Source: Lysinibacillus xylanilyticus | GTDB taxonomy: Bacteria; Bacillota; Bacilli; Bacillales_A; Planococcaceae | DNA: 64,000 bases | Assembly (NCBI RefSeq): GCF_001708185.1 | Contig: NZ_MDDN01000002.1 | Coordinates: 248,001 to 312,000, forward strand | Reading direction: 5' to 3' | Shown: one piece after another, positions 1 through 64,000 of the stretch | Position numbering within the stretch: the first letter of the stretch is position 1 | Layout: every line of letters starts with the position of its first letter | The notes under the pieces: model-generated | Told to the model about the DNA's origin: nothing | Seen by the model: only the letters and a program-made list of their open reading frames with translations | Database searches by the model: none | Made by a program: the position numbers and the translations under genes

Positions 1-518
1 ATGCAGCATTGTATTACCTAGCACATTTATTGGAAACAGGTGATCTAGTAGCTGTCAGCAGACGCTTACTAGTTATGGCTTATGAGGATATAGGCCTTGC
101 CAATCCTGATGTAGGTCCGCATATGCTTGCAGCCGTACAAGCGGCAGAGCGTTTAGGGTTACCCGAGGCGCGAATTCCGCTTGCAGGTGCTGTTATTGAA
201 ATGTGTCTTGCATCTAAATCCAATTCTGCAATAGCAGCTATTGATGCCGCAATTGTCAGCATTCATGATGGAAAAACAGGCGATATTCCACATCATTTAC
301 GCGATGCTCATTATGAAGGGGCAAAAGATTTAGGTCATACAGGCTATCAATATCCCCACAACAGCCCGATTGGAACATTTGGTGGCTGGGTTGATCAGCA
401 ATATTTACCCAATGAGCTTGTCGGTACAGAATTTTACAAGCCTGTCATTGCAGGTGAAGAAAAACGAATGGCCGGAATCTACGAAAAGCTAAAATCTTTT
501 CATAAAGATAAAAAATAA
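1..518 (+). CDS. rarA: RarA (MgsA) replication-associated recombination ATPase, C-terminal part
   Basis: This is the C-terminal third of the AAA+ clamp-loader-like ATPase RarA, which acts at stalled replication forks. The frame is open to the window edge: codons from position 3 read AALYYLAHLLETGD, matching the conserved DAALYxLAxxLE segment, so the true start lies outside the window. The visible 172 residues hold the SEDIG-like stretch YEDIGLANPDV, the LPEARIPLAGAVIE helix and the PHNSPIGTFGGW region of the C-terminal tetramerisation domain. The AAA+ Walker motifs are not in the window. It ends in TAA and is followed by a hairpin. In Bacillus the gene (yrvN) sits beside tcdA (yrvM). Here three extra genes lie between them on the other strand. 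Confidence 0.93.
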   Translation, partial: AALYYLAHLLETGDLVAVSRRLLVMAYEDIGLANPDVGPHMLAAVQAAERLGLPEARIPLAGAVIEMCLASKSNSAIAAIDAAIVSIHDGKTGDIPHHLRDAHYEGAKDLGHTGYQYPHNSPIGTFGGWVDQQYLPNELVGTEFYKPVIAGEEKRMAGIYEKLKSFHKDKK

Positions 519-567
519 TATCCTACAAGATTATATTACTGGAAAATATCCGCTATTAATTTTCATA

Positions 568-610
568 AAAATAAGGCACTTCAAATTTTAAACAAGAAGC
601 GCCTTATTTT
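568..610 (+). terminator. Rho-independent terminator after rarA
   Basis: AAATAAGGC-A-CTTC pairs with GAAG-C-GCCTTATTT around a loop of about 13 bases, with one mismatch, and is flanked by A and T runs. It lies about 50 bases after the rarA stop. Confidence 0.75.
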
Positions 611-670
611 AAATTAAATACTATATCTCTTACTGTTTAACGCATATCTCATCGTTTAATTAATTCTCCT

Positions 671-760
671 TAAAGTGATACTTTAACCAGTGGGGTTTCT
701 CCATCTACCATTGATTATAATTTTCACCAATCGGGCTTTTATGGGCTGTTAATATGAGAT
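671..760 (+). repeat. Copy 1 of an approx. 90-bp structured repeat (inverted partner at 4036-4124)
   Basis: This stretch is similar, along about 85 bases, to the reverse complement of 4036-4124. Shared blocks include TAAAGTGA-ACTTTAA and TTCACCAATCGGGCTTTTA followed by a GTTAA segment. This copy is more diverged, for example the terminal CCCG/CGGG stem is altered. No reading frame is apparent. It could be a mobile miniature repeat or a structured RNA. Confidence 0.65.
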
Positions 761-787
761 AAAAAAACAGGATAGACTGCTAGGCAA

Positions 788-1507
788 TCATCCTGTAAAG
801 GTTGCTTTATTCGTTGTATACCGCTTACTGTAAAAGAGGTTCAATGTCTCTTCCTCATTTCTCATCGATGGTAACTTAGTCGTTTCTTTCTCATCTGTTT
901 CATTTTCTTTGCCATATAAATAATTAACAAAATTGTAGGTTTGATTGAGTAAACTAGCAAACTCCTCGGAATTCTCCCGTACTTCAAAACGAATCGCTTT
1001 TACAGCTATTGCTTGGCCAATCGATCGCTCCCTTGATGGCGAGGTTTGATCATCATCTACATTATCATCTGTTGCTCTGTATAATACTTTTAATGCCTCA
1101 TAAACTTCTTTGTTATCACTAAATCGTTCCTTTATCCACTGCAAGACAAATTGTAATAGGACAACGGCATAAATAAGTGACAACCATTCATCTTTAAAAG
1201 CTTTTTTCGACAAACGTTTAAAGTATTCCACTTGTGTCACGAGCTCGAATATGATTAAACGAATTGGATATAGGAGCGCATGTCCACTGTTGATATATAA
1301 TTTTTCTTGATCTTTATACATTGCCAACCAAAAATCCCTTACGATCGAGATAGATTTTCTTGTCGAGAAAGCTAATGGACATTGGATAAGCCCCTGTTCA
1401 AGTGTTGGTTGTATAAGCCTAAGAAATAAAAGTTCTTCATCTTCACTTACTAATAAAAGTGGTTTTTCTAAGTTCGACAAATCAATATCGTTACCGTTTA
1501 TTAACAC
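788..1507 (-). CDS. Hypothetical protein, 239 aa, unrecognised
   Basis: I do not recognise this protein. It probably starts at GTG 1507, with AAGGAGG seven bases upstream. It is mostly helical and soluble in appearance, with a hydrophobic stretch around residues 110-125 (LIYAVVLLQFVLQW) that could be a buried helix rather than a membrane span. An acidic linker (TDDNVDDDQTSPSRERS) lies near residues 145-165 and the C-terminal 45 residues are polar and probably disordered. It lies in a run of three minus-strand genes between tcdA and rarA that have no counterpart in the Bacillus order. Codon use looks ordinary, so it is likely a real gene of unknown role. Confidence 0.7.
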   Translation of the reverse strand: MLINGNDIDLSNLEKPLLLVSEDEELLFLRLIQPTLEQGLIQCPLAFSTRKSISIVRDFWLAMYKDQEKLYINSGHALLYPIRLIIFELVTQVEYFKRLSKKAFKDEWLSLIYAVVLLQFVLQWIKERFSDNKEVYEALKVLYRATDDNVDDDQTSPSRERSIGQAIAVKAIRFEVRENSEEFASLLNQTYNFVNYLYGKENETDEKETTKLPSMRNEEETLNLFYSKRYTTNKATFTG

Positions 1508-1819
1508 TGCACAGCCTCCTTCCTACAAACCTTACTCATAGTTTTCAATTTTTTAACTATATTTCGACAAAAATCTATAAATACCTTTTAAGAAAAAAGT
1601 CCTTTTTTCATTTCCTTACAATAAAATTTTGACACTACCCTGACGATATTTCCATAATACCCCAATGATATTCAAAAAAAAAATCTGCAAAACTTTAAAA
1701 ATGGAAACCCAACCATCCTCTCATCAAGCCCGAACGCTGTAAGGAATGGAGGTTAAACCACAAAAAGTAAGCAGATTCTAAATTGTTATTCTATTTTCTG
1801 AAAAGTGTTGAAAAATCAA
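1508..1819. other. 312-bp gene-free stretch
   Basis: An AT-rich spacer between two unknown minus-strand genes. It must hold the ribosome-binding site of the 239-aa gene and perhaps its promoter. I see no strong hairpin, repeat or reading frame in it. Confidence 0.5.
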
Positions 1820-2338
1820 TTATACCGTAATTTCTTTATCAACAAATAGTTTAAATTGTTGCAAGCATTGTTTAACTGCACCTTTTTGTTCAAGTACTAC
1901 ATTTCGTAGTGATGTTGTTTTCTCTTCATCCTCTACTACTTCACTATAAAGTGTAAAAATAGCCAATAATAATTGTTCATTTTCTTCCTGTTCAATACTA
2001 GGTAAAGAAAAGGCAGCAATCGTTAATAATTGCTCAACTTTTTCAGGTGTTTTTTGTAGCGCGTTGGATGAATAATAAGTTGATGCCGCTAAAAAATAAC
2101 ATAGCTTTGCACAACAATCTATAAACAAATGCCAATATGTATTGGCACTTGGTATTTCACCCGCCCTTTCATCAACATAATTTTTATAAAATGTTGTAAC
2201 TTGCGTATATAAAGGATTTAGTTCCCTCATTGCCTTCGGATAATTATTAGATGTATCCAAATAGTCAAATACAATATTATTCATTTTCTCTTGAAGCTTC
2301 ACAATATCTAAATGATCACGAATTACTTGAATTTCCAT
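1820..2338 (-). CDS. Hypothetical protein, 172 aa, unrecognised
   Basis: Unrecognised, mainly helical protein. The longest frame begins at 2413, but the ATG at 2338 (MEIQVIRDHLD) has GGAGAG seven bases upstream, so I place the start there. The sequence has two cysteines in a DCCAKLCYFLAAS helix near residues 90-105 and many Leu/Gln/Glu-rich amphipathic segments. No signal peptide or membrane span is clear. It shares position and general character with the neighbouring 239-aa and 128-aa genes, and the three may form one transcription group, although gaps of 312 and 213 bases separate them. No function is proposed. Confidence 0.68.
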   Translation of the reverse strand: MEIQVIRDHLDIVKLQEKMNNIVFDYLDTSNNYPKAMRELNPLYTQVTTFYKNYVDERAGEIPSANTYWHLFIDCCAKLCYFLAASTYYSSNALQKTPEKVEQLLTIAAFSLPSIEQEENEQLLLAIFTLYSEVVEDEEKTTSLRNVVLEQKGAVKQCLQQFKLFVDKEITV

Positions 2339-2551
2339 TTTACCACTCTCCGATGTTCTCATTTGTTTTCTAAACGTCATTCCTACTCCCCTAAGCAGTC
2401 CTGTACATTCCAAACAAACTGATTTATTACCTATTGGAATTATTCAAATTATAGCAATAAACCAAATAAAGAAGTGGTGACATGAACAAAATAAGGCAAT
2501 TTCGTGAATTAATAGCATTTTGAGCACGTAAGGCGAACAATTTTGATAAAA

Positions 2552-2938
2552 TTATATCCTTTGTACATAATTATCAAATAATGATTGCTCTTTCGTTCGA
2601 TCAACAATTTCTGCAATACTTCCTTGTGCATATTTTTTTATTCTTTTTTGTGGTATATAAAAATAAGCGTTGTTTGAAATTAACCAATCACTAAGCGTTA
2701 GTTCACTACCTGGCTGTTGATTTGTCAATATACGTTTATGACGAAGTATATCCGCCATTTTGTAAAAACCCTCTGATAGTTCATAAGCAGAAACATCAAA
2801 ATTAAAAATAGGGCTCACAACCTGTCCAACATCAAAAATGTGTATTGTATGCCCTTCCTCATCAATAGCTAATTCCACTGTGCTAATTTCATCGAATAGG
2901 TTTAAACCCCTATATTCCATTTGATAGATTTGCTCCAT
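2552..2938 (-). CDS. Hypothetical protein, 128 aa, unrecognised
   Basis: A small soluble protein with an N-terminal half that looks beta-rich (YRGLNLFDEISTVELAIDEE, HTIHIFDVGQVV) and a helical C-terminal half ending in EQSLFDNYVQRI. The ATG at 2938 has AAAGGAGA about ten bases upstream. It is not recognisable as a known family. It is the first of three unknown minus-strand genes after tcdA, and a terminator hairpin at 3034-3076 separates it from tcdA, so it is probably transcribed on its own or with the next two genes. Confidence 0.7.
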   Translation of the reverse strand: MEQIYQMEYRGLNLFDEISTVELAIDEEGHTIHIFDVGQVVSPIFNFDVSAYELSEGFYKMADILRHKRILTNQQPGSELTLSDWLISNNAYFYIPQKRIKKYAQGSIAEIVDRTKEQSLFDNYVQRI

Positions 2939-3033
2939 TAATTAAATGTCTCCTTTTATAGGTTCTACATTAAATGTTAGAGGGGGCACAAAAGTTGTAG
3001 ACCCCTTTTCACAACGCTCCTATTGTAACATAG

Positions 3034-3076
3034 AAAAAGTAGCTGTCTCCAAAGTCAATGGAGACAGCTACTTCTA
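3034..3076 (-). terminator. Strong hairpin, terminator downstream of tcdA
   Basis: GTAGCTGTCTCC pairs perfectly with GGAGACAGCTAC around an 11-base loop. Read on the minus strand it ends in a run of T (CTACTTTTTC). It lies about 170 bases beyond the tcdA stop, with the 21-bp-spaced repeats in between. Confidence 0.75.
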
Positions 3077-3083
3077 TAAACAG

Positions 3084-3120
3084 ATATTTTTTGTGCGAAA
3101 GCAAAGCGACAGCAATCGAA
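3084..3120 (+). repeat. Dispersed repeat copy (GTGCGAAAGC...GCGACAGCAA)
   Basis: TTTTTTGTGCGAAAGC is followed by AAAGCGACAGCAATCG. This is the same core as the unit of the tandem array at 60989-61667, minus its central insert. Related copies are near 31876, 32075 and 61672. Confidence 0.6.
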
Positions 3121-3168
3121 TTTTCTAGGATTTTTTCGCTTTTTAATTTTATCAAGAAATTATTTGAG

Positions 3169-3231
3169 TCTATCGATAAAAATATTGAATTTATCGCCTA
3201 ACTTTTTATATTTATCGACATAACAGATTTT
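3169..3231. repeat. Three 21-bp-spaced repeat units
   Basis: The word TATCG recurs at 3171, 3192 and 3213, exactly 21 bases apart, within diverged AT-rich units. The spacing matches the arrays at 17139, 31894, 32141, 43921 and 58320. It lies between the tcdA stop and its likely terminator. Confidence 0.5.
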
Positions 3232-3242
3232 TTAAAGTTACT

Positions 3243-4004
3243 TTAACCTTGAACACGTGTAATTTTTACATCTTTTAAAATTGTATTCACTACCCAGCTT
3301 GCAGCAATTAAGCCTGCCACTGAAGGAACAAAAGCGTTAGAAGATGGAGGCATTTTCGCTTTGCGGATGGCTGCATCTGGTTTCCCAACATGCTCAACTA
3401 CATCTGGACGAACGACAATGGGGCTCTCATCTGAGAATACAACCGTTACGCCTTTATGAATACCATCTTTACGTAGTTTCGTACGAATTACTTTTGCTAA
3501 TGGATCTGTATGTGTTTTTGATATATCGGCAATTTTAAAACGAGTAGGATCCATTTTATTTGCTGCACCCATACTAGATATGATTGGAATATTACGCTTT
3601 AGACATTCCTTCATAAGATGAATTTTATACATCACTGTATCACTCGCATCAATGACATAATCTATGCCTTGCGAGAAAAATTCCTCATATGTCTCCTCCG
3701 TATAAAACATATGCATATCAATAACTTCACATTCTGGATTAATATCAGCAATACGCTCTTTCATGACACCTGACTTTGATTTACCGACCGTTGAAAGATA
3801 GGCAACTAATTGACGATTTACATTGGTAATATCTACATTATCCTTATCAACCAAAATAATGCGGCCAATACCACTTCGTGCACATGCCTCTGCAGCAAAT
3901 GAACCTACACCGCCTACACCGAGAATGGCTACCGTTGTATTTTTTAATTTTTCGAGTCCCTCTGTTCCTATTGCGAGCTCGTTACGTGAAAATTGATGTA
4001 ACAT
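3243..4004 (-). CDS. tcdA: tRNA threonylcarbamoyladenosine dehydratase TcdA
   Basis: An E1-like ATP-dependent dehydratase that converts t6A37 of ANN-decoding tRNAs to the cyclic form ct6A. The 253-residue length fits the family. The ThiF/MoeB-like adenylating fold is clear: the nucleotide-binding GVGGVGSFAAEA motif lies near residues 31-42, followed by the VDKDNVDITNVNRQ motif and the D-A-S-D-T segment. The N-terminal HQFSRNELAIG is typical of the YrvM/CsdL group. In Bacillus tcdA follows aspS and 6S RNA closely. Here about 13 kb of other genes separate them. The ATG at 4004 is preceded by GGAGAGTG. A terminator lies at 3034-3076. Confidence 0.93.
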   Translation of the reverse strand: MLHQFSRNELAIGTEGLEKLKNTTVAILGVGGVGSFAAEACARSGIGRIILVDKDNVDITNVNRQLVAYLSTVGKSKSGVMKERIADINPECEVIDMHMFYTEETYEEFFSQGIDYVIDASDTVMYKIHLMKECLKRNIPIISSMGAANKMDPTRFKIADISKTHTDPLAKVIRTKLRKDGIHKGVTVVFSDESPIVVRPDVVEHVGKPDAAIRKAKMPPSSNAFVPSVAGLIAASWVVNTILKDVKITRVQG

Positions 4005-4035
4005 CCTTACACTCTCCGTCTATTGAATTTTTTAT

Positions 4036-4124
4036 CCCGCTTTAACGGGCAGTAAAAGCCCGATTGGTGAAGACTAATAATCAGCGGTGGATGAAGACTC
4101 TCCTCTGATTAAAGTTTCACTTTA
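4036..4124 (-). repeat. Copy 2 of the approx. 90-bp structured repeat (inverted relative to 671-760)
   Basis: Several hairpins can be read in it: CCCG-CTTTAA-CGGG, ATCAG...CTGAT, and AAAGT-TTC-ACTTT. Its reverse complement aligns with 671-760 over the whole length. It lies just upstream of tcdA on the opposite side from the first copy, so the pair brackets tcdA and the three unknown genes. It might be a miniature mobile element or an RNA. Confidence 0.65.
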
Positions 4125-4299
4125 TTAGTAAACCAAGTTATATACTAAGATAAAATCAAACCTATATTACATTTTATCATGATATTCATCAAGTAAAAAT
4201 TATAACATGTAATCTTAATAAAATACTTTGGTCTCTAAAAGCCGATTTCTTACTAATAGGAGATCTGATTTTGTTTATTTTTGACTATATGGAATACTA

Positions 4300-5178
4300 T
4301 CATTTTTTACTTTTAAAAATCCTCTTTGCAATAGTAATAAATTCTTTAACTGCTGGAGGTGCATCATCTACAGAGAGACAAGCTAATGATACATTACGCC
4401 AATTCGTTATACTCAAGCTTCTAATTTGTAAATGTTGCTGTGTTTTTAAAAACAATTCAGGACCAATAGTAACGCCGAGTCCTTCCTGCACCATGTTAGC
4501 TATTGTATTACAATCATGTACTTCAAAACGAATAGGAGGTTTTATATTTCCTAATTCAAATAACTCATTAATATGCCATTGATACATACCCGTTGGCATA
4601 ATAAAAGGTTCATTTTTTAACTCCCGAATATTTACAATTTCATGTTGACTAAATCTATGACTAAAAGGAAATGCCACAACCATTTTATCCTTGATAAGAG
4701 GAATTATTTCAAATGTTGTAGTTGATTCTATTTCAACCACAAAGCCTATATCTACAATTCCGGTATGTAACCATTCGGTAATTTCTTCATAAGACCCTTC
4801 ATAAAATTTGAATTCTATCTTTGAATATTTTTTCTGAAATTCAGCAAGTATTCTGGGTAATAGACATGAAGAAGCACTTGCAAAAGTACCTAAACGAATT
4901 GTACCTATTTCTAAATCTCTTGTTAAGGCAATTTCCTGATTGATATTTTCCAAACGTTTTAATATTTCTCTAGTATGAACCAGTGTTTTTTGACCTATTT
5001 CAGTAAGTGTAATCCCCTTTTTTCGATCACGATTAATTAAAATAACTCCCCATTCCGATTCTAGACTAGCCATGGCATGACTTACCGCAGATTGTGTCAT
5101 ATTTAATTGTTCAGAAGCTTTCGTAAAGCTTCCAAACTCAGCAATTTTACTAAATATTTCAAAACGAGTAATAGTCAT
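4300..5178 (-). CDS. LysR-family transcriptional regulator
   Basis: A 292-residue LysR-type regulator. The N-terminal winged helix-turn-helix is typical (FSKIAEFGSFTKASEQLNM, then TQSAVSHAMASLE at about residues 25-40), followed by a linker helix and a periplasmic-binding-protein-like effector domain from about residue 90 (GTIRLGTFASASSCLLPRIL). It is transcribed divergently from the MFS transporter gene starting at 5274, the usual layout for a LysR protein controlling its neighbour. An inverted repeat, ATCAATTTTA with TAAAATGAT, lies between the two genes and could be its operator. The effector cannot be told from sequence. Confidence 0.9.
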   Translation of the reverse strand: MTITRFEIFSKIAEFGSFTKASEQLNMTQSAVSHAMASLESEWGVILINRDRKKGITLTEIGQKTLVHTREILKRLENINQEIALTRDLEIGTIRLGTFASASSCLLPRILAEFQKKYSKIEFKFYEGSYEEITEWLHTGIVDIGFVVEIESTTTFEIIPLIKDKMVVAFPFSHRFSQHEIVNIRELKNEPFIMPTGMYQWHINELFELGNIKPPIRFEVHDCNTIANMVQEGLGVTIGPELFLKTQQHLQIRSLSITNWRNVSLACLSVDDAPPAVKEFITIAKRIFKSKK

Positions 5179-5214
5179 GAGTGTTTACTCATCTCCTTAA
5201 TTAAAAATATCAAT

Positions 5215-5243
5215 TTTACTCATAATAGCATGTTAGATAAAAT
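5215..5243 (+). promoter_or_regulatory. Promoter of the MFS gene with overlapping inverted repeat
   Basis: TTTACT (5215-5220) and TAAAAT (5238-5243) are separated by 17 bases. The same span is bracketed by an imperfect inverted repeat (from about 5210 to 5246), which may be the LysR binding site. Confidence 0.5.
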
Positions 5244-5273
5244 GATAACAACTTTTAAAAAGGAGTGAAAACA

Positions 5274-6434
5274 TTGACACATTATGTCATATATTTATTA
5301 GCATTAGGTGCCTTTTTAACAGGTACAGCTGAATTTATCGTATCAGGAATATTAGAAATAATTTCCTCAGATTTAGATGTATCTATTTCAGTTGCTGGTC
5401 AACTAATAACCATTTATTCCTTATCCTATGCTATCGGAGCACTTATTCTAGTAATAATCACATCAAATTTTGCTAGAAAAAAAGTACTGATTTCTTCCTT
5501 GATAATTTTTTTAATTGGAAATATCATTGCTTATTTCAGCTTTAATTACGTTATATTGATGCTGTCTCGTGTGATGATGGCAATAAGTGGAGGTTTATTT
5601 ATTGTTGTGGCTACAAACTACGCTTCCAACCTCGCTAAGCCTGGAAAGCGAGGGAGTGCTATGGCAATGGTAATTACAGGGTTCACAATTTCGTTAGCAC
5701 TTGGAGTACCAATTGGAACATTTATTGCAGCACATATAGATTGGCATAACATTTTCCTTATTTTAGGGGTTATCACGTTATTTAATATCATTTTACTTAC
5801 TAAATATCTACCTAAATTAGATGGGGAAACGCCAATGCCCATTAAGGAACAATTACTACTCTTAAAAGATAAAAGATTACTTAGTGGACTATTTATAACC
5901 GTATTTTGGATTCTCGGCTATACTTTTGTTTTTGCTTATATTTCTCCTATTTTGAGTTCGTATGCAGATTTTTCCATAGAAATGATAAGTATATCTCTTT
6001 TGATTCTAGGTGCTTCTGCGTTTATTGGCTCTCGTTTTGGTGGCTATGCTGTTGATAGGTGGGGATTTTCTCGTACGATATATTTAAGTCTTGTCATACA
6101 TTCTACAGCTTTATTTGTTTTAACATTTACTATTTTCTCAACCATAGGAACGTTCATAACAATTATAATTTGGGCAACGGCAGCATGGACAACTACCCCA
6201 GCTAAACAATATTATCTGACTTCTTTAAAACCACAATCCTCAGAAATTATTATAAGTTTCGATACAACGATTATGAACATTGGTATGACTTTAGGAGCTG
6301 GATTAGGTGGATTAGTAATAGAATATTCAAGTGTTTTCAATTTAATATGGCTTGGGGGCTTAATGGTATTAGCAGCATTAATGATGTCAGTTTATTCATT
6401 TAAACTCAATAAAGACAAACAAAGTTCATATTAA
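5274..6434 (+). CDS. MFS drug/sugar efflux transporter (DHA1, 12-TM type)
   Basis: A 386-residue major facilitator with about 12 hydrophobic spans. The first helix carries GAFLTGTAEFIVSGIL, typical of the AraJ/YdhP/Bcr-like DHA1 exporters. An R-K-K loop (ARKK) follows TM2, and GYAVDRWGFSR marks the loop after TM8. The longest frame starts at GTG 5265, but that codon overlaps the AAAAAGGAG ribosome-binding site. TTG 5274 sits eight bases after it and is the better start. The divergent LysR gene probably controls it. The substrate is unknown: it could be an antibiotic, a sugar or a nucleoside analogue. Confidence 0.88.
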   Translation: MTHYVIYLLALGAFLTGTAEFIVSGILEIISSDLDVSISVAGQLITIYSLSYAIGALILVIITSNFARKKVLISSLIIFLIGNIIAYFSFNYVILMLSRVMMAISGGLFIVVATNYASNLAKPGKRGSAMAMVITGFTISLALGVPIGTFIAAHIDWHNIFLILGVITLFNIILLTKYLPKLDGETPMPIKEQLLLLKDKRLLSGLFITVFWILGYTFVFAYISPILSSYADFSIEMISISLLILGASAFIGSRFGGYAVDRWGFSRTIYLSLVIHSTALFVLTFTIFSTIGTFITIIIWATAAWTTTPAKQYYLTSLKPQSSEIIISFDTTIMNIGMTLGAGLGGLVIEYSSVFNLIWLGGLMVLAALMMSVYSFKLNKDKQSSY

Positions 6435-6444
6435 TTTTAAAATC

Positions 6445-6486
6445 ACCAAGAATCCATTTTGTCATTTTTCAAAATGGATTCTTGGT
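6445..6486. terminator. Bidirectional hairpin between convergent genes
   Basis: A near-perfect 17-bp stem (ACCAAGAATCCATTTTG with its complement) around a short loop lies between the MFS stop and the end of the kinase gene. Neither side has a long T run, but the position fits a shared terminator. Confidence 0.65.
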
Positions 6487-6515
6487 CTAGGTTGCTATAT
6501 TTCAAATAGCATTCG

Positions 6516-7493
6516 TTATTCCCACCGTTCATAATTTCTCTTAAAATCCTCTACAAACTCTGAAGCAAGTTGAACATCTACTTGCTTAAAAGCAGCAATT
6601 ACTGCCCCGCCGATTGGTTGTAAAACCGGTGTCATAAATTGCATTGGCAGCTCATCAGCTTTTGCGAGTTGCTGTAATTTAGGTGTAATGAAAGCTTCAT
6701 TATTAAAAATGCCACCCACCAATACGACAGGTACGTTCCCTTTCTCCCAAGTCATTTGAGAGTAACATGCTTTAATCGCCACATAATGTTTCTTGCATGC
6801 GTCTTCAATGATCTGGATAGCAATCTGATCTCCTTTTTCCGCCATGTCAAAAACATATTTACTTAACGGTGCAATCACTGTCCGAGGATGCTCTTCTCCA
6901 TAAATACACTCTATTAATTGTGGTACATTTTTTACAGAAAAATAACGTAATACTACATCTGTCAATGCTGTTGGGGCACCTCGCCCATCATAGCTTTGAA
7001 AAATAGCCTTCAGCCCTTGAATACCTAAATCATAGCCACTGCCCTCATCATCAAAAAGATAACCCCAGCCACCTACTCTATGAAAATGTTGCTCACGATC
7101 GTAGCCCATTGTAATAGCGCCTGTCCCTGCAATTTGCACAATACCTGCCTGCCCAAGTGTGCCTGCATAAAGTGCAATTAGAGCATCATTATCAACAATC
7201 ACATGTGCTGTATTAGGAACATATTGACGTACTATCGATTCTACAACTTCTTCTGCTTGTAGCTCTTTAACTCCAGCCATTCCAGCAAAACAACTATCTA
7301 TGGTTGCAAATACTTGCGGATTTTGCTGTTGCAAATTTTGTAGTATATCATGAATCGTTAACTTAAAATATTGAATACCCATAGCTGTTGGGTTACTCCG
7401 GGTCGTTACTACTTTGGCATAAATATTGCCCTGTTCATCACAAATCACTGCTGACGTTTTCGTTCCACCGCCGTCAATCGCTAATACATACAT
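6516..7493 (-). CDS. BadF/BadG-type amino-sugar kinase (GlcNAc/MurNAc kinase, MurK-like)
   Basis: An ASKHA-fold sugar kinase of 325 residues. The first phosphate-binding loop is AIDGGGTKTSAVICD at about residues 4-18. The second is QIAGTGAITMG near residue 115, followed by GWGYLFDDEGSG, a signature of N-acetylglucosamine kinases and of MurK, which phosphorylates GlcNAc and MurNAc. The longest frame starts at 7634, but ATG 7493 has AAAGGAG nine bases upstream and begins exactly at the fold. It is the last gene of the PTS-mupG operon, so it probably rephosphorylates the free amino sugar that MupG releases. Whether it takes GlcNAc, MurNAc or both cannot be read from the sequence. Confidence 0.85.
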   Translation of the reverse strand: MYVLAIDGGGTKTSAVICDEQGNIYAKVVTTRSNPTAMGIQYFKLTIHDILQNLQQQNPQVFATIDSCFAGMAGVKELQAEEVVESIVRQYVPNTAHVIVDNDALIALYAGTLGQAGIVQIAGTGAITMGYDREQHFHRVGGWGYLFDDEGSGYDLGIQGLKAIFQSYDGRGAPTALTDVVLRYFSVKNVPQLIECIYGEEHPRTVIAPLSKYVFDMAEKGDQIAIQIIEDACKKHYVAIKACYSQMTWEKGNVPVVLVGGIFNNEAFITPKLQQLAKADELPMQFMTPVLQPIGGAVIAAFKQVDVQLASEFVEDFKRNYERWE

Positions 7494-7639
7494 ATCTCTT
7501 TGCTCCTTTCTTTTCAATCCATTTCCCCCTGTCTTATTTGTAGTTGTTACTACAGAAAACATTGGTAAATCAAGATTAAAAAGGTTCATCATCAAAAGTT
7601 GTGGATGACTTTTGTTAAAACGTCTACTATGCAAATAAG

Positions 7640-7680
7640 TTGATTGGAGTGGAGGCTGGGCGACTCCTTAGGGATCAGCG
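7640..7680. repeat. Fragment of a common Bacillaceae intergenic repeat
   Basis: GGAGTGGAGGCTGGGCGACTCC and the following TTAGGGATCAGCG resemble the start of the long imperfect-palindrome repeats (GGAG..GGCGACTCCTGCGGGA type) seen in many Bacillaceae genomes. Only the first 40 bases are present. Confidence 0.4.
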
Positions 7681-7731
7681 ATTACAAGGGATTAAGCACT
7701 TTCAACTAATGGCTTAATCCCTTCTTCTGTA
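7680..7731. other. Hairpin between mupG-like gene and kinase gene
   Basis: GATTACA and AAGGGATTAAGC pair with GCTTAATCCCTT and TGTAATC, directly after the stop of the upstream gene. No T run follows, so it may stabilise or process the operon mRNA rather than end it. Confidence 0.5.
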
Positions 7732-7732
7732 A

Positions 7733-8815
7733 TCATTTCGTAAAGCCAAATGATGCCCAAGGCTGAATATGTGCTAATAAAAATTGCTCTTCTTCTACAA
7801 CTCTTGCCACAACATTTGTTGATCCGGCATTTGGCATTTCCTTTAAAACAATTTGGAGCTCACCCTTATAACGTACATCTAAATTATTATCGATTGTCAC
7901 ATCCCCAAATGTTAATGGATGATTATCATGTGCAGGGAAGTCACCATTTTTATATTTAACACGAGATTGAGTACTACGGATCACATACTCCGAAACATCT
8001 CCACGATTAAAATGTGGCTCTTTAAAAAGTATCGCTTCTTCTAAAATAGACATTTCAACAGACTGTTCAACCTTCAGCTCTAGCTTATGGCGATTTAATT
8101 GGCCTAATGCACGTATTTCTTCATCAGAAGCATACATATTGCCAATAATACAATCATCTATTAAACCAGTGTGCCATAAATCCTTTGCTTGCACAGTAAT
8201 TGGCAAATGACGATGCTCTTCTAATGTTGGCAAGCCATGCTCAGTTTCCTCCCAAGGTCCAAACTGAGCATGCTGCGATGAAATCATAGCTGCTGTTCGA
8301 ATATGATTCGCTTTAAATTGTTGAGATGATTGTAAAAAATGTTGACGTGAAAGACCTGTAAAACGTCTCGGATAAAAATTATGGCAGCCAATAATATTAT
8401 CTTTATTCGGTTGATAGGATAATATAGTTTCTACATATTTCGTGCCGTTACTAATATTTAATTCTATTTTTAAATTACTTGCATCGAGAGACATAAACGC
8501 TTCTTCCTGGCCAGTGAAACCCATGTCTAAGCGCAATGCAGCTAAATGATAATGCTCCTTAAAGTAACCAATATCTTTATAGGTTAAGCCTAAATCTTCA
8601 AAGACGGCTGGTGCAATATCAGCAGAAATTTCAAAGCCAAGCTGCTGCGCAAATTTATTGATTTGCTGTAATTTTTGTCTTTCCTGATCGTTATTTAACG
8701 ACATAAGACATGTAAATATTCGATCAAAACCATTGTCATGAGCGAGCTGAACGTACCGCTTCATATCTTCTAATGTACTGTGCTGAGGATATAGTGAAAT
8801 CCCTAATCTTCTCAA
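7733..8815 (-). CDS. mupG: MupG-family 6-phospho-N-acetylmuramidase (DUF871)
   Basis: A 360-residue TIM-barrel protein of the DUF871/MupG family. In Staphylococcus aureus MupG hydrolyses MurNAc-6-phosphate-GlcNAc, a disaccharide from peptidoglycan turnover that enters by PTS. The N-terminal RRLGISLYPQHS, the DRIFTCLMSL strand, the IIGCHNFYPRRFTGLS segment near residues 140-155 and the cyclophilin-like C-terminal domain (VVARVVEE) are all present. The start is TTG 8815 with GGAGG eight bases upstream. It lies between the PTS IIC gene and the amino-sugar kinase gene in one operon. The exact substrate in this organism is inferred from family and context. Confidence 0.85.
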   Translation of the reverse strand: MRRLGISLYPQHSTLEDMKRYVQLAHDNGFDRIFTCLMSLNNDQERQKLQQINKFAQQLGFEISADIAPAVFEDLGLTYKDIGYFKEHYHLAALRLDMGFTGQEEAFMSLDASNLKIELNISNGTKYVETILSYQPNKDNIIGCHNFYPRRFTGLSRQHFLQSSQQFKANHIRTAAMISSQHAQFGPWEETEHGLPTLEEHRHLPITVQAKDLWHTGLIDDCIIGNMYASDEEIRALGQLNRHKLELKVEQSVEMSILEEAILFKEPHFNRGDVSEYVIRSTQSRVKYKNGDFPAHDNHPLTFGDVTIDNNLDVRYKGELQIVLKEMPNAGSTNVVARVVEEEQFLLAHIQPWASFGFTK

Positions 8816-8841
8816 TTCAAAGACCTCCGTTTAGTTTACAA

Positions 8842-10170
8842 TTACACCTCTACTTTTTGACCTTCTGATTGTACTACGTGCTGTTCGTTGTGAGTTTCTG
8901 AGTCAGCAACTTGCTGTTCATTCTGCTTTGCCATACGGTTTGCCATCGAAACGAACGGTAAATAAATACACACAGCAACTATTAGTAAGACAATACTAAG
9001 TACAGCGCCTTGCCAAGATTGCGTTGCTAAGAACCCATTAATAATCGGTGGCGTTGTCCATGGCGGTGAAACTGTAGCTGCTGGCACAAAGCCCCACTTC
9101 GTTGCAAAGAAAGCAATAGTTACGTTAACCATTGGTGTCAAAATAAACGGTACAAATAACACTGGATTTAACACGATTGGAAGACCGAAAAGTAATGGTT
9201 CATTAATATTGAAAAGCCCTGGTGCAGCCGACAATTTTCCGACGGTATTATATTGCTTATTCTTTCTAGCGAAAATGAAAATGGCAATAATAAGTGCTAT
9301 TGTCGTACCGGAACCACCCATATTAATAAAAGCATCAAAGAATGGTTTATTTACGATGTATGGCGCTATTTCACCAGATGAAATCGCTTTTACATTCGCT
9401 TCTATAGCTGGTAAATTTATCGTTTGCATAAATGGTTCAATAATGTTGGCACCATGAACACCTAATGTCCATAAAAACGTAGGAATGAATGCTAAAAGTA
9501 AAGCCGCAATCCATGAATTTGTTAAGCCCATAAACGGCTCTTGGATGGCTGAGTAGAATGAACCGACAATGTCAGGAATATCAAAACCTGCCGAAATAAT
9601 TGTACGAATTAGAGCAAATAAACCAATTGTAATAATAGCAGGTAATAATGCGGCGAAAGATTTTGAAACAGCCGGTGGTACTCCATTCGGCATTTTAATT
9701 AGCAGCTTAGGGTTGCCAGTCAATTTACAAAATAATTCAGTTGAGAGCAAAGCAATAATAATGGCTATAAATATACCACCTGTACCTGTTGTTAATCCTG
9801 TTAATCCACCTTCTCCAAAAGTACCAAACGTCAAATAACTCGAAAGGCTGATTACACCGGCTGAAAGTCCATCCTTGTCATAGCTTTTTGCAAGATTGTA
9901 AGCAATGGAAAAAGCTAATAACAGCGAGAGGATTCCGAATGTCGAGTTCCAAATATTCCCGCCCCACTGTGTCCAAGTTTCATGTTTCCAGATGGCATCG
10001 AGTGCATTTTGATAAAATTTGATAGGTAAATTATTTACAAGAACCGCAAGAGATCCAACAATTGTTAATGGCATGATCGTAATAAAACCATCTCGAATGG
10101 CAACTAAATGACGCTGATTCCCTACTCTAGCAGCAACCGGTACAAATTTTTCTTCTAAAAAACGGAACAT
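8842..10170 (-). CDS. PTS lactose/cellobiose-family EIIC permease
   Basis: The membrane sugar channel of a PTS of the lactose/cellobiose class, 442 residues with about ten hydrophobic spans. It begins MFRFLEEKFVPVAARVGNQRHLVAIRDGF, the typical CelB/LicC N-terminus. GVHGANIIEPFM and NINEPLLFGLPIVLNP are the conserved EIIC motifs around the substrate-binding loop. ATG 10170 has GGGAG eight bases upstream and is preferred to the GTG at 10179. The C-terminus ends in a polar Gln/Glu-rich tail of about 25 residues. Substrate by context: an amino-sugar disaccharide, since mupG and an amino-sugar kinase follow in the operon. Chitobiose remains possible. Confidence 0.92.
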   Translation of the reverse strand: MFRFLEEKFVPVAARVGNQRHLVAIRDGFITIMPLTIVGSLAVLVNNLPIKFYQNALDAIWKHETWTQWGGNIWNSTFGILSLLLAFSIAYNLAKSYDKDGLSAGVISLSSYLTFGTFGEGGLTGLTTGTGGIFIAIIIALLSTELFCKLTGNPKLLIKMPNGVPPAVSKSFAALLPAIITIGLFALIRTIISAGFDIPDIVGSFYSAIQEPFMGLTNSWIAALLLAFIPTFLWTLGVHGANIIEPFMQTINLPAIEANVKAISSGEIAPYIVNKPFFDAFINMGGSGTTIALIIAIFIFARKNKQYNTVGKLSAAPGLFNINEPLLFGLPIVLNPVLFVPFILTPMVNVTIAFFATKWGFVPAATVSPPWTTPPIINGFLATQSWQGAVLSIVLLIVAVCIYLPFVSMANRMAKQNEQQVADSETHNEQHVVQSEGQKVEV

Positions 10171-10215
10171 TTCACACACTCCCTTTATTTTTTAATGTGA
10201 CATCAAAGCTTGATG

Positions 10216-10536
10216 CTACTCCCCATTGATTCGCTCATACAATTCAATCATTTCCGTTGCCAAATCGCGAAAGGTAATGGCATTCATTAAATGATCCTGC
10301 GCGTGAATTAACAGCATCGACACTTCTACTTTTTCTCCCCTTGCCTCTTGTGACAGTAAAGCCGTCTGAGAATGATGTGCTTTAATCAATGCATCATTGG
10401 CTAATTGTATTTTTTCCTTTGCCTGCTGAATCTGCCCCTTTTTTGCTAGCTGGATAGCCTCCATACACTCACTTTTCGTATTACCACTATGCACAATCAA
10501 TCCCATAATGGATTCCATTAAAACTGTTTCCTCCAT
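10216..10536 (-). CDS. PTS lactose/cellobiose-family EIIA
   Basis: The 106-residue soluble phosphocarrier of the PTS permease. The sequence LLIHAQDHLMNAI matches the family active site: His78 is the phosphorylated histidine and Asp81 the trimer metal ligand, at the same positions as in lactococcal IIA-Lac. ATG 10536 follows GGGGGAAGG. It lies between IIB and IIC, 12 and 45 bases away. It takes the phosphate from HPr, most likely including the HPr encoded at 14063-14332 under the same regulator. Confidence 0.93.
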   Translation of the reverse strand: MEETVLMESIMGLIVHSGNTKSECMEAIQLAKKGQIQQAKEKIQLANDALIKAHHSQTALLSQEARGEKVEVSMLLIHAQDHLMNAITFRDLATEMIELYERINGE

Positions 10537-10548
10537 TTCCTTCCCCCC

Positions 10549-10860
10549 TTAATCAATCAACTTTAGTGCCTGCTTTAAGACATTTTCGCCATTCATCATG
10601 CCGTAATCCGCCATATTAATAACATCAATTCGGAAATTCATTTCCTTGTATTTTGTTTCAAATGTCCCCTTTAAATAACGGACTTGAGGACCCAATAGCA
10701 GCACATCTGCCATTTTAGTAGTTAATACTTTGTCAACCTCACTTTCAGCAATCGCATAAATATCTGCCTCAATGTTTTGTTCCTGTGCCACTTTTTGCAT
10801 TTTAGACACTAATAAACTAGTACTCATTCCAGCTACACACACAAGCATAATATTTTTCAT
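10549..10860 (-). CDS. PTS lactose/cellobiose-family EIIB
   Basis: The first gene of the PTS operon, 103 residues. The active-site loop is CVAGMSTSLL with the phosphorylated Cys8 close to the N-terminus. The fold continues with LLLGPQVRYLK, the usual IIB-cellobiose motif. ATG 10860 is preceded by GAGGAG and is chosen over the upstream ATG at 10875. Upstream lie a CcpA cre match and two NagR-type operators, so expression should be induced by amino sugars and repressed by better carbon sources. Confidence 0.93.
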   Translation of the reverse strand: MKNIMLVCVAGMSTSLLVSKMQKVAQEQNIEADIYAIAESEVDKVLTTKMADVLLLGPQVRYLKGTFETKYKEMNFRIDVINMADYGMMNGENVLKQALKLID

Positions 10861-10924
10861 CAAAACACTCCTCATGATTAATTTCGTCTTACAAGTAAAC
10901 TTTAATTTTGTATTTCCCCTAACT

Positions 10925-10939
10925 TTGAAACCGCTTTCT
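10925..10939. promoter_or_regulatory. cre site (CcpA)
   Basis: TTGAAACCGCTTTCT matches the cre consensus WTGNAANCGNWNNCW at every fixed position. It lies 65-80 bases upstream of the EIIB start, so it could overlap the transcription start or the leader of the PTS operon. Confidence 0.65.
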
Positions 10940-10960
10940 TATTTTGAGAATAGCACCTAT

Positions 10961-10972
10961 TGGTATATACCA
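10961..10972. promoter_or_regulatory. NagR-type operator 1 of the PTS-mupG operon
   Basis: TGGTATATACCA is a perfect 12-bp palindrome in the context ATTGGTATATACCACAAT. It resembles the GntR/HutC NagR (YvoA/DasR) dre sites, whose core is TGGT-TA-ACCA. A possible -10 box TAAAAT lies just upstream on the minus strand (10981-10986). Confidence 0.7.
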
Positions 10973-11062
10973 CAATACATATTTTACACCATTTCCCTCT
11001 TCAGAAAGGTTTTCAAAATTGGGCTATATCTTTACCACAGACTATTAAAAGGATTCACCCAA

Positions 11063-11076
11063 CTGGTATAGTCCAG
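11063..11076. promoter_or_regulatory. NagR-type operator 2 of the PTS-mupG operon
   Basis: CTGGTATAGTCCAG differs from the TGGTATAGACCA-type core at one position. It lies about 90 bases upstream of operator 1, between the acetyltransferase stop and the PTS operon. Confidence 0.6.
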
Positions 11077-11138
11077 AAAAAAATTCAAAAAAATTTTAGT
11101 TGCTAAACCTACCTATCGACATACAATTGTTTACAAGC

Positions 11139-12314
11139 CTAAAAATATTCATAGAAGGTTGGCTTATTCGAAGGTAATGCCAATTGCCAACGATTAATAA
11201 CCTCTTCAGCCAGTTCTATATTTGCATACAAGACTGCATCCTTCACAGAAAGGTAGCCAACCATCATCGCTGAAAAAAGATTAATCGGTAATACTAACAA
11301 ATGCATCTCCGGGATAAAATTTGTCTCCATTATCGAGACATCTCCACTTTTATTTATTTGATATACGTGATCATTCCAACTACAAAGCGCATCTTCAATT
11401 CGAATATACAATGGCTCTTGAATATCTCCCCAAAGATAATGTTGCATAAACCGTAAAGCATCTACTACTCTTATCATCACATCCTGAACGACCTTCTTTG
11501 TAAACTGCGGTTCTTTAAAATAGAAGCCAAATTGATGGTCGTTCGAAGTAACTCCTTTAATGCTACTTACACTCGCCGCATGTGACGTTATAAAACGCCA
11601 AATCGCTTGTTCTGCTTGTAAATCCTGCGCTATAAAATCATGAATCTCAAACGTTCCATCCTGAATACTATAACGAATATAGCCTGCAATTTTATCAGAC
11701 TTAAAATATGCTGCAAAATGACTTTCAGGCGCCCTTCTCTCGATTCTTTTCCACCAAGCATCATCTCGTAGCATACTACCATTATTAATGAGCGCTTGCG
11801 CATTATGAAAATCCTTAATCACCTGAAAAAGAATAGAATCTGGCCATTCAAAGCTCATTCGTTTTACTATATCCAATCGCTTTCCGAAAGAAGGAAACAT
11901 CGTTTGCGGAATGGTGTAATGTAGCTTCTCAAAGAACAATTCCCAGCCAAAGTAACGATAAAAGGATACAGAAAATGGTGCTAACACAGAAACGCTTTGC
12001 CCATTTTCTCGCATTTTCTTAAGTGCCTCTATCATAAGCCTCTTGATAATCCCCTGCTGCCGATACTCAGGATAAGTTGCAACAAAGCCAATTCCACCCA
12101 TATCATATTTTTCACCATGGACTGTCATATTAAGTGGCAATATTAATAGCTGACCGACTACTTTATGTTCATCGTAAGCACCTAATGTCGTACTATGCTC
12201 AACCCAATAATGAAAATCATCGCGCCGTGCACCCGTATACTTATTAGGAAAACAATAATCTCTTAATTGATGTACCTGTAGATAATCTTTCGGTGGAACT
12301 ATCTTTATTTCCAT
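11139..12314 (-). CDS. Eis-like GNAT N-acetyltransferase
   Basis: A 391-residue acetyltransferase of the Eis family: an N-terminal GNAT domain, a second GNAT-like domain and a sterol-carrier-like C-terminal domain. The acetyl-CoA loop is GGIGFVATYPEYRQQGIIKRL near residue 75-95, written here in shortened reference to the YRQQGI motif. SFYRYFGWE carries the Tyr region that serves as general acid in Eis. The protein ends in YEYF, and in characterised Eis the C-terminal Phe carboxylate is the catalytic base. It starts 42 bases after the ptsI stop and may be the last gene of the nag-pts operon. The acceptor amine is unknown. Confidence 0.85.
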   Translation of the reverse strand: MEIKIVPPKDYLQVHQLRDYCFPNKYTGARRDDFHYWVEHSTTLGAYDEHKVVGQLLILPLNMTVHGEKYDMGGIGFVATYPEYRQQGIIKRLMIEALKKMRENGQSVSVLAPFSVSFYRYFGWELFFEKLHYTIPQTMFPSFGKRLDIVKRMSFEWPDSILFQVIKDFHNAQALINNGSMLRDDAWWKRIERRAPESHFAAYFKSDKIAGYIRYSIQDGTFEIHDFIAQDLQAEQAIWRFITSHAASVSSIKGVTSNDHQFGFYFKEPQFTKKVVQDVMIRVVDALRFMQHYLWGDIQEPLYIRIEDALCSWNDHVYQINKSGDVSIMETNFIPEMHLLVLPINLFSAMMVGYLSVKDAVLYANIELAEEVINRWQLALPSNKPTFYEYF

Positions 12315-12356
12315 TACAGATCACCCTCTTTGCACTGAATATTCTAAAATTTAAGA

Positions 12357-14069
12357 TTAGCTTAATAGATTCTTTTTGACATACTCCTCAACCTCAGCAG
12401 ATGTGGATAGCAATAAAATGCGTTCATTATGCGTCATTAACTGCTGTTTCGAAAGCTTAGCGATGTGTGCACGAGCTTTTAAAATCGAAGAAGCACTCAT
12501 GGAAAATTCATTTAATCCAAATCCAAGTAAAATCGGTAATGCTATTTCATCTGCTGCCATTTCACCACACATACCTACCCATTTTCCTTGATGATGTGCC
12601 GCATCAATGACATTTTTTATAAGTCTTAAGACAGCAGGATGGTATGGTTGATATAAATAAGAAACATTTTCGTTCATGCGATCTGCCGCCAACGTGTATT
12701 GGATTAAATCATTTGTACCAATTGAAAAAAAATCTACTTCCTTTGCAAATAAATCTGCAATGATAGCGGCCGACGGAATTTCAATCATCATCCCTACTTC
12801 TATCGTTTCAGATACAGGACAACCACCGATTTCTAAATTTTGCTTTTCCTCCAATAAAATTGCCTTCGCCATTTTAAATTCATCCAATGTAGCAATCATC
12901 GGAAACATAATTTTTAAATTGCCGTAAGCGCTTGCTCTTAGCAATGCGCGAAGCTGTACACGAAACATTTCTTGTTGTGTTATACTGATTCGAATCGCTC
13001 GATAGCCAAGAAAAGGGTTCATTTCAGCAGCAAGCTTCATATACGGAAGATGCTTATCACCACCAATATCTAATGTTCGCACAATCGTTGGCTTGCCCTG
13101 CATTTTCTCAAGTACACTTTTATATGCTTGAAACTGCTCCTCCTCTGTAGGTAGCTCCTGACGTTCCATATATATAAATTCCGTACGAAAAAGGCCAATA
13201 CCATCACCACCAGCATTTATAACATTTCCCACATCTTCAGGCTTTCCTATATTTCCAGCTATTTCTACAGAAAATCCATCCGCACTCAAACTTGGCAAAG
13301 TACGATATCGGAAAAGTTCTTCGTGCTCTTCAATGTGTAAACGTTGTTGTTGCAAATAAAATCTAGATACTTCAGATGTAGCGTTGACAATAATCTTGCC
13401 ATTTGTTCCATCTATAATAATTGGTGCTCCGTGTTGGATATCTTGCGTGGCATTTTTCGTCCCTACTACTGCTGGAATCTCTAATGTTCGTGCGAGAATA
13501 GCAGAATGGGATGTTTTGCCACCAATATCCGTTATAAACCCCTTTACATATTTTGTATCTAGCATTGCAGTCATGGACGGCGATAAATCTTTAGCGACGA
13601 TAATAACATCAGAGGCTACACGATTCATATCCACCATTTCAACCCCCAATAAATTGGCTAATACTCGTTTAGACACATCTCGAATATCGGCAACTCGCTC
13701 CTGCATATAGACATTGTCTAGCCCCTCAAACATAGCTATGAACATATTTGATACTTCATCTAATGCAAATTCTGCATTCACCCCAGTTCGAATTTTAGCT
13801 TCAATAGCTACTAGCATTTCAGGATCTTCTAGTACTAATAGGTGTGCCGCAAATATATCCGCCTTTTCTGCACCAAATTTCTCCTGAGCTATTTCATAGA
13901 TTTCTTGAAGTTCTGCTTTCGTTTTCATAACTGCTACATTGAATCTTTCTAGCTCAGCATCTACATCAGCAACCTGTGTTTCTTCATAAGATAGATCAGT
14001 TTCCTTTAAACAATACGCATTTGCAAAGGCAATGCCCTGAGACACTGCAATTCCTTGTATTTCTAGCAT
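12357..14069 (-). CDS. ptsI: PTS Enzyme I (PEP-protein phosphotransferase)
   Basis: Enzyme I takes phosphate from phosphoenolpyruvate and passes it to HPr. The 570-residue length is normal. The active-site histidine lies in GGKTSHSAILAR (His188). The PEP-binding C-terminal barrel has GGDGIGLFRTEFIYM, TLDIGGDKHLPY, FFSIGTNDLIQYTLAADR and the GMCGEMAAD cysteine loop. The gene overlaps the ptsH stop by seven bases. In Lysinibacillus sphaericus ptsHI are reported to be co-transcribed with GlcNAc genes and needed for GlcNAc use, and the same arrangement is seen here. Whether another ptsHI exists in the genome cannot be seen. Confidence 0.96.
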   Translation of the reverse strand: MLEIQGIAVSQGIAFANAYCLKETDLSYEETQVADVDAELERFNVAVMKTKAELQEIYEIAQEKFGAEKADIFAAHLLVLEDPEMLVAIEAKIRTGVNAEFALDEVSNMFIAMFEGLDNVYMQERVADIRDVSKRVLANLLGVEMVDMNRVASDVIIVAKDLSPSMTAMLDTKYVKGFITDIGGKTSHSAILARTLEIPAVVGTKNATQDIQHGAPIIIDGTNGKIIVNATSEVSRFYLQQQRLHIEEHEELFRYRTLPSLSADGFSVEIAGNIGKPEDVGNVINAGGDGIGLFRTEFIYMERQELPTEEEQFQAYKSVLEKMQGKPTIVRTLDIGGDKHLPYMKLAAEMNPFLGYRAIRISITQQEMFRVQLRALLRASAYGNLKIMFPMIATLDEFKMAKAILLEEKQNLEIGGCPVSETIEVGMMIEIPSAAIIADLFAKEVDFFSIGTNDLIQYTLAADRMNENVSYLYQPYHPAVLRLIKNVIDAAHHQGKWVGMCGEMAADEIALPILLGFGLNEFSMSASSILKARAHIAKLSKQQLMTHNERILLLSTSAEVEEYVKKNLLS

Positions 14070-14332
14070 TCTTCACCAATCCCTTTAGAAACAATTACTT
14101 CTGTTACTGTTTGGAAAAGCTTCTCAGCATCAGGTCCCTCTGCTGAAATTTCTACAATACTTCCTGGTGCAACTCCTTGTGCCATAACCCCCATTATTGA
14201 TTTTAAATTGACCGATTTCTCTTTATAGGTTAACTGAACGGCACACTCAAATGGTGTTACAGCAGTTACAAGTAACGCTATTGGTCGAGCATGTAGTCCT
14301 TCTGGCGTTGTTATTTTAAACATTTTCTTCAT
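14063..14332 (-). CDS. ptsH: Phosphocarrier protein HPr
   Basis: An 89-residue HPr. The phospho-histidine lies in EGLHARPI (His14 with this start, equal to His15 of Bacillus HPr). The regulatory serine lies in NLKSIMGVM (Ser45, equal to Ser46), so it can serve HPr kinase and CcpA control. The start is ATG 14332 with GGAGGG six bases upstream. The longest frame begins seven codons earlier and overlaps the SIS gene. It overlaps ptsI by seven bases, showing tight coupling. It sits inside a nag operon rather than in the usual ptsGHI arrangement. Confidence 0.95.
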   Translation of the reverse strand: MKKMFKITTPEGLHARPIALLVTAVTPFECAVQLTYKEKSVNLKSIMGVMAQGVAPGSIVEISAEGPDAEKLFQTVTEVIVSKGIGEEC

Positions 14333-14349
14333 CGCTATCCCTCCGCTTG

Positions 14350-15069
14350 TCATTTAAAGTTAATACGATGTTGATAATAGGCAATCATAGCCTCATTATG
14401 AGATAAATCTGAGTCAACGTTATTACTTTTAAAAACAGGTAATGCTTCAACAGATATTGCCATGATCTTAATGATTTCACTGAATAATGCATTTAAAATA
14501 ATTGAACCTATAACTGTAGAGGCAGGTGCATACTGTATTTTATTGTGATATAGCAAACCATCCCCTACTGGTATATGGGTATTAATAACTAAATCCACTA
14601 TATTCTCTAAGCGCTGTCCACTTCGATGGCGTGTCGGCTGTTCACAATAAGCAAGAGATTGTAAAGACATTACAAATACCCTTGATTCTTTCGCTAAAAA
14701 TGCTACATCTATAGGGGCTTGATTCCTACCAGATGTTGAAATAACAATGCATACATCATTTTCACGAAAATCAAATTGATCTTTATACTGTTCAATTATC
14801 GTCGGGTCCTTCTCGTTTTTAGACGATGTCATTGCTCCTGCATGTAATGTCAAAGGTTCAATAATTATAGGACGTACAGGTACAAGCCCTCCAGCACGAT
14901 AAAATGCATCCTGTGCTAAAAGTTGGGAATGACCACAACCAAATAATTGGACAATCCCTCCTCGTTGAAGCCGTTGTACAATTACTTGAGCAGCTCCTTT
15001 TATTTGAGCATATTCTTGCTCCTTCACGACCTGCATTAGCTTTTGAATTTCTATAAAATAAGCATCCAT
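14350..15069 (-). CDS. SIS-domain protein, UPF0309 family
   Basis: A 239-residue single SIS (sugar isomerase) domain protein. QLFGCGHSQLLAQDAFYRAGG near residues 40-60 is the UPF0309 signature, shown here by its GCGHS and FYRAGG parts. VISTSGRN is the phosphosugar-binding loop, followed by RHRSGQRL. I start it at ATG 15069, right after the nagR stop with AAAGGTGA overlapping it, rather than at 15150. It occupies the place where nagB (GlcN-6-phosphate deaminase) is expected, and no nagB is in the window. It could be an isomerase/deaminase for amino-sugar phosphates or a distant MurQ-like lyase. Neither is shown by sequence alone. Confidence 0.85.
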   Translation of the reverse strand: MDAYFIEIQKLMQVVKEQEYAQIKGAAQVIVQRLQRGGIVQLFGCGHSQLLAQDAFYRAGGLVPVRPIIIEPLTLHAGAMTSSKNEKDPTIIEQYKDQFDFRENDVCIVISTSGRNQAPIDVAFLAKESRVFVMSLQSLAYCEQPTRHRSGQRLENIVDLVINTHIPVGDGLLYHNKIQYAPASTVIGSIILNALFSEIIKIMAISVEALPVFKSNNVDSDLSHNEAMIAYYQHRINFK

Positions 15070-15073
15070 AAGA

Positions 15074-15808
15074 TCACCTTTTAATTTCACTAATGAATTT
15101 GTATCGATCAGCTCGATAAGTACTTCGTACAAGCTCAAATGGGACTCCATCTGATAAGTAACTAGTACGTTTAATAATTAACACTGGTGCAGCATGATTA
15201 ATTTGCAAAAATTTACTATCTTCTTTTGAAACAATTGCTGCCTCCATTTGCTGAATAGCATTTCCAATTTTTTGATGGGATTTTGCTTCGATTAAAGCAT
15301 ATAATGATCCGATTATCTTCTTTTCATCTAATTCAGGATATATTTTTACTGGAATATATGTTCTTTCAATTGCCATTGGTTTGGCATCTGCATTACGAAT
15401 TCGTACAACAAAAAATACCTCTTCGCCCGGCTCTAACATTAAATCTCCTGCAACATCGACAGGTGGTACGATTTTCTCAAAGCGCAGAACTTTACTGCTC
15501 GGTTCCATCCCTCTAGCTCGCATATCCTCTGTGAAACTTGTTAATCCTTTTAGTGGTTGCTCTAATTTTGGATTAGCTACATATGTGCCTCGCCCTTTTT
15601 CACGATATAGTAATCCGCTATTGACTAAATTTGTGATCGATTGACGAACAGTCATTCTACTAACATCAAACTGTATAGAAAGCTCTCGCTCAGAAGGTAT
15701 ATTTTCACCAACTTTGTATTCTTCTAAAAAAATACGATGTTTAATGATCTCTTCTATTTGTATATAGATTGGTATATGAGAATTTTTATCTAACAAGTCT
15801 TGCACCAT
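15074..15808 (-). CDS. nagR: NagR/YvoA-type GntR regulator of amino-sugar genes
   Basis: A 244-residue GntR regulator of the HutC subfamily. The winged HTH (GENIPSERELSIQFDVSRMT then VRQSITNLVNSGLLYREKG) lies near residues 30-80, followed by a UTRA effector domain from about residue 95 (TSFTEDMRARGMEPSSKVL) with the conserved RTSYLSDGVPFELVRSTYR end. I place the start at ATG 15808 (AAGAGG eight bases upstream), 19 bases after the nagA stop. The upstream frame to 15874 would overlap nagA. Its likely targets are the TGGTATA operators at 17045-17069, 10961-10972 and 11063-11076. GlcN-6-P or GlcNAc-6-P is the expected inducer. Confidence 0.92.
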   Translation of the reverse strand: MVQDLLDKNSHIPIYIQIEEIIKHRIFLEEYKVGENIPSERELSIQFDVSRMTVRQSITNLVNSGLLYREKGRGTYVANPKLEQPLKGLTSFTEDMRARGMEPSSKVLRFEKIVPPVDVAGDLMLEPGEEVFFVVRIRNADAKPMAIERTYIPVKIYPELDEKKIIGSLYALIEAKSHQKIGNAIQQMEAAIVSKEDSKFLQINHAAPVLIIKRTSYLSDGVPFELVRSTYRADRYKFISEIKR

Positions 15809-15827
15809 CCTTATCGCCTCTTTACTT

Positions 15828-16985
15828 TCATTTCTCATATACAACTTTACCCCGACAAATCGTTTTTTGTACATTCAAATTTTCATCAAGTATCACAAAA
15901 TCTGCATCGTAGCCTTTTGCAATACGACCTTTAGTTGTAAGCTGTAATTGCTCAGCAGCATTCGTAGAGGACATTGCGACAATTTCCTGCAATGAGCAAT
16001 TGGTGATTGCCTTTATATTTTTTACTGCCTGTTCCATCGTTAACACACTACCAGCTAAAGCTCCATTAGATAAATAAGCTCCATCCTTAGAAACATGAAC
16101 GGTTTGACCACCTAAATCATAATCACCATATTGTAATCCTTTTGCCCGCATCGCATCGGTAATTAAAATAATGCCCTTTGCACCTTTAATTCGATACGCA
16201 AGATTGACGGCTTGAGGATGGTTATGCACGAAATCTGCGATAATTTCAACCTTCACCTTATCCTCTAAAAACACTGCACCGACGACACCCGGATTGCGAT
16301 GATGGAAAGGGCTCATTTGGTTATATAAATGGGTAGCCTGCCTTACTCCCAATGCTACTGAGCTATCTACCTCCTCAATTGTTGCGTCAGAATGGCCAAT
16401 AGAAGCAATAACATTTAAATCCTTTAATGCTTCAATAAACGTAAAGCCTCCCTCAACCTCTGGTGCAATTGTTACTTGTTTAATGCGATGCTTACTTATT
16501 TTCTGCCAGGATACAAATTGCTTAATAGACGGTAAAATAATGTATTCTATTGGCTGAGCACCTACCCGTTTTTTCGATATATATGGCCCCTCTACATGTA
16601 TACCTAATAAGCTTGCCTCATCATCACTATTTTCAAATTGTGCAACATTAGTTAGAGCGCTTTCAATTGCTTCTATAGATTGCGTCATGGTAGTAGCGAG
16701 GAAGCCTGTAACGCCTTCTTGTACTAAAGAGCGTGCCATTTGATGTAAAGCTAATTGCGTAGCATCCATCGTATCATGACCAGCAGAGCCATGAATGTGC
16801 ATATCAATATAACCAGGTAGCAGTAACCAATTTTTATCTTTGCCATCTATATAATGCTCAGCCATATCAGATAAATCATAACCTATTTTCATAATCCTAC
16901 CATTTTCAATGAATAAGTCACCCTTAGACGGCGTTTTATCATGATTGACGATCATAACATTGGAAATTAAAAGCGTATTCTTCAA
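15828..16985 (-). CDS. nagA: N-acetylglucosamine-6-phosphate deacetylase
   Basis: Removes the acetyl group of GlcNAc-6-phosphate to give GlcN-6-phosphate. The 385-residue amidohydrolase has the metal and substrate motifs in order: DMHIHGSAGHD (about residue 60), HVEGPYISKKRVGAQ (about 130), ASIGHSDA, HLYNQMSPFHHRNPG and the catalytic ITDAMRAKG (about 275). The start is TTG 16985 with AGGGGGTGA upstream. It is the first gene of the operon nagA-nagR-SIS-ptsH-ptsI. A NagR operator overlaps the promoter at 17045-17072. The deaminase step that should follow (NagB) is not encoded nearby. Confidence 0.95.
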   Translation of the reverse strand: MKNTLLISNVMIVNHDKTPSKGDLFIENGRIMKIGYDLSDMAEHYIDGKDKNWLLLPGYIDMHIHGSAGHDTMDATQLALHQMARSLVQEGVTGFLATTMTQSIEAIESALTNVAQFENSDDEASLLGIHVEGPYISKKRVGAQPIEYIILPSIKQFVSWQKISKHRIKQVTIAPEVEGGFTFIEALKDLNVIASIGHSDATIEEVDSSVALGVRQATHLYNQMSPFHHRNPGVVGAVFLEDKVKVEIIADFVHNHPQAVNLAYRIKGAKGIILITDAMRAKGLQYGDYDLGGQTVHVSKDGAYLSNGALAGSVLTMEQAVKNIKAITNCSLQEIVAMSSTNAAEQLQLTTKGRIAKGYDADFVILDENLNVQKTICRGKVVYEK

Positions 16986-17044
16986 AATATCACCCCCTAT
17001 TCATTTTTGAGGAGCTTTGCATAAGTTAACAAGTTACCAATCAA

Positions 17045-17072
17045 TTAGGTATAGTTGTCTATACCAATTATA
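17045..17072 (-). promoter_or_regulatory. NagR operator and -10 box of nagA operon
   Basis: GGTATAG-TTGT-CTATACC is a perfect seven-base inverted repeat (17048-17065). Read on the minus strand it begins TTGGTATAGAC, the dre-type half site. The -10 box TATAAT (17067-17072, minus) abuts it directly, so NagR binding would block transcription. A clear -35 box is not seen. Confidence 0.75.
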
Positions 17073-17138
17073 TGATGCTTTTCGAAAAATAAAAAGCATT
17101 TTTTTATATTTTCAAAATTTTTCTTCAACACTATGACA

Positions 17139-17201
17139 TTCTACCGTCACTTTGATTGTCCTAACCATCGTTTCAGCTCTTCTATCCATCGCTTTTCCCT
17201 A
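17139..17201. repeat. Three 21-bp-spaced repeat units
   Basis: The three units start at 17139, 17160 and 17181, and each carries CCGTC, CCATCG or CCATCG at the same offset. The last unit is close to the 43921 array (TCTATCCATCGCTTTT against TCTATCCGTCGCTTTG). Confidence 0.55.
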
Positions 17202-17226
17202 GCTAATGTCTTTAAAATCAAACGCG

Positions 17227-17254
17227 AAAAAGGAGCGGTTAAACGCTCCTTTTA
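17227..17254 (-). terminator. Terminator after 6S RNA
   Basis: AAAAGGAGCG pairs with CGCTCCTTTT around a six-base loop. On the minus strand five T follow. It lies just beyond the closing stem of the 6S RNA. Confidence 0.75.
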
Positions 17255-17261
17255 ATCTTTA

Positions 17262-17470
17262 TGTATGGACGAATCCCGAATGTGCCGTAATGCCAAGAAA
17301 CATTCGTTTTGAACCCGCAATTTGCAGGGGGGTGCCTGCTTTGCAGTTTTAAACGTCCCGCTCCGCATGGGGCTTGTTTGCGACTACAAAATGAAGGCTC
17401 CCGATTCTATAGTGTTCGGTCAAAACTGTTAAGTAGAGCTAGCAGTTAAACGAACACTTCAGGATTCGTA
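17262..17470 (-). ncRNA. ssrS: 6S RNA (regulator of RNA polymerase)
   Basis: About 209 nucleotides between aspS and the nag operon, where Bacillus carries a 6S RNA gene (bsrA) next to aspS. The 5' ACGAATCC pairs perfectly with GGATTCGT at the 3' end, and GAA-GTG continues the closing stem against CAC-A-TTC. A long unpaired middle follows, then a GC-rich apical arm with GGCACCCCC, GCGGGTTCAAAACGAA and GGCATTACGGCAC, which I recognise as Firmicutes 6S features. No reading frame is present. A TTGAAT-17-TATTAT promoter precedes it and a terminator follows. 6S RNA binds the sigma-A holoenzyme and mimics an open promoter. Not confirmed by folding. Confidence 0.78.
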
Positions 17471-17478
17471 TTAATGTT

Positions 17479-17507
17479 ATAATAACACGACATTTCTGAT
17501 AATTCAA
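17479..17507 (-). promoter_or_regulatory. Promoter of 6S RNA
   Basis: On the minus strand TTGAAT (17502-17507) and TATTAT (17479-17484) are 17 bases apart, with the RNA expected to start near 17470. Confidence 0.6.
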
Positions 17508-17547
17508 ACTATTTTCTTTTAAAATATCTATTTTTTTCAAATACGCA

Positions 17548-17598
17548 AAAAATACCTAGATTCCCAACAGTTTTTGCTAGAGAATCCAGGTATTTAGA
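17548..17598 (-). terminator. Terminator of aspS
   Basis: AAATACCTGGATTC pairs with GAATCTAGGTATT (minus strand), followed by six T. It begins nine bases after the aspS stop. Confidence 0.85.
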
Positions 17599-17606
17599 AA
17601 TACTAA

Positions 17607-19376
17607 TTATTTTCTGAATGGTTTGATTGCTAGACTTAACTCGCTCAATTGATCAGGAGATACTCCACTCGGTGCCTCTGTCATTAAGCAGCTAGCACTA
17701 GCTGTTTTTGGAAAGGCAATTGTGTCACGTAAGTTAGTGCGACCAGCAAGTAGCATTACGAAGCGGTCAAGACCAAATGCAAGACCTCCATGTGGTGGCA
17801 CACCATATTCAAATGCTTCTAATAAGAAACCAAATTGTTCCTTAGCTTCTTCTTCTGTGAAGCCAAGTAATTTAAACATTTTTTCTTGTAAATCGCGCTC
17901 ATAAATACGTAATGAACCTCCACCAAGCTCATAGCCGTTTAATACGATATCGTAAGCTTGTGCACGGACTGCTGCAGGATCAGTATCCATTAACTGAATA
18001 TCTTCATCAAAAGGACGTGTGAATGGGTGATGTGCTGCATAATAACGGCCATCTTCCTCAGAGTACTCAAACAATGGCCAATCCGTAATCCATAAGAATG
18101 CAAATTGTGATTCGTCGATTAAGCCTAATTCTTGTCCTAATTTCGTACGAAGTGCACCTAGAGATGCTGCTACCACTGGCGCTTTATCAGCTACGAATAC
18201 TAAAATATCGCCCACTTCAGCTTTCATACGTTCGATTAATGCCGCAGCTAATGCGTCGTCAAAGAATTTTGCAATCGGACCGTTCAAGCCTTCTTCAGTT
18301 ACTTTTAACCAAGCAAGACCTTTTGCTCCGTAAATACCAACGAATTTTGTTAGTTCGTCCATGTCTTTACGAGAGTATTTATCTGCGGCACCTTTAATGT
18401 TGATACTTTTCACTTGCTTACCTTGTGCAACTGTATCAGCAAATACTTTGAAATCGCAGCCATCAAAAATATCGTTTAATGCGATTAGCTCTAAACCGAA
18501 ACGTACGTCAGGTTTATCTGAGCCGTAACGATCCATCGCTTCCTGATATTTCATTCGTTGGAATGGAGCAGGGATATCGATACCTTTTACTTCTTTCATA
18601 ACAGCTTGAATTAAGCGTTCGTTCATTTCTAAAACTTCTTCTTGTGTGAAGAAGCTCGTTTCAATATCAACTTGTGTAAACTCTGGCTGACGGTCAGCTC
18701 GTAAGTCTTCATCTCGGAAGCAACGTGCGATTTGGAAGTATTTTTCAAAACCAGACACCATTAATAATTGCTTAAATAGCTGTGGCGATTGTGGTAGTGC
18801 GTAAAATTCACCTTCATGAACACGTGATGGTACTAAATAGTCACGAGCACCTTCTGGAGTTGATTTTGTTAAAATTGGCGTCTCAACTTCTAAGAAACCT
18901 TCGTTTTGTAAGAAGTTGCGAATTGTACGAGTAACGTCTGAACGCATTTTAAATGTATCAAACATAACAGGACGACGTAGGTCAAGATAACGATATTTTA
19001 AACGTAAATCTTCGGATACGTCCGTGCGATCTTCGATTTGGAACGGTGTTGTTTTTGCCGTATTAATAACGATTAATTTTGTTGCTTCTACCTCAATTTT
19101 ACCGTTAGGTACTTTTGGGTTAATTTGATCTTCTGAGCGAAGGATAACTGTCCCTTCCACTTCAATTACGTATTCACTACGTACTTTATCAGCTAAAGCA
19201 TGTGCTTCTGCTACGTCAGGACTAAAAACGACCTGTGTGATTCCAGTACGGTCACGTAAATCAATGAAAATTAACCCACCTAAGTCACGGCGACGTTGTA
19301 CCCAACCTTTTAATACGACTTTTTCGCCTTGTAACGTTTCTGAAAGCTCGTTACTAGCATGTGTTCTTGTTGCCAT
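17607..19376 (-). CDS. aspS: Aspartyl-tRNA synthetase
   Basis: A class II synthetase charging tRNA-Asp, 589 residues, the bacterial type with a GAD insertion domain. N-terminal OB anticodon domain with [23 protein letters not shown]. Motif 1 around [25 protein letters not shown]. Motif 2 [22 protein letters not shown]. Motif 3 [16 protein letters not shown] near residue 540. It follows hisS by 271 bases and shares its T-box leader. 6S RNA lies downstream after a terminator. ATG 19376 follows GGAGG. Confidence 0.97.
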
Positions 19377-19558
19377 TTATTGATTCCTCCAAAATTTATT
19401 TGGCTAATCACCATAACTTATCCACATGACATACGTTTTTACAAAATGTCATCCCTAACTTTTTGGTGTTAGACCATTTATTTTACTTATGTAGCATACA
19501 GTTCCTACTTAGCGTAGTAAATTGATGCCAAGGAAAATTAGCAGTTCATTGTTAGCTG

Positions 19559-19608
19559 AATTATCTGTCCAAAATGACGTAGATAATTGAATCATTTGGA
19601 CAGATAAT
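19559..19608. other. Long inverted repeat between hisS and aspS
   Basis: ATTATCTGTCCAAAATGA pairs with TCATTTGGACAGATAAT (one bulge) around a 14-base loop. No T run follows on either strand, so it is more likely an mRNA-processing or stability element than a terminator. Confidence 0.5.
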
Positions 19609-19647
19609 CCTGTATTGATATAAACGATTGATGCTTGTGTCCGTTTA

Positions 19648-20910
19648 TTATTTTAACAGGTAGTTCACTAATTCTGAGAATGCGACTTTTTGTTGTTCGC
19701 CTGTTTCCATATGTTTAACAGTAGCCGCTTGCTCTTCAAGCTCTGTTTCACCTAAAACAATCGTATATTTTGCACCTAAACGGTCTGCAGATTTCATTTG
19801 AGCTTTCATTTTGCGATCTAAATAATCCATCTCTGCAGAAATGCCCTTTGCACGGAAGGTACTTGTTAATTCTACTGTCTTTAGCTTCGCTTCATCGCCC
19901 ATAGCAATCATATAAACATCGAGTCCTGATGCAGTGTCTAATTCAACACCCTCAGCTTCAAGTGCAAGTAACAAACGCTCAATACTTAATGCAAAACCGA
20001 TTCCTGGTACATCTGGACCGCCGATTTCTTGAACAAGACCATTATAACGACCACCACCACAAAGCGTTGTAATTGCTCCGAAGCCAGAAGCCGTTGACAT
20101 AATTTCAAAAGTCGTATGATTGTAATAATCAAGACCTCTCACAAGATTTGGATCGACCTCATACGTAATTCCTAATGTATCTAAATACGTTTTAACTTGA
20201 GCAAAATATGCCGCTGACTCCTCTGTTAGGAAATCAGTTAACGCAGGTGCGGATTTCATTAATGGATGTTCGCGATCTACCTTACAGTCTAAAATGCGCA
20301 GTGGATTTTTTTGCAAACGATTTTGACAATCTGAACAAAACTCATGAATATGTGGTTCGAAATGTTTTAGTAGTGCTGTACGGTGTGTATCGCGTGTTTC
20401 TTTGTCACCTAGTGAATTAATGACTAATTTTAAATCCTTTAAACCAGCTGATTCATAGACATCCATTGCTAGTGCAATTACTTCAGCATCAATAGCTGGA
20501 TCCGCTGAACCAATCGCTTCTACACCAAATTGAACAAATTGACGGTAGCGGCCAGCTTGTTGACGTTCATAACGGAACATTGGTCCTAAATACGATAGCT
20601 TTACAGGCTGATCAGGTGCACCGAACATTTTGTGCTCAACATAAGCACGAACTACACCAGCTGTATTCTCCGGACGTAATGTTAACGAACGGCCACCACG
20701 ATCCTCAAATGTATACATTTCTTTTTGAACAACATCTGTTGTTTCACCAACACCACGCGCAAATAAATCTGTTTGCTCAAAAATCGGTGTACGAATTTCG
20801 TTGTAGCGATATACACGACAAATATCTCGGATGATTGCTTCTACCTTCTGCCATTTTTCTGATTGACCAGGCAAAATATCTTGTGTTCCTCGTGGCACTT
20901 TAAAACTCAT
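19648..20910 (-). CDS. hisS: Histidyl-tRNA synthetase
   Basis: A class II synthetase charging tRNA-His, 420 residues. [11 protein letters not shown] opens the protein. Motif 2 is [19 protein letters not shown] with the residues for ATP binding. The histidine-binding motifs are [14 protein letters not shown] and [14 protein letters not shown]. The C-terminal anticodon domain follows from about residue 325. ATG 20910 is preceded by GGAGG. A T-box leader (21020-21314) controls it together with aspS. Confidence 0.97.
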
Positions 20911-21019
20911 CTAAATACCTCCTTTATAGATTGCTTATGAATGAGCTTTTGGATTTTCCTTTTCAGCTTAAACGGACACACCTCAATTTTGAACAAGAAT
21001 CTGCTTAAATTTGTCCAAT

Positions 21020-21062
21020 AAAAAAGCTCTCGCCACCTTGCATATTGCAAGGGACGAGAGCT
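21020..21062 (-). terminator. T-box attenuator terminator of hisS-aspS
   Basis: AGCTCTCG and its complement CGAGAGCT close a hairpin with an inner CCTTGCA/TGCAAGG stem. On the minus strand it ends in a six-T run. Confidence 0.85.
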
Positions 21063-21305
21063 GTATAAGCTTCCGCGGTTCCACCCTAGTTGACGCATCA
21101 AATACATGCGTCCTCCTCCTAATCGGATAACGGCCGATTCCGTTTTTTCCTACTAAGCTTACCTTTCAGAAAAAAGCCTCTCAAGTGTTATTCACGTTAT
21201 ACATTTTTGTAGGAAAGATTGCAGCCTAGGTCTTTCCCTCTCTTCTCCAATAGAGGTATACGCTACTTGCTTGGTCATAAGCGGTTAATCATTTTTTGAT
21301 TACCC
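21020..21305 (-). promoter_or_regulatory. T-box riboswitch upstream of hisS-aspS
   Basis: The T-box sequence AGGGTGGAACCGCGG (21073-21087, minus) is perfect and is followed by the terminator. Stem I runs from about 21300, with the specifier region GTGAATAACACTTGAGAG near 21178-21195. CAC (His, 21185-21187) and AAC (Asn, 21187-21189) overlap in AACAC. AAC is followed by the usual purine, CAC is not. The leader senses uncharged tRNA and allows read-through. Which tRNA or tRNAs it reads is not settled here. Confidence 0.88.
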
Positions 21306-21308
21306 TTT

Positions 21309-21337
21309 ATGTTAGTCACAACGAAAGGTAATGTCAA
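21309..21337 (-). promoter_or_regulatory. Sigma-A promoter of the hisS T-box transcript
   Basis: On the minus strand TTGACA (21332-21337), a 17-base spacer and TAACAT (21309-21314) give a near-consensus promoter just ahead of the T-box leader. Confidence 0.75.
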
Positions 21338-21451
21338 CTGTTTTTGTGTTTTTTACAATACAGTCGATAAAATTACAATTTCCATTACCTTTTTCCCACG
21401 AATTCTATTACAAAAGCATGGTAAAATAGCACAAGGAATAGGAGGAATCTG

Positions 21452-23029
21452 ATGAGGACAAAACTTTTACATATTATAATCATCTTTGTACTAGTGTTAA
21501 CAATTGCGATTCCAAGTATGAACAATGTTCAAAGTGCACTAGCCGACACCAGTGATTTAAAAGTAACTGGAACGATTCTTCATTTACGTGAGGGACCTGG
21601 ACTGTCTTATCCAATAATTACCACTTTAGAAGAGGGTGATCCGTTAACTTCTATTGGTCGTGAAGGCGATTGGATTCAAGTAAAAGCAGGTAATTACGAA
21701 GGTTGGGTAGCATCCTGGCTAACAGCTCCAACAAACGCTAAACAAACGATTGATCAAACCGTGATTTCACAGGTCGATCGTCTCAATATCCGTACTGAGC
21801 CTGATATTTCTGCAGCAGTTCTTGGACAATTATCAACAGGTGAACAAGCAAATCTTATTGAAAAAAATGGCGAATGGGCGAAAGTAGATTGGAATGGGCT
21901 AGTCGGTTGGGTATCTACCGACTATGTTACGATTAATGACCTACCTGAAAAACAAGCTGAAGAAGATGAACCTAAAGTTGAAGTATCTACACAAAAAGTC
22001 AACAAAGATACAACATTTACAGTTTTAGTGGATACACTGAATGTTCGTAAAAAACCAGATTTAAATGCAAAAAAAATAGGTACTGTTTCAAAAGGACAAT
22101 CCTTTAAGGTCCTAGTTCAAGAACATAACTGGGTTCAAATTCAATATAGTGATAAAACAACAGGCTGGGTTTATAGCTTTTATGGTACTTTTTCTAATGT
22201 AGAAAAAAAGACATCACAAGCTGCTTCTTCCTCAGAGCTTGAGTCTGTCACAATCATTTATAATGGGACAAACCTTCGGACAGATGCTACAACAGCTGCT
22301 GATGTTGTTGAACGTGTAGATGCTGGTGAAACTTACCCTATTGTAGGCGCTAAAGATGACTTTTATGAAATACAAGTAGGTGACAAAACGGCATTTGTGG
22401 CGAACTGGGTCGTTACTACTTCTTCGTCGAACAAAGCTGCTACTGCTACAAAAAAGGAAAATTCTAAACCACGCAAGGAAGGCACTTTAAATGGACTAAC
22501 TATTGTCGTAGATGCTGGACACGGTGGTAATGATCACGGCACAACCGGTCAACGAGGAACCGATGAGAAAGATATCACTCTGAAAACAGCCTCTCTCCTC
22601 GCTTCAAAGCTAAGTGCAGCTGGTGCAAATGTTGTTATGACAAGAGAATCCGATGAATATGTAGCACTCCGTAAACGCGTTTCAATTGCACATCAGTATG
22701 AGGCAGATGCTTTTATCAGTCTTCATTACGATGCAACGGAAGATAGCTCTATTAATGGCTTCACCACATATTATATGAACAGTAACCAAAAAGACCTTGC
22801 AGAGGCGATCCATGATGGACTTACAAGTAAAATTGATTTAAAAGATCGCGGTACTCAACAAGGGAATTATTTAGTTCTACGAGAAAATCGTCAAAAAGCT
22901 GTCCTCATTGAGCTAGGCTATTTAAGTAATGCCAGTGAGGAACGTAATGTAACAACAGCAAAATTCCGAGAACAAGCAACTCTTGGCATCTATCAAGGGA
23001 TATTAAATTACTTTGATGAAAACCAATAA
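21452..23029 (+). CDS. N-acetylmuramoyl-L-alanine amidase with SH3 repeats (YrvJ-like)
   Basis: A secreted 525-residue cell-wall hydrolase. Residues 1-32 form a signal peptide (positive MRTK, hydrophobic IIIIFVLVLTIAI, then ALADT). Four bacterial SH3 domains follow near residues 36-96, 105-165, 183-245 and 262-322. The Amidase_3 domain fills residues 350-520. Its zinc and catalytic residues are visible: His in DAGHGGND, Glu in GTDEKDIT, His in SLHYDA and Glu in VLIELGYLSN. B. subtilis has yrvJ at the same place between dtd and hisS. It stands alone between a GGAGGAATCTG start site and a terminator. Confidence 0.95.
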   Translation: MRTKLLHIIIIFVLVLTIAIPSMNNVQSALADTSDLKVTGTILHLREGPGLSYPIITTLEEGDPLTSIGREGDWIQVKAGNYEGWVASWLTAPTNAKQTIDQTVISQVDRLNIRTEPDISAAVLGQLSTGEQANLIEKNGEWAKVDWNGLVGWVSTDYVTINDLPEKQAEEDEPKVEVSTQKVNKDTTFTVLVDTLNVRKKPDLNAKKIGTVSKGQSFKVLVQEHNWVQIQYSDKTTGWVYSFYGTFSNVEKKTSQAASSSELESVTIIYNGTNLRTDATTAADVVERVDAGETYPIVGAKDDFYEIQVGDKTAFVANWVVTTSSSNKAATATKKENSKPRKEGTLNGLTIVVDAGHGGNDHGTTGQRGTDEKDITLKTASLLASKLSAAGANVVMTRESDEYVALRKRVSIAHQYEADAFISLHYDATEDSSINGFTTYYMNSNQKDLAEAIHDGLTSKIDLKDRGTQQGNYLVLRENRQKAVLIELGYLSNASEERNVTTAKFREQATLGIYQGILNYFDENQ

Positions 23030-23038
23030 ATTTTCACT

Positions 23039-23087
23039 AAAAAAGCTGCAAAGGAAAGTAGAATTGTACTTTCTTCGCAGCTTTTTT
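23039..23087 (+). terminator. Terminator after the amidase gene
   Basis: AAAAGCTGC and GGAAAGTA pair with TACTTTC and GCAGCTTTTTT, ending in six T on the plus strand. It also lies at the end of the convergent YfcC gene and may serve both. Confidence 0.85.
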
Positions 23088-23099
23088 ACTTAAAATCTA

Positions 23100-24506
23100 T
23101 TAAGAAATTCCTATAGCCACTGCAACAATTAATGCAATACATGCGATGACTAACCAGCCAAGAATCATCTTCCAAATAAATTTAATCCATTTCTCATAAG
23201 GTATACCTGCTACTGCTAGATATGCCATCAGTGCAGACGAAGTAGGAATGATGGAGTTCGTTAACGAATCACCATATTGAAATGCTAGTACAGCAATTTG
23301 ACGCTCTAATCCTAATAAATCTGTAATTGGAATCATAATTGGCATTGTTGCAGCTGCTTGACCACTACCAGATGAAATGAATAAATTTAAAATTGCTTGA
23401 ATAAATAACATTCCGATAGCACTTATCGCATGTGGCAAGTGACCAATTGTCTCTGATGCAGCATAAACGATCGTATCAATAATTTTCCCTTGTTCAAGTA
23501 CAACTGTAATAGCTCGTGCGAAACCTACAATTAATGCACCAAAAGTAACTGCTTTCGCCCCTTCGATAAATGAATCGAACATGTTGCCAGGTTTTAACCC
23601 GCCTATTAAACCAGCAATTAACCCCATAATTAAAAAGGATGCTGTTAGTTGTGTTAAAAACCAACCCCAGTTGAAAACACCATAAATATTAAATCCGATA
23701 CCGCAGGCCATAACAAGAAAAACTAGTTTATGTTTACCTGTTAAAGTAGGTATATCCGCCATCAGCTGATTCGTTTTTGCCTTTTGTTCAATGTCATAAA
23801 TGACGCTTGCTTTTGGGTCCTTTTTCACTTTAAAGGCATAGCGTGACACATAGAAAATTGCAAAACTTAGTACAAAAATATACACTACCGCACGGAAAGC
23901 AATACCAGAAAATAAAGGTACCTCAGCTAAAGATTGGGCAACCCCAACTGTAAACGGGTTTAACATACCTCCGAAAAATCCACTCGCAGCACCAAGCGTG
24001 ATCATTGCTGTCCCCGTTACAGCATCAAATCCCATTGCACGTGCAATAGCTACACCAATCGGTACAAAAATGATTGTTTCCTCTGCCATCCCCATCGTAA
24101 ATCCACCAATAGAGAATAGAATCATAGACAATGGTATTAATAATTTTTCTCGCCCCTCTAATGCTTTAACCCCTTTATAAACACCTGCTTCAATTGCACC
24201 AGTGGCACGAATAATACCAAACACTCCACTAACTAAAAAAATGTAGAAAATGATTTGAGCCCCTTTCTCAAGGCCCATAGGAATGGCTGTAAACATCTCA
24301 AAAAATGATACGGGATCACTTTCAATATGATGATAACTACCATCTACAACTAGCATTCGTCCTTCTTCATCCTCTACACGGTCAAACTCACCAGCAGGAA
24401 TGATATAGCTTGCAATACCTGCGAGAAAAATAATAGCAAAAATTATTGTATATGTATGAGGTACTTTAAGCCAACTTTTCTTTGTTCCAACTTGTTCTTT
24501 TTCCAT
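23100..24506 (-). CDS. YfcC-family membrane carrier (C4-dicarboxylate/amino-acid type)
   Basis: A 468-residue permease with about 12 hydrophobic spans of the YfcC/DcuC-like group, whose members carry dicarboxylates, amino acids or peptides in exchange. KVPHTYTIIFAIIFLAGIASYIIPAGEF is the typical opening (signature part VPHTYTII and IIPAGEFDR). GGFTMGMAEETIIFVPI and SSGSGQAAATMPIM are the two re-entrant-loop-like motifs, and GDSLTNSIIPTSSALMAYL ends the core. The regulator-like gene at 24707-26014 lies 200 bases upstream in the same direction. The substrate is not known. Confidence 0.88.
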   Translation of the reverse strand: MEKEQVGTKKSWLKVPHTYTIIFAIIFLAGIASYIIPAGEFDRVEDEEGRMLVVDGSYHHIESDPVSFFEMFTAIPMGLEKGAQIIFYIFLVSGVFGIIRATGAIEAGVYKGVKALEGREKLLIPLSMILFSIGGFTMGMAEETIIFVPIGVAIARAMGFDAVTGTAMITLGAASGFFGGMLNPFTVGVAQSLAEVPLFSGIAFRAVVYIFVLSFAIFYVSRYAFKVKKDPKASVIYDIEQKAKTNQLMADIPTLTGKHKLVFLVMACGIGFNIYGVFNWGWFLTQLTASFLIMGLIAGLIGGLKPGNMFDSFIEGAKAVTFGALIVGFARAITVVLEQGKIIDTIVYAASETIGHLPHAISAIGMLFIQAILNLFISSGSGQAAATMPIMIPITDLLGLERQIAVLAFQYGDSLTNSIIPTSSALMAYLAVAGIPYEKWIKFIWKMILGWLVIACIALIVAVAIGIS

Positions 24507-24706
24507 CTATACACCCACTTCATCTCAGAATTCAGACATTAGCTTTTTTTTAAAAACGTAATTTCTCCCATTACCTCCATACCTAATAAAATATAAGTTC
24601 ATCTCCTCCCTCATTATTAATTTTCAAAATTGTCGCTATATGTCGCTAATTGAAATTAAATATACAACACTTCAAATTTATTGTAAAGTGTTAATTTTCT
24701 ATTAAT

Positions 24707-26014
24707 TTAGATATTAAATTGAGTTGTTGCCTTATATACCTTTCTAGGTCTCCCCTGATTGTAAGGTTGCTCCTCACCTGAAAGTATTAAAAAATGATGA
24801 TCTATTAATCGATTAATGATTCGTTCTGCAGATCTACGAGAAAGGTCCATATAATCAGCTAATTCAGCTGCTGAAAAAGCTCGGTTATTGTGTATTACAA
24901 TAAACTGCTTGATGAGTTTTAAATTTTTTGCACTCATTTTTATTTCTTCGGCAATCTCTAAAATCTGCTTATCATTATTAAATAGTGGTATATTTTTGTC
25001 GTTTTCAAATATTGGACCGTGTAAACGACTTTCTTCATCTATAAGGCATAAAGTTGATTTTTGAAAATTATATTTATCCGTGAAAAACAAAGCTTGTGAA
25101 GAATGCATCTCAGCCTCTTGTAACGAATAGCCAATTCCTATTCCAATATTAAAAAATGTTTCAAATCGCTTTTCTAATTGTTGTAATAAGGAGTTGAAAT
25201 GGGCAATATTTGTTTTATTCATCACTCCACGTGTAGCATAAATTATATATGGCTCGCTTTGTGATTGTGAAACCCTTGCATTGAAAGTTTTACAAATCTC
25301 CTCTATATTTTCTAAAAATAAATGGTTGTTTACAATATTATTTTCTCTACTACGAATGGATACTACAGTTATTTGTGATGCGGACAATAATGAATATTTA
25401 TAAGCATCAATTGCTTTCGATAACGTTGTAACAAATGTATGTTTACTTTCAACCATGTAGCTTGAAGGAATCCCCAATTGTTTTAAAGCAACAAAAACAG
25501 CATGTAAACTAGTAAGTGCTAGCCTTGTTTTTCCTGCCTCATATAAATCCTTGTGAAAGCTAATATACTCATCTATTTGGAAGTCATCTATTTTTCGCTG
25601 TTGTTCGTACACCCATGAATAATCTTTTAAATGAATGGAGGCACACTGAATTCCCGCTTCCTTCATAACTTGATAAAAGCTATCTTCTTTTGGTAAATCA
25701 ATTGAAACTTTAGATAGTTCGATATTTTGATTGTGTGTAATAGACAGTAATGACAGCGACAACATTAATTCATCAAAAGGCAAATACGTTGCTTGAATTT
25801 GCCGTGCTTGTATTATTTCGAAACAATAATAATACGGAATCGACCCAGCAAATAAAAGAATGTCTGATTGCGATGCTGCCTCATCTATTAAATCCATACT
25901 TTGCTTAGGAGCAGTGTAAGGAAAATGGATAAATTGTACTTGTGGAAACTCTATAAAATTCACTTTAATATTATTCCAAAAAAACAAAGAACCGATAATA
26001 GCTACTGTTTGCAT
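24707..26014 (-). CDS. Putative regulator: degenerate GGDEF-like domain plus winged HTH
   Basis: A 435-residue soluble protein I do not recognise as a named family. Residues 1-190 look like an alpha/beta ligand-binding domain. Residues about 210-330 resemble a GGDEF or GTP-cyclohydrolase-III-like domain: RGVMNKTN, then FNIGIGIGYSLQEAEMHSSQAL, without a GGDEF signature. Residues about 370-425 form a winged helix (FSAAELADYMDLSRRSAERI then NRLIDHHFLI and GRPRKVYK). It is probably a transcription factor, and the YfcC carrier gene 200 bases downstream is the obvious candidate target. The ATG at 26014 follows GAGGGGAA. Confidence 0.72.
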   Translation of the reverse strand: MQTVAIIGSLFFWNNIKVNFIEFPQVQFIHFPYTAPKQSMDLIDEAASQSDILLFAGSIPYYYCFEIIQARQIQATYLPFDELMLSLSLLSITHNQNIELSKVSIDLPKEDSFYQVMKEAGIQCASIHLKDYSWVYEQQRKIDDFQIDEYISFHKDLYEAGKTRLALTSLHAVFVALKQLGIPSSYMVESKHTFVTTLSKAIDAYKYSLLSASQITVVSIRSRENNIVNNHLFLENIEEICKTFNARVSQSQSEPYIIYATRGVMNKTNIAHFNSLLQQLEKRFETFFNIGIGIGYSLQEAEMHSSQALFFTDKYNFQKSTLCLIDEESRLHGPIFENDKNIPLFNNDKQILEIAEEIKMSAKNLKLIKQFIVIHNNRAFSAAELADYMDLSRRSAERIINRLIDHHFLILSGEEQPYNQGRPRKVYKATTQFNI

Positions 26015-26106
26015 TTTTTCCCCTCGCTTATATTTTAACTACATAATAGGTCTTTCTATGTATGTTACATATGAATGGCCCAATGTTCAAATAATTTAGT
26101 TTATTA

Positions 26107-26251
26107 TCAAGCGTGTTGATTAACCGTTTTTATCCATTTAATATATTGCTCTGCGATGAAAGCGAAGCGACAAGAGCACTCGAGTAGCCCTATGCTACTA
26201 TCATTTAGAAATGAGAATATATTTGCAAAGTAGCAACCAAAAAATTCTTTT
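26107..26251. repeat. Long intergenic repeat, copy related to 56506-56686
   Basis: The blocks TTGATTA-CC-TTTTTAT, CTGCGATGA-AG-GAAGC-ACA-GAGCACTCGAGTA and CCCTA-GCTAC recur in the same order at 56506-56686. The other copy holds an extra segment of about 55 bases. The rest of the 26015-26439 gap is AT-rich with a terminator at its left end. Confidence 0.6.
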
Positions 26252-26388
26252 ACCGCTCAATAATAAACCTATTTTCCCTAATCAACATACTTTTATTATT
26301 TACATTTTTGTATTAAACCCTTCGCAATTTCTTTATTTCCCCTAGTTATATATTCTCTAACAAAATTTCTTTTTTTACACGCTGAAAC

Positions 26389-26431
26389 AAAAAAGCACCT
26401 CCTATTCACATGACATGAATAAGTAGGTGCA
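26389..26431 (-). terminator. Terminator after the DUF2642 gene
   Basis: GCACCT and CTTATTCA pair with TGAATAG and AGGTGC around a seven-base loop, and the minus strand continues with six T. Confidence 0.85.
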
Positions 26432-26439
26432 GATTCCGC

Positions 26440-26655
26440 TTATTTTTTACTTCTTGCCAATGTAACCCATTCAATTTCGTCCGTACGAATGAAGAAAGGT
26501 GCACGGCTAACCTCTACAACAATATGGTCAGGTAATACAGAGACTAATTTACCTTGCTGAATATTTTTCTCCGTTTGCACTACAATTGCCTGACCAATCA
26601 TCATATTAAGAGTTTCGTATAAATATGGATTCGATATGCTTCCCACCTGCGTCAT
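26440..26655 (-). CDS. DUF2642 small protein (YuzF-like)
   Basis: A 71-residue protein with an Sm-like beta fold: NPYLYETLNMMIGQAIVVQTEK, shown by its LNMMIG part, then GKLVSVLPDHIVVEV and PFFIRTDEIEWV. This is the pattern of DUF2642 proteins such as YuzF, which in Bacillus are small, often spore- or stationary-phase-expressed proteins of unknown biochemical role. The ATG at 26655 has AGGAAGG some 14 bases upstream, a rather long spacing. It has its own terminator and appears monocistronic. Confidence 0.75.
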   Translation of the reverse strand: MTQVGSISNPYLYETLNMMIGQAIVVQTEKNIQQGKLVSVLPDHIVVEVSRAPFFIRTDEIEWVTLARSKK

Positions 26656-26728
26656 ATATAAGACACTTCCTTCCTACAAAAACTAACCATACTTAATAGT
26701 GTATGCAGGAATGATAGGAAATGTACCA

Positions 26729-27169
26729 CTATTTTGAATCAAGAAGTATTGTAATCGGACCATCATTTGTTAGTGCAACATCCATCATCGCACCAAATAT
26801 ACCAGTCTCCACTCGTAAACCAGCTTCACGTAAGGCATTATTAAAAGCCTCCCATAACGGTTCCGCAATTTCTGGTCTTGCTGCACTTGTAAAACTTGGA
26901 CGATTCCCCTTTTTTGCATCTCCATACAATGTAAATTGTGAGACGGATAGAATAGCCCCTCCATGCTCTAAAATGGAATGATTCATTTTCTTGTCAGCAT
27001 CTTCCCAAAGGCGGAGATTAGCTACTTTTTTTGCTAAATATTCAACATCCTTTTGCGTATCCTCATGTGTAATACCAACAAGAAGAACATAGCCACTATC
27101 AATAGCTCCTGTTACTTTCCCGTCAACAGTAACAGAGGCTGCTTTACTACGTTGTAAAACTACTTTCAT
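26729..27169 (-). CDS. dtd: D-aminoacyl-tRNA deacylase
   Basis: Hydrolyses D-aminoacyl-tRNAs (and Gly-tRNA-Ala) so that D-residues do not enter protein. The 146-residue length is standard. The active-site motifs are [19 protein letters not shown], with the SQFTL core near residue 77, and [12 protein letters not shown] near the C-terminus, where the NxGPxT element carries the cross-subunit Gly-Pro pair. It follows rel by 105 bases in the order rel-dtd, as in Bacillus. Confidence 0.96.
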
Positions 27170-27274
27170 TTTTTAAAACCTCAATTCTGTCATTGCATGC
27201 GCCAGAAGATTCATTTCCGGCACATTACAAAGTTACGACTACCTCACGATATATATATTCAGCAACGCAATTAA

Positions 27275-29470
27275 TTAGTTAATCACACGTTGCACTGAAT
27301 ATATATCAGGTGTTTGTTTAATACGTTCCACTACTTTATGCAAATGCGAAATATTTGAAATCGAAATCGTTAAATGGATCGTTGCCATTTTATCTCGATC
27401 AACACGACCACTCACTGCTAAAATATTCGTTTTCGTTTCGCTTACAATTTGCATAATTTCATTTAAAATGCCTGGTCTATCGAAGGCTGAAACTTCAATA
27501 TCAACAGGGTATTCTTTTTTCTCAGGCGTAAGTCCGCGTTCCCATTCAACTTCTATCAAGCGCTCCTGCTCATCATCAACTTGAATATTAGGGCAGTCTG
27601 CACGGTGCACTGAAACACCTCTACCTTTCGTAATGAAACCTACAATATCATCTCCTGGAACTGGCGTACAGCAACGCGAAAGTCGAATAAGCATATTGTC
27701 GATATCTTTTACGATAACACCCGATTCCGTACGTTTTTGTGGAATAGGGTTTTTCATTTTTTGCTCAATTTTCTCGAGCGCCTCTTCCTGTTCACGCTCT
27801 TTGCGTCGTTTTTCCGCTAAACGATTAACAACTTGCTGTGCTGTAATACCATTCACACCAACAGCGGCATATAAATCTTCTTCATTTGTATAGTTAAATT
27901 TTTCACAAACGCGCTTTAAATTTTCCGCTGACATTGTTTCTTTTATGTCAAAACCTTGTGCACGGATTTCCTTTTCTATCATCTCTTTTCCTTTGATGAT
28001 ATTTTCCTCTCGAAGATGACGTTTGAAAAACTGCTTTATTTTATTTTTCGCCTGTGAGGATTGGGCTATTTTTAGCCAATCTCGACTCGGACCAAATGAT
28101 TGCTTAGAAGTTAAAATTTCAATAATATCTCCCGTTTTCAACGGTGTATCAAGTGGTACCATTTTACCATTGATTTTCGCGCCAATTGTACGATTCCCAA
28201 CTTCTGAGTGCACACGGTATGCGAAGTCGATAGGTACAGAGCCTGCTGGTAATTCAATGACATCTCCTTCTGGAGTAAATACATAAACCATATCAGAAAA
28301 CAAATCAAATTTTAACGATTCCATAAATTCTTCAGCATTAGAAGATTCGTTTTGGAATTCTAAAATTTCTCGGAACCACGTTAATTTTTGGTCGACATTT
28401 TGTTTTTCATTATCAACTTTTTTACCTTCCTTATACGCCCAATGCGCAGCAATCCCGTACTCGGCAATTTTATGCATTTCCTTCGTACGAATTTGAACTT
28501 CTAATGGGTCACCATAAGGACCAATGACTGTTGTATGCAGTGATTGATATAGGTTTTGTTTTGGCATTGCAATATAATCTTTAAAGCGTCCAGGCATTGG
28601 CTTCCATAATGTATGCACAATCCCAAGTACGGCATAGCAATCTTTAATACTATCGACAAGTACACGAATGGCTAATAAATCATAAATTTCGTTGAATTGT
28701 TTTTTTTGTAACACCATTTTACGATATATACTGTAAATATGTTTCGGACGACCATATATATCGGCTTCAATTTCAACATCTGTAAGCTGTGATTTCATCT
28801 CAGTCATAACATTGTCGAGATATGCTTCACGCTCATCACGTTTTTTCTTCATAAGACTGACAATGCGATAATATTGTTGTGGATTTAAATAACGAAGTGC
28901 TGTATCCTCAAGCTCCCATTTAACAGTCGAAATCCCTAAACGGTGCGCAAGTGGTGCAAAAATTTCAAGCGTCTCTTTAGAAATACGGCGTTGTTTTTCT
29001 GCTGGCAAATGTTTTAACGTGCGCATATTATGTAGACGGTCTGCCAGTTTAATCAAAATGACACGAATATCCTGCGCCATAGCTACAAACATTTTTCGAT
29101 GATTTTCTGCTTGTTGCGCTTCTTTCGATAAATATTTAATTTTCCCAAGCTTTGTTACACCGTCTACAAGTATTGCTACCTCTTCGCCGAATTCACGAAC
29201 TAAATCGTCGCGCGTAAAATCCGTATCCTCGACAACATCATGTAAAAAACCAGCCGCAACTGTTTCAGGATCCATTTGTAATTCAGCTAAAATACCAGCT
29301 ACTTGCACCGGGTGAATAATATACGGTTCACCTGAGCTTCGGAATTGCTCTATATGGGCATCCCTTGCTAATTCATATGCTTTTTTCACGAATGCGACAT
29401 TTTCATCATTCATGTAGGATTTGACTAACTCAAAAACGTCCTCAGGAGTCAAAATTTGCTCTTTCGCCAT
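27275..29470 (-). CDS. relA: Bifunctional (p)ppGpp synthetase/hydrolase Rel
   Basis: The long RSH enzyme of the stringent response, 731 residues. The hydrolase HD domain is intact: [26 protein letters not shown] near residue 80 and [10 protein letters not shown] near residue 145. The synthetase domain has [14 protein letters not shown] (about 240-255) and the substrate strand [17 protein letters not shown] (about 393-455), a conserved Cys/His-rich [13 protein letters not shown] zone and a C-terminal ACT domain (about 655-728) follow. Both activities are therefore expected. It sits between dtd and the psuKG operon. Confidence 0.97.
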
Positions 29471-29623
29471 AACATGTCCACCTTGCTCGTCAAATTTTTC
29501 AGATTAGATATAAATTCAATTGTATAAAATATTATGGGCTATTGTAAAGTAACTGTGTCATTTTGTTTAGTTAATCTCGTGAACAATGAAAAAAATGGAA
29601 AAAACATTATCCAAAATGAATAA

Positions 29624-29662
29624 AAAGACCCTTTGCGAATTTATTATTTCGCAAAGAGTCTC
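29624..29662 (-). terminator. Terminator of the psuK-psuG operon
   Basis: AGACTCTTTGCGAA pairs with TTCGCAAAGGGTCT around an eight-base loop with a T run on the minus strand. Confidence 0.85.
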
Positions 29663-29680
29663 TCTTCTTATATTAATTGA

Positions 29681-30595
29681 TTAGCCTAATTTATTATACG
29701 CTACAGCAATTTTCGCACCAACTACTGCATTATTTTTCACTAATGCAATATTGGCATCAAGGCTTTTACCTTCTGTTAGTTCTTTCACTTTTCCAAGTAA
29801 GAATGGTGTCACGTTTTTACCTTGAATACCGTTTTCTTCCGCTTCAACTAGAGCTTTTTCAATGATTTCTGTAATGAATGAGTGCTCAAGTGCTTCAGCC
29901 TCAGGAATTGGATTAGCAATCACAGCTCCACCTTTTAAGCCTAATTGCCATTTTGCACGTAGCATTTCTGCCACTTCCTCTGGTGTATCAATCTTGAAGT
30001 TAACATCAAAACCGCTTTGACGTGTATAGAATGCTGGTAGCTCATCTGTACCATATCCAACGACTGGTACACCTTTTGTTTCAAGATATTCTAAAGTTAA
30101 ACCAATATCTAAAATTGACTTAGCACCCGCACAAATTACAGCTACATTTGTTTGTGCTAATTCTTCTAAGTCTGCTGAAATATCCATTGTTGTTTCAGCA
30201 CCACGGTGTACACCACCGATACCGCCTGTTACGAAAATTTCAATGCCAGCTAGCTCTGCACAAATCATTGTTGCCGCTACAGTTGTCGCACCTAATTTTT
30301 TTGTTGCTAATAAATACCCTAGGTCACGACGAGATGTTTTAGCTACACCTTGTGCATTACCGAACATTTCAAGCTCTTCATCTGATAAACCAATTTTAAT
30401 TTTACCGTCGATTAATGCAATAGTTGCTGGTACAGCACCATTATCACGAATAATTTGTTCCACTTCACGTGCTGTTTGTACATTTTGTGGATATGGCATT
30501 CCGTGAGAAATAATTGTTGATTCTAATGCTACGATTGGTAAACCTTGTGCTTGTCCTGCTTTTACTTCTTCTGATAATACGATGAATTCTTTCAT
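29681..30595 (-). CDS. psuG: Pseudouridine-5'-phosphate glycosidase PsuG
   Basis: Splits pseudouridine 5'-phosphate into uracil and ribose 5-phosphate. The 304-residue protein carries the family motifs [32 protein letters not shown] (with the catalytic lysine region), [26 protein letters not shown] and [11 protein letters not shown] 30595 lies four bases after the psuK stop with GGAGG upstream. The longer frame to 30616 would overlap psuK. Together with psuK it forms a two-gene pseudouridine salvage operon. Confidence 0.95.
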
Positions 30596-30599
30596 GTTG

Positions 30600-31691
30600 T
30601 TATTCCTCCATTTCACTTTTTAACAAATCAACTGATAGCTCAGGTCTTACTGTATATGGAGATGCAAGCGTATTTTTGGCATTCGTTAAGCCTGCATCAA
30701 TACATGTTGCAAAGGTTTGCCCAGTAAGCCAGCTATGGATCACGGCACTGACAAAGGCATCCCCCGCACCTGTTACATCTTCGATTTTTTCTATAGCCTT
30801 AGCTGAGAAATGACTTGGCTTCGTTGTAGTAGAAGCTGCATACACCCCATTACTACCAGCTGTAATAATTACATGCTCAGCACCTAGTTTAAGAAGTTGC
30901 TGTAAAGCTTTTTCATAATGTGCAGCGCCTTCAATTGCATGACCGATAATTGTTTCTGCTTCATCTGTGTTACAAATAAACCATGTTACACCTTGCAACG
31001 TATCCGGCAGTCGATTCATTTTTGGCGAAGACACAGGTACGATGACAAACGGAATTTCGCGGGCAATCGACACCTGCTGAATGTAAGCTACTGTTTCCTT
31101 TGGACAGTTTAAATCCATAATAAAGCAGCCTGCATTCATCAACATGGCCTCATGTTTTTTTAGCAAACTTGGCAACAGTAGTTCATATACTTCCATGTTT
31201 GCCACCGCTAATGCTAGCTCGCCCTGCTCATCCATAATCGCAGTATAGGAACCAGTCGAAGCATCAGGGAGCTGCTCCACATAACGTAAATTCATAAATG
31301 GCTCCGAAGCTTCTTGGATCACTTGCCAATCCGCATCTTTGCCGGCAGTAGTCAGTAATGTAACCTGATGATTTAATCTGCCTAAGTTTTCAGCAATGTT
31401 TCGACCAACACCACCTACACTAAATGAAGAGCTAGCAGGATTGGATGTACCGAACTGTACGTTCCCCTTTACATGAAATTTTCGATCAAGATTGGCTCCA
31501 CCGATACAAACAATTTCATTTTCTTCAGGTAAAATATACGCACGACCGACAATTTTCCCCTGCTTCGTTAAGCTCGACACTAAATTAGCAAGGACTGGAC
31601 GAGATAGATTCATCTTATCTGCCATCTCTTGCTGAGACATAAACGGATTCTGGCGAATTAATGCAAGGACTGCCTGTTCTCTTTCATTCAT
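30600..31691 (-). CDS. psuK: Pseudouridine kinase PsuK with N-terminal winged HTH
   Basis: A PfkB-family kinase of 363 residues fused to an N-terminal helix-turn-helix (residues 1-55: [22 protein letters not shown]). The kinase body has [25 protein letters not shown] (PfkB signature 1) and [13 protein letters not shown] near residue 310 (signature 2 with the catalytic Asp). It phosphorylates pseudouridine at the 5' position before PsuG acts. The HTH part could let it regulate its own operon, as suspected for other HTH-PfkB fusions. A terminator-like hairpin at 31767-31798 lies upstream. Confidence 0.93.
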
Positions 31692-31766
31692 AGCATCACC
31701 TTTTATTATATTTGTTTATATTATAAACTTTTGTTTGAGTGATGTCAAAAATTTTTTATACAAAAA

Positions 31767-31798
31767 AGTTGAAGCCGATATGTTAAGGGCTTCAACTC
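31767..31798. terminator. Hairpin upstream of psuK
   Basis: AGTTGAAGCC pairs perfectly with GGCTTCAACT around an 11-base loop. It is flanked by a run of A on the left, giving T on the minus strand. It may end a transcript from the repeat region. Confidence 0.55.
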
Positions 31799-31893
31799 CA
31801 ACTATTACTTCAATGAAATTTGATGTCTTATTAAAAAAATATGTCTTTTCGGCAAAAACGAGAGGTTGAAAATGTTTTTTGCGCAAAAGCAAA

Positions 31894-32082
31894 GCGGCGG
31901 AAATTCGGGTTTTCGTGGCGCTCCTTGATTGGTTAGCGACGCATTTTTATGTTTTGGCGGCGTTCCTTGCTTAGTTAGCGGCGCATTTTTATGTTTTGGC
32001 GGCGTTCCTTGCTTAGTTAGCGGCGCATTTTTATGTTTTAGCGGCGTTCCTTGCTTAGTTAGCGGCGAATTCCATCTGTGCG
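31894..32082. repeat. Tandem array of nine 21-bp units
   Basis: Units start every 21 bases at 31894, 31915, 31936, 31957 and so on to 32062. Most begin GCGGCG. From 31936 two unit types alternate (GCGGCGCATTTTTATG and GCGGCGTTCCTTGC), giving three near-identical 42-bp dimers. It lies between psuK and apt. Confidence 0.85.
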
Positions 32083-32140
32083 AAAGCGAAACGACAACGG
32101 AAACAAAATCGGTGGAACGGCTCGATGTTCCAAAATGCCG

Positions 32141-32223
32141 ATCGCTGATAAAATGCCCGAAATCGCTGATAACAACATGAAAATCGCTGATAAAATGCCG
32201 AAATCGCTGATAACAACATGAAA
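32141..32223. repeat. Tandem array of four 21-bp-spaced units
   Basis: ATCGCTGATAA recurs at 32141, 32162, 32183 and 32203 (spacing 21, 21, 20). Two unit types alternate, ending in AATGCC and CAACATG. It follows the GCGGCG array after about 60 bases. The remaining DNA up to apt is AT-rich with one terminator. Confidence 0.8.
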
Positions 32224-32363
32224 ACTCGATAATCAACTCCACGTTATGATGTTAGCATCTTCTTTATTTAATAACTTCAAAATCGACTTTATCGCTAAAT
32301 GATAAGCATTCCATTTTCATTATATTTTCTCAATAGTTTTTATCAATTAACAAATTCACGCAC

Positions 32364-32395
32364 AAAAAAAGCGCCACAAGGATGTGACGCTTTTT
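32364..32395 (-). terminator. Terminator of the recJ-apt operon
   Basis: AAAAGCGTCACA pairs with TGTGGCGCTTTT around a four-base loop, with one mismatch, followed by T on the minus strand. Confidence 0.85.
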
Positions 32396-32417
32396 GCTTT
32401 CTTTACTAGAAACGTTA

Positions 32418-32930
32418 TTAATATTCAATAAGTGTTTTTATGTTAATGTCGCCAATTTTTGCACGACCGTTTAGCTCTGTTAACTCGATAAGGAAGGCAC
32501 AGCCAACAACCTGACCACCTAATTGTTCAACTAAACGCACTGTTGCTTCAATTGTACCACCAGTTGCAAGTAAGTCATCACAGATTAATACTTTTTGACC
32601 TGGTTTAATCGCATCTTTGTGCATTGTTAACGTATCTTTACCATACTCAAGACCGTAGTCAGCACTTATTACTTCACGTGGTAATTTTCCTGGTTTACGA
32701 ACAGGTGCAAAACCAATTTCAAGCGCATAAGCAACCGGGCATCCGATAATGAAGCCGCGAGCCTCTGGACCTACTACAATTTCAGCACCTAGTTCTTTTG
32801 CGTAATCTACGATTTGATCAGTTGCATATTTGTATGCAGGACCGTTATCCATAATTGTTGTAATATCTTTAAAACTGATGCCCTCTTTTGGCCAGTTTTC
32901 AACCGTTGTTACGTATTGCTTTAAATCCAT
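32418..32930 (-). CDS. apt: Adenine phosphoribosyltransferase
   Basis: Makes AMP from adenine and PRPP. With the start at ATG 32930 (AGGAGGAG nine bases upstream) it is 170 residues, the usual length. The longer frame runs back into recJ. Visible motifs are [12 protein letters not shown]-like [28 protein letters not shown], and the PRPP-binding [16 protein letters not shown] near residue 120. It follows recJ by 34 bases. In Bacillus the order recJ-apt-rel is the same, with psuKG inserted here between apt and rel. Confidence 0.97.
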
Positions 32931-32964
32931 GTTATTGCTCCTCCTACGAAACCTATTTCGTATA

Positions 32965-35283
32965 TTAATGTAATCGTTCATCAAACCATTGTTTTAATTC
33001 TATATAAGGGGCATATACTAGCTTTTGCTCCATTTCAATCTGTTCTGAACGCTGTTTGTAAGACGGTGCCTCTGTGAGTGCTTGTTTTGGGGCATTCACG
33101 TTGACAGTCGTCAGTCCACTCTCCATTCTAACAAAATCAAGCTCAAAAAACACCTGTGTCATAAATTTTAATGCATCTAATGGCCAACCTGTATGCTTCG
33201 CTAAATCATCCAAATGCATATTTAATGGAAAAGCAGGTCGATTTTTTAGAAACTTATAGTACCAAGAGAATTGCTCACGCGTTGGTAATCCATTGAAATA
33301 CTGTGAATCCGGCATGTAAAAGTGTGCATAGATACGGGAAGGTGTTGTTTTCTGTAGTACATTTTCTAACATTCGAACATTTTGTGGCAAATCTAATAGT
33401 ACGATATACTGGCTTTGATTTACATTTGAAAGCGTAGAATCAACTGCTAGAATCGGTACACCAATAAGTGACTGATAATAGGTAATCGTTTCTGGACGAA
33501 AGGCGATAAACGTTGCCTCTTCCTTTGGTACAGTATTTAACCAACGTGATGTTTGACGTATACCACGAATGTCAAATAATTGCCACTCTGTCGTTTGAAC
33601 ATCTTCTATCATAAATTGTGCCTTTTTACGTCCCTGCCATTCATTAATTTGTAAATCCCCTGTGAATGACACTTTTATTCCAAATGTTAGCTCGTCGTGT
33701 AGATGGCCCTTATTAAAACCGACACTATCTAATTTTTCATAGCCATCAGTTAGTTCCATTTTAATATGATTTTCAGCTGCTCCAATTTTACGCATGGAGG
33801 CGATTTCTACATCTTCAAGGACATAAACAGGCTTCGGAAAATCTGTACCAAATGGACCAAGTGTAGAAATCTCTTCAATCGCGTCTGCTGAGATTTCATC
33901 CATTTTTAGTGGTATATCAATATTAAGTACAGGTGTCAAATGCTCTTCTGATAAACAAGCCCTTGCTTGCGTATCTAAACGGGATCTCAATTCATCCACA
34001 TGGTCAAGGGATAAGGTCATGCCGGCTGCCATAGGATGCCCACCAAAATGAGGTAATATATCGCGATTCTTCGCTAGTTCATTATACAAATGGAATCCTT
34101 CAATACTACGAGCAGAGCCTTTAGCTGTCCCTTTTTCATAATCTAGCGCTAATACAATTGTTGGTCGATAATATAACTCGACTAGACGAGATGCAACAAT
34201 CCCAACTACTCCAGCATTCCAACCCTCTCCAGCAACAACTAAAACGAGTGATTCCCCAATTTTTTTGTCAGATTCAATGAGAGCAATCGCCTCATCTGTG
34301 ATACTCTTTACAATATCTTTACGCTCGCTATTACATGCATTCAACTGTTTTGCTAATGCTATTGCCTTAGCATTATCCTCAGCCATTAATAGCTCTACAC
34401 CCGGTGCTGCTTCTCCAAGTCGACCAACTGCATTTAAACGCGGTCCAAAATAAAAACCGATAGTTTCTTCGTTAATTTTAATTTGTTCTGCACTTGCCAC
34501 TTCACACATTGCCTGTATCCAAGGGCTAAGTGATCGGCGCATTTCTTCTATTCCTCGTTTTACAAGGTAGCGGTTTTCATCAACTAATGGCACTAAATCC
34601 GCTACTGTTCCAACAGCAACAAATTCAATTAAGTGTGTTGGAAGTTCCCCGTATAGAGCGTGCGCTAACTTAAACGCTACACCCACACCTGCAAGCTCGC
34701 CAAATGGATAATGTCCTTCCGGTATACGCGGATGTAAAATTATATCTGCTGATGGTAGCTCATCACCCGGCTCATGATGATCTGTGACGATCACATCCAT
34801 CCCTAGTTCCTTCGCTACACGAATCGGTTCAATACCTGAAATACCATTATCCACTGTAATAATTAGCTGAACACCTTCGTCATGTGCTTCGCGAAATAGC
34901 GCTTCATGTGGCCCATAGCCGTGAATAAATCGATTCGGTATTTTAAACGACACATCGGCACCTAGATCAAGCAGCACATTGAGCATTACTGTCGTGCTTG
35001 TGACACCATCCGCATCGTAATCTCCATAAATTAGGATTTTTTCTCCGTTTTCAAGTGCTTGCTCAATACGTGCCACAGCTTCTGTCATGCCATGCATTAA
35101 AAACGGATCATGAATACTTGCTTCTGTCATATTTAATAAGCTCTCTGCATGAGCAGTTGTTTCACAGCCTCGCGCTGCTAAAATTTTCGCTGCAATCGCA
35201 GAAAGTTGTAGGTCATTTTGTAATGTTTGTACAAGCATTGCGTCTGGACGCTCTACCTGCCATCTTTTTTTCGATAGAATCAT
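32965..35283 (-). CDS. recJ: Single-stranded-DNA-specific exonuclease RecJ
   Basis: A 5'-3' single-strand exonuclease of the DHH family acting in recombination and repair, 772 residues. The metal-binding motifs are clear: [14 protein letters not shown] near residue 80, [24 protein letters not shown], and [11 protein letters not shown] (DHHA1) near residue 415. The last 200 residues form the Bacillus-type C-terminal extension (RecJ_C). It is the first gene of recJ-apt. Confidence 0.96.
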
Positions 35284-35410
35284 CTTTTCACTTCCTTACG
35301 AAGGCTATTATACCGAAAATCTAGCTTGTCCGCACTATCCATCAGATTGATAGTTTTTCCCTTCCGATTCTAAATCCAATCCGTCATCAATACCTTTCTA
35401 ACCGACTTAC

Positions 35411-35442
35411 AAAAAAAGCCTACTCCATTAAAGAGTAGACTT
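35411..35442 (-). terminator. Terminator of the trp operon
   Basis: AGTCTACTC pairs with GAGTAGGCT around a seven-base loop and is followed by seven T on the minus strand. The stem starts inside the last codons of trpA. Confidence 0.85.
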
Positions 35443-36219
35443 CTCAAGGTCACCTTTTGAAGCGGACACTAATGCCTCCACCTTCGTTAAATTACCTTCA
35501 TGTAAAGCTGTTACAATCGCGCTGCCAACGATGACACCATCACCAAGCGCCCCCATGCTTACCACCTGCTCAGGAGTCGATATTCCAAAGCCTGCAAGCA
35601 CAGGTATATGACTAACTTCACGCAAGTGTGCAAAATGCCCCTTTAAATCATGAGCAAAGTTTGTGCGAGCCCCTGTAATTCCGTTTACTGTCACAGCATA
35701 GACAAAGCCTTGACTAGCAGCGGCAATACGTGCAATTCGTTCTGGAGGACTTGTTAACGATACAAGCTGGACAATATCGATACCATAAGGATTTAATGTT
35801 TCACGTAAAATGGTACTTTCCTCTAGTGGTACATCAGGGACGATTAACCCTTTGACGCCCCCCGCTACACAGGCTTCAGCAAATGCCTCTAACCCATACG
35901 CTAAAACAGGATTAAAATAAGTCATAACAACTAATGGAACATGAATTTCTTCTTTAAATGAAGCAAGTGTTTCGAAAACTTTACGTAAAGTTACGCCAGC
36001 CGCTAAAGCTCGTTCTCCTGCCTGCTCTATTGTCGGACCGTCCGCAACAGGATCAGTGAATGGAATACCCACTTCGATCGCCGTTACATCCATTTGCTGC
36101 AGCTGCAGGATCGTTGGCTTCAAAGTCTCCAGCCCCCCATCACCTGCCATAATGTATGGTATAAATGCTTTATTACCAGTGACTGTCGTTTGTTCGATTG
36201 CTTGCTGTAATGTTGCCAT
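35428..36219 (-). CDS. trpA: Tryptophan synthase alpha chain
   Basis: Cleaves indole-3-glycerol phosphate to indole and glyceraldehyde 3-phosphate, 263 residues. The catalytic acids are in AIEVGIPFTDPVADGPTIEQA (the Glu of AIEVG and the Asp of TDPVADG). The phosphate-binding loops VTVNGITGART and LAGFGISTPEQV are also present. Last gene of trpEDCFBA, overlapping the trpB stop by one base. Confidence 0.97.
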   Translation of the reverse strand: MATLQQAIEQTTVTGNKAFIPYIMAGDGGLETLKPTILQLQQMDVTAIEVGIPFTDPVADGPTIEQAGERALAAGVTLRKVFETLASFKEEIHVPLVVMTYFNPVLAYGLEAFAEACVAGGVKGLIVPDVPLEESTILRETLNPYGIDIVQLVSLTSPPERIARIAAASQGFVYAVTVNGITGARTNFAHDLKGHFAHLREVSHIPVLAGFGISTPEQVVSMGALGDGVIVGSAIVTALHEGNLTKVEALVSASKGDLEKSTL

Positions 36220-37427
36220 TATCTATCTCCTCCTAACGCTTTACGGACAGTATGAACATCCTTATCTCCTCGGCCTGATAAACATACAACAATGATGTCA
36301 TCTGTAGACATTGTTTTTGCGAGTTTTGCTGTATAGGCAATAGCATGAGAACTTTCTAGCGCCGGTAGTATACCTTCTGTTCTACTTAGTAACTGCAAGC
36401 CCTCAAGCGCTTCACTATCTGTAATTGACTGAAATTTAGCACGCCCAATATCATGTAAATAACAATGCTCAGGACCCTTCCCCGGATAATCTAGTCCTGC
36501 TGAAATAGAATGTGCCTCCTGCACAAAGCCATTTTCATCTTGTAATAAATACATGTATGCACCGTGTAAAACTCCTAGCTGTCCACCAGCAATTGCCGCT
36601 GCATGCTTCCCTGTCTCAATGCCACTTCCCGCAGCCTCTACTCCATATAGCGCCACAGTCTCATCGTCGACAAAAGGATGAAACATACCGATTGCATTAC
36701 TGCCACCACCTATACAGGCTACGACTGCATCTGGTAAACGTCCTTCCTTTTCTAAAATTTGCTTTCTAGTTTCTTCACCAATTACACGCTGGAAATCCCT
36801 TACGATTTTTGGGAACGGATGGGGACCTAACGCTGATCCCAAAATATAATGAGTGTCCTCAACATTTGTTACCCAGTAGCGAAGAGCTGCATTGACTGCA
36901 TCCTTCAATGTTTTTGATCCTGTTTCTACAGACTCCACTTTTGTTCCAAGCAATTCCATGCGAAACACATTTAACTGCTGGCGCTCTATATCCTCGGCCC
37001 CCATAAAGACGACACATTCAAGATTTAGTAATGCACAAGCAGTAGCCGTTGCTACCCCGTGTTGCCCTGCACCTGTTTCAGCCACAATTTTCTTTTTACC
37101 CATTCGTTTTGCAAGAAGCGCTTGACCAATCGCATTATTTATCTTATGGGCTCCAGTGTGATTTAAATCTTCACGCTTTAAATAAATCTTTGCTCCGTCA
37201 AGCTCTTTTGTTAAATTTTCAGCGTAGTACAATGGTGTTTCACGACCAACGTATTGTTGTAAATAATAGGTAAGCTCATCTGTGAATAATGGATCTTTCA
37301 TTGCCTCATCATAAGCTGTCTCTAGTCCTAACAAAGCTGTCATTAATGTTTCTGGAACATATTGTCCACCAAATTTTCCGTAACGACCTTCCTTCGAAGG
37401 AACACTATTTGCAATTGAATTCCCCAT
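36219..37427 (-). CDS. trpB: Tryptophan synthase beta chain
   Basis: The PLP enzyme that joins indole and serine, 402 residues. The PLP lysine lies in [11 protein letters not shown] near residue 92, the substrate loop in [12 protein letters not shown], and the phosphate-binding [12 protein letters not shown] near residue 235. The sequence begins with [14 protein letters not shown] as expected. It overlaps trpF and trpA by one base on either side (TAATG junctions), so the genes are translationally coupled. Confidence 0.98.
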
Positions 37428-38041
37428 TATGCTCTTCCCTTCTTGACTGCGTGAATAAATGCATTAATTTTTGTTAAATCTTTTACACCGTCTGTCTCCA
37501 CACCACTCGAAACATCTACCATATATGGCGACACAAGTGACACTGCCTCTTCAATATTCTCAACCTTTAAACCACCAGCTAACATTAACTTATCTTGCGG
37601 AATCCCTACCAATTCAAGAAGGTTCCAATCAAACGTATGACCACTACCTCCTTTAAAATCCGTCCCTGGAGCATCGAATAAGTAATAGTCCACATCATAA
37701 TTAGCAGCTACCTGAACATCTTCAGCACAACGTACGGACAATGCTTTGATTGCTGGATAGCCTTGTTCATGAATAAAATCTGGTGTTTCCTCCCCGTGAT
37801 ATTGCACGTAATCTAAAGGGACGCTCTCCACTGCAGTTCTTAATTCTTGTGCGCTTGGATTGACAAAAACACCGATTTTTAAAATCCCTGCTGGCACATG
37901 TTTTGCTAATTGCTGAGCTTGTTCAATTGTCACTTGACGCTTACTAGGAGCAAAGACAAAACCAATTGCATCCGCTCCTGCCTTTATAGCTGCTTGCACA
38001 TGGTGTTGTTCCTGCAGTCCACAAATCTTTACCTTTGTCAT
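37427..38041 (-). CDS. trpF: Phosphoribosylanthranilate isomerase
   Basis: An Amadori-rearrangement enzyme of the tryptophan pathway, 204 residues, a TIM barrel. [14 protein letters not shown] holds the catalytic Cys7. [14 protein letters not shown] and the phosphate-binding [13 protein letters not shown] and DVSSGVE complete the set, with the catalytic Asp in YLFDAPG. It overlaps trpC by four bases (ATGA). Confidence 0.97.
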
Positions 38042-38829
38042 ACAGTTGCTCCCACCTTATTTACCTGTAAACTTTGTAAAGCAGCTCCAACATCACCACT
38101 ACGCATTAATGCTTCACCGACAAGTACACCACTAGCTCCCATAGATGCCACTGCTTTCGCATCTTCTTGTGTCCAAATACCGCTTTCACTGATTAATACC
38201 CGCTCCTCTTTGAACGGGAAAGCCTCAGCAATTTCACGAGTCCGTTCTAAGCTCACCTCAAAAGTGCGTAAATCTCGGTTATTGACGCCAATTAGCTTAG
38301 CTCCTACTGCAATAGCACGTTCAAGCTCCTCAAGGTCATGCACTTCAACTAACACCTCTAAATCCAAGCTTTTTGCATAGCTATACAAGTCACGTAATGC
38401 CTCATCTGTTAACGCAGCTACAATTAATAAAATAATAGATGCACCTGATGCCTTAGCAAATCGAATTTGCACACGATCAATTATAAAATCCTTACAAAGA
38501 AGTGGCGTTTGAACTGCATTCGCAACTGCTTCCAAATCATCAAAGGAGCCTTTAAAAAACTTTTTATCTGTTAAAATAGAAATTGCCGCTGCCCCTGCTT
38601 GTGCATAAATTTTTGCTTGTGCAACTGGATCTGCTCCTTCTGCAATTAGCCCCTTTGAAGGTGAAGCACGTTTCATTTCTGAAATAACCTGCAATGTTTC
38701 AGCTTTTCGCAATAGCTCAAATAGTAATGGACGCGGTTTTTCTATAAAATTTGCTAATGGATCGGGCTGTTCAAGTAAAGCACTAACTTCGATTTTTTTT
38801 TGTTTGAGAATTTTATTTAAAATATTCAT
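38038..38829 (-). CDS. trpC: Indole-3-glycerol phosphate synthase
   Basis: Closes the indole ring from CdRP, 263 residues. The family motifs are ISEMKRASPSKG near residue 50, LTDKKFFKGSFDDL, LLCKDFIIDRVQI with the catalytic lysine, GVNNRDLRTFEV, and ISESGIWTQEDA. It overlaps trpD by four bases and trpF by four bases. Confidence 0.97.
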   Translation of the reverse strand: MNILNKILKQKKIEVSALLEQPDPLANFIEKPRPLLFELLRKAETLQVISEMKRASPSKGLIAEGADPVAQAKIYAQAGAAAISILTDKKFFKGSFDDLEAVANAVQTPLLCKDFIIDRVQIRFAKASGASIILLIVAALTDEALRDLYSYAKSLDLEVLVEVHDLEELERAIAVGAKLIGVNNRDLRTFEVSLERTREIAEAFPFKEERVLISESGIWTQEDAKAVASMGASGVLVGEALMRSGDVGAALQSLQVNKVGATV

Positions 38830-39857
38830 TGTTGGACCTCCACTTCTTTAATGTTCTCACTATAAGCAACGACTGCCTCTAATTTTCGGCGTGCACGCCC
38901 GCTAAAAATACTATCCTTCGCCATTTCTACACCCTCTTTAACAGTTTCAGCAACACCATAGCTGAACAGCCCTATACCAACATTCAACAAAACTGTATCA
39001 AAGTAAGCACTTTGTTCTCCGGCTAATAATTTACGCATAATAGCAGCATTTTCATCTGCATTGCCTCCTCGAATAGCCTCTAACGGTGCATAACTAAGAC
39101 CTGCATCCTCTGCGGTTAATGAAAATGGAATTAAGTCTCCCTTATCTACTAAGACAAACGTATTTTGACCTGCTAATGACGCCTCATCTAAACCTTGAGG
39201 CCCTGAAACGACCATTGCACGTTTCCGCCCAAGCATTTGTAAGACGGAGGCATATTCCATGACAAAATTAGGACGATTAATGCCCGTAAATTGTGTTGAT
39301 AAAGGCACTGGATTTGTAAGTGGACCGACGAGATTAAAGATAGTTGGCTTGCCTAGTGCTCGACGAACCTCTCCAATTCTCTTTAATTTCGGATGCACAT
39401 TTGGAGCATATAAAAAAGCAATCCCTTCTTTCTCTAACAGATCAACAGTTTGTTCAATGGCAATATTCGTATGAATCCCAAGTGCTTCTAAAACATCCGC
39501 GCTTCCCGATGCTGAAGAAATTTTACGATTTCCGTGCTTCGCCATTTTGACACCAGCCCCGGCTAGTACAAAGGCGGAAGCAGTGCTAATATTAAATGTA
39601 TTGAGCCCATCGCCACCAGTACCGCAATTATCCATATATACGCCCGCTTTTGCTGGTACATCTAGTGCAAACGAACGCATAATAGTTGCTAATGCCGCTA
39701 CTTCATGTGCAGTCTCACCTTTCACTGATATTGCCGTTAAAAAGCTTGCGATTTCTTCCTTTGGTGTATCATCATGGAAGATCCATTTTGCTGCCTGTAG
39801 CATTTCCTCATACATTAAATGCTCTCGCTGTTGTACTTTTTGACGAATATCTTCCAT
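38826..39857 (-). CDS. trpD: Anthranilate phosphoribosyltransferase
   Basis: Transfers the phosphoribosyl group to anthranilate, 343 residues. The PRPP site DNCGTGGDGLNTFNIST lies near residue 80, followed by KHGNRKISSASGSADVLEALG and the GPLTNP loop. It starts two bases after the trpE stop. A complete trpD supports the idea that anthranilate is made or taken up by this organism, although the operon's TrpE looks inactive. Confidence 0.97.
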   Translation of the reverse strand: MEDIRQKVQQREHLMYEEMLQAAKWIFHDDTPKEEIASFLTAISVKGETAHEVAALATIMRSFALDVPAKAGVYMDNCGTGGDGLNTFNISTASAFVLAGAGVKMAKHGNRKISSASGSADVLEALGIHTNIAIEQTVDLLEKEGIAFLYAPNVHPKLKRIGEVRRALGKPTIFNLVGPLTNPVPLSTQFTGINRPNFVMEYASVLQMLGRKRAMVVSGPQGLDEASLAGQNTFVLVDKGDLIPFSLTAEDAGLSYAPLEAIRGGNADENAAIMRKLLAGEQSAYFDTVLLNVGIGLFSYGVAETVKEGVEMAKDSIFSGRARRKLEAVVAYSENIKEVEVQQ

Positions 39858-39859
39858 TA

Positions 39860-41206
39860 CTAGTGACCTCCTGCTTTTTCAACTAATTGTAAAAACCCCT
39901 GTTCGTCCTCTTCTACTTGTTTTAAAACTTCCTTAACATTTGTGTATTTGGTTACCATTACAGCTGACTGCATATGCATCGTTTCATTTTCAAAGACAAT
40001 GGATTTCCCTAGTAAAGCAAAATCAAGATGACCGTTAAAACCAATAAATCCGATAGCTCCTCTTAATATCTCAACGGTTTGACGATATTTCTTTGGAAGC
40101 CCTGTTGATGGTAAGGATGGTAACGTCGCAGCTAATACATCCAAAGCATGAAGCATCGGTAAAATTTGACCCTCGACTCTCGATGTCATGTGTAATGAAT
40201 GCTTTGAACGCTCAATTCTCATCTCCTCAATGACTTGAATGGAATCTCGGAAGCACACGGACTGAAGCTCCTGTTGAACAGCAGATACAAGTACAGCATG
40301 TGACTTCCTAATATCTGTGTTGTTATATAGCTTTCGTTCATTTTCCAAATCTTCACTTTTTACGGAACCTCTAGGAAATGACCCCTCTGTTGGTGTTGCA
40401 ATTACACGCTCATCTTGTACTCGAATTAGACTTTCGGGAGATGTTCCCAAAACAATATGATCCTCAAATTCTACATAATACATATAGGGAGCAGGATGTT
40501 TTTTACGCAATTGACGATATAAAGTGAAAGCATCCCCTTGTAAATTCGCTAACAAACGCTGTGACAGTACGACCCTTGTAATATCTTTATCCAAGGAAGC
40601 TTTGATAGATGTAAGGGTTGTCGCAAATTGTTCATTCGTTGTCGTTTCGAGCGGCTGATAACTACATGTTTTATCCTCATCCTCTCTGCCCTTTAACAGT
40701 TGCTCAGCCAGCTCCTCTAAATTTGGTTCTTTCTTTTCTGCATCAATATTCGTATGAATTAATGTAACTTCGTCTGTTATATGATCAAACACAATGACTG
40801 TCTCATACACATGGAAGTGCACTTCTGGTAACTGCACTTTATCCTGCGCAGTAGTTAATACCGACGTTGCCCTCTTACCAACAAAGCCTACAGCTCCACC
40901 GGAAAACGGGAATTGTGTCGTATTGGAGATACGTGGCATTAATCTCTTCAGTAAGACGAAAAGGTCGCCTTTATGCGTATACGTTTTTCCAGTCTTATAT
41001 GAATATTCCTGAATCTCATCTCCAAAGCCTATATATGTTTTTCTTGGATTTGCACCGATAAAAGAAAAGCGTCCTGCTCCCTCATGCTGTGCCGAACTCT
41101 CTAGCAAAAATTTGTAATTGCCTTGTAAGCGTCTAAAAATTAAAATCGGCGTTAAAGAATCAGCATTAATGGTTTTCATTGTTGTTCTTGAACTCGTCGA
41201 TAACAT
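39860..41206 (-). CDS. trpE: TrpE-like chorismate-binding protein with degenerate active site
   Basis: It occupies the place of anthranilate synthase component I, 448 residues against about 515 in B. subtilis. The N-terminal part keeps the tryptophan-site motif (FLLESS near residue 35) and RFSFIGANP. In the chorismate domain, compared by eye with B. subtilis TrpE, the key motifs are altered: IAGTRKRG reads TEGSFPRG, ERAEHVMLVDLGRND reads IRKSHAVLVSAVQQE, PAGTVSGAPK reads PSLPSTGLPK, AIRT reads LGKS, and AGAGIVADSVPE reads SAVMVTKYTNVK. Both magnesium glutamates are lost. Only the SHVMH histidine region (KHSLH) persists. ATG 41206 follows AAGGAG. No trpG is in the operon. It may be a sensor or a strongly diverged enzyme. 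Confidence 0.8.
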   Translation of the reverse strand: MLSTSSRTTMKTINADSLTPILIFRRLQGNYKFLLESSAQHEGAGRFSFIGANPRKTYIGFGDEIQEYSYKTGKTYTHKGDLFVLLKRLMPRISNTTQFPFSGGAVGFVGKRATSVLTTAQDKVQLPEVHFHVYETVIVFDHITDEVTLIHTNIDAEKKEPNLEELAEQLLKGREDEDKTCSYQPLETTTNEQFATTLTSIKASLDKDITRVVLSQRLLANLQGDAFTLYRQLRKKHPAPYMYYVEFEDHIVLGTSPESLIRVQDERVIATPTEGSFPRGSVKSEDLENERKLYNNTDIRKSHAVLVSAVQQELQSVCFRDSIQVIEEMRIERSKHSLHMTSRVEGQILPMLHALDVLAATLPSLPSTGLPKKYRQTVEILRGAIGFIGFNGHLDFALLGKSIVFENETMHMQSAVMVTKYTNVKEVLKQVEEDEQGFLQLVEKAGGH

Positions 41207-41452
41207 AATTATCAAGCTCCTTCTTTAATATTCCTAAATAGAATGTAAGACTTTTAAAGGTTTAGCCGCTGAATAGACGTTTGTTGAATAAAAGGCCCTA
41301 CTTCAAATGTGGAGCGAGGCACAATGTAGCTTTCTCAATCTTTCATGCACCTGCCTTTCCGCCGACTGACTATCAAAGCTCCTCAGTTTGTTGCCACAAA
41401 CACTATTAGGTCTTAACTTGCCGTTTTTCGACAGGAGACTCTGAGAAAAAAT

Positions 41453-41497
41453 AAAAAAAGTCCTCTGCAAAAAGGATTTTTCCTAATTGCAGAGGAC
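41453..41497 (-). terminator. T-box attenuator terminator of the trp operon
   Basis: GTCCTCTGCAA pairs perfectly with TTGCAGAGGAC around a 16-base region with an inner stem. On the minus strand it is followed by seven T. Confidence 0.88.
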
Positions 41498-41882
41498 GAT
41501 CATGACCGCGTTGCCACCTCATATTAGAGCATATTTGCTCTCCCTTATGTACTCAACCTTAGTTCGCCAGTTAAATTGACGTATCTTTTGGGTTAATGGC
41601 AAAAGATTTATCTAAGTGGAAGCACCTCCCTATAACGTGGGGAATCCGTTCGCTATCATCAATTTCGCCTTAGCGTAATTGCATCCTGATTAAGCGACTC
41701 TCATAAGTCCATTCACATAAGCTACAAATCAGTTTGCACCATCCACTGACTCTCTAAATTGCACACTTATGCTACTACTCTTATTCAACAATTTCTCAGC
41801 TATTCTCATCTAAACTCAGCTCATCTGTTCTAAGGCTGATCTCGCTCCCGAGACCTCCTAGCCTGTACCGAACAAAAAGTTA
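41453..41882 (-). promoter_or_regulatory. Tryptophan T-box riboswitch
   Basis: The T-box AGGTGGCAACGCGG (41506-41519, minus) precedes the terminator. Stem I carries GTGAATGGACTTATGAGAG, in which TGG (41709-41711, minus) is the specifier, followed by the usual purine. It therefore senses uncharged tRNA-Trp and controls trpEDCFBA. The 230 bases between the terminator and trpE (41222-41452) hold no obvious feature. Confidence 0.92.
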
Positions 41883-41887
41883 GCCTT

Positions 41888-41916
41888 ATTTTATGCCATA
41901 CTAGTAAAATTGTCAA
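41888..41916 (-). promoter_or_regulatory. Sigma-A promoter of the trp operon
   Basis: On the minus strand TTGACA (41911-41916), 17 bases, then TAAAAT (41888-41893). Confidence 0.78.
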
Positions 41917-42116
41917 TTAATTCAGATAAAAATTGAGAATGTTAGAAAAATTCCATCGCTAACTACAGGAAAATTTAACCTTACTATTTTATGTAAAAGG
42001 GGATTAAAACTGCCTACTTTTGAGTATTTTTCAAGTATTGACCTAAAAAAAATATCAAGTTATATTAACTTTAGAACTTGGATTCTCTAATACAATTAAA
42101 GAAAGTAGGAACGAAT

Positions 42117-43805
42117 ATGTCCGTTCGTAAAAAACTAAATATTGGTTTTATTTCACTCACTTTTTTCCTTTTAGTGTCAAGTATTATTTCATTTATTCAA
42201 TTTAAGTCGGTTGAAGGAGATATAGTAGAGGTACTTGATCACAGAATCGTGCAAATCCGATTAACAGAGAAAATACGACAGGAGCTTGCCTCACAAGGGC
42301 TATTTTTAAACGCTTATATTCTAAGTAATAAGGATGAAGAGACAAAAGAAACTTTAGATTATTATGAAAAAGTATTGCCCGAAACGATTAATGAACTTTC
42401 AGGCATTGTTCGTTCCGATTACACAAAAGATATTATGAAGCAAGTAACTGAATTACAGAAAGATTTACAAACAAGCTCTGATAAAGCTAGACAAGCATTC
42501 AATAATGGAAATACAGATTTAGCATTGTCATACATAAATAAAGAAGTTTCAAAAATCAGTGATGAAATTTACTTTCTAACTAGTGATTTATTAGATTATC
42601 ATGATAAAAATCTTGAACAAGTCAAAACAAGTGTTGTTCAAACAGTTGCACGAGCTATTATTATTTCGATTGTCTTACTTTTTTTAAGTGCAATCGTTGG
42701 TTTTTATTTTATGCATTTTGTAAAAACTTCTATCACCACACCGCTTCTTAAAGTGATTGACGCAGCCGATACATTAGCAAAAGGCGATTTAACGATTGCT
42801 CAACTTGAACATAACGCTAAAGATGAAATTGGTACACTTGCAGTAGCAGTAAATAAATTAAAACAAAACTTATCTGTATTAATAAAAAATGTTCAGGACA
42901 ACGCTATACATTTATCTGCTGCGTCTGAAGAGCTTTCCGCAAGCACAGAAGAAGTGACAGCAACTTCAAATGACATTACACATCGTGTACAAGATACGAC
43001 AAATCATTTATCTTCAGCTGCTAGTGTCTCTCAGCAAAGTGCGATCGCTATGGATGAAACAGCTGCTGGTGTACAACGAATTGCTGAAGCTACACAAACT
43101 TTGCATCACAATGCCATGAATATGACACAACTTGCCCATACAGGAGGCAAAACGATTTCAACGGCTAAAGAACAGATGGATACAATTTCAGAGACTACTA
43201 CTCAAATTGCCGATTTAACGCAGAAACTAAGTAAGCAATCTGAAGAAATTGGACAAATTACAAAAGTGATTACTACGATTACTGAACAAACAAATTTACT
43301 AGCACTGAATGCTGCCATCGAAGCAGCACGAGCTGGTGAGCATGGCAAAGGCTTCGCGGTTGTAGCAGATGAGGTACGAAAGCTTGCAGAGGAATCACAT
43401 CAATCTGCTGGTCAAATTGTCGCTCTCACAAATGAAATTCAAACGGATACACGTAATGTGGCAGCTGCTGTTGATGCAGGATTAGCATCTGTCCAGGATG
43501 GCGTAGCGAAAATTCACGAAGCAGGAGATGCATTCTATTCCATTACAGAATCTGTTCAAACATTTACCGATCAAATCGAGGATATTTCAGCCACTTCAGA
43601 ACAGATTTCAGCAAGTGCTGAAGAAGTAGCTGCCTCTGTAACAGAAATTGCAAATGGCTCGAGCGTTTCAGCGAGTAATGCACAAATCATCGCTGAAGCA
43701 GTAGATGAGCAGGCAGCAACCATGCAGCAAGTTAATGAGGTAGCGGAGGAGTTAAGCAGCAACGCTCAGCAGCTGCAGTCTTTACTACAACAATTTAAAC
43801 TTTAA
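42117..43805 (+). CDS. Methyl-accepting chemotaxis protein
   Basis: A membrane chemoreceptor of 562 residues. TM1 is about residues 8-28, then a helical extracellular sensor of about 145 residues (four-helix-bundle type, rich in E/K/Q), TM2 about 177-199, a HAMP domain (about 200-252) and a long coiled-coil signalling domain. The conserved tip, [20 protein letters not shown], continues into [20 protein letters not shown] longer frame begins at TTG 42078, but ATG 42117 has an AGGA site and starts with the positive MSVRKK before TM1. It stands alone, followed by a terminator. The ligand is unknown. Confidence 0.94.
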
Positions 43806-43816
43806 TAGACCATTAC

Positions 43817-43864
43817 AAAAGAAACTGTTGCTTTTCCGAAGAAAGCAAACAGTTTCTTTTTTTG
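43817..43864 (+). terminator. Terminator after the chemoreceptor gene
   Basis: AAAGAAACTGTTGCTTT pairs with AAAGCAAACAGTTTCTTT (one bulge), followed by seven T on the plus strand. Confidence 0.88.
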
Positions 43865-43920
43865 TATTAAAAAGGTTCTGCATTAAATGTTGTGGATGAA
43901 GTAATCCGTCTGTTCAACTC

Positions 43921-44004
43921 TTCTATCCGTCGCTTTGCCTTTTCTATCCGTCACTTTGCCTTTTCTATCCGTCGCCTCGCCTTTTCTATCCGTCCATTTC
44001 AGCT
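43921..44004. repeat. Four tandem 21-bp units
   Basis: TTCTATCCGTC begins units at 43921, 43942, 43963 and 43984, exactly 21 bases apart, with CGCTTTGCCTT-type second halves. It lies between the convergent chemoreceptor and secDF genes. Confidence 0.85.
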
Positions 44005-44036
44005 CTTCATTCCCTCTCTATTATTTTCCATAAAAA

Positions 44037-44067
44037 AAACAGGGAAAGAAATATTTCCTTCCCTGTT
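44037..44067 (-). terminator. Terminator of secDF
   Basis: AACAGGGAA and GAAAT pair with ATTTC and TTCCCTGTT, and the minus strand continues with eight T. Confidence 0.85.
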
Positions 44068-44085
44068 TCGTATTATAAGCTGACG

Positions 44086-46353
44086 TTAAACAGTAGGTTC
44101 ATCAGTTCCCCATTGTTTTTTCTCTTTTTTGTGGATTTGTCCATCTGATTTTTTCATTTCACGAACTTTTAATGAATACCAGATTTGTGCAGCGATACAT
44201 ATTGAAGAATACATACCTGTGATCAAACCAACTAATAACGCAATTGAGAAGTTTTGAATCGATGGTGCACCTAGAATAAGAAGTGCCACTGTAACGATAA
44301 TAACCGTTAACACCGTGTTAACAGATCGACCCATCGTTTGACGAAGTGATTTGTTAACGATATCCGCTAATACTTCGCGGTCCTTAATTGTATCATATCG
44401 ATTTAAGTTTTCACGCATTCGGTCAAATGTAACAATCGTATCATTAATAGAGTAACCGACAATCGTCAGTACAGCAGCAATGAACGTAATATCGACTTCT
44501 AAGCGCATAAAGCTAAATACAGCAACAATCAAGAATACGTCATGTATTAACGAGGCAATTGCCCCAACACCCATGCGCCACTCGAAACGAATTGCTACAT
44601 AGATAATGATACCAATAGCCGCAATTGATAATGCTTTTATCGCATTTTTCGCAAGCTCTTTACCGACAGTAGGTGACACAGTACTTACCCCAGGTTCATG
44701 ACCATATTTTTCGCCAGCTTCTTTTTTGATTTTTAAAATTTCTGCTTGTGAAAGATCATGTTTATAACGGATAACCGCTGAGTTACTCTTTTCACCTGTA
44801 AGAACGATATCTTCCGATGAGAAGCCAATGCTATCTAAATAATTTGATACTTCTTCCTTAGTTAAAGTTTGATCTGCTTCAATTTGAACACGTGTACCAC
44901 TTGAGAAATCAATACCAAGGTTTAAGCGGAAAATACCTAGAACCACTAAACCAGACACTAAAATAGCTAATGAGAATGTATAGAATTTCTTACGGTTGTG
45001 CACAAAATCAAAACGATCAAATTTCGTTGATAAATCTAATGTACCGATATTTTCATCCAAGCTATGCTGTTTAGATTTTGCAATACCAAACCATGCTGAA
45101 CTGTTGAAATATCCACTGTTGACAAGTAGTCCTAATAGTACTCGAGACCCCCAAACAGCTGTTAGGAAGCTGAGTAAAATACTGATAATTAAAGTTGTTG
45201 CAAACCCTTTAACTGAACTTGTCCCGAATTGGAATAGTACAGCTGCTGCTAATAATGTCGTTAGCTGTGCATCGATAATCGCTGATAGGGACTGCTTTGA
45301 ACCAATCTGGAATGCTTGTTTCACCGAATAACCGACACGTAGTTCCTCACGAATACGTTCTGCCGCTAGAATATTCGCGTCTACCGCCATCCCTATACCA
45401 AGCACGATTGCTGCAATACCTGGAAGTGTTAACACTGCATTAATCCAGTCAAACACAACTAATACTAGGAAAGTGAAAATAGTAAGTGTAATGATGGAAA
45501 TAAAGCCAGGTAAACGATAGTAGAATAGCATAAATAAGAAGATAATGACTACGCCGATAACACCTGCGAAGACTGTACTCTTCAATGCTTCATCACCGAA
45601 TTGTGCACCAACTGAAGTAGAATACATTTCTGTAAGCTTAACAGGAAGTGCCCCAGCATTTAAAATACCTGATAAATTTTTTGTTTCGTCAACTGAGAAG
45701 TTACCGCTAATCATTACATCAGTTGTATTTAATGTTTGGGTAACTTGTGCAGCCGATGCATAACGAGGCTTCGCTTTTTGTGATTCAGCTTTATATGAAT
45801 CAACACCCTCTTCAAAGTCTAACCAAATAACGAGTAAGTTTTCACCTGGTGGTTTCGCCGCAATCTTACTTGTAACATCGGCAAATTTTTTCGCATCCTT
45901 TAACGTTAGCGATACAATTGGACGATTTTGCTGATCAAATGAATCTTTAGCGCCACCTGGCTTTAAGTCATTACCATCTAGTAATACATTGTCATCGACA
46001 TCACGAATTGTTAAATTCGCAGAAGTAGACAATAATTCACGTGCTGATTCTTGATCTTCGACACCAGCTAATTGCACACGAATACGATTGTTGTCTTCAA
46101 CCTGAATGCTCGGTTCACTTACCCCGATCGCATTTACACGTTCACCAAGTGCTGTTGCAGTTGCTGTCATAACATCCTGTGTAATTTTTTGTCCTTCTTT
46201 TAATTCTGTTACCTCATAAAGAACCTCAAACCCGCCCTGTAAGTCAAGACCAAGCTTAATGTCCTTTAAGACGCCGCCTACAGTCGTACCAATGGTTGCT
46301 GTAAAGATCACCAAAAGCAGTACGAATGCAACTATACGACTTTTTAGTTTCAT
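44086..46353 (-). CDS. secDF: Protein translocase subunit SecDF (fused)
   Basis: A single 755-residue protein joining SecD and SecF, as in Bacillus. It uses the proton gradient to help pull proteins through SecYEG. SecD part: TM1 (about 8-28), LGLDLQGGFEVLYEV, a large external domain to about residue 255, and GIAAIVLGIGMAVDANILAAERIREE in TM4-5. SecF part from about residue 430: NLGIDFSSGTRV, then LTIVGYSINDTIVTFDRMREN near residue 665. The C-terminus is a short basic tail. comN and spoVB lie upstream and yajC is nearby, the usual export neighbourhood. Confidence 0.97.
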   Translation of the reverse strand: MKLKSRIVAFVLLLVIFTATIGTTVGGVLKDIKLGLDLQGGFEVLYEVTELKEGQKITQDVMTATATALGERVNAIGVSEPSIQVEDNNRIRVQLAGVEDQESARELLSTSANLTIRDVDDNVLLDGNDLKPGGAKDSFDQQNRPIVSLTLKDAKKFADVTSKIAAKPPGENLLVIWLDFEEGVDSYKAESQKAKPRYASAAQVTQTLNTTDVMISGNFSVDETKNLSGILNAGALPVKLTEMYSTSVGAQFGDEALKSTVFAGVIGVVIIFLFMLFYYRLPGFISIITLTIFTFLVLVVFDWINAVLTLPGIAAIVLGIGMAVDANILAAERIREELRVGYSVKQAFQIGSKQSLSAIIDAQLTTLLAAAVLFQFGTSSVKGFATTLIISILLSFLTAVWGSRVLLGLLVNSGYFNSSAWFGIAKSKQHSLDENIGTLDLSTKFDRFDFVHNRKKFYTFSLAILVSGLVVLGIFRLNLGIDFSSGTRVQIEADQTLTKEEVSNYLDSIGFSSEDIVLTGEKSNSAVIRYKHDLSQAEILKIKKEAGEKYGHEPGVSTVSPTVGKELAKNAIKALSIAAIGIIIYVAIRFEWRMGVGAIASLIHDVFLIVAVFSFMRLEVDITFIAAVLTIVGYSINDTIVTFDRMRENLNRYDTIKDREVLADIVNKSLRQTMGRSVNTVLTVIIVTVALLILGAPSIQNFSIALLVGLITGMYSSICIAAQIWYSLKVREMKKSDGQIHKKEKKQWGTDEPTV

Positions 46354-46374
46354 TTATAAATCCTCCTCGAATAG

Positions 46375-46394
46375 GTGTAAGAGCGTTCTTACAC
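46375..46394 (-). other. Hairpin in the secDF leader
   Basis: GTGTAAGA and TCTTACAC form a perfect eight-base stem with a four-base loop, ending about ten bases before the GAGGAGG ribosome-binding site. The rest of the 46354-46600 gap shows nothing further. Confidence 0.4.
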
Positions 46395-46600
46395 TACAAA
46401 CAAGTATAATTGCAATTCCTTTTGAAACGTTTATTCCCCCTTTTCCTATAGAATAATGTAGCCTGTGCTTCAAAAGGATTACTCTACTTATTTCAATCGT
46501 TCATAACGCGCAAATTTATCCCTGTATGAATAGGTGTTAAGCCTCCAACTTCAGTTAAGAATCATAAGGAGGGTTTTCAGTAAAATTATTTTTACAAATA

Positions 46601-46638
46601 AAAAAAGCGCAACACACTCATTATGAAACACGTTGCGC
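46601..46638 (-). terminator. Terminator of comN
   Basis: GCGCAAC pairs with GTTGCGC around an 18-base loop with some inner pairing. On the minus strand seven T follow. Confidence 0.78.
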
Positions 46639-46699
46639 TCGGTGTCAATTCAACACTTTTAGTATTCTATTATTATTTGACAAATTTCACATAGTCTTC

Positions 46700-47008
46700 T
46701 CAAATTTTAACCGGCCCAAGCAGCATTTTTAACTCTTCCGTATTCAATTCTGTAAACCAATCATTACTTTGTAAAAATTCTACTTGATTAAATGAGACAA
46801 TATCAGACGGTGATATCGCAAAAATAGTGGCGATAATTTCATGTAAACGTAATTGCTCAATATTTTTTTTGCGCCATTTTTTCTCCACACAATAGCGCCA
46901 TAGTTCTTCAGCGGTAATCGCATCGTATTGATAATATTTACACTCTTCTATCTTACTATCAATTGCAGGACGAATTTTTTCAAATAGTTGCTCATGTTGG
47001 ATACTCAT
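46700..47008 (-). CDS. comN: ComN/YrzD post-transcriptional regulator
   Basis: A 102-residue acidic protein of the Post_transc_reg family. KIRPAIDSKIEECKYYQYDA, then LWRYCVEKKWRKKNIEQLRLHEI and the ISPSDIVSFNQVEFLQS stretch match the family. In B. subtilis ComN acts on comE mRNA and associates with DivIVA at division sites. It lies between secDF and spoVB, as in Bacillus, which supports the call. ATG 47008 follows TTGGAGATGA. Confidence 0.85.
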   Translation of the reverse strand: MSIQHEQLFEKIRPAIDSKIEECKYYQYDAITAEELWRYCVEKKWRKKNIEQLRLHEIIATIFAISPSDIVSFNQVEFLQSNDWFTELNTEELKMLLGPVKI

Positions 47009-47101
47009 TTTGAATCATCTCCAATCAAAGTTGTATCGTAAGCCATGTTTGCATACAAATAGTGTAAATGAATTTTTGCGGCTTGAGAAGGGACGGATGG
47101 C

Positions 47102-48619
47102 ATGAGTTCTTTTGTACGAGGTACACTATTTTTAATGTTTGTAATTTTTTTATCGAAACTCTTCGGCTTCTTTTATAGAATGCAATTTATGCGTATCGCT
47201 GGTGAAGAGGCAGTCGGCATTTATATGACCGTCTATCCAGCGTTCATTTTCTTCATCTCACTCATTCAACTTGGACTACCTATCGCTGTGGCAAAAATTG
47301 TAGCAGAATTACTAGCTAAAAACAAACGTGAAAGCATCTTTGGTGTTATGCGTACGGCTATTCTTTGGTCATTTATTGGAATGATCATCTTTATGCCGAT
47401 TGTTGCACTTACAATACCATATATATCGACTACACTTTTACATAATGAACAAACAACATTCACGCTATGGATTGCACTTTTTGCCGTGCCAGTGTCAGTT
47501 GGCTCTGGGTTATTACGTGCTTATTTACAAGGCATCGCAAAAATTACACCTACAGCTTGGGCTCAAATGATTGAACAATTTATCCGCATTTGTTTTATCA
47601 CATTTTCGCTTCCTTTAGTGGCTGCCTATAATAATGCTGCCGTTACAGCAGCTTCTGCCATGGGGATTACGCTTCTAGCTGAAGTCGTTGCTTTCTTGTA
47701 TTTATGGTTGCATTATACTGTCTCAAAGAAAAAATTATTGACACGAAAAAGCAAAATCGAAGCTTATCCTGCCTCCCCGATGTTACGAATTGCCCTTCCT
47801 TCTGCAGGAAGCAAACTATTCGGATCTTTTACTTGGTTTTTAGAGCCCATAATTTTTTTAAAAGCTTTAACAATGGCTGGATTAACTGCTTCAGCAGCGA
47901 CAATTTTATATGGGGTTATTTCAGGTGTATTAGTCCCTCTATTATTATTCCCAGCTTTTGTGTCTGTAGCACTTTCGATAGTCCTTATACCGGCTGTTAG
48001 TGACGCTGTTGCCCGTCAACATATACCGCTCCTACAGGAACGTATTTCTGTATCATTACGACTATCTTCCTTGGTAGGCTGTGTTGCCGCTACGTACTTT
48101 TTCGTTCATGGCGATGAATTAGCAGTGAAGCTCTTTCACCTAGAAGAAAATCGTGGTTATGTGAAAATATTAGCGCCTATTTTTTATTTTTATTATATTC
48201 AAAGTCCATTGCATTCGATCTTACAAGCAATTGGTGAAGCCCGTGCTGCCATGATGAACTCCATTTACGGTGGTCTTGGAAAGCTCTTTGTCATGTTCGT
48301 ACTTGCTTCTCAGCCTGGTATACAGGAAAAAGGTGCCGTTGTAGCAATTGGCTTTGGTGTTTTACTAACTTCGTTTTTGCATATCGCAACAGTAAGACAG
48401 CGCAAAAATTTACGTGCCGGCTTTAGAATGTTTGTTGTTCCATATAGTTGCTTTATTGCTGTTTGTGTTACCCAGTATTTCCTGATGCAAATGTTGCCAC
48501 TACCATTCATTTTAAGTAGCTGTGTGACCTTATTTTTACTATTTACATTTTTACTATTATCCAATCAGTTACGCATTACAGACTTGCGCTACCTTCGTAA
48601 GTTGGCCAAGAAAGTTTAA
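47102..48619 (+). CDS. spoVB: Stage V sporulation protein B, MOP-superfamily flippase
   Basis: A 505-residue membrane protein with about 14 spans of the polysaccharide-flippase (MVF/MurJ-like) group. SFVRGTLFLMFVIFLSKLFGF opens it, with GFFYRM after TM1, and GSGLLRAYLQG and PSAGSKLFGSFTWFLEPI in the middle. In Bacillus SpoVB is needed for spore cortex synthesis, probably as a lipid-linked precursor flippase. It is divergent from comN, with 93 bases between, and its last four bases overlap the end of the convergent yrbG-like gene. Confidence 0.92.
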   Translation: MSSFVRGTLFLMFVIFLSKLFGFFYRMQFMRIAGEEAVGIYMTVYPAFIFFISLIQLGLPIAVAKIVAELLAKNKRESIFGVMRTAILWSFIGMIIFMPIVALTIPYISTTLLHNEQTTFTLWIALFAVPVSVGSGLLRAYLQGIAKITPTAWAQMIEQFIRICFITFSLPLVAAYNNAAVTAASAMGITLLAEVVAFLYLWLHYTVSKKKLLTRKSKIEAYPASPMLRIALPSAGSKLFGSFTWFLEPIIFLKALTMAGLTASAATILYGVISGVLVPLLLFPAFVSVALSIVLIPAVSDAVARQHIPLLQERISVSLRLSSLVGCVAATYFFVHGDELAVKLFHLEENRGYVKILAPIFYFYYIQSPLHSILQAIGEARAAMMNSIYGGLGKLFVMFVLASQPGIQEKGAVVAIGFGVLLTSFLHIATVRQRKNLRAGFRMFVVPYSCFIAVCVTQYFLMQMLPLPFILSSCVTLFLLFTFLLLSNQLRITDLRYLRKLAKKV

Positions 48620-49251
48620 TTTTCTTTCAACTGAATATGCAGCCGATTATCCTCCCAAACACAAAAAAATACAGTGCGACTATCTTGAATATTATTTTTA
48701 GCGAGTTCTGCCATTAACCAATCAATATCTTTATGCAATATTTTTAAATGTCTATCCTGAATATCACCATCAGTAATAAGTGGGTAAACAAATGCCTTTT
48801 CATCTTTTTTATAAACAGAAAGATTGCCTGAAGGCTCTAAATAGGCATAAGCAATATCTGTGACAGAAGCAGTACCATTTTCGCGTAGTTGTTGACATAA
48901 ATCATCTAAATTATAGCGTTGCTTGCGCATTTCACTTTCTAAAAGGACACCATCTCTTATGAGTAATACTGGATCACCATCAACTAGGTCACGGAATTTT
49001 TTACTTTTTAGTGAAAAATACGCACTTGTTATTTGAATGAAAAATAATATGATGATTGGTAAAATTACATTAAATAAAGGACTTTCAAAGTCATCAAGCG
49101 CAAACGCTGCAACTTCAGCCATTAAAATGGATACGACTAAATCTATTACAGATAATTCGCCGACCTCACGTTTACCCATTAAACGAAAAATTATTAGGAT
49201 AAACACATATAAAAAGCATGTTCTAAAAATAATCATTAAATAATCTTCCAT
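48616..49251 (-). CDS. yrbG: DUF421 membrane protein (YrbG-like)
   Basis: A 211-residue protein with three N-terminal spans (IIFRTCFLYVFILIIFRLMG, LVVSILMAEVAAFAL, VILPIIILFFIQIT) followed by a cytoplasmic domain with KREVGELSVIDLV, GDPVLLIRDG and NLDDLCQQLRENG, typical of DUF421 (YetF/YrbG). Its role is poorly known, and some relatives are needed for spore traits. ATG 49251 has GGGGGTGA upstream and is preferred to 49266. B. subtilis has yrbG in the same place. Confidence 0.85.
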   Translation of the reverse strand: MEDYLMIIFRTCFLYVFILIIFRLMGKREVGELSVIDLVVSILMAEVAAFALDDFESPLFNVILPIIILFFIQITSAYFSLKSKKFRDLVDGDPVLLIRDGVLLESEMRKQRYNLDDLCQQLRENGTASVTDIAYAYLEPSGNLSVYKKDEKAFVYPLITDGDIQDRHLKILHKDIDWLMAELAKNNIQDSRTVFFCVWEDNRLHIQLKEN

Positions 49252-49350
49252 GCAGTCACCCCCCATATTATCAAGGTGACCGTGTAAGTTACTTTTTATA
49301 CAAAAAGCCTGATCAAAATGGTTATTTTGACAAATCTAAATAAAATAAGT

Positions 49351-49385
49351 AAGGCGTTGTCCACATAAATGATGGACAACGCCTT
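49351..49385 (-). terminator. Terminator after yajC
   Basis: AAGGCGTTGTCCA pairs perfectly with TGGACAACGCCTT around a nine-base loop. It lies eight bases after the yajC stop. Confidence 0.85.
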
Positions 49386-49392
49386 ATAAATG

Positions 49393-49653
49393 TTAGTTAT
49401 TTACAATACGTCCGATTGCTTGACGATCAAATTTCACGCGCACATTGTCTGCGATTTTTAATGTTACAGCAGTGTCCTCAATTGAGTCGATCTCTCCGTG
49501 TAAGCCACCGATTGTAATAACTTTATCTCCACGTTGCAAATTACTCTGCATATTTTGTGTTTCCTGCTGTCTCTTTTTAGCAGGGCGGATTAAAATAAAC
49601 CACATTGCAACGAACATTAGTAATATTGGTGCTAATCCAATTAGTTGTTCCAT
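49393..49653 (-). CDS. yajC: Preprotein translocase subunit YajC
   Basis: An 86-residue single-span protein that joins SecDF in the translocase. MEQLIGLAPILLMFVAMWFILIRP (span about residues 4-24) is followed by a basic KKRQQE stretch and the conserved RGDKVITIGGLHGEI. ATG 49653 has AAAGGGGG eight bases upstream, while the longer frame to 49680 lacks such a site. It follows tgt by about 170 bases, the standard order queA-tgt-yajC. Confidence 0.95.
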   Translation of the reverse strand: MEQLIGLAPILLMFVAMWFILIRPAKKRQQETQNMQSNLQRGDKVITIGGLHGEIDSIEDTAVTLKIADNVRVKFDRQAIGRIVNN

Positions 49654-49826
49654 GATTCTTGCCCCCTTTCCAATTCTCACTTTTTTAGTATAGACTATTT
49701 CACCTTAAAAAAGCGATGACCAAGCCCAAAATTTTTCTATATTACTAATATTTTTTCTATAATAGACAATTTTTTGCTAGTAATATTCACAATTCACATA
49801 AATTTACATGATTTTTTTACTAAAGA

Positions 49827-50990
<1,164 letters not shown>

Positions 50991-51030
50991 TTATCTAAAG
51001 TAAAAACAGTACTTCGATTTTTTCTTTAGT

Positions 51031-52071
51031 TTATCCTTTTGGACGGATAAACATAGCATCACCAAAGCTAAAGAAGCGATATTTTTCTTCTACAGCTTGT
51101 TTATATGCACTTAAAATGGTTTCTCTTGTCGCAAGTGTGCTAACAAGCATGACAAGGGTTGATTTTGGTAAATGGAAGTTTGTTATTAAACCATCTACAA
51201 CCGAAAATTCGTATCCTGGATAAATGAAAATGGACGTCCAACCTTGCTCTGCACGAACCTCGCCTCCATATTTAGAGCCGATCGTTTCCAAAGTACGGTT
51301 AGAAGTTGTCCCAACTGCTATCACCTTTCCACCATTACTCTTTACACGGTTAATAATAGATGCCGCTTCTTCCGTTACACTATAAAATTCGGCATGCATT
51401 TCGTGATTTTCAATTGAATCTACACTTACAGGACGGAAAGTTCCTAGCCCTACATGTAAAGTGATAAATACAACTTCGACCCCTTTTGCTTTAACTTGCT
51501 CTAGTAATTCTTCTGTAAAATGAAGACCTGCAGTTGGTGCTGCTGCTGAGCCACGTTCTTTTGCATAAACGGTTTGGTAACGATCCTTGTCCTCTAATTT
51601 TTCACGAATATACGGAGGCAATGGCATCTCACCAAGTTGTTCTAAAATTTCATAAAAAATCCCATTATATTTAAACTCAAATGTACGCCCACCATGATCA
51701 AGCTCTCCTGTACAAGTAGCAGTCAATAAACCATCTCCGAATGTCACAACTGTACCGACCTTTACACGTTTAGCTGGCTTAACAAGTGTTTCCCATTCAT
51801 CCGTACCAGCCATTTGCTTTAATAGCAGTACCTCTATATGAGCACCTGTTTCTTCTTTAACGCCCATTAATCGCGCTGGTAAGACCCTTGTATCATTTAA
51901 TACAAGACAGTCGCCTGCTTGTAGCTCCTCTAAAATATGAGCGAAATGATGATGCTCAACATTTTGTGAGCCTGGTGTCACGACCATTAATCGACTAGCT
52001 GTACGATCAATAAGTGGTGTTTGTGCTATGAGTTCCTCTGGCAATTCAAAATCAAAATCTTCTACACGCAT
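51031..52071 (-). CDS. queA: S-adenosylmethionine:tRNA ribosyltransferase-isomerase
   Basis: Transfers and rearranges the ribosyl group of SAM onto preQ1 in tRNA to give epoxyqueuosine, 346 residues. [13 protein letters not shown] opens it. [31 protein letters not shown] and VGLGTFRPV are the hallmark motifs, and [17 protein letters not shown] ends the core. It lies between ruvB (17 bases upstream) and tgt (58 bases downstream). Confidence 0.98.
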
Positions 52072-52088
52072 GAAAATACTTCCTTCTT

Positions 52089-53093
52089 CTAGGTTTGTTG
52101 GGGATATTCATATCCAAAATGTTCGTAGGCTAAATTTGATGCCACACGTCCACGTGGCGTCCGTTGAATAAAGCCTATTTGCATCAAATACGGCTCGTAC
52201 ACATCCTCTATTGTTACACGTTCCTCACCAATAGATGCTGCCAACGTATCTAAGCCTACAGGGCCACCACGGAAGCGCTCAATCATATTGGTCACAAGTT
52301 TATGATCAATATGGTCAAGTCCTCTAGGATCGACTTGCAATAGCTCAAGAGCTTGCTTAGCAAGTCCCTCAGTTATCATACCATCTCCAAGCACCTGTGC
52401 ATAATCTCGCACTCGTTTAAGCAGGCGATTGGCAATACGTGGTGTCCCTCGCGAGCGTCTCGCCATTTCAAGTGCTGCTACTTGTTCAATATCAACATCA
52501 AATAAGTGTGCACTACGCTCTACAATTTCTGCAAGTGAAGTATTATCATAATACTCCAATCTTAATAATACGCCAAAGCGATCCCTTAAAGGTGCTGATA
52601 ATGCGCCAGCTCTTGTTGTTGCACCAACTAGTGTAAATGGCGGTAAATCAAGCCGTACAGAACGCGCTTCTGGACCTTTACCAACAACTATATCTAAACA
52701 AAAATCCTCCATGGCTGGATAAAGCACCTCTTCTATTGCACGAGGCAGGCGATGTATTTCATCGATAAATAGCACATCTCCTGGCTCCAGTGAGCTTAAA
52801 ATCGCCGCCAAATCCCCAGGACGTTCGATTGCAGGACCACTAGTCATGCGCACATTAACATTCATTTCATTAGCAATGACCGCAGCTAATGTCGTTTTAC
52901 CAAGTCCAGGTGGTCCATATAACAGCACATGATCTAAACTTTCCTGACGAAGCTTTGCCGCTTCAATGAAAATTTGTAAATTCTCCTTTACCTTATGCTG
53001 TCCAATGTATTGTGCTAATCTTTGTGGACGTAAAGATAATTCAAACTGTTCATCATAGCTACCCGCCTCACTAGCAATCATACGTTCAGACAT
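52089..53093 (-). CDS. ruvB: Holliday junction branch migration ATPase RuvB
   Basis: The motor of branch migration, 334 residues. Walker A is [14 protein letters not shown] near residue 60, Walker B is LFIDEIHRL, sensor 1 lies in LVGATTRAG, and the arginine finger is in APLRDRFG. The C-terminal winged helix ends with [12 protein letters not shown]. It follows ruvA by 18 bases and precedes queA by 17. Confidence 0.98.
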
Positions 53094-53111
53094 GTACTTC
53101 CCCCCCTTCCA

Positions 53112-53732
53112 CTATTTTAACTTTAATAGCAATTGTAATGCTTGTTTCATAAATGCATCTGTTGTTTCAAGCTTGTCATTTTCCTCAAGCTGTGGACGTA
53201 TTTTTTCAAGTTCTTTTTCAGAATAACCAAGTGCCATTAACGCAAGAATAGCTTCTTCAAGCTCATGTTTAAATGGATTCACACCAAATAACGGCAGCTC
53301 ATCCTCTGAACTAGGTAGCTCGATAGTCTCCATTAATCCACCAAGTTTACCTTTTAAATCTAGAATCATTTGACGGGCCGTTTTCTTGCCAACACCCGGG
53401 AATTTTACTAAAAACGATTCATCCTCTCGTTCAATGGCACCTATCACCTGTTGCGGGTTCCCAGTAGCTAAAATAGCTAACGCACCCTTTGGTCCAATTC
53501 CTGATACTAATATAAGCTTTCGAAACAGCTCTCGTTGGTCTAAATTTGGAAAGCCATATAACACTTGAGCATCCTCACGCACATGCAAATGTACAAAAAT
53601 TTGCTGCTCAAGTGCAGATGTCCTAAACGCAAATGGATTAGGTGTATTGAGCTGCCAACCAATTCCTTGTTGTTCAAGCACAATATACTCAGGAGTAATA
53701 CGCTTTATTTGTCCTTTTAAATAATCATACAT
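53112..53732 (-). CDS. ruvA: Holliday junction DNA helicase subunit RuvA
   Basis: The four-way-junction-binding partner of RuvB, 206 residues. It has the N-terminal OB fold (YDYLKGQIKRITPEYIVLE), two helix-hairpin-helix motifs (LVSGIGPKGALAIL and FPGVGKKTARQMILDLKGK) and a small C-terminal RuvB-contact domain (ALMALGYSEKELEKI). It is the first gene of ruvA-ruvB-queA-tgt. Confidence 0.97.
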   Translation of the reverse strand: MYDYLKGQIKRITPEYIVLEQQGIGWQLNTPNPFAFRTSALEQQIFVHLHVREDAQVLYGFPNLDQRELFRKLILVSGIGPKGALAILATGNPQQVIGAIEREDESFLVKFPGVGKKTARQMILDLKGKLGGLMETIELPSSEDELPLFGVNPFKHELEEAILALMALGYSEKELEKIRPQLEENDKLETTDAFMKQALQLLLKLK

Positions 53733-53828
53733 TTTCTATAATCCCTCACAATCATCGTCTTCGATTATAGCATATAGCGAACGAATGCTCGACTATAAGA
53801 AAAAGCACAAGTAATCGTTCACACACAA

Positions 53829-53854
53829 AAATGACCGCCTAAAGACGGTCATTT
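53829..53854 (-). terminator. Terminator of the phosphotransferase gene
   Basis: AAATGACCG pairs with CGGTCATTT around an eight-base loop with T following on the minus strand. The stem includes the TGA stop codon. Confidence 0.8.
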
Positions 53855-54646
53855 CTTCATCATTCTATCAATATCGTACCACAGTTTTGGCCAATATGTG
53901 AGGGCACGTTTTGTAAACGGCACTAAATAATCTAAAAACACTAGCTGTTGATCTAATGGTAAATCCACTGCGAAAAGCCATTCACGTAAAAGCTCATTTG
54001 GATATTTTAAACGATGTAGCTTTCTTTTATCTAAACGGTTCAGCTCCGGTAACTCTGCAAATATTTTACTAAGGTCATAATCTACAGCTGGCAATACACG
54101 ATGTAACCATAAAATATATTCATCATCCGCTTCTCCAAGATGAGCTAAATCAAAATCAATTAAACGCAATTCCCCATCTGAGCACCATAAAAAATTATGA
54201 TGTACGACATCTCCATGTAAAAGCGTTATTTCTTTTTCGGGTACATCCTCCCGTGCGATTAACTGTAACGACTTCTCACTATAGTGTAAAATTTGATCGA
54301 TTTCTTCTTTCGTTAAAAAAGCACGAAATTCATTCCGCCTGCTCTTAAAACGCATATGACGCATTTGCCATTTTAAAAGCTGTGAATAGGTATGCAAGCC
54401 CGGCATCCGCTGCCAAGCAATTTTCTTATGTGTATCATGTAAGGTATTTAATAACTTAAGTGATTCCATCCGATCTTTTTTATGTGCAAAATTTGCACTA
54501 TGACTTCCTTCTTGCCAAACTTGCACGATTAAGTACTCATCATCACTTTTCATTAAAGGTAAAATCAGTGAGGGTTCAAGTCGTCCAAGCTGTCGATGGA
54601 TAACCCTCACCTTATCTGCTATTTCTAACTGCTTTGCACGTTTCAC
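53849..54646 (-). CDS. APH-fold phosphotransferase, spore-coat-kinase-like
   Basis: A 265-residue protein of the aminoglycoside phosphotransferase/choline kinase fold. The catalytic loop LLHGDVVHHNFLWC (about residues 145-158) and the metal-binding RLIDFDLAHLG (about 163-173) are present. The N-terminal lobe is short and lacks an obvious glycine-rich loop. In Bacillales such proteins (CotS, YutH) occur in the spore coat. Here it lies 70 bases downstream of the SafA-like gene in the same direction, which suggests a spore-coat role. The substrate is unknown. Confidence 0.78.
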   Translation of the reverse strand: MKRAKQLEIADKVRVIHRQLGRLEPSLILPLMKSDDEYLIVQVWQEGSHSANFAHKKDRMESLKLLNTLHDTHKKIAWQRMPGLHTYSQLLKWQMRHMRFKSRRNEFRAFLTKEEIDQILHYSEKSLQLIAREDVPEKEITLLHGDVVHHNFLWCSDGELRLIDFDLAHLGEADDEYILWLHRVLPAVDYDLSKIFAELPELNRLDKRKLHRLKYPNELLREWLFAVDLPLDQQLVFLDYLVPFTKRALTYWPKLWYDIDRMMKK

Positions 54647-54716
54647 AAAATAATTATTAGATTGATATTTATACTTCCAAATATTAGACTTTACTTCTTC
54701 AATGATATACGCTTTT

Positions 54717-55751
54717 TCACCATCGATAAGGCGTCATCCCGCCTGGGTACATGTGCGGTGACATCCATGGCCCTGATGAAGAATACGGCGTTGGGCACTG
54801 GGATGGACATGGCATTGGACATGGTGGTGGGCACGGTGGTGGACATGGCGGTTGACATTGACATGAATCCATTTTCCAATTCGGCATCATGATTGGTTGT
54901 GCATTACAACCACAGGATTGCTTCATTTCCATCTCCTGCATAGGCTCATATCCAGGCTTCATAGGGAAGAATGGAGATGTACTAGATTCTAAGAAATCAG
55001 GCATTCCAGCAACTTTACTGCATGGCTCACATGATGGTTGCTCCGGCATCGTATATGCTTCTACTTGTTGTTCCATTGGCATCGGCATCGGCATATGCCA
55101 CCACATATGATGATGCACCGGCTGATGACAGCTTACACAATGAGGTACTACTGGCATATGTGGCATTGGTTGTGGCATTTGTGGCATGATATAAATCGGT
55201 TGTGGCATTGGTTGTGGCATTGGTTGTGGCGGTAGTTCCGGTTGTGCTACAGGCGGTGGTGGTTGAATTTGAACTGATGGCGGTATAACCATTTGAGTTT
55301 GTTCTACTTGTGGCATGACTACTTGTTGATGCCAATTAAGCTCTACAGGCTGTGGTACAAACGTCGGTTGCTGAGGCATTGGCATTGGCATTGGATACGG
55401 AATTGGAATCATCTGTGGTTCTGGCATCGGTGGTGGTGGTGCAACAATAGGTGGTGGCATCGGTCTTTGCACCTCTTTTTTGATACTTTCTTTAACAGGC
55501 CTTGTAGGTGACTCCTTATGCATAGGTCTTTCCTTATGCCCTTCCCTATGCATATCCCAATTTGTATCTCTATTTCCTTCTCTATGCGGTTCTTTGTTTA
55601 TTTTTTCAGGCAAAATAATTTCCATGCCCGGTACTATATAATCTGGGTTGGCAAGATGGGCATTGAGTCGTTTTAAATCTTCAAATGAAATACCATACTC
55701 TTTTGCAATCTTCCACAACGTATCTCCCTTTTGAACAATATGAATACGCAA
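54717..55751 (-). CDS. safA: SafA-like LysM spore coat morphogenetic protein
   Basis: A 344-residue protein with an N-terminal LysM domain (IHIVQKGDTLWKIAKEYGI, here cited by its QKGDTLWKIA core, to PGMEIILPE at about residue 48), a charged segment with repeated HREG/HKE words, and a long region rich in Pro, Met, Gln and His ending in a Cys-Pro-rich tail (CQCQPPCPPPCPPPC). SafA anchors the inner coat to the spore cortex in Bacillus and lies at this position near ruvA. The start is TTG 55751 with AAGGAGG seven bases upstream. The ATG at 55781 has no ribosome-binding site. Confidence 0.82.
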   Translation of the reverse strand: MRIHIVQKGDTLWKIAKEYGISFEDLKRLNAHLANPDYIVPGMEIILPEKINKEPHREGNRDTNWDMHREGHKERPMHKESPTRPVKESIKKEVQRPMPPPIVAPPPPMPEPQMIPIPYPMPMPMPQQPTFVPQPVELNWHQQVVMPQVEQTQMVIPPSVQIQPPPPVAQPELPPQPMPQPMPQPIYIMPQMPQPMPHMPVVPHCVSCHQPVHHHMWWHMPMPMPMEQQVEAYTMPEQPSCEPCSKVAGMPDFLESSTSPFFPMKPGYEPMQEMEMKQSCGCNAQPIMMPNWKMDSCQCQPPCPPPCPPPCPMPCPSQCPTPYSSSGPWMSPHMYPGGMTPYRW

Positions 55752-55892
55752 TTTTTTCCTCCCTTCCTCTCTACGTATCATATGTTCAATGTTTCATTTG
55801 GATACAAAAATTTCACGCATGTTGCAAAGGCTTCATGGTACACTAGTTTTAAGGAAAACGGCTTCCTTTATTACAGGCAGAGGTGATCTCTT

Positions 55893-56426
55893 ATGAAAAA
55901 AATGTTAGGCGAAGAACGCCGACTGCAACTTCTCGCACAGCTAAAAAAAAGCAACACACCTATAACAGGGACGGACTTGGCGAAATTTGCTAACGTTTCT
56001 AGACAAGTCATTGTCAATGATATGACATTATTAAAGGCTAGAAATGAACCTATTATTGCAACTAGCCAAGGATATCTTTATATGCATCAGGAACAATTAC
56101 ATCAAACTGTTGAACGTACTATCCCTTGCTTCCATACCTCAGAGGATGCAGAAGATGAACTTATAACAATAGTTGATTGTGGCGGTACAGTAAAAAATGT
56201 TATTGTAGAACATCCTATTTACGGAGAAATTACTGCGTCTATTATGGTCTCTAACCGTCATGAAGTAAAAAAATTTATTCAACGTGTTACTGATACACAG
56301 GCAAGTTACTTATCCGAACTAACGGGTGGTACACATCTCCATGTTATTTCTGCGCCTTCTGTTGAAATTTTAGATTTAATTGAGCTTACCTTACACAAAA
56401 AAGGCTATTTAGTAGTTGATCAATAA
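55893..56426 (+). CDS. niaR: NAD biosynthesis repressor NiaR (NadR/YrxA)
   Basis: A nicotinate-responsive repressor of NAD genes, 177 residues. The N-terminal HTH_11 domain (LGEERRLQLLAQLKKSNTPI, then LAKFANVSRQVIVNDMTLL) is followed by a 3H domain, named after three metal-binding histidines: these lie in VEHPIYGEI, SNRHEVKKF and GGTHLHVI. B. subtilis has yrxA next to pheA, as here. The nad genes it would control are not in the window. The start at ATG 55893 follows AGAGGTGAT. Confidence 0.93.
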   Translation: MKKMLGEERRLQLLAQLKKSNTPITGTDLAKFANVSRQVIVNDMTLLKARNEPIIATSQGYLYMHQEQLHQTVERTIPCFHTSEDAEDELITIVDCGGTVKNVIVEHPIYGEITASIMVSNRHEVKKFIQRVTDTQASYLSELTGGTHLHVISAPSVEILDLIELTLHKKGYLVVDQ

Positions 56427-56439
56427 TCAATTTTTACTT

Positions 56440-56478
56440 AGCTGCTGGCTTTCACAAAGGCTAGCAGCTTTCTATTTT
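56440..56478 (+). terminator. Terminator after niaR
   Basis: AGCTGCTGGCTTT pairs with AAGGCTAGCAGCT (two mismatches), followed by TTCTATTTTT on the plus strand. Confidence 0.75.
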
Positions 56479-56505
56479 TATGAATTTAAATGATTTACTA
56501 TCAGG

Positions 56506-56686
56506 TGTATTGATTAGCCATTTTTATACAGAATTAATTCAAAGAGGCTGATTTCCGCTACGAGCGACTCGCTTACCCGCGAGAAGCTTTGCCCTGCGAT
56601 GATAGTGAAGCAACAGGAGCACTCGAGTATCCCTACGCTACAATCAGTTAAAATGGAAATATATTAGCAACATAGTAACAAAAAAA
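56506..56686. repeat. Long intergenic repeat, copy related to 26107-26251
   Basis: It shares the ordered blocks of the 26107 copy and has an additional segment (TTTCCGCTACGAGCGACTCGC...) that resembles common Bacillaceae intergenic repeats. Confidence 0.6.
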
Positions 56687-56688
56687 GA

Positions 56689-56836
56689 GGCTGAGACAGA
56701 ACTCGATTATTTTGAAAAATAGCGAAAATAGGTAATAACTTTTTCGCTTTAATGAGTAGAGTGTTCCTTCCTAAATCAAAAAAATGTTAGACCAATGCAA
56801 TCGGTCTAACATTTTTTCTTTTTGTCCCAGCCTCTT
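56689..56836. terminator. Nested hairpins: GAGGCTG-type element and inner terminator
   Basis: Outer arms AAGAGGCTG-A-GACA and TGTC-C-CAGCCTCTT enclose about 115 bases. Inside, AATGTTAGACC pairs with GGTCTAACATT (56784-56815) with A and T runs on both sides. GAGGCTGGGACA repeats are common in Firmicutes. It lies at the end of the convergent DUF393 gene and may terminate it. Confidence 0.6.
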
Positions 56837-56841
56837 CAAAG

Positions 56842-57231
56842 TTAGAGAAACCTTTTACGCTGTGAAGGCGTTGGCAATAAGCACATTTCTTTTTGACCGA
56901 AAAGGCGATACCGATTTTTTGCAAATATTCGATACATCATATTCCGTATAAATGATGGGATCAGGATGAAAACATAGAAGACTGGCCAGAAACTATCTAA
57001 TCTCCGACAGATTTTAAGTGCAGCTGTAGATTCAAAATATGCCTTTCCATGTTCAAATAATATGACACTATCTATATTTTCAGGTACTTCGTATTGTGCA
57101 AGTAATGCCTGCCCTACATCACTTTGGATTGAGGCAAATTGAAAATAGGCTCCCTGATCATGTTTGATAATAAATTGCACACTACTGTCACAAAAATTGC
57201 ATACTCCGTCAAACAAAATAATGCCGCCCAC
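56842..57231 (-). CDS. DUF393 thiol-disulfide oxidoreductase DCC family
   Basis: A 129-residue protein of the DCC family, named for the Asp-x-x-Cys-x-x-Cys motif: IILFDGVCNFCDSSVQF at residues 4-20. ALKICRRLDSFWPVFYVF and the YRLFGQ end also match. A hydrophobic stretch near residue 85-100 may touch the membrane. A redox role is inferred from the CxxC motif and has not been proved for this family. It follows pheA by 24 bases and may be co-transcribed with it. Confidence 0.88.
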   Translation of the reverse strand: MGGIILFDGVCNFCDSSVQFIIKHDQGAYFQFASIQSDVGQALLAQYEVPENIDSVILFEHGKAYFESTAALKICRRLDSFWPVFYVFILIPSFIRNMMYRIFAKNRYRLFGQKEMCLLPTPSQRKRFL

Positions 57232-57255
57232 AATGATTCCTCCTAGCCACTTTGG

Positions 57256-58131
57256 TTACTCTTCTGACGTTAGATAAGTAAAGTATGTACCAAGTGACTT
57301 CACCTTGCAACCAAGTGCAGCTAGTTCTTCCATGGCCCCACGCATCATAGGCTCCTTTTCATCTGCCAATACATCAATCATAAAGAAATAATCACCTAAG
57401 CCCGTTTTTAATGGTCGTGATTCGATTTTACTTAAATTTAGCTGTCGCCATGCAAATACTGATAGTACTTGATGTAATGCCCCCGAACGGTCCGTTGGCA
57501 ATGTTATCATGAAAGTTGTTTTTGCCTGTCCATCCGATAATTCTTGCGGTAATCGTATGTTTTGCTTAGATAATACGAAAAAACGAGTATGGTTAAAATG
57601 GAAATCATGAATATTATCTTGAACAATTTCTAAGCCATATTTTTCTGCCGCAGCTGCATTACCAACTGCCGCAATACATTCGCTTGGATTTTCGGATACA
57701 TATTTTGCCGCTGCCGCTGTTGATGTCGTTTGATGTAACGGAACATGGCTGAATCGATAAAATAAGTATTTATGACATTGTGCTAGCGCATGTGGATGTG
57801 AGTAAACTCCATTAATTGATTCCCAATTGTTCTTCTGCTCTTGATTGACCATTAAATGCTGCTGTATTTTCAACTGAAGCTCCCCTGTAACATATAGTGT
57901 TGCCTCATGAAATAAATAATCGAGCGTTAAAGGAACGGAGCCTTCTAAAGCATTTTCCAACGGTACAACTGCTAAATCTACCTTCCCCTTTGCTACTGCC
58001 TCTATACATTCTGGAATTGTAGCACAAGGGACAAGCCACTCAGTTGGAAAGGTGGCTTTAGTCGCTAAGTATGTAAATGATGCTTCCGGCCCTAAATAGC
58101 CAATTCGTTTTTCCCATTGTTCTTTTGTCAT
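57256..58131 (-). CDS. pheA: Prephenate dehydratase
   Basis: Converts prephenate to phenylpyruvate in phenylalanine synthesis, 291 residues. YLGPEASFTYLATKATF opens the catalytic domain, VVPLENALEGSVPLTLD and the active-site HNHTRFFVLSK-like FNHTRFFVLSKQN follow. An ACT domain from about residue 200 (GALHQVLSVFAWRQLNLSKIESRPLK, cited by its ESRPLK motif) binds phenylalanine for feedback. ATG 58131 has GGAGG eight bases upstream. An earlier ATG at 58149 is less likely. An ACTACAATTGTAGT palindrome lies just upstream. Confidence 0.96.
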   Translation of the reverse strand: MTKEQWEKRIGYLGPEASFTYLATKATFPTEWLVPCATIPECIEAVAKGKVDLAVVPLENALEGSVPLTLDYLFHEATLYVTGELQLKIQQHLMVNQEQKNNWESINGVYSHPHALAQCHKYLFYRFSHVPLHQTTSTAAAAKYVSENPSECIAAVGNAAAAEKYGLEIVQDNIHDFHFNHTRFFVLSKQNIRLPQELSDGQAKTTFMITLPTDRSGALHQVLSVFAWRQLNLSKIESRPLKTGLGDYFFMIDVLADEKEPMMRGAMEELAALGCKVKSLGTYFTYLTSEE

Positions 58132-58319
58132 GATATTTACCTCCCTCACTACAATTGTAGTATAAAGTTTGAGTTTAATTTACTGTGTGTAATATTTGCA
58201 AATAAAAGATTTAACATTTCTATTTTTTCAGAAAATTAATTTTATGGTACTACATAGAATGTTAGGTACGTGCGAAGTTTCTCAACACATGTCGGTGACT
58301 GCCCGACCCTTTATGAATG

Positions 58320-58361
58320 TTCTATCCGTCTCTTTGCTTGTTCTATACAACGACTTTTTTT
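58320..58361. repeat. Two 21-bp repeat units
   Basis: TTCTATCCGTCTCTTTGC at 58320 and TTCTATACAACGAC at 58341 are 21 bases apart and belong to the 43921 family. They lie between pheA and pheB. Confidence 0.6.
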
Positions 58362-58379
58362 ACTCTTTAGTTATAGAAT

Positions 58380-58431
58380 AAGGAGCTGTCCCATCAGACA
58401 GTATTACATCATGTGGGACTGCTCCTTTTTG
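58380..58431 (-). terminator. Hairpin downstream of pheB
   Basis: AAGGAGC-T-GTCCCA pairs with TGGGAC-T-GCTCCTT around 20 bases. Strong stem, with T on the plus side and few on the minus side. It lies about 130 bases past the pheB stop. The rest of 58132-58562 shows only the 21-bp repeats. Confidence 0.6.
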
Positions 58432-58562
58432 AGCTTTATAACATATTTGCTAGTGCTTTTATAGTTGAATTCAATCTGCAAATTAAACACTGCTGTTTAC
58501 ATTTGTCAATAATTCAAGCTTGCTTATAAATTATGGTTTTAATTATTTACTATCAACAGTTA

Positions 58563-59018
58563 CTACAATGCACCAGAACTAATCACTTCCGCAGACTCTA
58601 CAAAATCTAAACGTTTGAGTTGCTGTATTAAATCATCAAGTTCACATGTCATGCTAGTTACATCTAATGACAACGTAACATTGGCACGTCCTTGAATCGG
58701 TATAGTTTGATGGATAGTCAGTACATTGCAATGCGTAATTGTCACTGTTTCTAAAAGCTTTGCAAGTGTTCCTTTACGGTCCTGAAGCTGTAAAAAGACT
58801 GTTAAAATGCGTTCCTGCACAATTGAGTGAAAAGGAAATACAGCATCACGATATTTGTAAAACGCACTACGCGATAAATCCACCTGCTTTACCGCATCCC
58901 AAATGGAAGATACCGAACCACTTGACAGTAAGTGTTTCGCCTCCAAAGTTTTTTGCATAGCATCCGTTAAAACATCTTCACGAACTAAATAATATCGCTG
59001 ATTCGCAACATTCTTCAT
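58563..59018 (-). CDS. pheB: ACT-domain protein PheB (UPF0735)
   Basis: A 151-residue protein with an N-terminal helical part (YYLVREDVLTDAMQKTLEAK, then SIWDAVKQVDLSRSAFYKYRD, which looks like a helix-turn-helix) and a C-terminal ACT domain (IQGRANVTLSLDVTSM). In Bacillus it lies between obg and pheA and is named PheB, but no catalytic role has been shown. An amino-acid-responsive regulator is the likely function. It follows obg by 24 bases. Confidence 0.9.
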   Translation of the reverse strand: MKNVANQRYYLVREDVLTDAMQKTLEAKHLLSSGSVSSIWDAVKQVDLSRSAFYKYRDAVFPFHSIVQERILTVFLQLQDRKGTLAKLLETVTITHCNVLTIHQTIPIQGRANVTLSLDVTSMTCELDDLIQQLKRLDFVESAEVISSGAL

Positions 59019-59042
59019 ACGCTTCCCCCTAAAACTCTTGTC

Positions 59043-60332
59043 TTAATCGACAAATTCAAATTCAAACTCTTGCAGACGAACTGTATCGCCATCTTGTGCT
59101 CCACGTTCGCGTAGTGCTTCATCCACGCCCATTGCACGCAATTGACGAGCAAAACGGCGAATACCATCTTCACGGCTGAAGTCAGTCATTTTAAATAGGC
59201 GTTCAATTGCGTAACCACTAATGATAAATGCACCATCATCATCACGAGTAATTTCGAAATCTTCACCTTTTCCTTCATGTTTATACATTACCGTTGCATC
59301 TGATTGCTCTTCTAAATCATCGTATAGAGGGAATTCAGGCGTTACTTCCAGTAAATCAGCAATGGCAAATAGTAACTCTTTTAAGCCTTGACGTGAAATT
59401 GCTGAAATCGGGAAAATTTGAATGTCTTCTCCCACTTTTTTGCGGAATTCCTCTAAGTTTTCTTCTGCTTCTGGCATATCCATTTTATTTGCCACAATAA
59501 TTTGCGGACGCTCTGTTAAACGAAGATTATATTGTTTTAGCTCTTCATTAATCGTTAAATAATCCTCGTATGGATCTCGACCTTCCATCCCAGACATATC
59601 AATTACATGGACAATAACACGTGTACGCTCGATATGTCGTAAAAACTGATGGCCTAAGCCCACTCCTTCATGAGCTCCTTCAATAAGTCCAGGTAAATCT
59701 GCCATCGCAAAGCTACGATGATCATCCGTTTCAATCATCCCTAAATTTGGAACAATCGTTGTGAAATGATAAGCACCAATTTTTGGCTTAGCAGCAGAAA
59801 CAACAGATAGAAGCGTTGATTTACCAACACTTGGGAAACCTACTAGTCCCACATCCGCTAAAACTTTTAACTCTAATATAACATTTAATTCTTGTCCTGG
59901 CTCACCTTTTTCAGAAAGTTCTGGAGCTGGATTTGCTGGTGTTGCAAAGCGGGAATTTCCTCGTCCACCTCGACCAGCTTTGGCAATTATAGCTGTTTGA
60001 CCATGCTCGACTAAATCAGCAATTACGGCATTTGTTTCTTCATTGATAACAACTGTGCCTGGTGGTACTTTAACGATTAAATCCTCTGCACGTTTACCAT
60101 GCATTCCTTTACTCATACCATGCTCACCACGGTCAGCCTTGAAGTGGCGTTTATAGCGAAAATCCATTAATGTTCGCAAACCCTCTTCAACTTGAAATAC
60201 TACGTTACCACCGTGTCCACCGTCACCACCGGCTGGACCACCATTCGGTACATATTTTTCTCGGCGGAAGGCAACCATTCCGTCACCACCGTCGCCACCT
60301 TTTACATAAATCTTAACGTGATCGACAAACAT
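59043..60332 (-). CDS. obg: GTPase Obg
   Basis: An essential ribosome-associated GTPase that also links to the general stress response and sporulation, 429 residues. The glycine-rich Obg fold comes first ([17 protein letters not shown] to about residue 158). The G domain has G1 [12 protein letters not shown]3 [13 protein letters not shown]4 ANKMDMP and G5 ISAIS. The OCT domain ends the protein ([13 protein letters not shown]). It starts five bases after the spo0B stop. This matches the spo0B-obg operon of Bacillus. Confidence 0.97.
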
Positions 60333-60337
60333 TTAGT

Positions 60338-60865
60338 TCACTCCCTATTTGCATTCAATACATATTGCCAGCACGTATTCGTCTGTTCAATTGTTTGAAT
60401 GTCTAATTGTTTCAAACCTTTTTCGGTGAATGCATCAGCACTCCATAGCCCATTTAGCGTGAATGTCACGGCAAATGTATGATCGTCAACACGTACATCG
60501 AGCGCTAAGCTCTGCTCTGTAAATGGATCTAATGTATCATAAACATGCATAACTGTTTTGTTTAAGTAATCTACAATTTCCGTATCAATATTATTTGTGA
60601 CGGGCTTTTTTATCTCACCGCTAAGTTTCATTGGTAATGATTGATAGCGCCAGCCTGCTGTTTGCAGCCACTCGATTGTTTGCGGTAATTGTAGACGATT
60701 AAGGATAGAAAGTGCTTGTAATTGTTCCGAATAATTTTGAATAAGTTTTTTTGATTCATCAATTCTACCTAAATCTAAATTCATGCGAATAAGCTGGAGC
60801 TGATTCACATAATCATGATTTGCAAAACGTAATACTTCACTAATGGTTAGTGATTGATTGTTCAT
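60338..60865 (-). CDS. spo0B: Sporulation initiation phosphotransferase Spo0B
   Basis: Passes phosphate from Spo0F to Spo0A in the sporulation phosphorelay. It is 175 residues with the start at ATG 60865 (GGAG eight bases upstream). The phospho-histidine helix is LRFANHDYVNQLQLIRMNL with His17, aligned with the HDWMNKLQLIKGNL segment of Bacillus Spo0B. The C-terminal half is a degenerate kinase-like domain without ATP motifs. It is the first gene after the 46-bp array and probably uses the promoter at 60896-60904. Confidence 0.9.
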   Translation of the reverse strand: MNNQSLTISEVLRFANHDYVNQLQLIRMNLDLGRIDESKKLIQNYSEQLQALSILNRLQLPQTIEWLQTAGWRYQSLPMKLSGEIKKPVTNNIDTEIVDYLNKTVMHVYDTLDPFTEQSLALDVRVDDHTFAVTFTLNGLWSADAFTEKGLKQLDIQTIEQTNTCWQYVLNANRE

Positions 60866-60895
60866 CCCATTCACTCCAATAAAGTTATCCTTACT

Positions 60896-60904
60896 AGTAT
60901 AACA
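60896..60904 (-). promoter_or_regulatory. Extended -10 promoter of spo0B-obg
   Basis: On the minus strand TGT-TATACT gives an extended -10 box about 30 bases before the spo0B start. A clear -35 box is not seen. It is needed because a terminator follows rpmA. Confidence 0.45.
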
Positions 60905-60988
60905 AGTTTTGCTGTATTTTTCCCTTAAATCTTTATCAATTATTCCTCGGTATAATTGTGTCCGAAATCGGCTTTGTGCTTAGGCCTG

Positions 60989-61667
60989 CAAATGTTTTAT
61001 GTGCGAAAGCGTAGTGTTAACGTAGCGACAGCAACAAATGTTTTTTGTGCGAAAGCGTAGTGCTAACGTAGCGGCAGCAACAAATGTTTTTTGTGCGAAA
61101 GCGTAGTGCTAACGTAGCGGCAGCAACAAATGTTTTTTGTGCGAAAGCGTAGTGCTAACGCAGCGACAGCAACAAATGTTTTTTGTGCGAAAGCGTAGTG
61201 CTTAACGCAGCGGCAGCAACAAATGTTTTTTGTGCGAAAGCGTAGTGCTAACGCAGCGACAGCAACAAATGTTTTTTGTGCGAAAGCGTAGTGTTAACGC
61301 AGCGACAGCAACAAATGTTTTTTGTGCGAAAGCGTAGTGTTAACGTAGCGACAGCAACAAATGTTTTATGTGCGAAAGCGTAGTGTTAACGCAGCGACAG
61401 CAACAAATGTTTTTTGTGCGAAAGCGTAGTGCTAACGCAGCGACAGCAACAAATGTTTTTTGTGCGAAAGCGTAGTGTTAACGCAGCGACAGCAACAAAT
61501 GTTTTTTGTGCGAAAGCGTAGTGTTAACGTAGCGACAGCAACAAATGTTTTTTGTGCGAAAGCGTAGTGCTAACGCAGCGGCAGCAACAAATGTTTTTTG
61601 TGCGAAAGCGTAGTGCTAACGCAGCGGCAGCAACAAATGTTTTTTGTGCGAAAGCGTAGTGCTAACT
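60989..61667. repeat. 46-bp tandem array, about 14.7 copies
   Basis: Units beginning CAAATGTTTT start at 60989, 61035, 61081, 61127, 61173, 61220, 61266 and so on every 46 bases to 61634. One unit has a single extra base. Each holds GTGCGAAAGCGTAGTG, (C/T)TAACG(C/T)AGCG(A/G)C and AGCAA. Variation is confined to a few sites. It lies between rpmA and spo0B, which in Bacillus are close together. Confidence 0.95.
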
Positions 61668-61671
61668 TTTT

Positions 61672-61704
61672 TGTCTGTTCGATAGCGAAGCGACAGCAAA
61701 AGGG
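61672..61704. repeat. Diverged single repeat copy at the end of the 46-bp array
   Basis: CTGTTCGATAGCGAAGCGACAGCAA lacks the central GTAGTGCTAACGC of the array unit, as do the dispersed copies at 3084 and 32075. Confidence 0.55.
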
Positions 61705-61750
61705 TTTTAACTGCGCGAAAGCATTGCGGCAACACAGCATGATGTTGGTC

Positions 61751-61829
61751 ACTCAGTCGTTGCCACAGGACGTGGCGTTCTTAGACTGAGTTCCATATTT
61801 CAGCGGATGTTTGGACGCCCACTGAACTA
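61751..61829. other. Two adjacent hairpins between rpmA and the 46-bp array
   Basis: First: ACTCAGTC and GACTGAGT enclose an inner GCCAC/GTGGC stem (61751-61791). Second: TTCAG and CTGAA with weaker inner pairing follow. No T run. This may be another dispersed structured element. Confidence 0.5.
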
Positions 61830-61843
61830 AGTTGAAATTTAGC

Positions 61844-61873
61844 CAAAAAAAGGACTGCAATAAATGCAGTCCT
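61844..61873 (-). terminator. Terminator after rpmA
   Basis: AGGACTGCA pairs perfectly with TGCAGTCCT around a five-base loop, followed by seven T on the minus strand. It separates the ribosomal genes from spo0B-obg. Confidence 0.9.
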
Positions 61874-61900
61874 ACGCTTTATGTTTATCTTTTTTTAAGA

Positions 61901-62200
61901 TTAAGCTTCTTGTGATGCTGGGTAAACAGATACTTGTTTGCGATCGCGACCTAAGCGTTCGAATTTAACAACGCCGTCAACTTTAGCAAATAGTGTATCG
62001 TCACCACCACGACCTACGTTTGTACCTGGGTAAATTTTTGTACCGCGTTGACGGTAAAGAATTGAACCACCAGTTACGAATTGGCCATCAGCACGTTTAG
62101 CACCAAGTCGTTTTGACTCAGAGTCACGTCCGTTTTTAGTAGAACCTACCCCTTTTTTAGATGCGAAAAGTTGAAGGTCTAATGCTAATAATAATTTCAT
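61901..62200 (-). CDS. rpmA: Ribosomal protein bL27
   Basis: Large-subunit protein near the peptidyl transferase centre, 99 residues. The N-terminal [16 protein letters not shown] includes the Firmicutes-specific leader that the protease Prp removes after the LFA or LQLFA segment, leaving the conserved [14 protein letters not shown] start. [21 protein letters not shown] follows. It overlaps the prp stop by four bases (ATGA) with AGGTGG as ribosome-binding site. Confidence 0.98.
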
Positions 62201-62553
62201 CGTGTTCCACCTCCTACTTGGTTGTAGTTGATTTGGATGTATTGTCCGTAATTTTGCACCATAGAATACACTTGGGCAGTCATTACTTGGACAATTAACT
62301 GTAGTTTTGCATCAATCTCAGGCTCTAAATCTGATGGTAAATCTACCTTAAGATAGCCTCCACCTTCAGCAGCTTGTTCGACTTCTGGCTGTAATTGTAA
62401 TAGTGCATAAATAGCATTCACCGTACCTATGGCAATGGTAGATGCTCCTGCACATACTAAATCCTTACCAGATTCATCGTATTCAGCATGTCCTGAAAAT
62501 TCGAATGCTGACACATGTCTATTTTCATCGTGATGAATCGTAACTTGTATCAT
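62197..62553 (-). CDS. prp: Ribosomal-processing cysteine protease Prp
   Basis: Cleaves the N-terminal leader of bL27 before assembly, 118 residues (YsxB in Bacillus). The catalytic pair is visible: His in [12 protein letters not shown] (residue 22) and Cys in [13 protein letters not shown] (residue 34). It lies between rplU and rpmA, 16 bases after rplU and overlapping rpmA by four bases, so protease and substrate are co-translated. Confidence 0.96.
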
Positions 62554-62569
62554 TCGTTACACCTCACAA

Positions 62570-62878
62570 TTAAGCGTTGATAGCTTCAACAACTAATTTT
62601 GTGTAAGGTTGACGGTGACCTTGTTTACGACGGTAGTTCTTTTTAGCTTTCAATTTGAAAACAACGATTTTTTTCGCACGGCCTTCTTTAACAACTTTAG
62701 CTGTTACAGTAGCGCCTTCTACGAATGGAGCTCCAACTTTAACGTTTTCGCCACCAACGAATAAAACTTTATCGAAAGTTACAACCTCGTCAGCTTCTAC
62801 ACCTAATTTTTCAACATAGATTTCTTGACCAGCTTCTACTTTGATTTGTTTACCACCAGTTTCAATAATTGCGTACAT
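62570..62878 (-). CDS. rplU: Ribosomal protein bL21
   Basis: Large-subunit protein, 102 residues from ATG 62878 (GAGGAGGTG upstream; the frame to 62896 is a run-in). [15 protein letters not shown] and [19 protein letters not shown] are the family hallmarks. It is the first gene of rplU-prp-rpmA and is preceded by an L21-type leader and a good promoter. Confidence 0.98.
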
Positions 62879-62883
62879 TTTAC

Positions 62884-62988
62884 TGCACCTCCTCATAGAC
62901 TCAGACTCGCCTGTTTATAAAGGTGATCATACGATACTTAAACCTTTCCAGTGCGGTTGTAGTAGCACAGGTGCTACAAACAATAACA
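62884..62988 (-). promoter_or_regulatory. L21 leader RNA
   Basis: The leader of about 105 bases holds TAGCACCTGTGCTA (a perfect short hairpin), then AGGTTTAAGTATCG and ATCACCTTTATAAACAGGCGAG before the ribosome-binding site. This resembles the L21 leader that lets bL21 repress its own operon in Bacillus. Not checked by folding. Confidence 0.65.
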
Positions 62989-62993
62989 TTAAG

Positions 62994-63022
62994 ATATTAC
63001 CACACGATTTATTTTAAGTCAA
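62994..63022 (-). promoter_or_regulatory. Sigma-A promoter of rplU-prp-rpmA
   Basis: On the minus strand TTGACT (63017-63022), 17 bases, then TAATAT (62994-62999). The -35 box overlaps the last codons of spoIVFB. Confidence 0.78.
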
Positions 63023-63625
63023 TCTATTCATTACATATTTCTCAAATGCTAAACGATATTTTCGATAATTCCATTCTTTTAACGCTTGAAGCCATATAAA
63101 TAAACATAGAATTGCTAAAAAAATAGATTGAGGGAGGTAATATAAAGTTATCATGAGTAGTATAGTCGCAATTGCAAGAGAAAGCCAGTAGTAATATTCA
63201 AATACCCGAACACTTGGAAAGACTAAAAATAAAGACGCTAAAAGTATTCTGCCACCGTCCAATGGAATAATCGGTAATACATTGATTGCTAATAGCACAA
63301 GTTGTGCATTGATGAGCTTTGCAGCAAGTAGTTCAGGCATAAAAAAAGCAAGGCCAATCCCTAATATTGTAGCGATTGGTCCCCCTAAGGCAATCCAAAG
63401 GAGTGACGTAGCTGGCACAACCGCTGGATTTTCAAATTCTATTTCCCCTCCATAAGGTGTTATAACGCATGATTTTACCTTAACACCACAAATCATTGCA
63501 GCTAACACATGACCTGCTTCATGCCATAGTAACGAAGATAAAATAATAGCATAATAAGCAATTTGACCACTAAAAATCATTATAAATACGAAAGGGATAC
63601 ATAGAAGATGCAGTTTAATTTTCAT
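63014..63625 (-). CDS. spoIVFB: Stage IV sporulation protein FB, intramembrane metalloprotease
   Basis: The site-2-type protease that cuts pro-sigma-K in the outer forespore membrane, 203 residues. The zinc motif HEAGH lies in SSLLWHEAGHVLAAM near residue 35, and the third ligand in NVLPIIPLDGGRILL near residue 125. Five or six hydrophobic spans are seen. ATG 63625 overlaps the end of spoIVFA by 11 bases, so the two are coupled. The frame to 63655 runs further into spoIVFA and is unlikely. Confidence 0.95.
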   Translation of the reverse strand: MKIKLHLLCIPFVFIMIFSGQIAYYAIILSSLLWHEAGHVLAAMICGVKVKSCVITPYGGEIEFENPAVVPATSLLWIALGGPIATILGIGLAFFMPELLAAKLINAQLVLLAINVLPIIPLDGGRILLASLFLVFPSVRVFEYYYWLSLAIATILLMITLYYLPQSIFLAILCLFIWLQALKEWNYRKYRLAFEKYVMNRLT

Positions 63626-64000
63626 TGGACGCCGCTGTTTCAAGCCACTGTACAACCTGCTCTAAACTATAAGATGTCTTATCTTTTTCAATCGAGATAT
63701 AGAGTTGTCCGGCCTCTTTCATGCCGATTAAATCATTTGCCTGTACTGTTGTATACGGCAGTTGCGCTAAACTATCAAGCATCCCATAGGAAACTGTGGT
63801 GCCATCATCATAGCTAATCGTCATTGTTTTACCAGTATATTTTGTATGACCAGTGAAAACAACAAGACCATTCTGCCCAGCATACACTGGAAGACCAGCA
63901 TCATACTGCAATAAAAAGCCTTCCTTAAAAACTTGCGCATCGGCAAATGTTAATAGTTCAGTTTGCCCAACATCACTTGATACTAAAATGGTTTCCTCCT
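63615..64000 (-). CDS. spoIVFA: Stage IV sporulation protein FA, C-terminal part
   Basis: The frame is open to the window edge (EETILVSSDVGQTELL upstream of the first in-frame TTG), so the start lies outside. The visible 128 residues are an M23/LytM-like beta domain (GLPVYAGQNGLVVFTGHTKY, TMTISYDDGTTVSYGML) without the zinc ligands, as expected for SpoIVFA, which holds BofA and SpoIVFB together and inhibits the protease. The overlap with spoIVFB supports the call. Confidence 0.85.
   Translation of the reverse strand, partial: EETILVSSDVGQTELLTFADAQVFKEGFLLQYDAGLPVYAGQNGLVVFTGHTKYTGKTMTISYDDGTTVSYGMLDSLAQLPYTTVQANDLIGMKEAGQLYISIEKDKTSYSLEQVVQWLETAASNEN

Follow-up and report, generated by a model that had tools for sequence, protein, structure and literature searches.

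What does the first gene of a trp operon do once its product has lost the residues needed to make anthranilate? The question is posed by a 64,000-nucleotide stretch of the Lysinibacillus xylanilyticus genome (the window), in which the trp genes lie on the minus strand in the order trpE*, trpD, trpC, trpF, trpB, trpA (named by eye). The gene in the trpE slot, here called trpE1*, starts with the ATG at 41206 and ends with the stop codon at 39862-39860 (coding sequence 41206-39863). The operon genes are as follows.

39860..41206, minus strand: trpE1*, the trpE-like ORF in the trpE slot, 448 aa plus stop
38826..39857, minus strand: trpD, separated from the trpE1* stop codon by 2 nt
35428..38829, minus strand: trpC, trpF, trpB and trpA, named by eye

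The window's trpC, trpF, trpB and trpA, used as references, recover the same gene order in other loci. The first-pass annotation, made by a model from the sequence alone, had described an intact reading frame, and the frame is indeed open throughout its 448 codons. It had also called the protein short; this is hardly so, because operon TrpEs of the lineage measure ∼457 aa and TrpE2 ∼461 aa, and short length was rejected as a mark of decay.

A Pfam scan identified the Anth_synt_I_N (92.3 bits) and Chorismate_bind (124.6 bits) domains, and together with the predicted structure it places TrpE1* in the chorismate-utilising fold with an N-terminal Anth_synt_I_N domain. The predicted fold is intact, in a match that cannot tell TrpE from PabB and by a method in which a single domain above ∼400 residues may match weakly. 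Against the anthranilate synthase family model TIGR00564, TrpE1* scores 266.9 bits, about half the curated cut-off of 517.7. The analysis below indicates that TrpE1* is probably a catalytically dead protein that would bind tryptophan and regulate its pathway through a partner.

Loss of the catalytic residues and a second TrpE

Eight catalytic positions (Serratia numbering) were mapped on an alignment with intact TrpEs, consistent with an HMM alignment to M. tuberculosis TrpE (PDB 5cwa). In this family E361 and E498 are the Mg ligands, and T425 and R469 have catalytic roles; these four positions were numbered relative to H398 and G485. The remaining four, G328, T329, H398 and G485, bind chorismate in Serratia TrpE (PMC10464499). 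In the window protein G328 and H398 are kept and T329 is a serine, and all five residues expected of an active TrpE are replaced (E361S, E498Q, T425P, R469K and G485M); the GRND motif reads VQQE. R469K and T329S are conservative, and the weightier losses are those of E361, E498, T425 and G485. Three of the lost positions are located as follows.

40301..40303, minus strand: Ser302 in place of Mg ligand E361, lost in 49 of 49 degenerate proteins
40004..40006, minus strand: Lys401 in place of catalytic arginine R469, which is kept in 4 of 49
39917..39919, minus strand: Gln430 in place of Mg ligand E498, lost in 49 of 49

The 49 degenerate proteins derive from a family-wide search of the Planococcaceae (261 genomes, 19 genera; a search with the g10 form covered the same 261). 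They comprise 31 from Lysinibacillus (g1; 30 of 32 genomes by locus plus G017 via record L129, with G011 left out), 3/3 from genus g3, 3/3 from g8, 5/5 from g10 and 7/16 from g16, the other nine g16 genomes being represented by search rows only. Across this set E361, G485 and E498 are never kept, T425 is kept in 3/49 and T329 in 19/49. G328 (34/49) and H398 (31/49) survive in Lysinibacillus and g3 only; within Lysinibacillus they are kept in 31/31 and 28/31, respectively.

Alignment with intact TrpEs thus bears out the first-pass reading that both Mg glutamates, the AGT threonine, the IRT arginine and the GRND motif are replaced, with two amendments. The lost glutamate that it had placed in an SVPE motif is more aptly called the second E of the YEET motif. 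GRND is lost too, and this loss is not diagnostic, because the named Sporosarcina operon TrpEs (L131-L140) lack GRND in 10/10 cases (S-K-K/R-E instead), yet keep G328, T329, E361, H398, T425, R469 and G485; E498 is kept in the 4/10 where it can be read, the others ending at the match edge. GRND loss was therefore rejected as a mark of inactivity, and this conserved motif seems dispensable.

The source genome encodes four chorismate-binding proteins: TrpE1*, TrpE2, a PabB beside PabA- and PabC-like ORFs (L002, by eye) and a MenF (L003, by eye). The first-pass annotation had proposed searching for a second trpE with intact motifs, and one is present: trpE2 (L001) is directly followed by trpG, lies under its own Trp T-box and encodes all eight catalytic residues. 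These eight were present in all 17 TrpE2s examined (10 from g1 and one each from g3, g6, g8, g10, g14, g16 and g19; that of G022, L223, was left out). By sequence, TrpE2-TrpG is predicted to be an active enzyme for the same step in the same genome, with the exception of the incomplete genome G041. Genes like trpE1* may carry an anthranilate synthase annotation, a warning for users of such labels, when anthranilate is very probably made elsewhere. The tryptophan pocket of TrpE2 is also intact, and the same with or without TrpE1* present; TrpE1* is therefore unneeded for feedback on TrpE2, a point against the sensor reading.

Two genomes depart from this pattern. In G022, trpE2 is split into two frames of 302 and 148 aa (L223 2976-4360), a frameshift or an assembly error. 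In the g3 genome G041 (L195, 90% complete), trpE1* is present and TrpE2 was not found, so that TrpE2 is missing from the assembly or the strain is a possible auxotroph.

Retention of the tryptophan pocket and the operon leader

The allosteric tryptophan site has been described in two active enzymes. In Serratia its ligands are Ser40, Pro291, Met293, Val453 and Tyr455 (PMC10464499). In M. tuberculosis the site comprises the LLESX10S motif (Leu54, Glu55, Ser56), Tyr284, Met285, Tyr445 and Asp453; Asp453 bonds the tryptophan amino group by docking, and mutants at Ser67 and Phe68 lose feedback (PMC6437058). The LLES motif that the first-pass annotation had seen to persist belongs to a fuller set in TrpE1*: the sequence holds the LLESX10S motif, the PYM strand and the GY...D strand with their ligand residues, in three segments.

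41060..41107, minus strand: pocket segment 1, residues 34-49, LLES-X10-SF (motif and ligands from PMC6437058)
40475..40489, minus strand: pocket segment 2, residues 240-244, PYMYY, at P291/M293 (Serratia) and Y284/M285 (M. tuberculosis)
40022..40051, minus strand: pocket segment 3, residues 386-395, GFIGFNGHLD, ending in the D453-equivalent

E55, S56, R65, S67, F68 and D453 (M. tuberculosis numbering) are invariant in 49/49 degenerate proteins. Y284 is kept in 48/49, and M285 is M or L in all 49. The V453 position is limited to V/I/L and Y445 to Y/F. P291 is the least conserved pocket residue, kept in 27/49 and replaced by A or S in 22/49, and Y445 is F in 31/31 Lysinibacillus proteins; the last two observations count against a sensor. 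The combination of a lost catalytic site, a kept tryptophan pocket and an intact second TrpE suggests that TrpE1* probably became a tryptophan sensor.

Such a pocket might instead be kept for structure. TrpE1* could act as a scaffold or structural component of, say, TrpE2-TrpG or TrpD; the pocket strands would then serve folding, and any bound tryptophan would be a fixed structural ligand that carries no signal. The retained segments do include strands of the fold, and a structural tryptophan has been reported in E. coli PabB. Controls from the same family argue against this. Two PabBs retain 8/8 catalytic residues each and one MenF retains 6/8, and none of these three proteins has S67 (T or C instead), F68 or D453 (E instead), the PabB alignment near the first pocket motif being uncertain; a fourth control, L081, keeps 6/8 catalytic residues and lacks the same pocket residues. 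The shared fold therefore does not demand S67, F68 and D453. E55 and R65 are weaker evidence, because they are partly kept in PabB and MenF. A purely structural role is accordingly unlikely.

A sensor could also act on gene expression (the trp mRNA, TRAP or the T-box) and have no enzyme as its target. This possibility is raised by the leader upstream of trpE1*, which contains two elements.

41489..41797, minus strand: T-box leader of the trp operon, 110.2 bits, with tryptophan specifier UGG read by eye from the alignment
41795..41822, minus strand: TRAP-like site abutting the T-box, made up of six (G/U)AG triplets with a 5-nt period, assessed against shuffles

The TRAP-like chain of the window was matched by 0/500 and 0/200 shuffles. 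Chains of at least 5 repeats, directly next to the Trp T-box of the operon, occur in 25/30 Lysinibacillus leaders, the remaining 5 having 1 to 3, and also in 3/3 g8, 5/5 g10, g6 and one Sporosarcina. A TRAP gene is present in 25/25 genomes searched. The trp leader may join tryptophan sensing (TRAP) with charged-tRNA sensing (T-box).

Being the first gene of an operon with such a leader is consistent with a role of TrpE1* in expression, as are R55 and T57 (49/49), two derived residues of the PRKTY motif immediately after the pocket; they put a basic residue beside it. The Pfam scan revealed no RNA-binding domain in TrpE1*, however, TRAP already senses tryptophan in these cells, and the PRKTY motif by itself is thin evidence. 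An action on expression without an enzyme target is thus improbable. The presence of TRAP and of Trp T-boxes also counts against a protein-level sensor in general.

Two side observations concern the leaders of trpE2. Four-repeat TRAP-like chains lie near the trpE2 start codon in 2/7 TrpE2 leaders (L216, L217), a position that suggests translational control. In L001, a Bacillaceae-1 RNA (RF01690, 45.6 bits, 3191-3259) overlaps the trpE2 T-box (2965-3504) and apparently sits within 329 nt inserted into the hairpin that precedes the antiterminator.

Selection, shrinkage and descent

Conservation in other Lysinibacillus had been proposed as a check, and TrpE1* and TrpE2 were both detected in 32/32 genomes of the genus; named relatives among the fetched loci contribute 18 Lysinibacillus records (L113-L130). 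For trpE1*, dN/dS is 0.064 in residues 1-110 and 0.140 both in residues 261-380 and over the entire gene, and trpD in the same genomes has 0.064, equal to the TrpE1* N-domain (96 pairs passing 0.15 < dS < 1.2, of 435 pairs from 30 Lysinibacillus sequences). Catalytic residues have thus been lost from a gene that is retained under purifying selection. In ten matched genomes, identities over residues 1-110 and 261-380 are 87% and 70% for TrpE1* and 79% and 87% for TrpE2, so that the constraint on the N-domain and on the catalytic stretch is reversed between the two proteins.

Across the 49 proteins from five genera, 75 positions are at least 94% invariant, and 44 of these fall within residues 1-110. 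Six positions at least 94% invariant in TrpE1* are rare in 14 operon TrpEs whose catalytic residues are largely intact, R55 and T57 among them. The partly degenerate protein of g6 already holds all six, and a new role may therefore predate full catalytic loss.

These data bear on the reading of trpE1* as a decaying pseudogene, kept merely as a leader ORF that carries translation into trpD. TrpE2 does render TrpE1* catalytically redundant, the gene lies 2 nt from trpD, and its former catalytic domain is eroding. Nevertheless, its presence in every congener and its dN/dS show that trpE1* is no fresh pseudogene, with an N-domain as constrained as TrpD; the pocket residues are invariant where the catalytic ones are gone, and a leader ORF requires no amino-acid conservation. 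Nor does such an ORF always precede trpD in other genera: within ∼1.5 kb upstream of trpD, no trpE-like ORF was found in 7/7 loci of g7, g13 and g18 (10 loci examined). Taken together, this makes passive decay very improbable. In g7, g13 and g18, TrpE1 seems to have been lost, g13 being mixed, with G126 keeping it. In both g11 and g9, trpD is closely preceded by a TrpE gene, and in g12 (G085) a single TrpE of operon type is located away from the operon.

In four sister genera, the same operon slot encodes shorter orthologues (lengths of the proteins examined, after 5' trimming): 341-383 aa in g3, 387-400 aa in g8, 326-333 aa in g16 and 257-277 aa in g10. The next gene is trpD in all 18 fetched loci of these genera, and 17 of the 18 genomes searched yielded a TrpE2-type match of full length, the exception being the incomplete G041. 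The shortest forms retain the N-terminal domain, the [PA]Y[ML]YY strand, a short helix (354-361 in the model) and GYIGFNGxxDF. In three of four g10 proteins compared, the chain stops just past the D453-equivalent, by a few residues at most, and the fourth, from G068, carries a short tail; the remaining g10 protein (G066) differs little from one of those three.

The notion that TrpE1* is still an enzyme, acting on chorismate or a relative by altered chemistry, draws on the G328 and H398 kept in Lysinibacillus and on an ex-catalytic stretch that is under selection (0.14) in a fold predicted intact, yet it is the least probable reading and a very unlikely one, because the g10 and g16 proteins have lost almost the whole chorismate site in the same operon slot, both Mg ligands are absent from 49/49 proteins, and the catalytic stretch diverges faster than the N-domain. 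The first-pass suggestion of a new way of handling chorismate is likewise very unlikely, and the other option offered there, in which a second enzyme makes anthranilate and this protein would be a tryptophan-binding regulator, fits the intact TrpE2-TrpG and a pocket kept even where the catalytic domain is deleted.

A 73-sequence tree places the TrpE2s in a separate clade (support 99) and shows TrpE1* to descend from the operon TrpE lineage: g1, g3, g6, g8, g10 and g16 form one operon-TrpE clade (support 97) that adjoins g14 and g19 (node 100). The Bacteroidota outgroups fall within the operon clade, at the end of a long branch (1.43), and the deep branching there was not relied on. Within the clade, g6 nests with g8, g10 and g16 (support 100). 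The g6 protein (one genome) is full-length and partly degenerate, with T329I, H398Q, T425S, G485S and E498Q and with E361 and R469 kept; because it nests inside the clade, catalytic loss was completed, and large deletions were made, more than once.

Two TrpEs are present in 2/4 g14 genomes and 3/3 g19 genomes. The operon TrpE of G258 (g19) has all eight catalytic residues; its counterpart in G143 (g14) lacks T425 and G485. Sporosarcina (g17) has one TrpE per genome at the search threshold, except G212 with two partial matches. In genome G224 (83% complete, 9% contaminated), the Sporosarcina operon TrpE match (C1:626373-627215) contains two stops and is open for 286 aa.

A proposed regulator and its relation to known systems

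TrpE1* as a tryptophan-binding regulator suggests the following history and mechanism. In an ancestor, two TrpEs would have coexisted, one (TrpE1) encoded in the trp operon and the other (TrpE2) next to TrpG. With TrpE2-TrpG supplying anthranilate, TrpE1 could lose catalysis as selection kept its allosteric tryptophan site. In sister lineages the catalytic domain would then have been largely deleted in several separate steps, the extreme end state being the N-terminal domain plus the strands that close the tryptophan pocket. Free L-tryptophan would be bound between the N-terminal domain of TrpE1* and the PYMYY and GYIGFNGxxD strands, and the protein would shift shape as the N-domain closes on the pocket strands. 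Contact between proteins may relay this bound state to an enzyme of the pathway, so that tryptophan would exert feedback in trans. There is roughly an even chance that the ∼260-aa g10 protein is a minimal tryptophan-sensing module of this kind, encoded in the trp operon and controlling a pathway protein in trans alongside TRAP and T-box sensing, from an enzyme stripped stepwise and in parallel to a free-standing allosteric site. In Lysinibacillus, where the ex-catalytic stretch is under selection, TrpE1* may therefore do more than bind tryptophan.

As the putative partner, we slightly favour TrpD, encoded immediately downstream, by analogy with the enteric TrpD, which is tryptophan-sensitive (inhibited) only when complexed with anthranilate synthase (PMC10464499); TrpE2 is the main alternative candidate. 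The inherited trpE1*-trpD gene order alone is no evidence for this partnership. Co-variation was also rejected as proof of a TrpD complex: conserved positions that change where trpE1 is absent number 5/176 in TrpD versus 2/212 in TrpC and TrpF together (1/123 and 1/89), a weak lean towards TrpD that is not significant (Fisher p 0.25).

TrpE1* shares its fold, N-terminal domain, tryptophan pocket and operon place with TrpE (TIGR00564; PDB 5cwa, 1i7s, 1qdl). Unlike TrpE, it has no Mg glutamates, T425 or G485, it falls below the family cut-off, and its g10 and g16 forms lack most of the catalytic domain. TRAP and anti-TRAP of B. subtilis are likewise tryptophan-responsive regulators of trp genes, and TRAP occurs in these genomes too. 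Both have an unrelated fold and an RNA-based mechanism, whereas TrpE1* is what remains of an enzyme.

Enzyme regulation by dead paralogues has precedents. HisZ is a dead paralogue of histidyl-tRNA synthetase. This non-catalytic protein mediates end-product feedback on the short-form ATP phosphoribosyltransferase HisG (PMC9734150, PMC10795190), the role proposed here for TrpE1* in its own pathway. HisZ derives from a tRNA synthetase and has a known partner; TrpE1*, in contrast, derives from the first enzyme of the pathway and keeps the allosteric site of that enzyme. The AdoMetDC prozyme of trypanosomes resembles TrpE1* as a dead paralogue retained beside the active enzyme, and differs in that it activates that enzyme (PMC5201418); an end-product pocket is absent from its description in the cited portion of that account. 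What is new is the case of TrpE1*: among titles and abstract openings of open-licence PubMed Central papers, no account was found of an anthranilate synthase reduced to a bare tryptophan site.

Allosteric sites are usually studied within working enzymes. Here they form a series, from Sporosarcina (catalytic residues present) through the partly degenerate g6 protein and the full-length, dead Lysinibacillus form to the pocket-trimmed proteins of g16 and g10. The series makes it testable whether an allosteric site can outlive its enzyme and work alone. TrpE1* is a suspected extra layer of tryptophan control on a textbook operon and a candidate natural tryptophan-binding module.

Two variations in operon layout were also observed. 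In L196, L197 and L211, trpA is followed by a second TrpB-like gene (∼385 aa, 56-57% identity with TrpB). In two g10 genomes (L200, L201), trpC and trpF appear to form one ORF of 457-458 aa.
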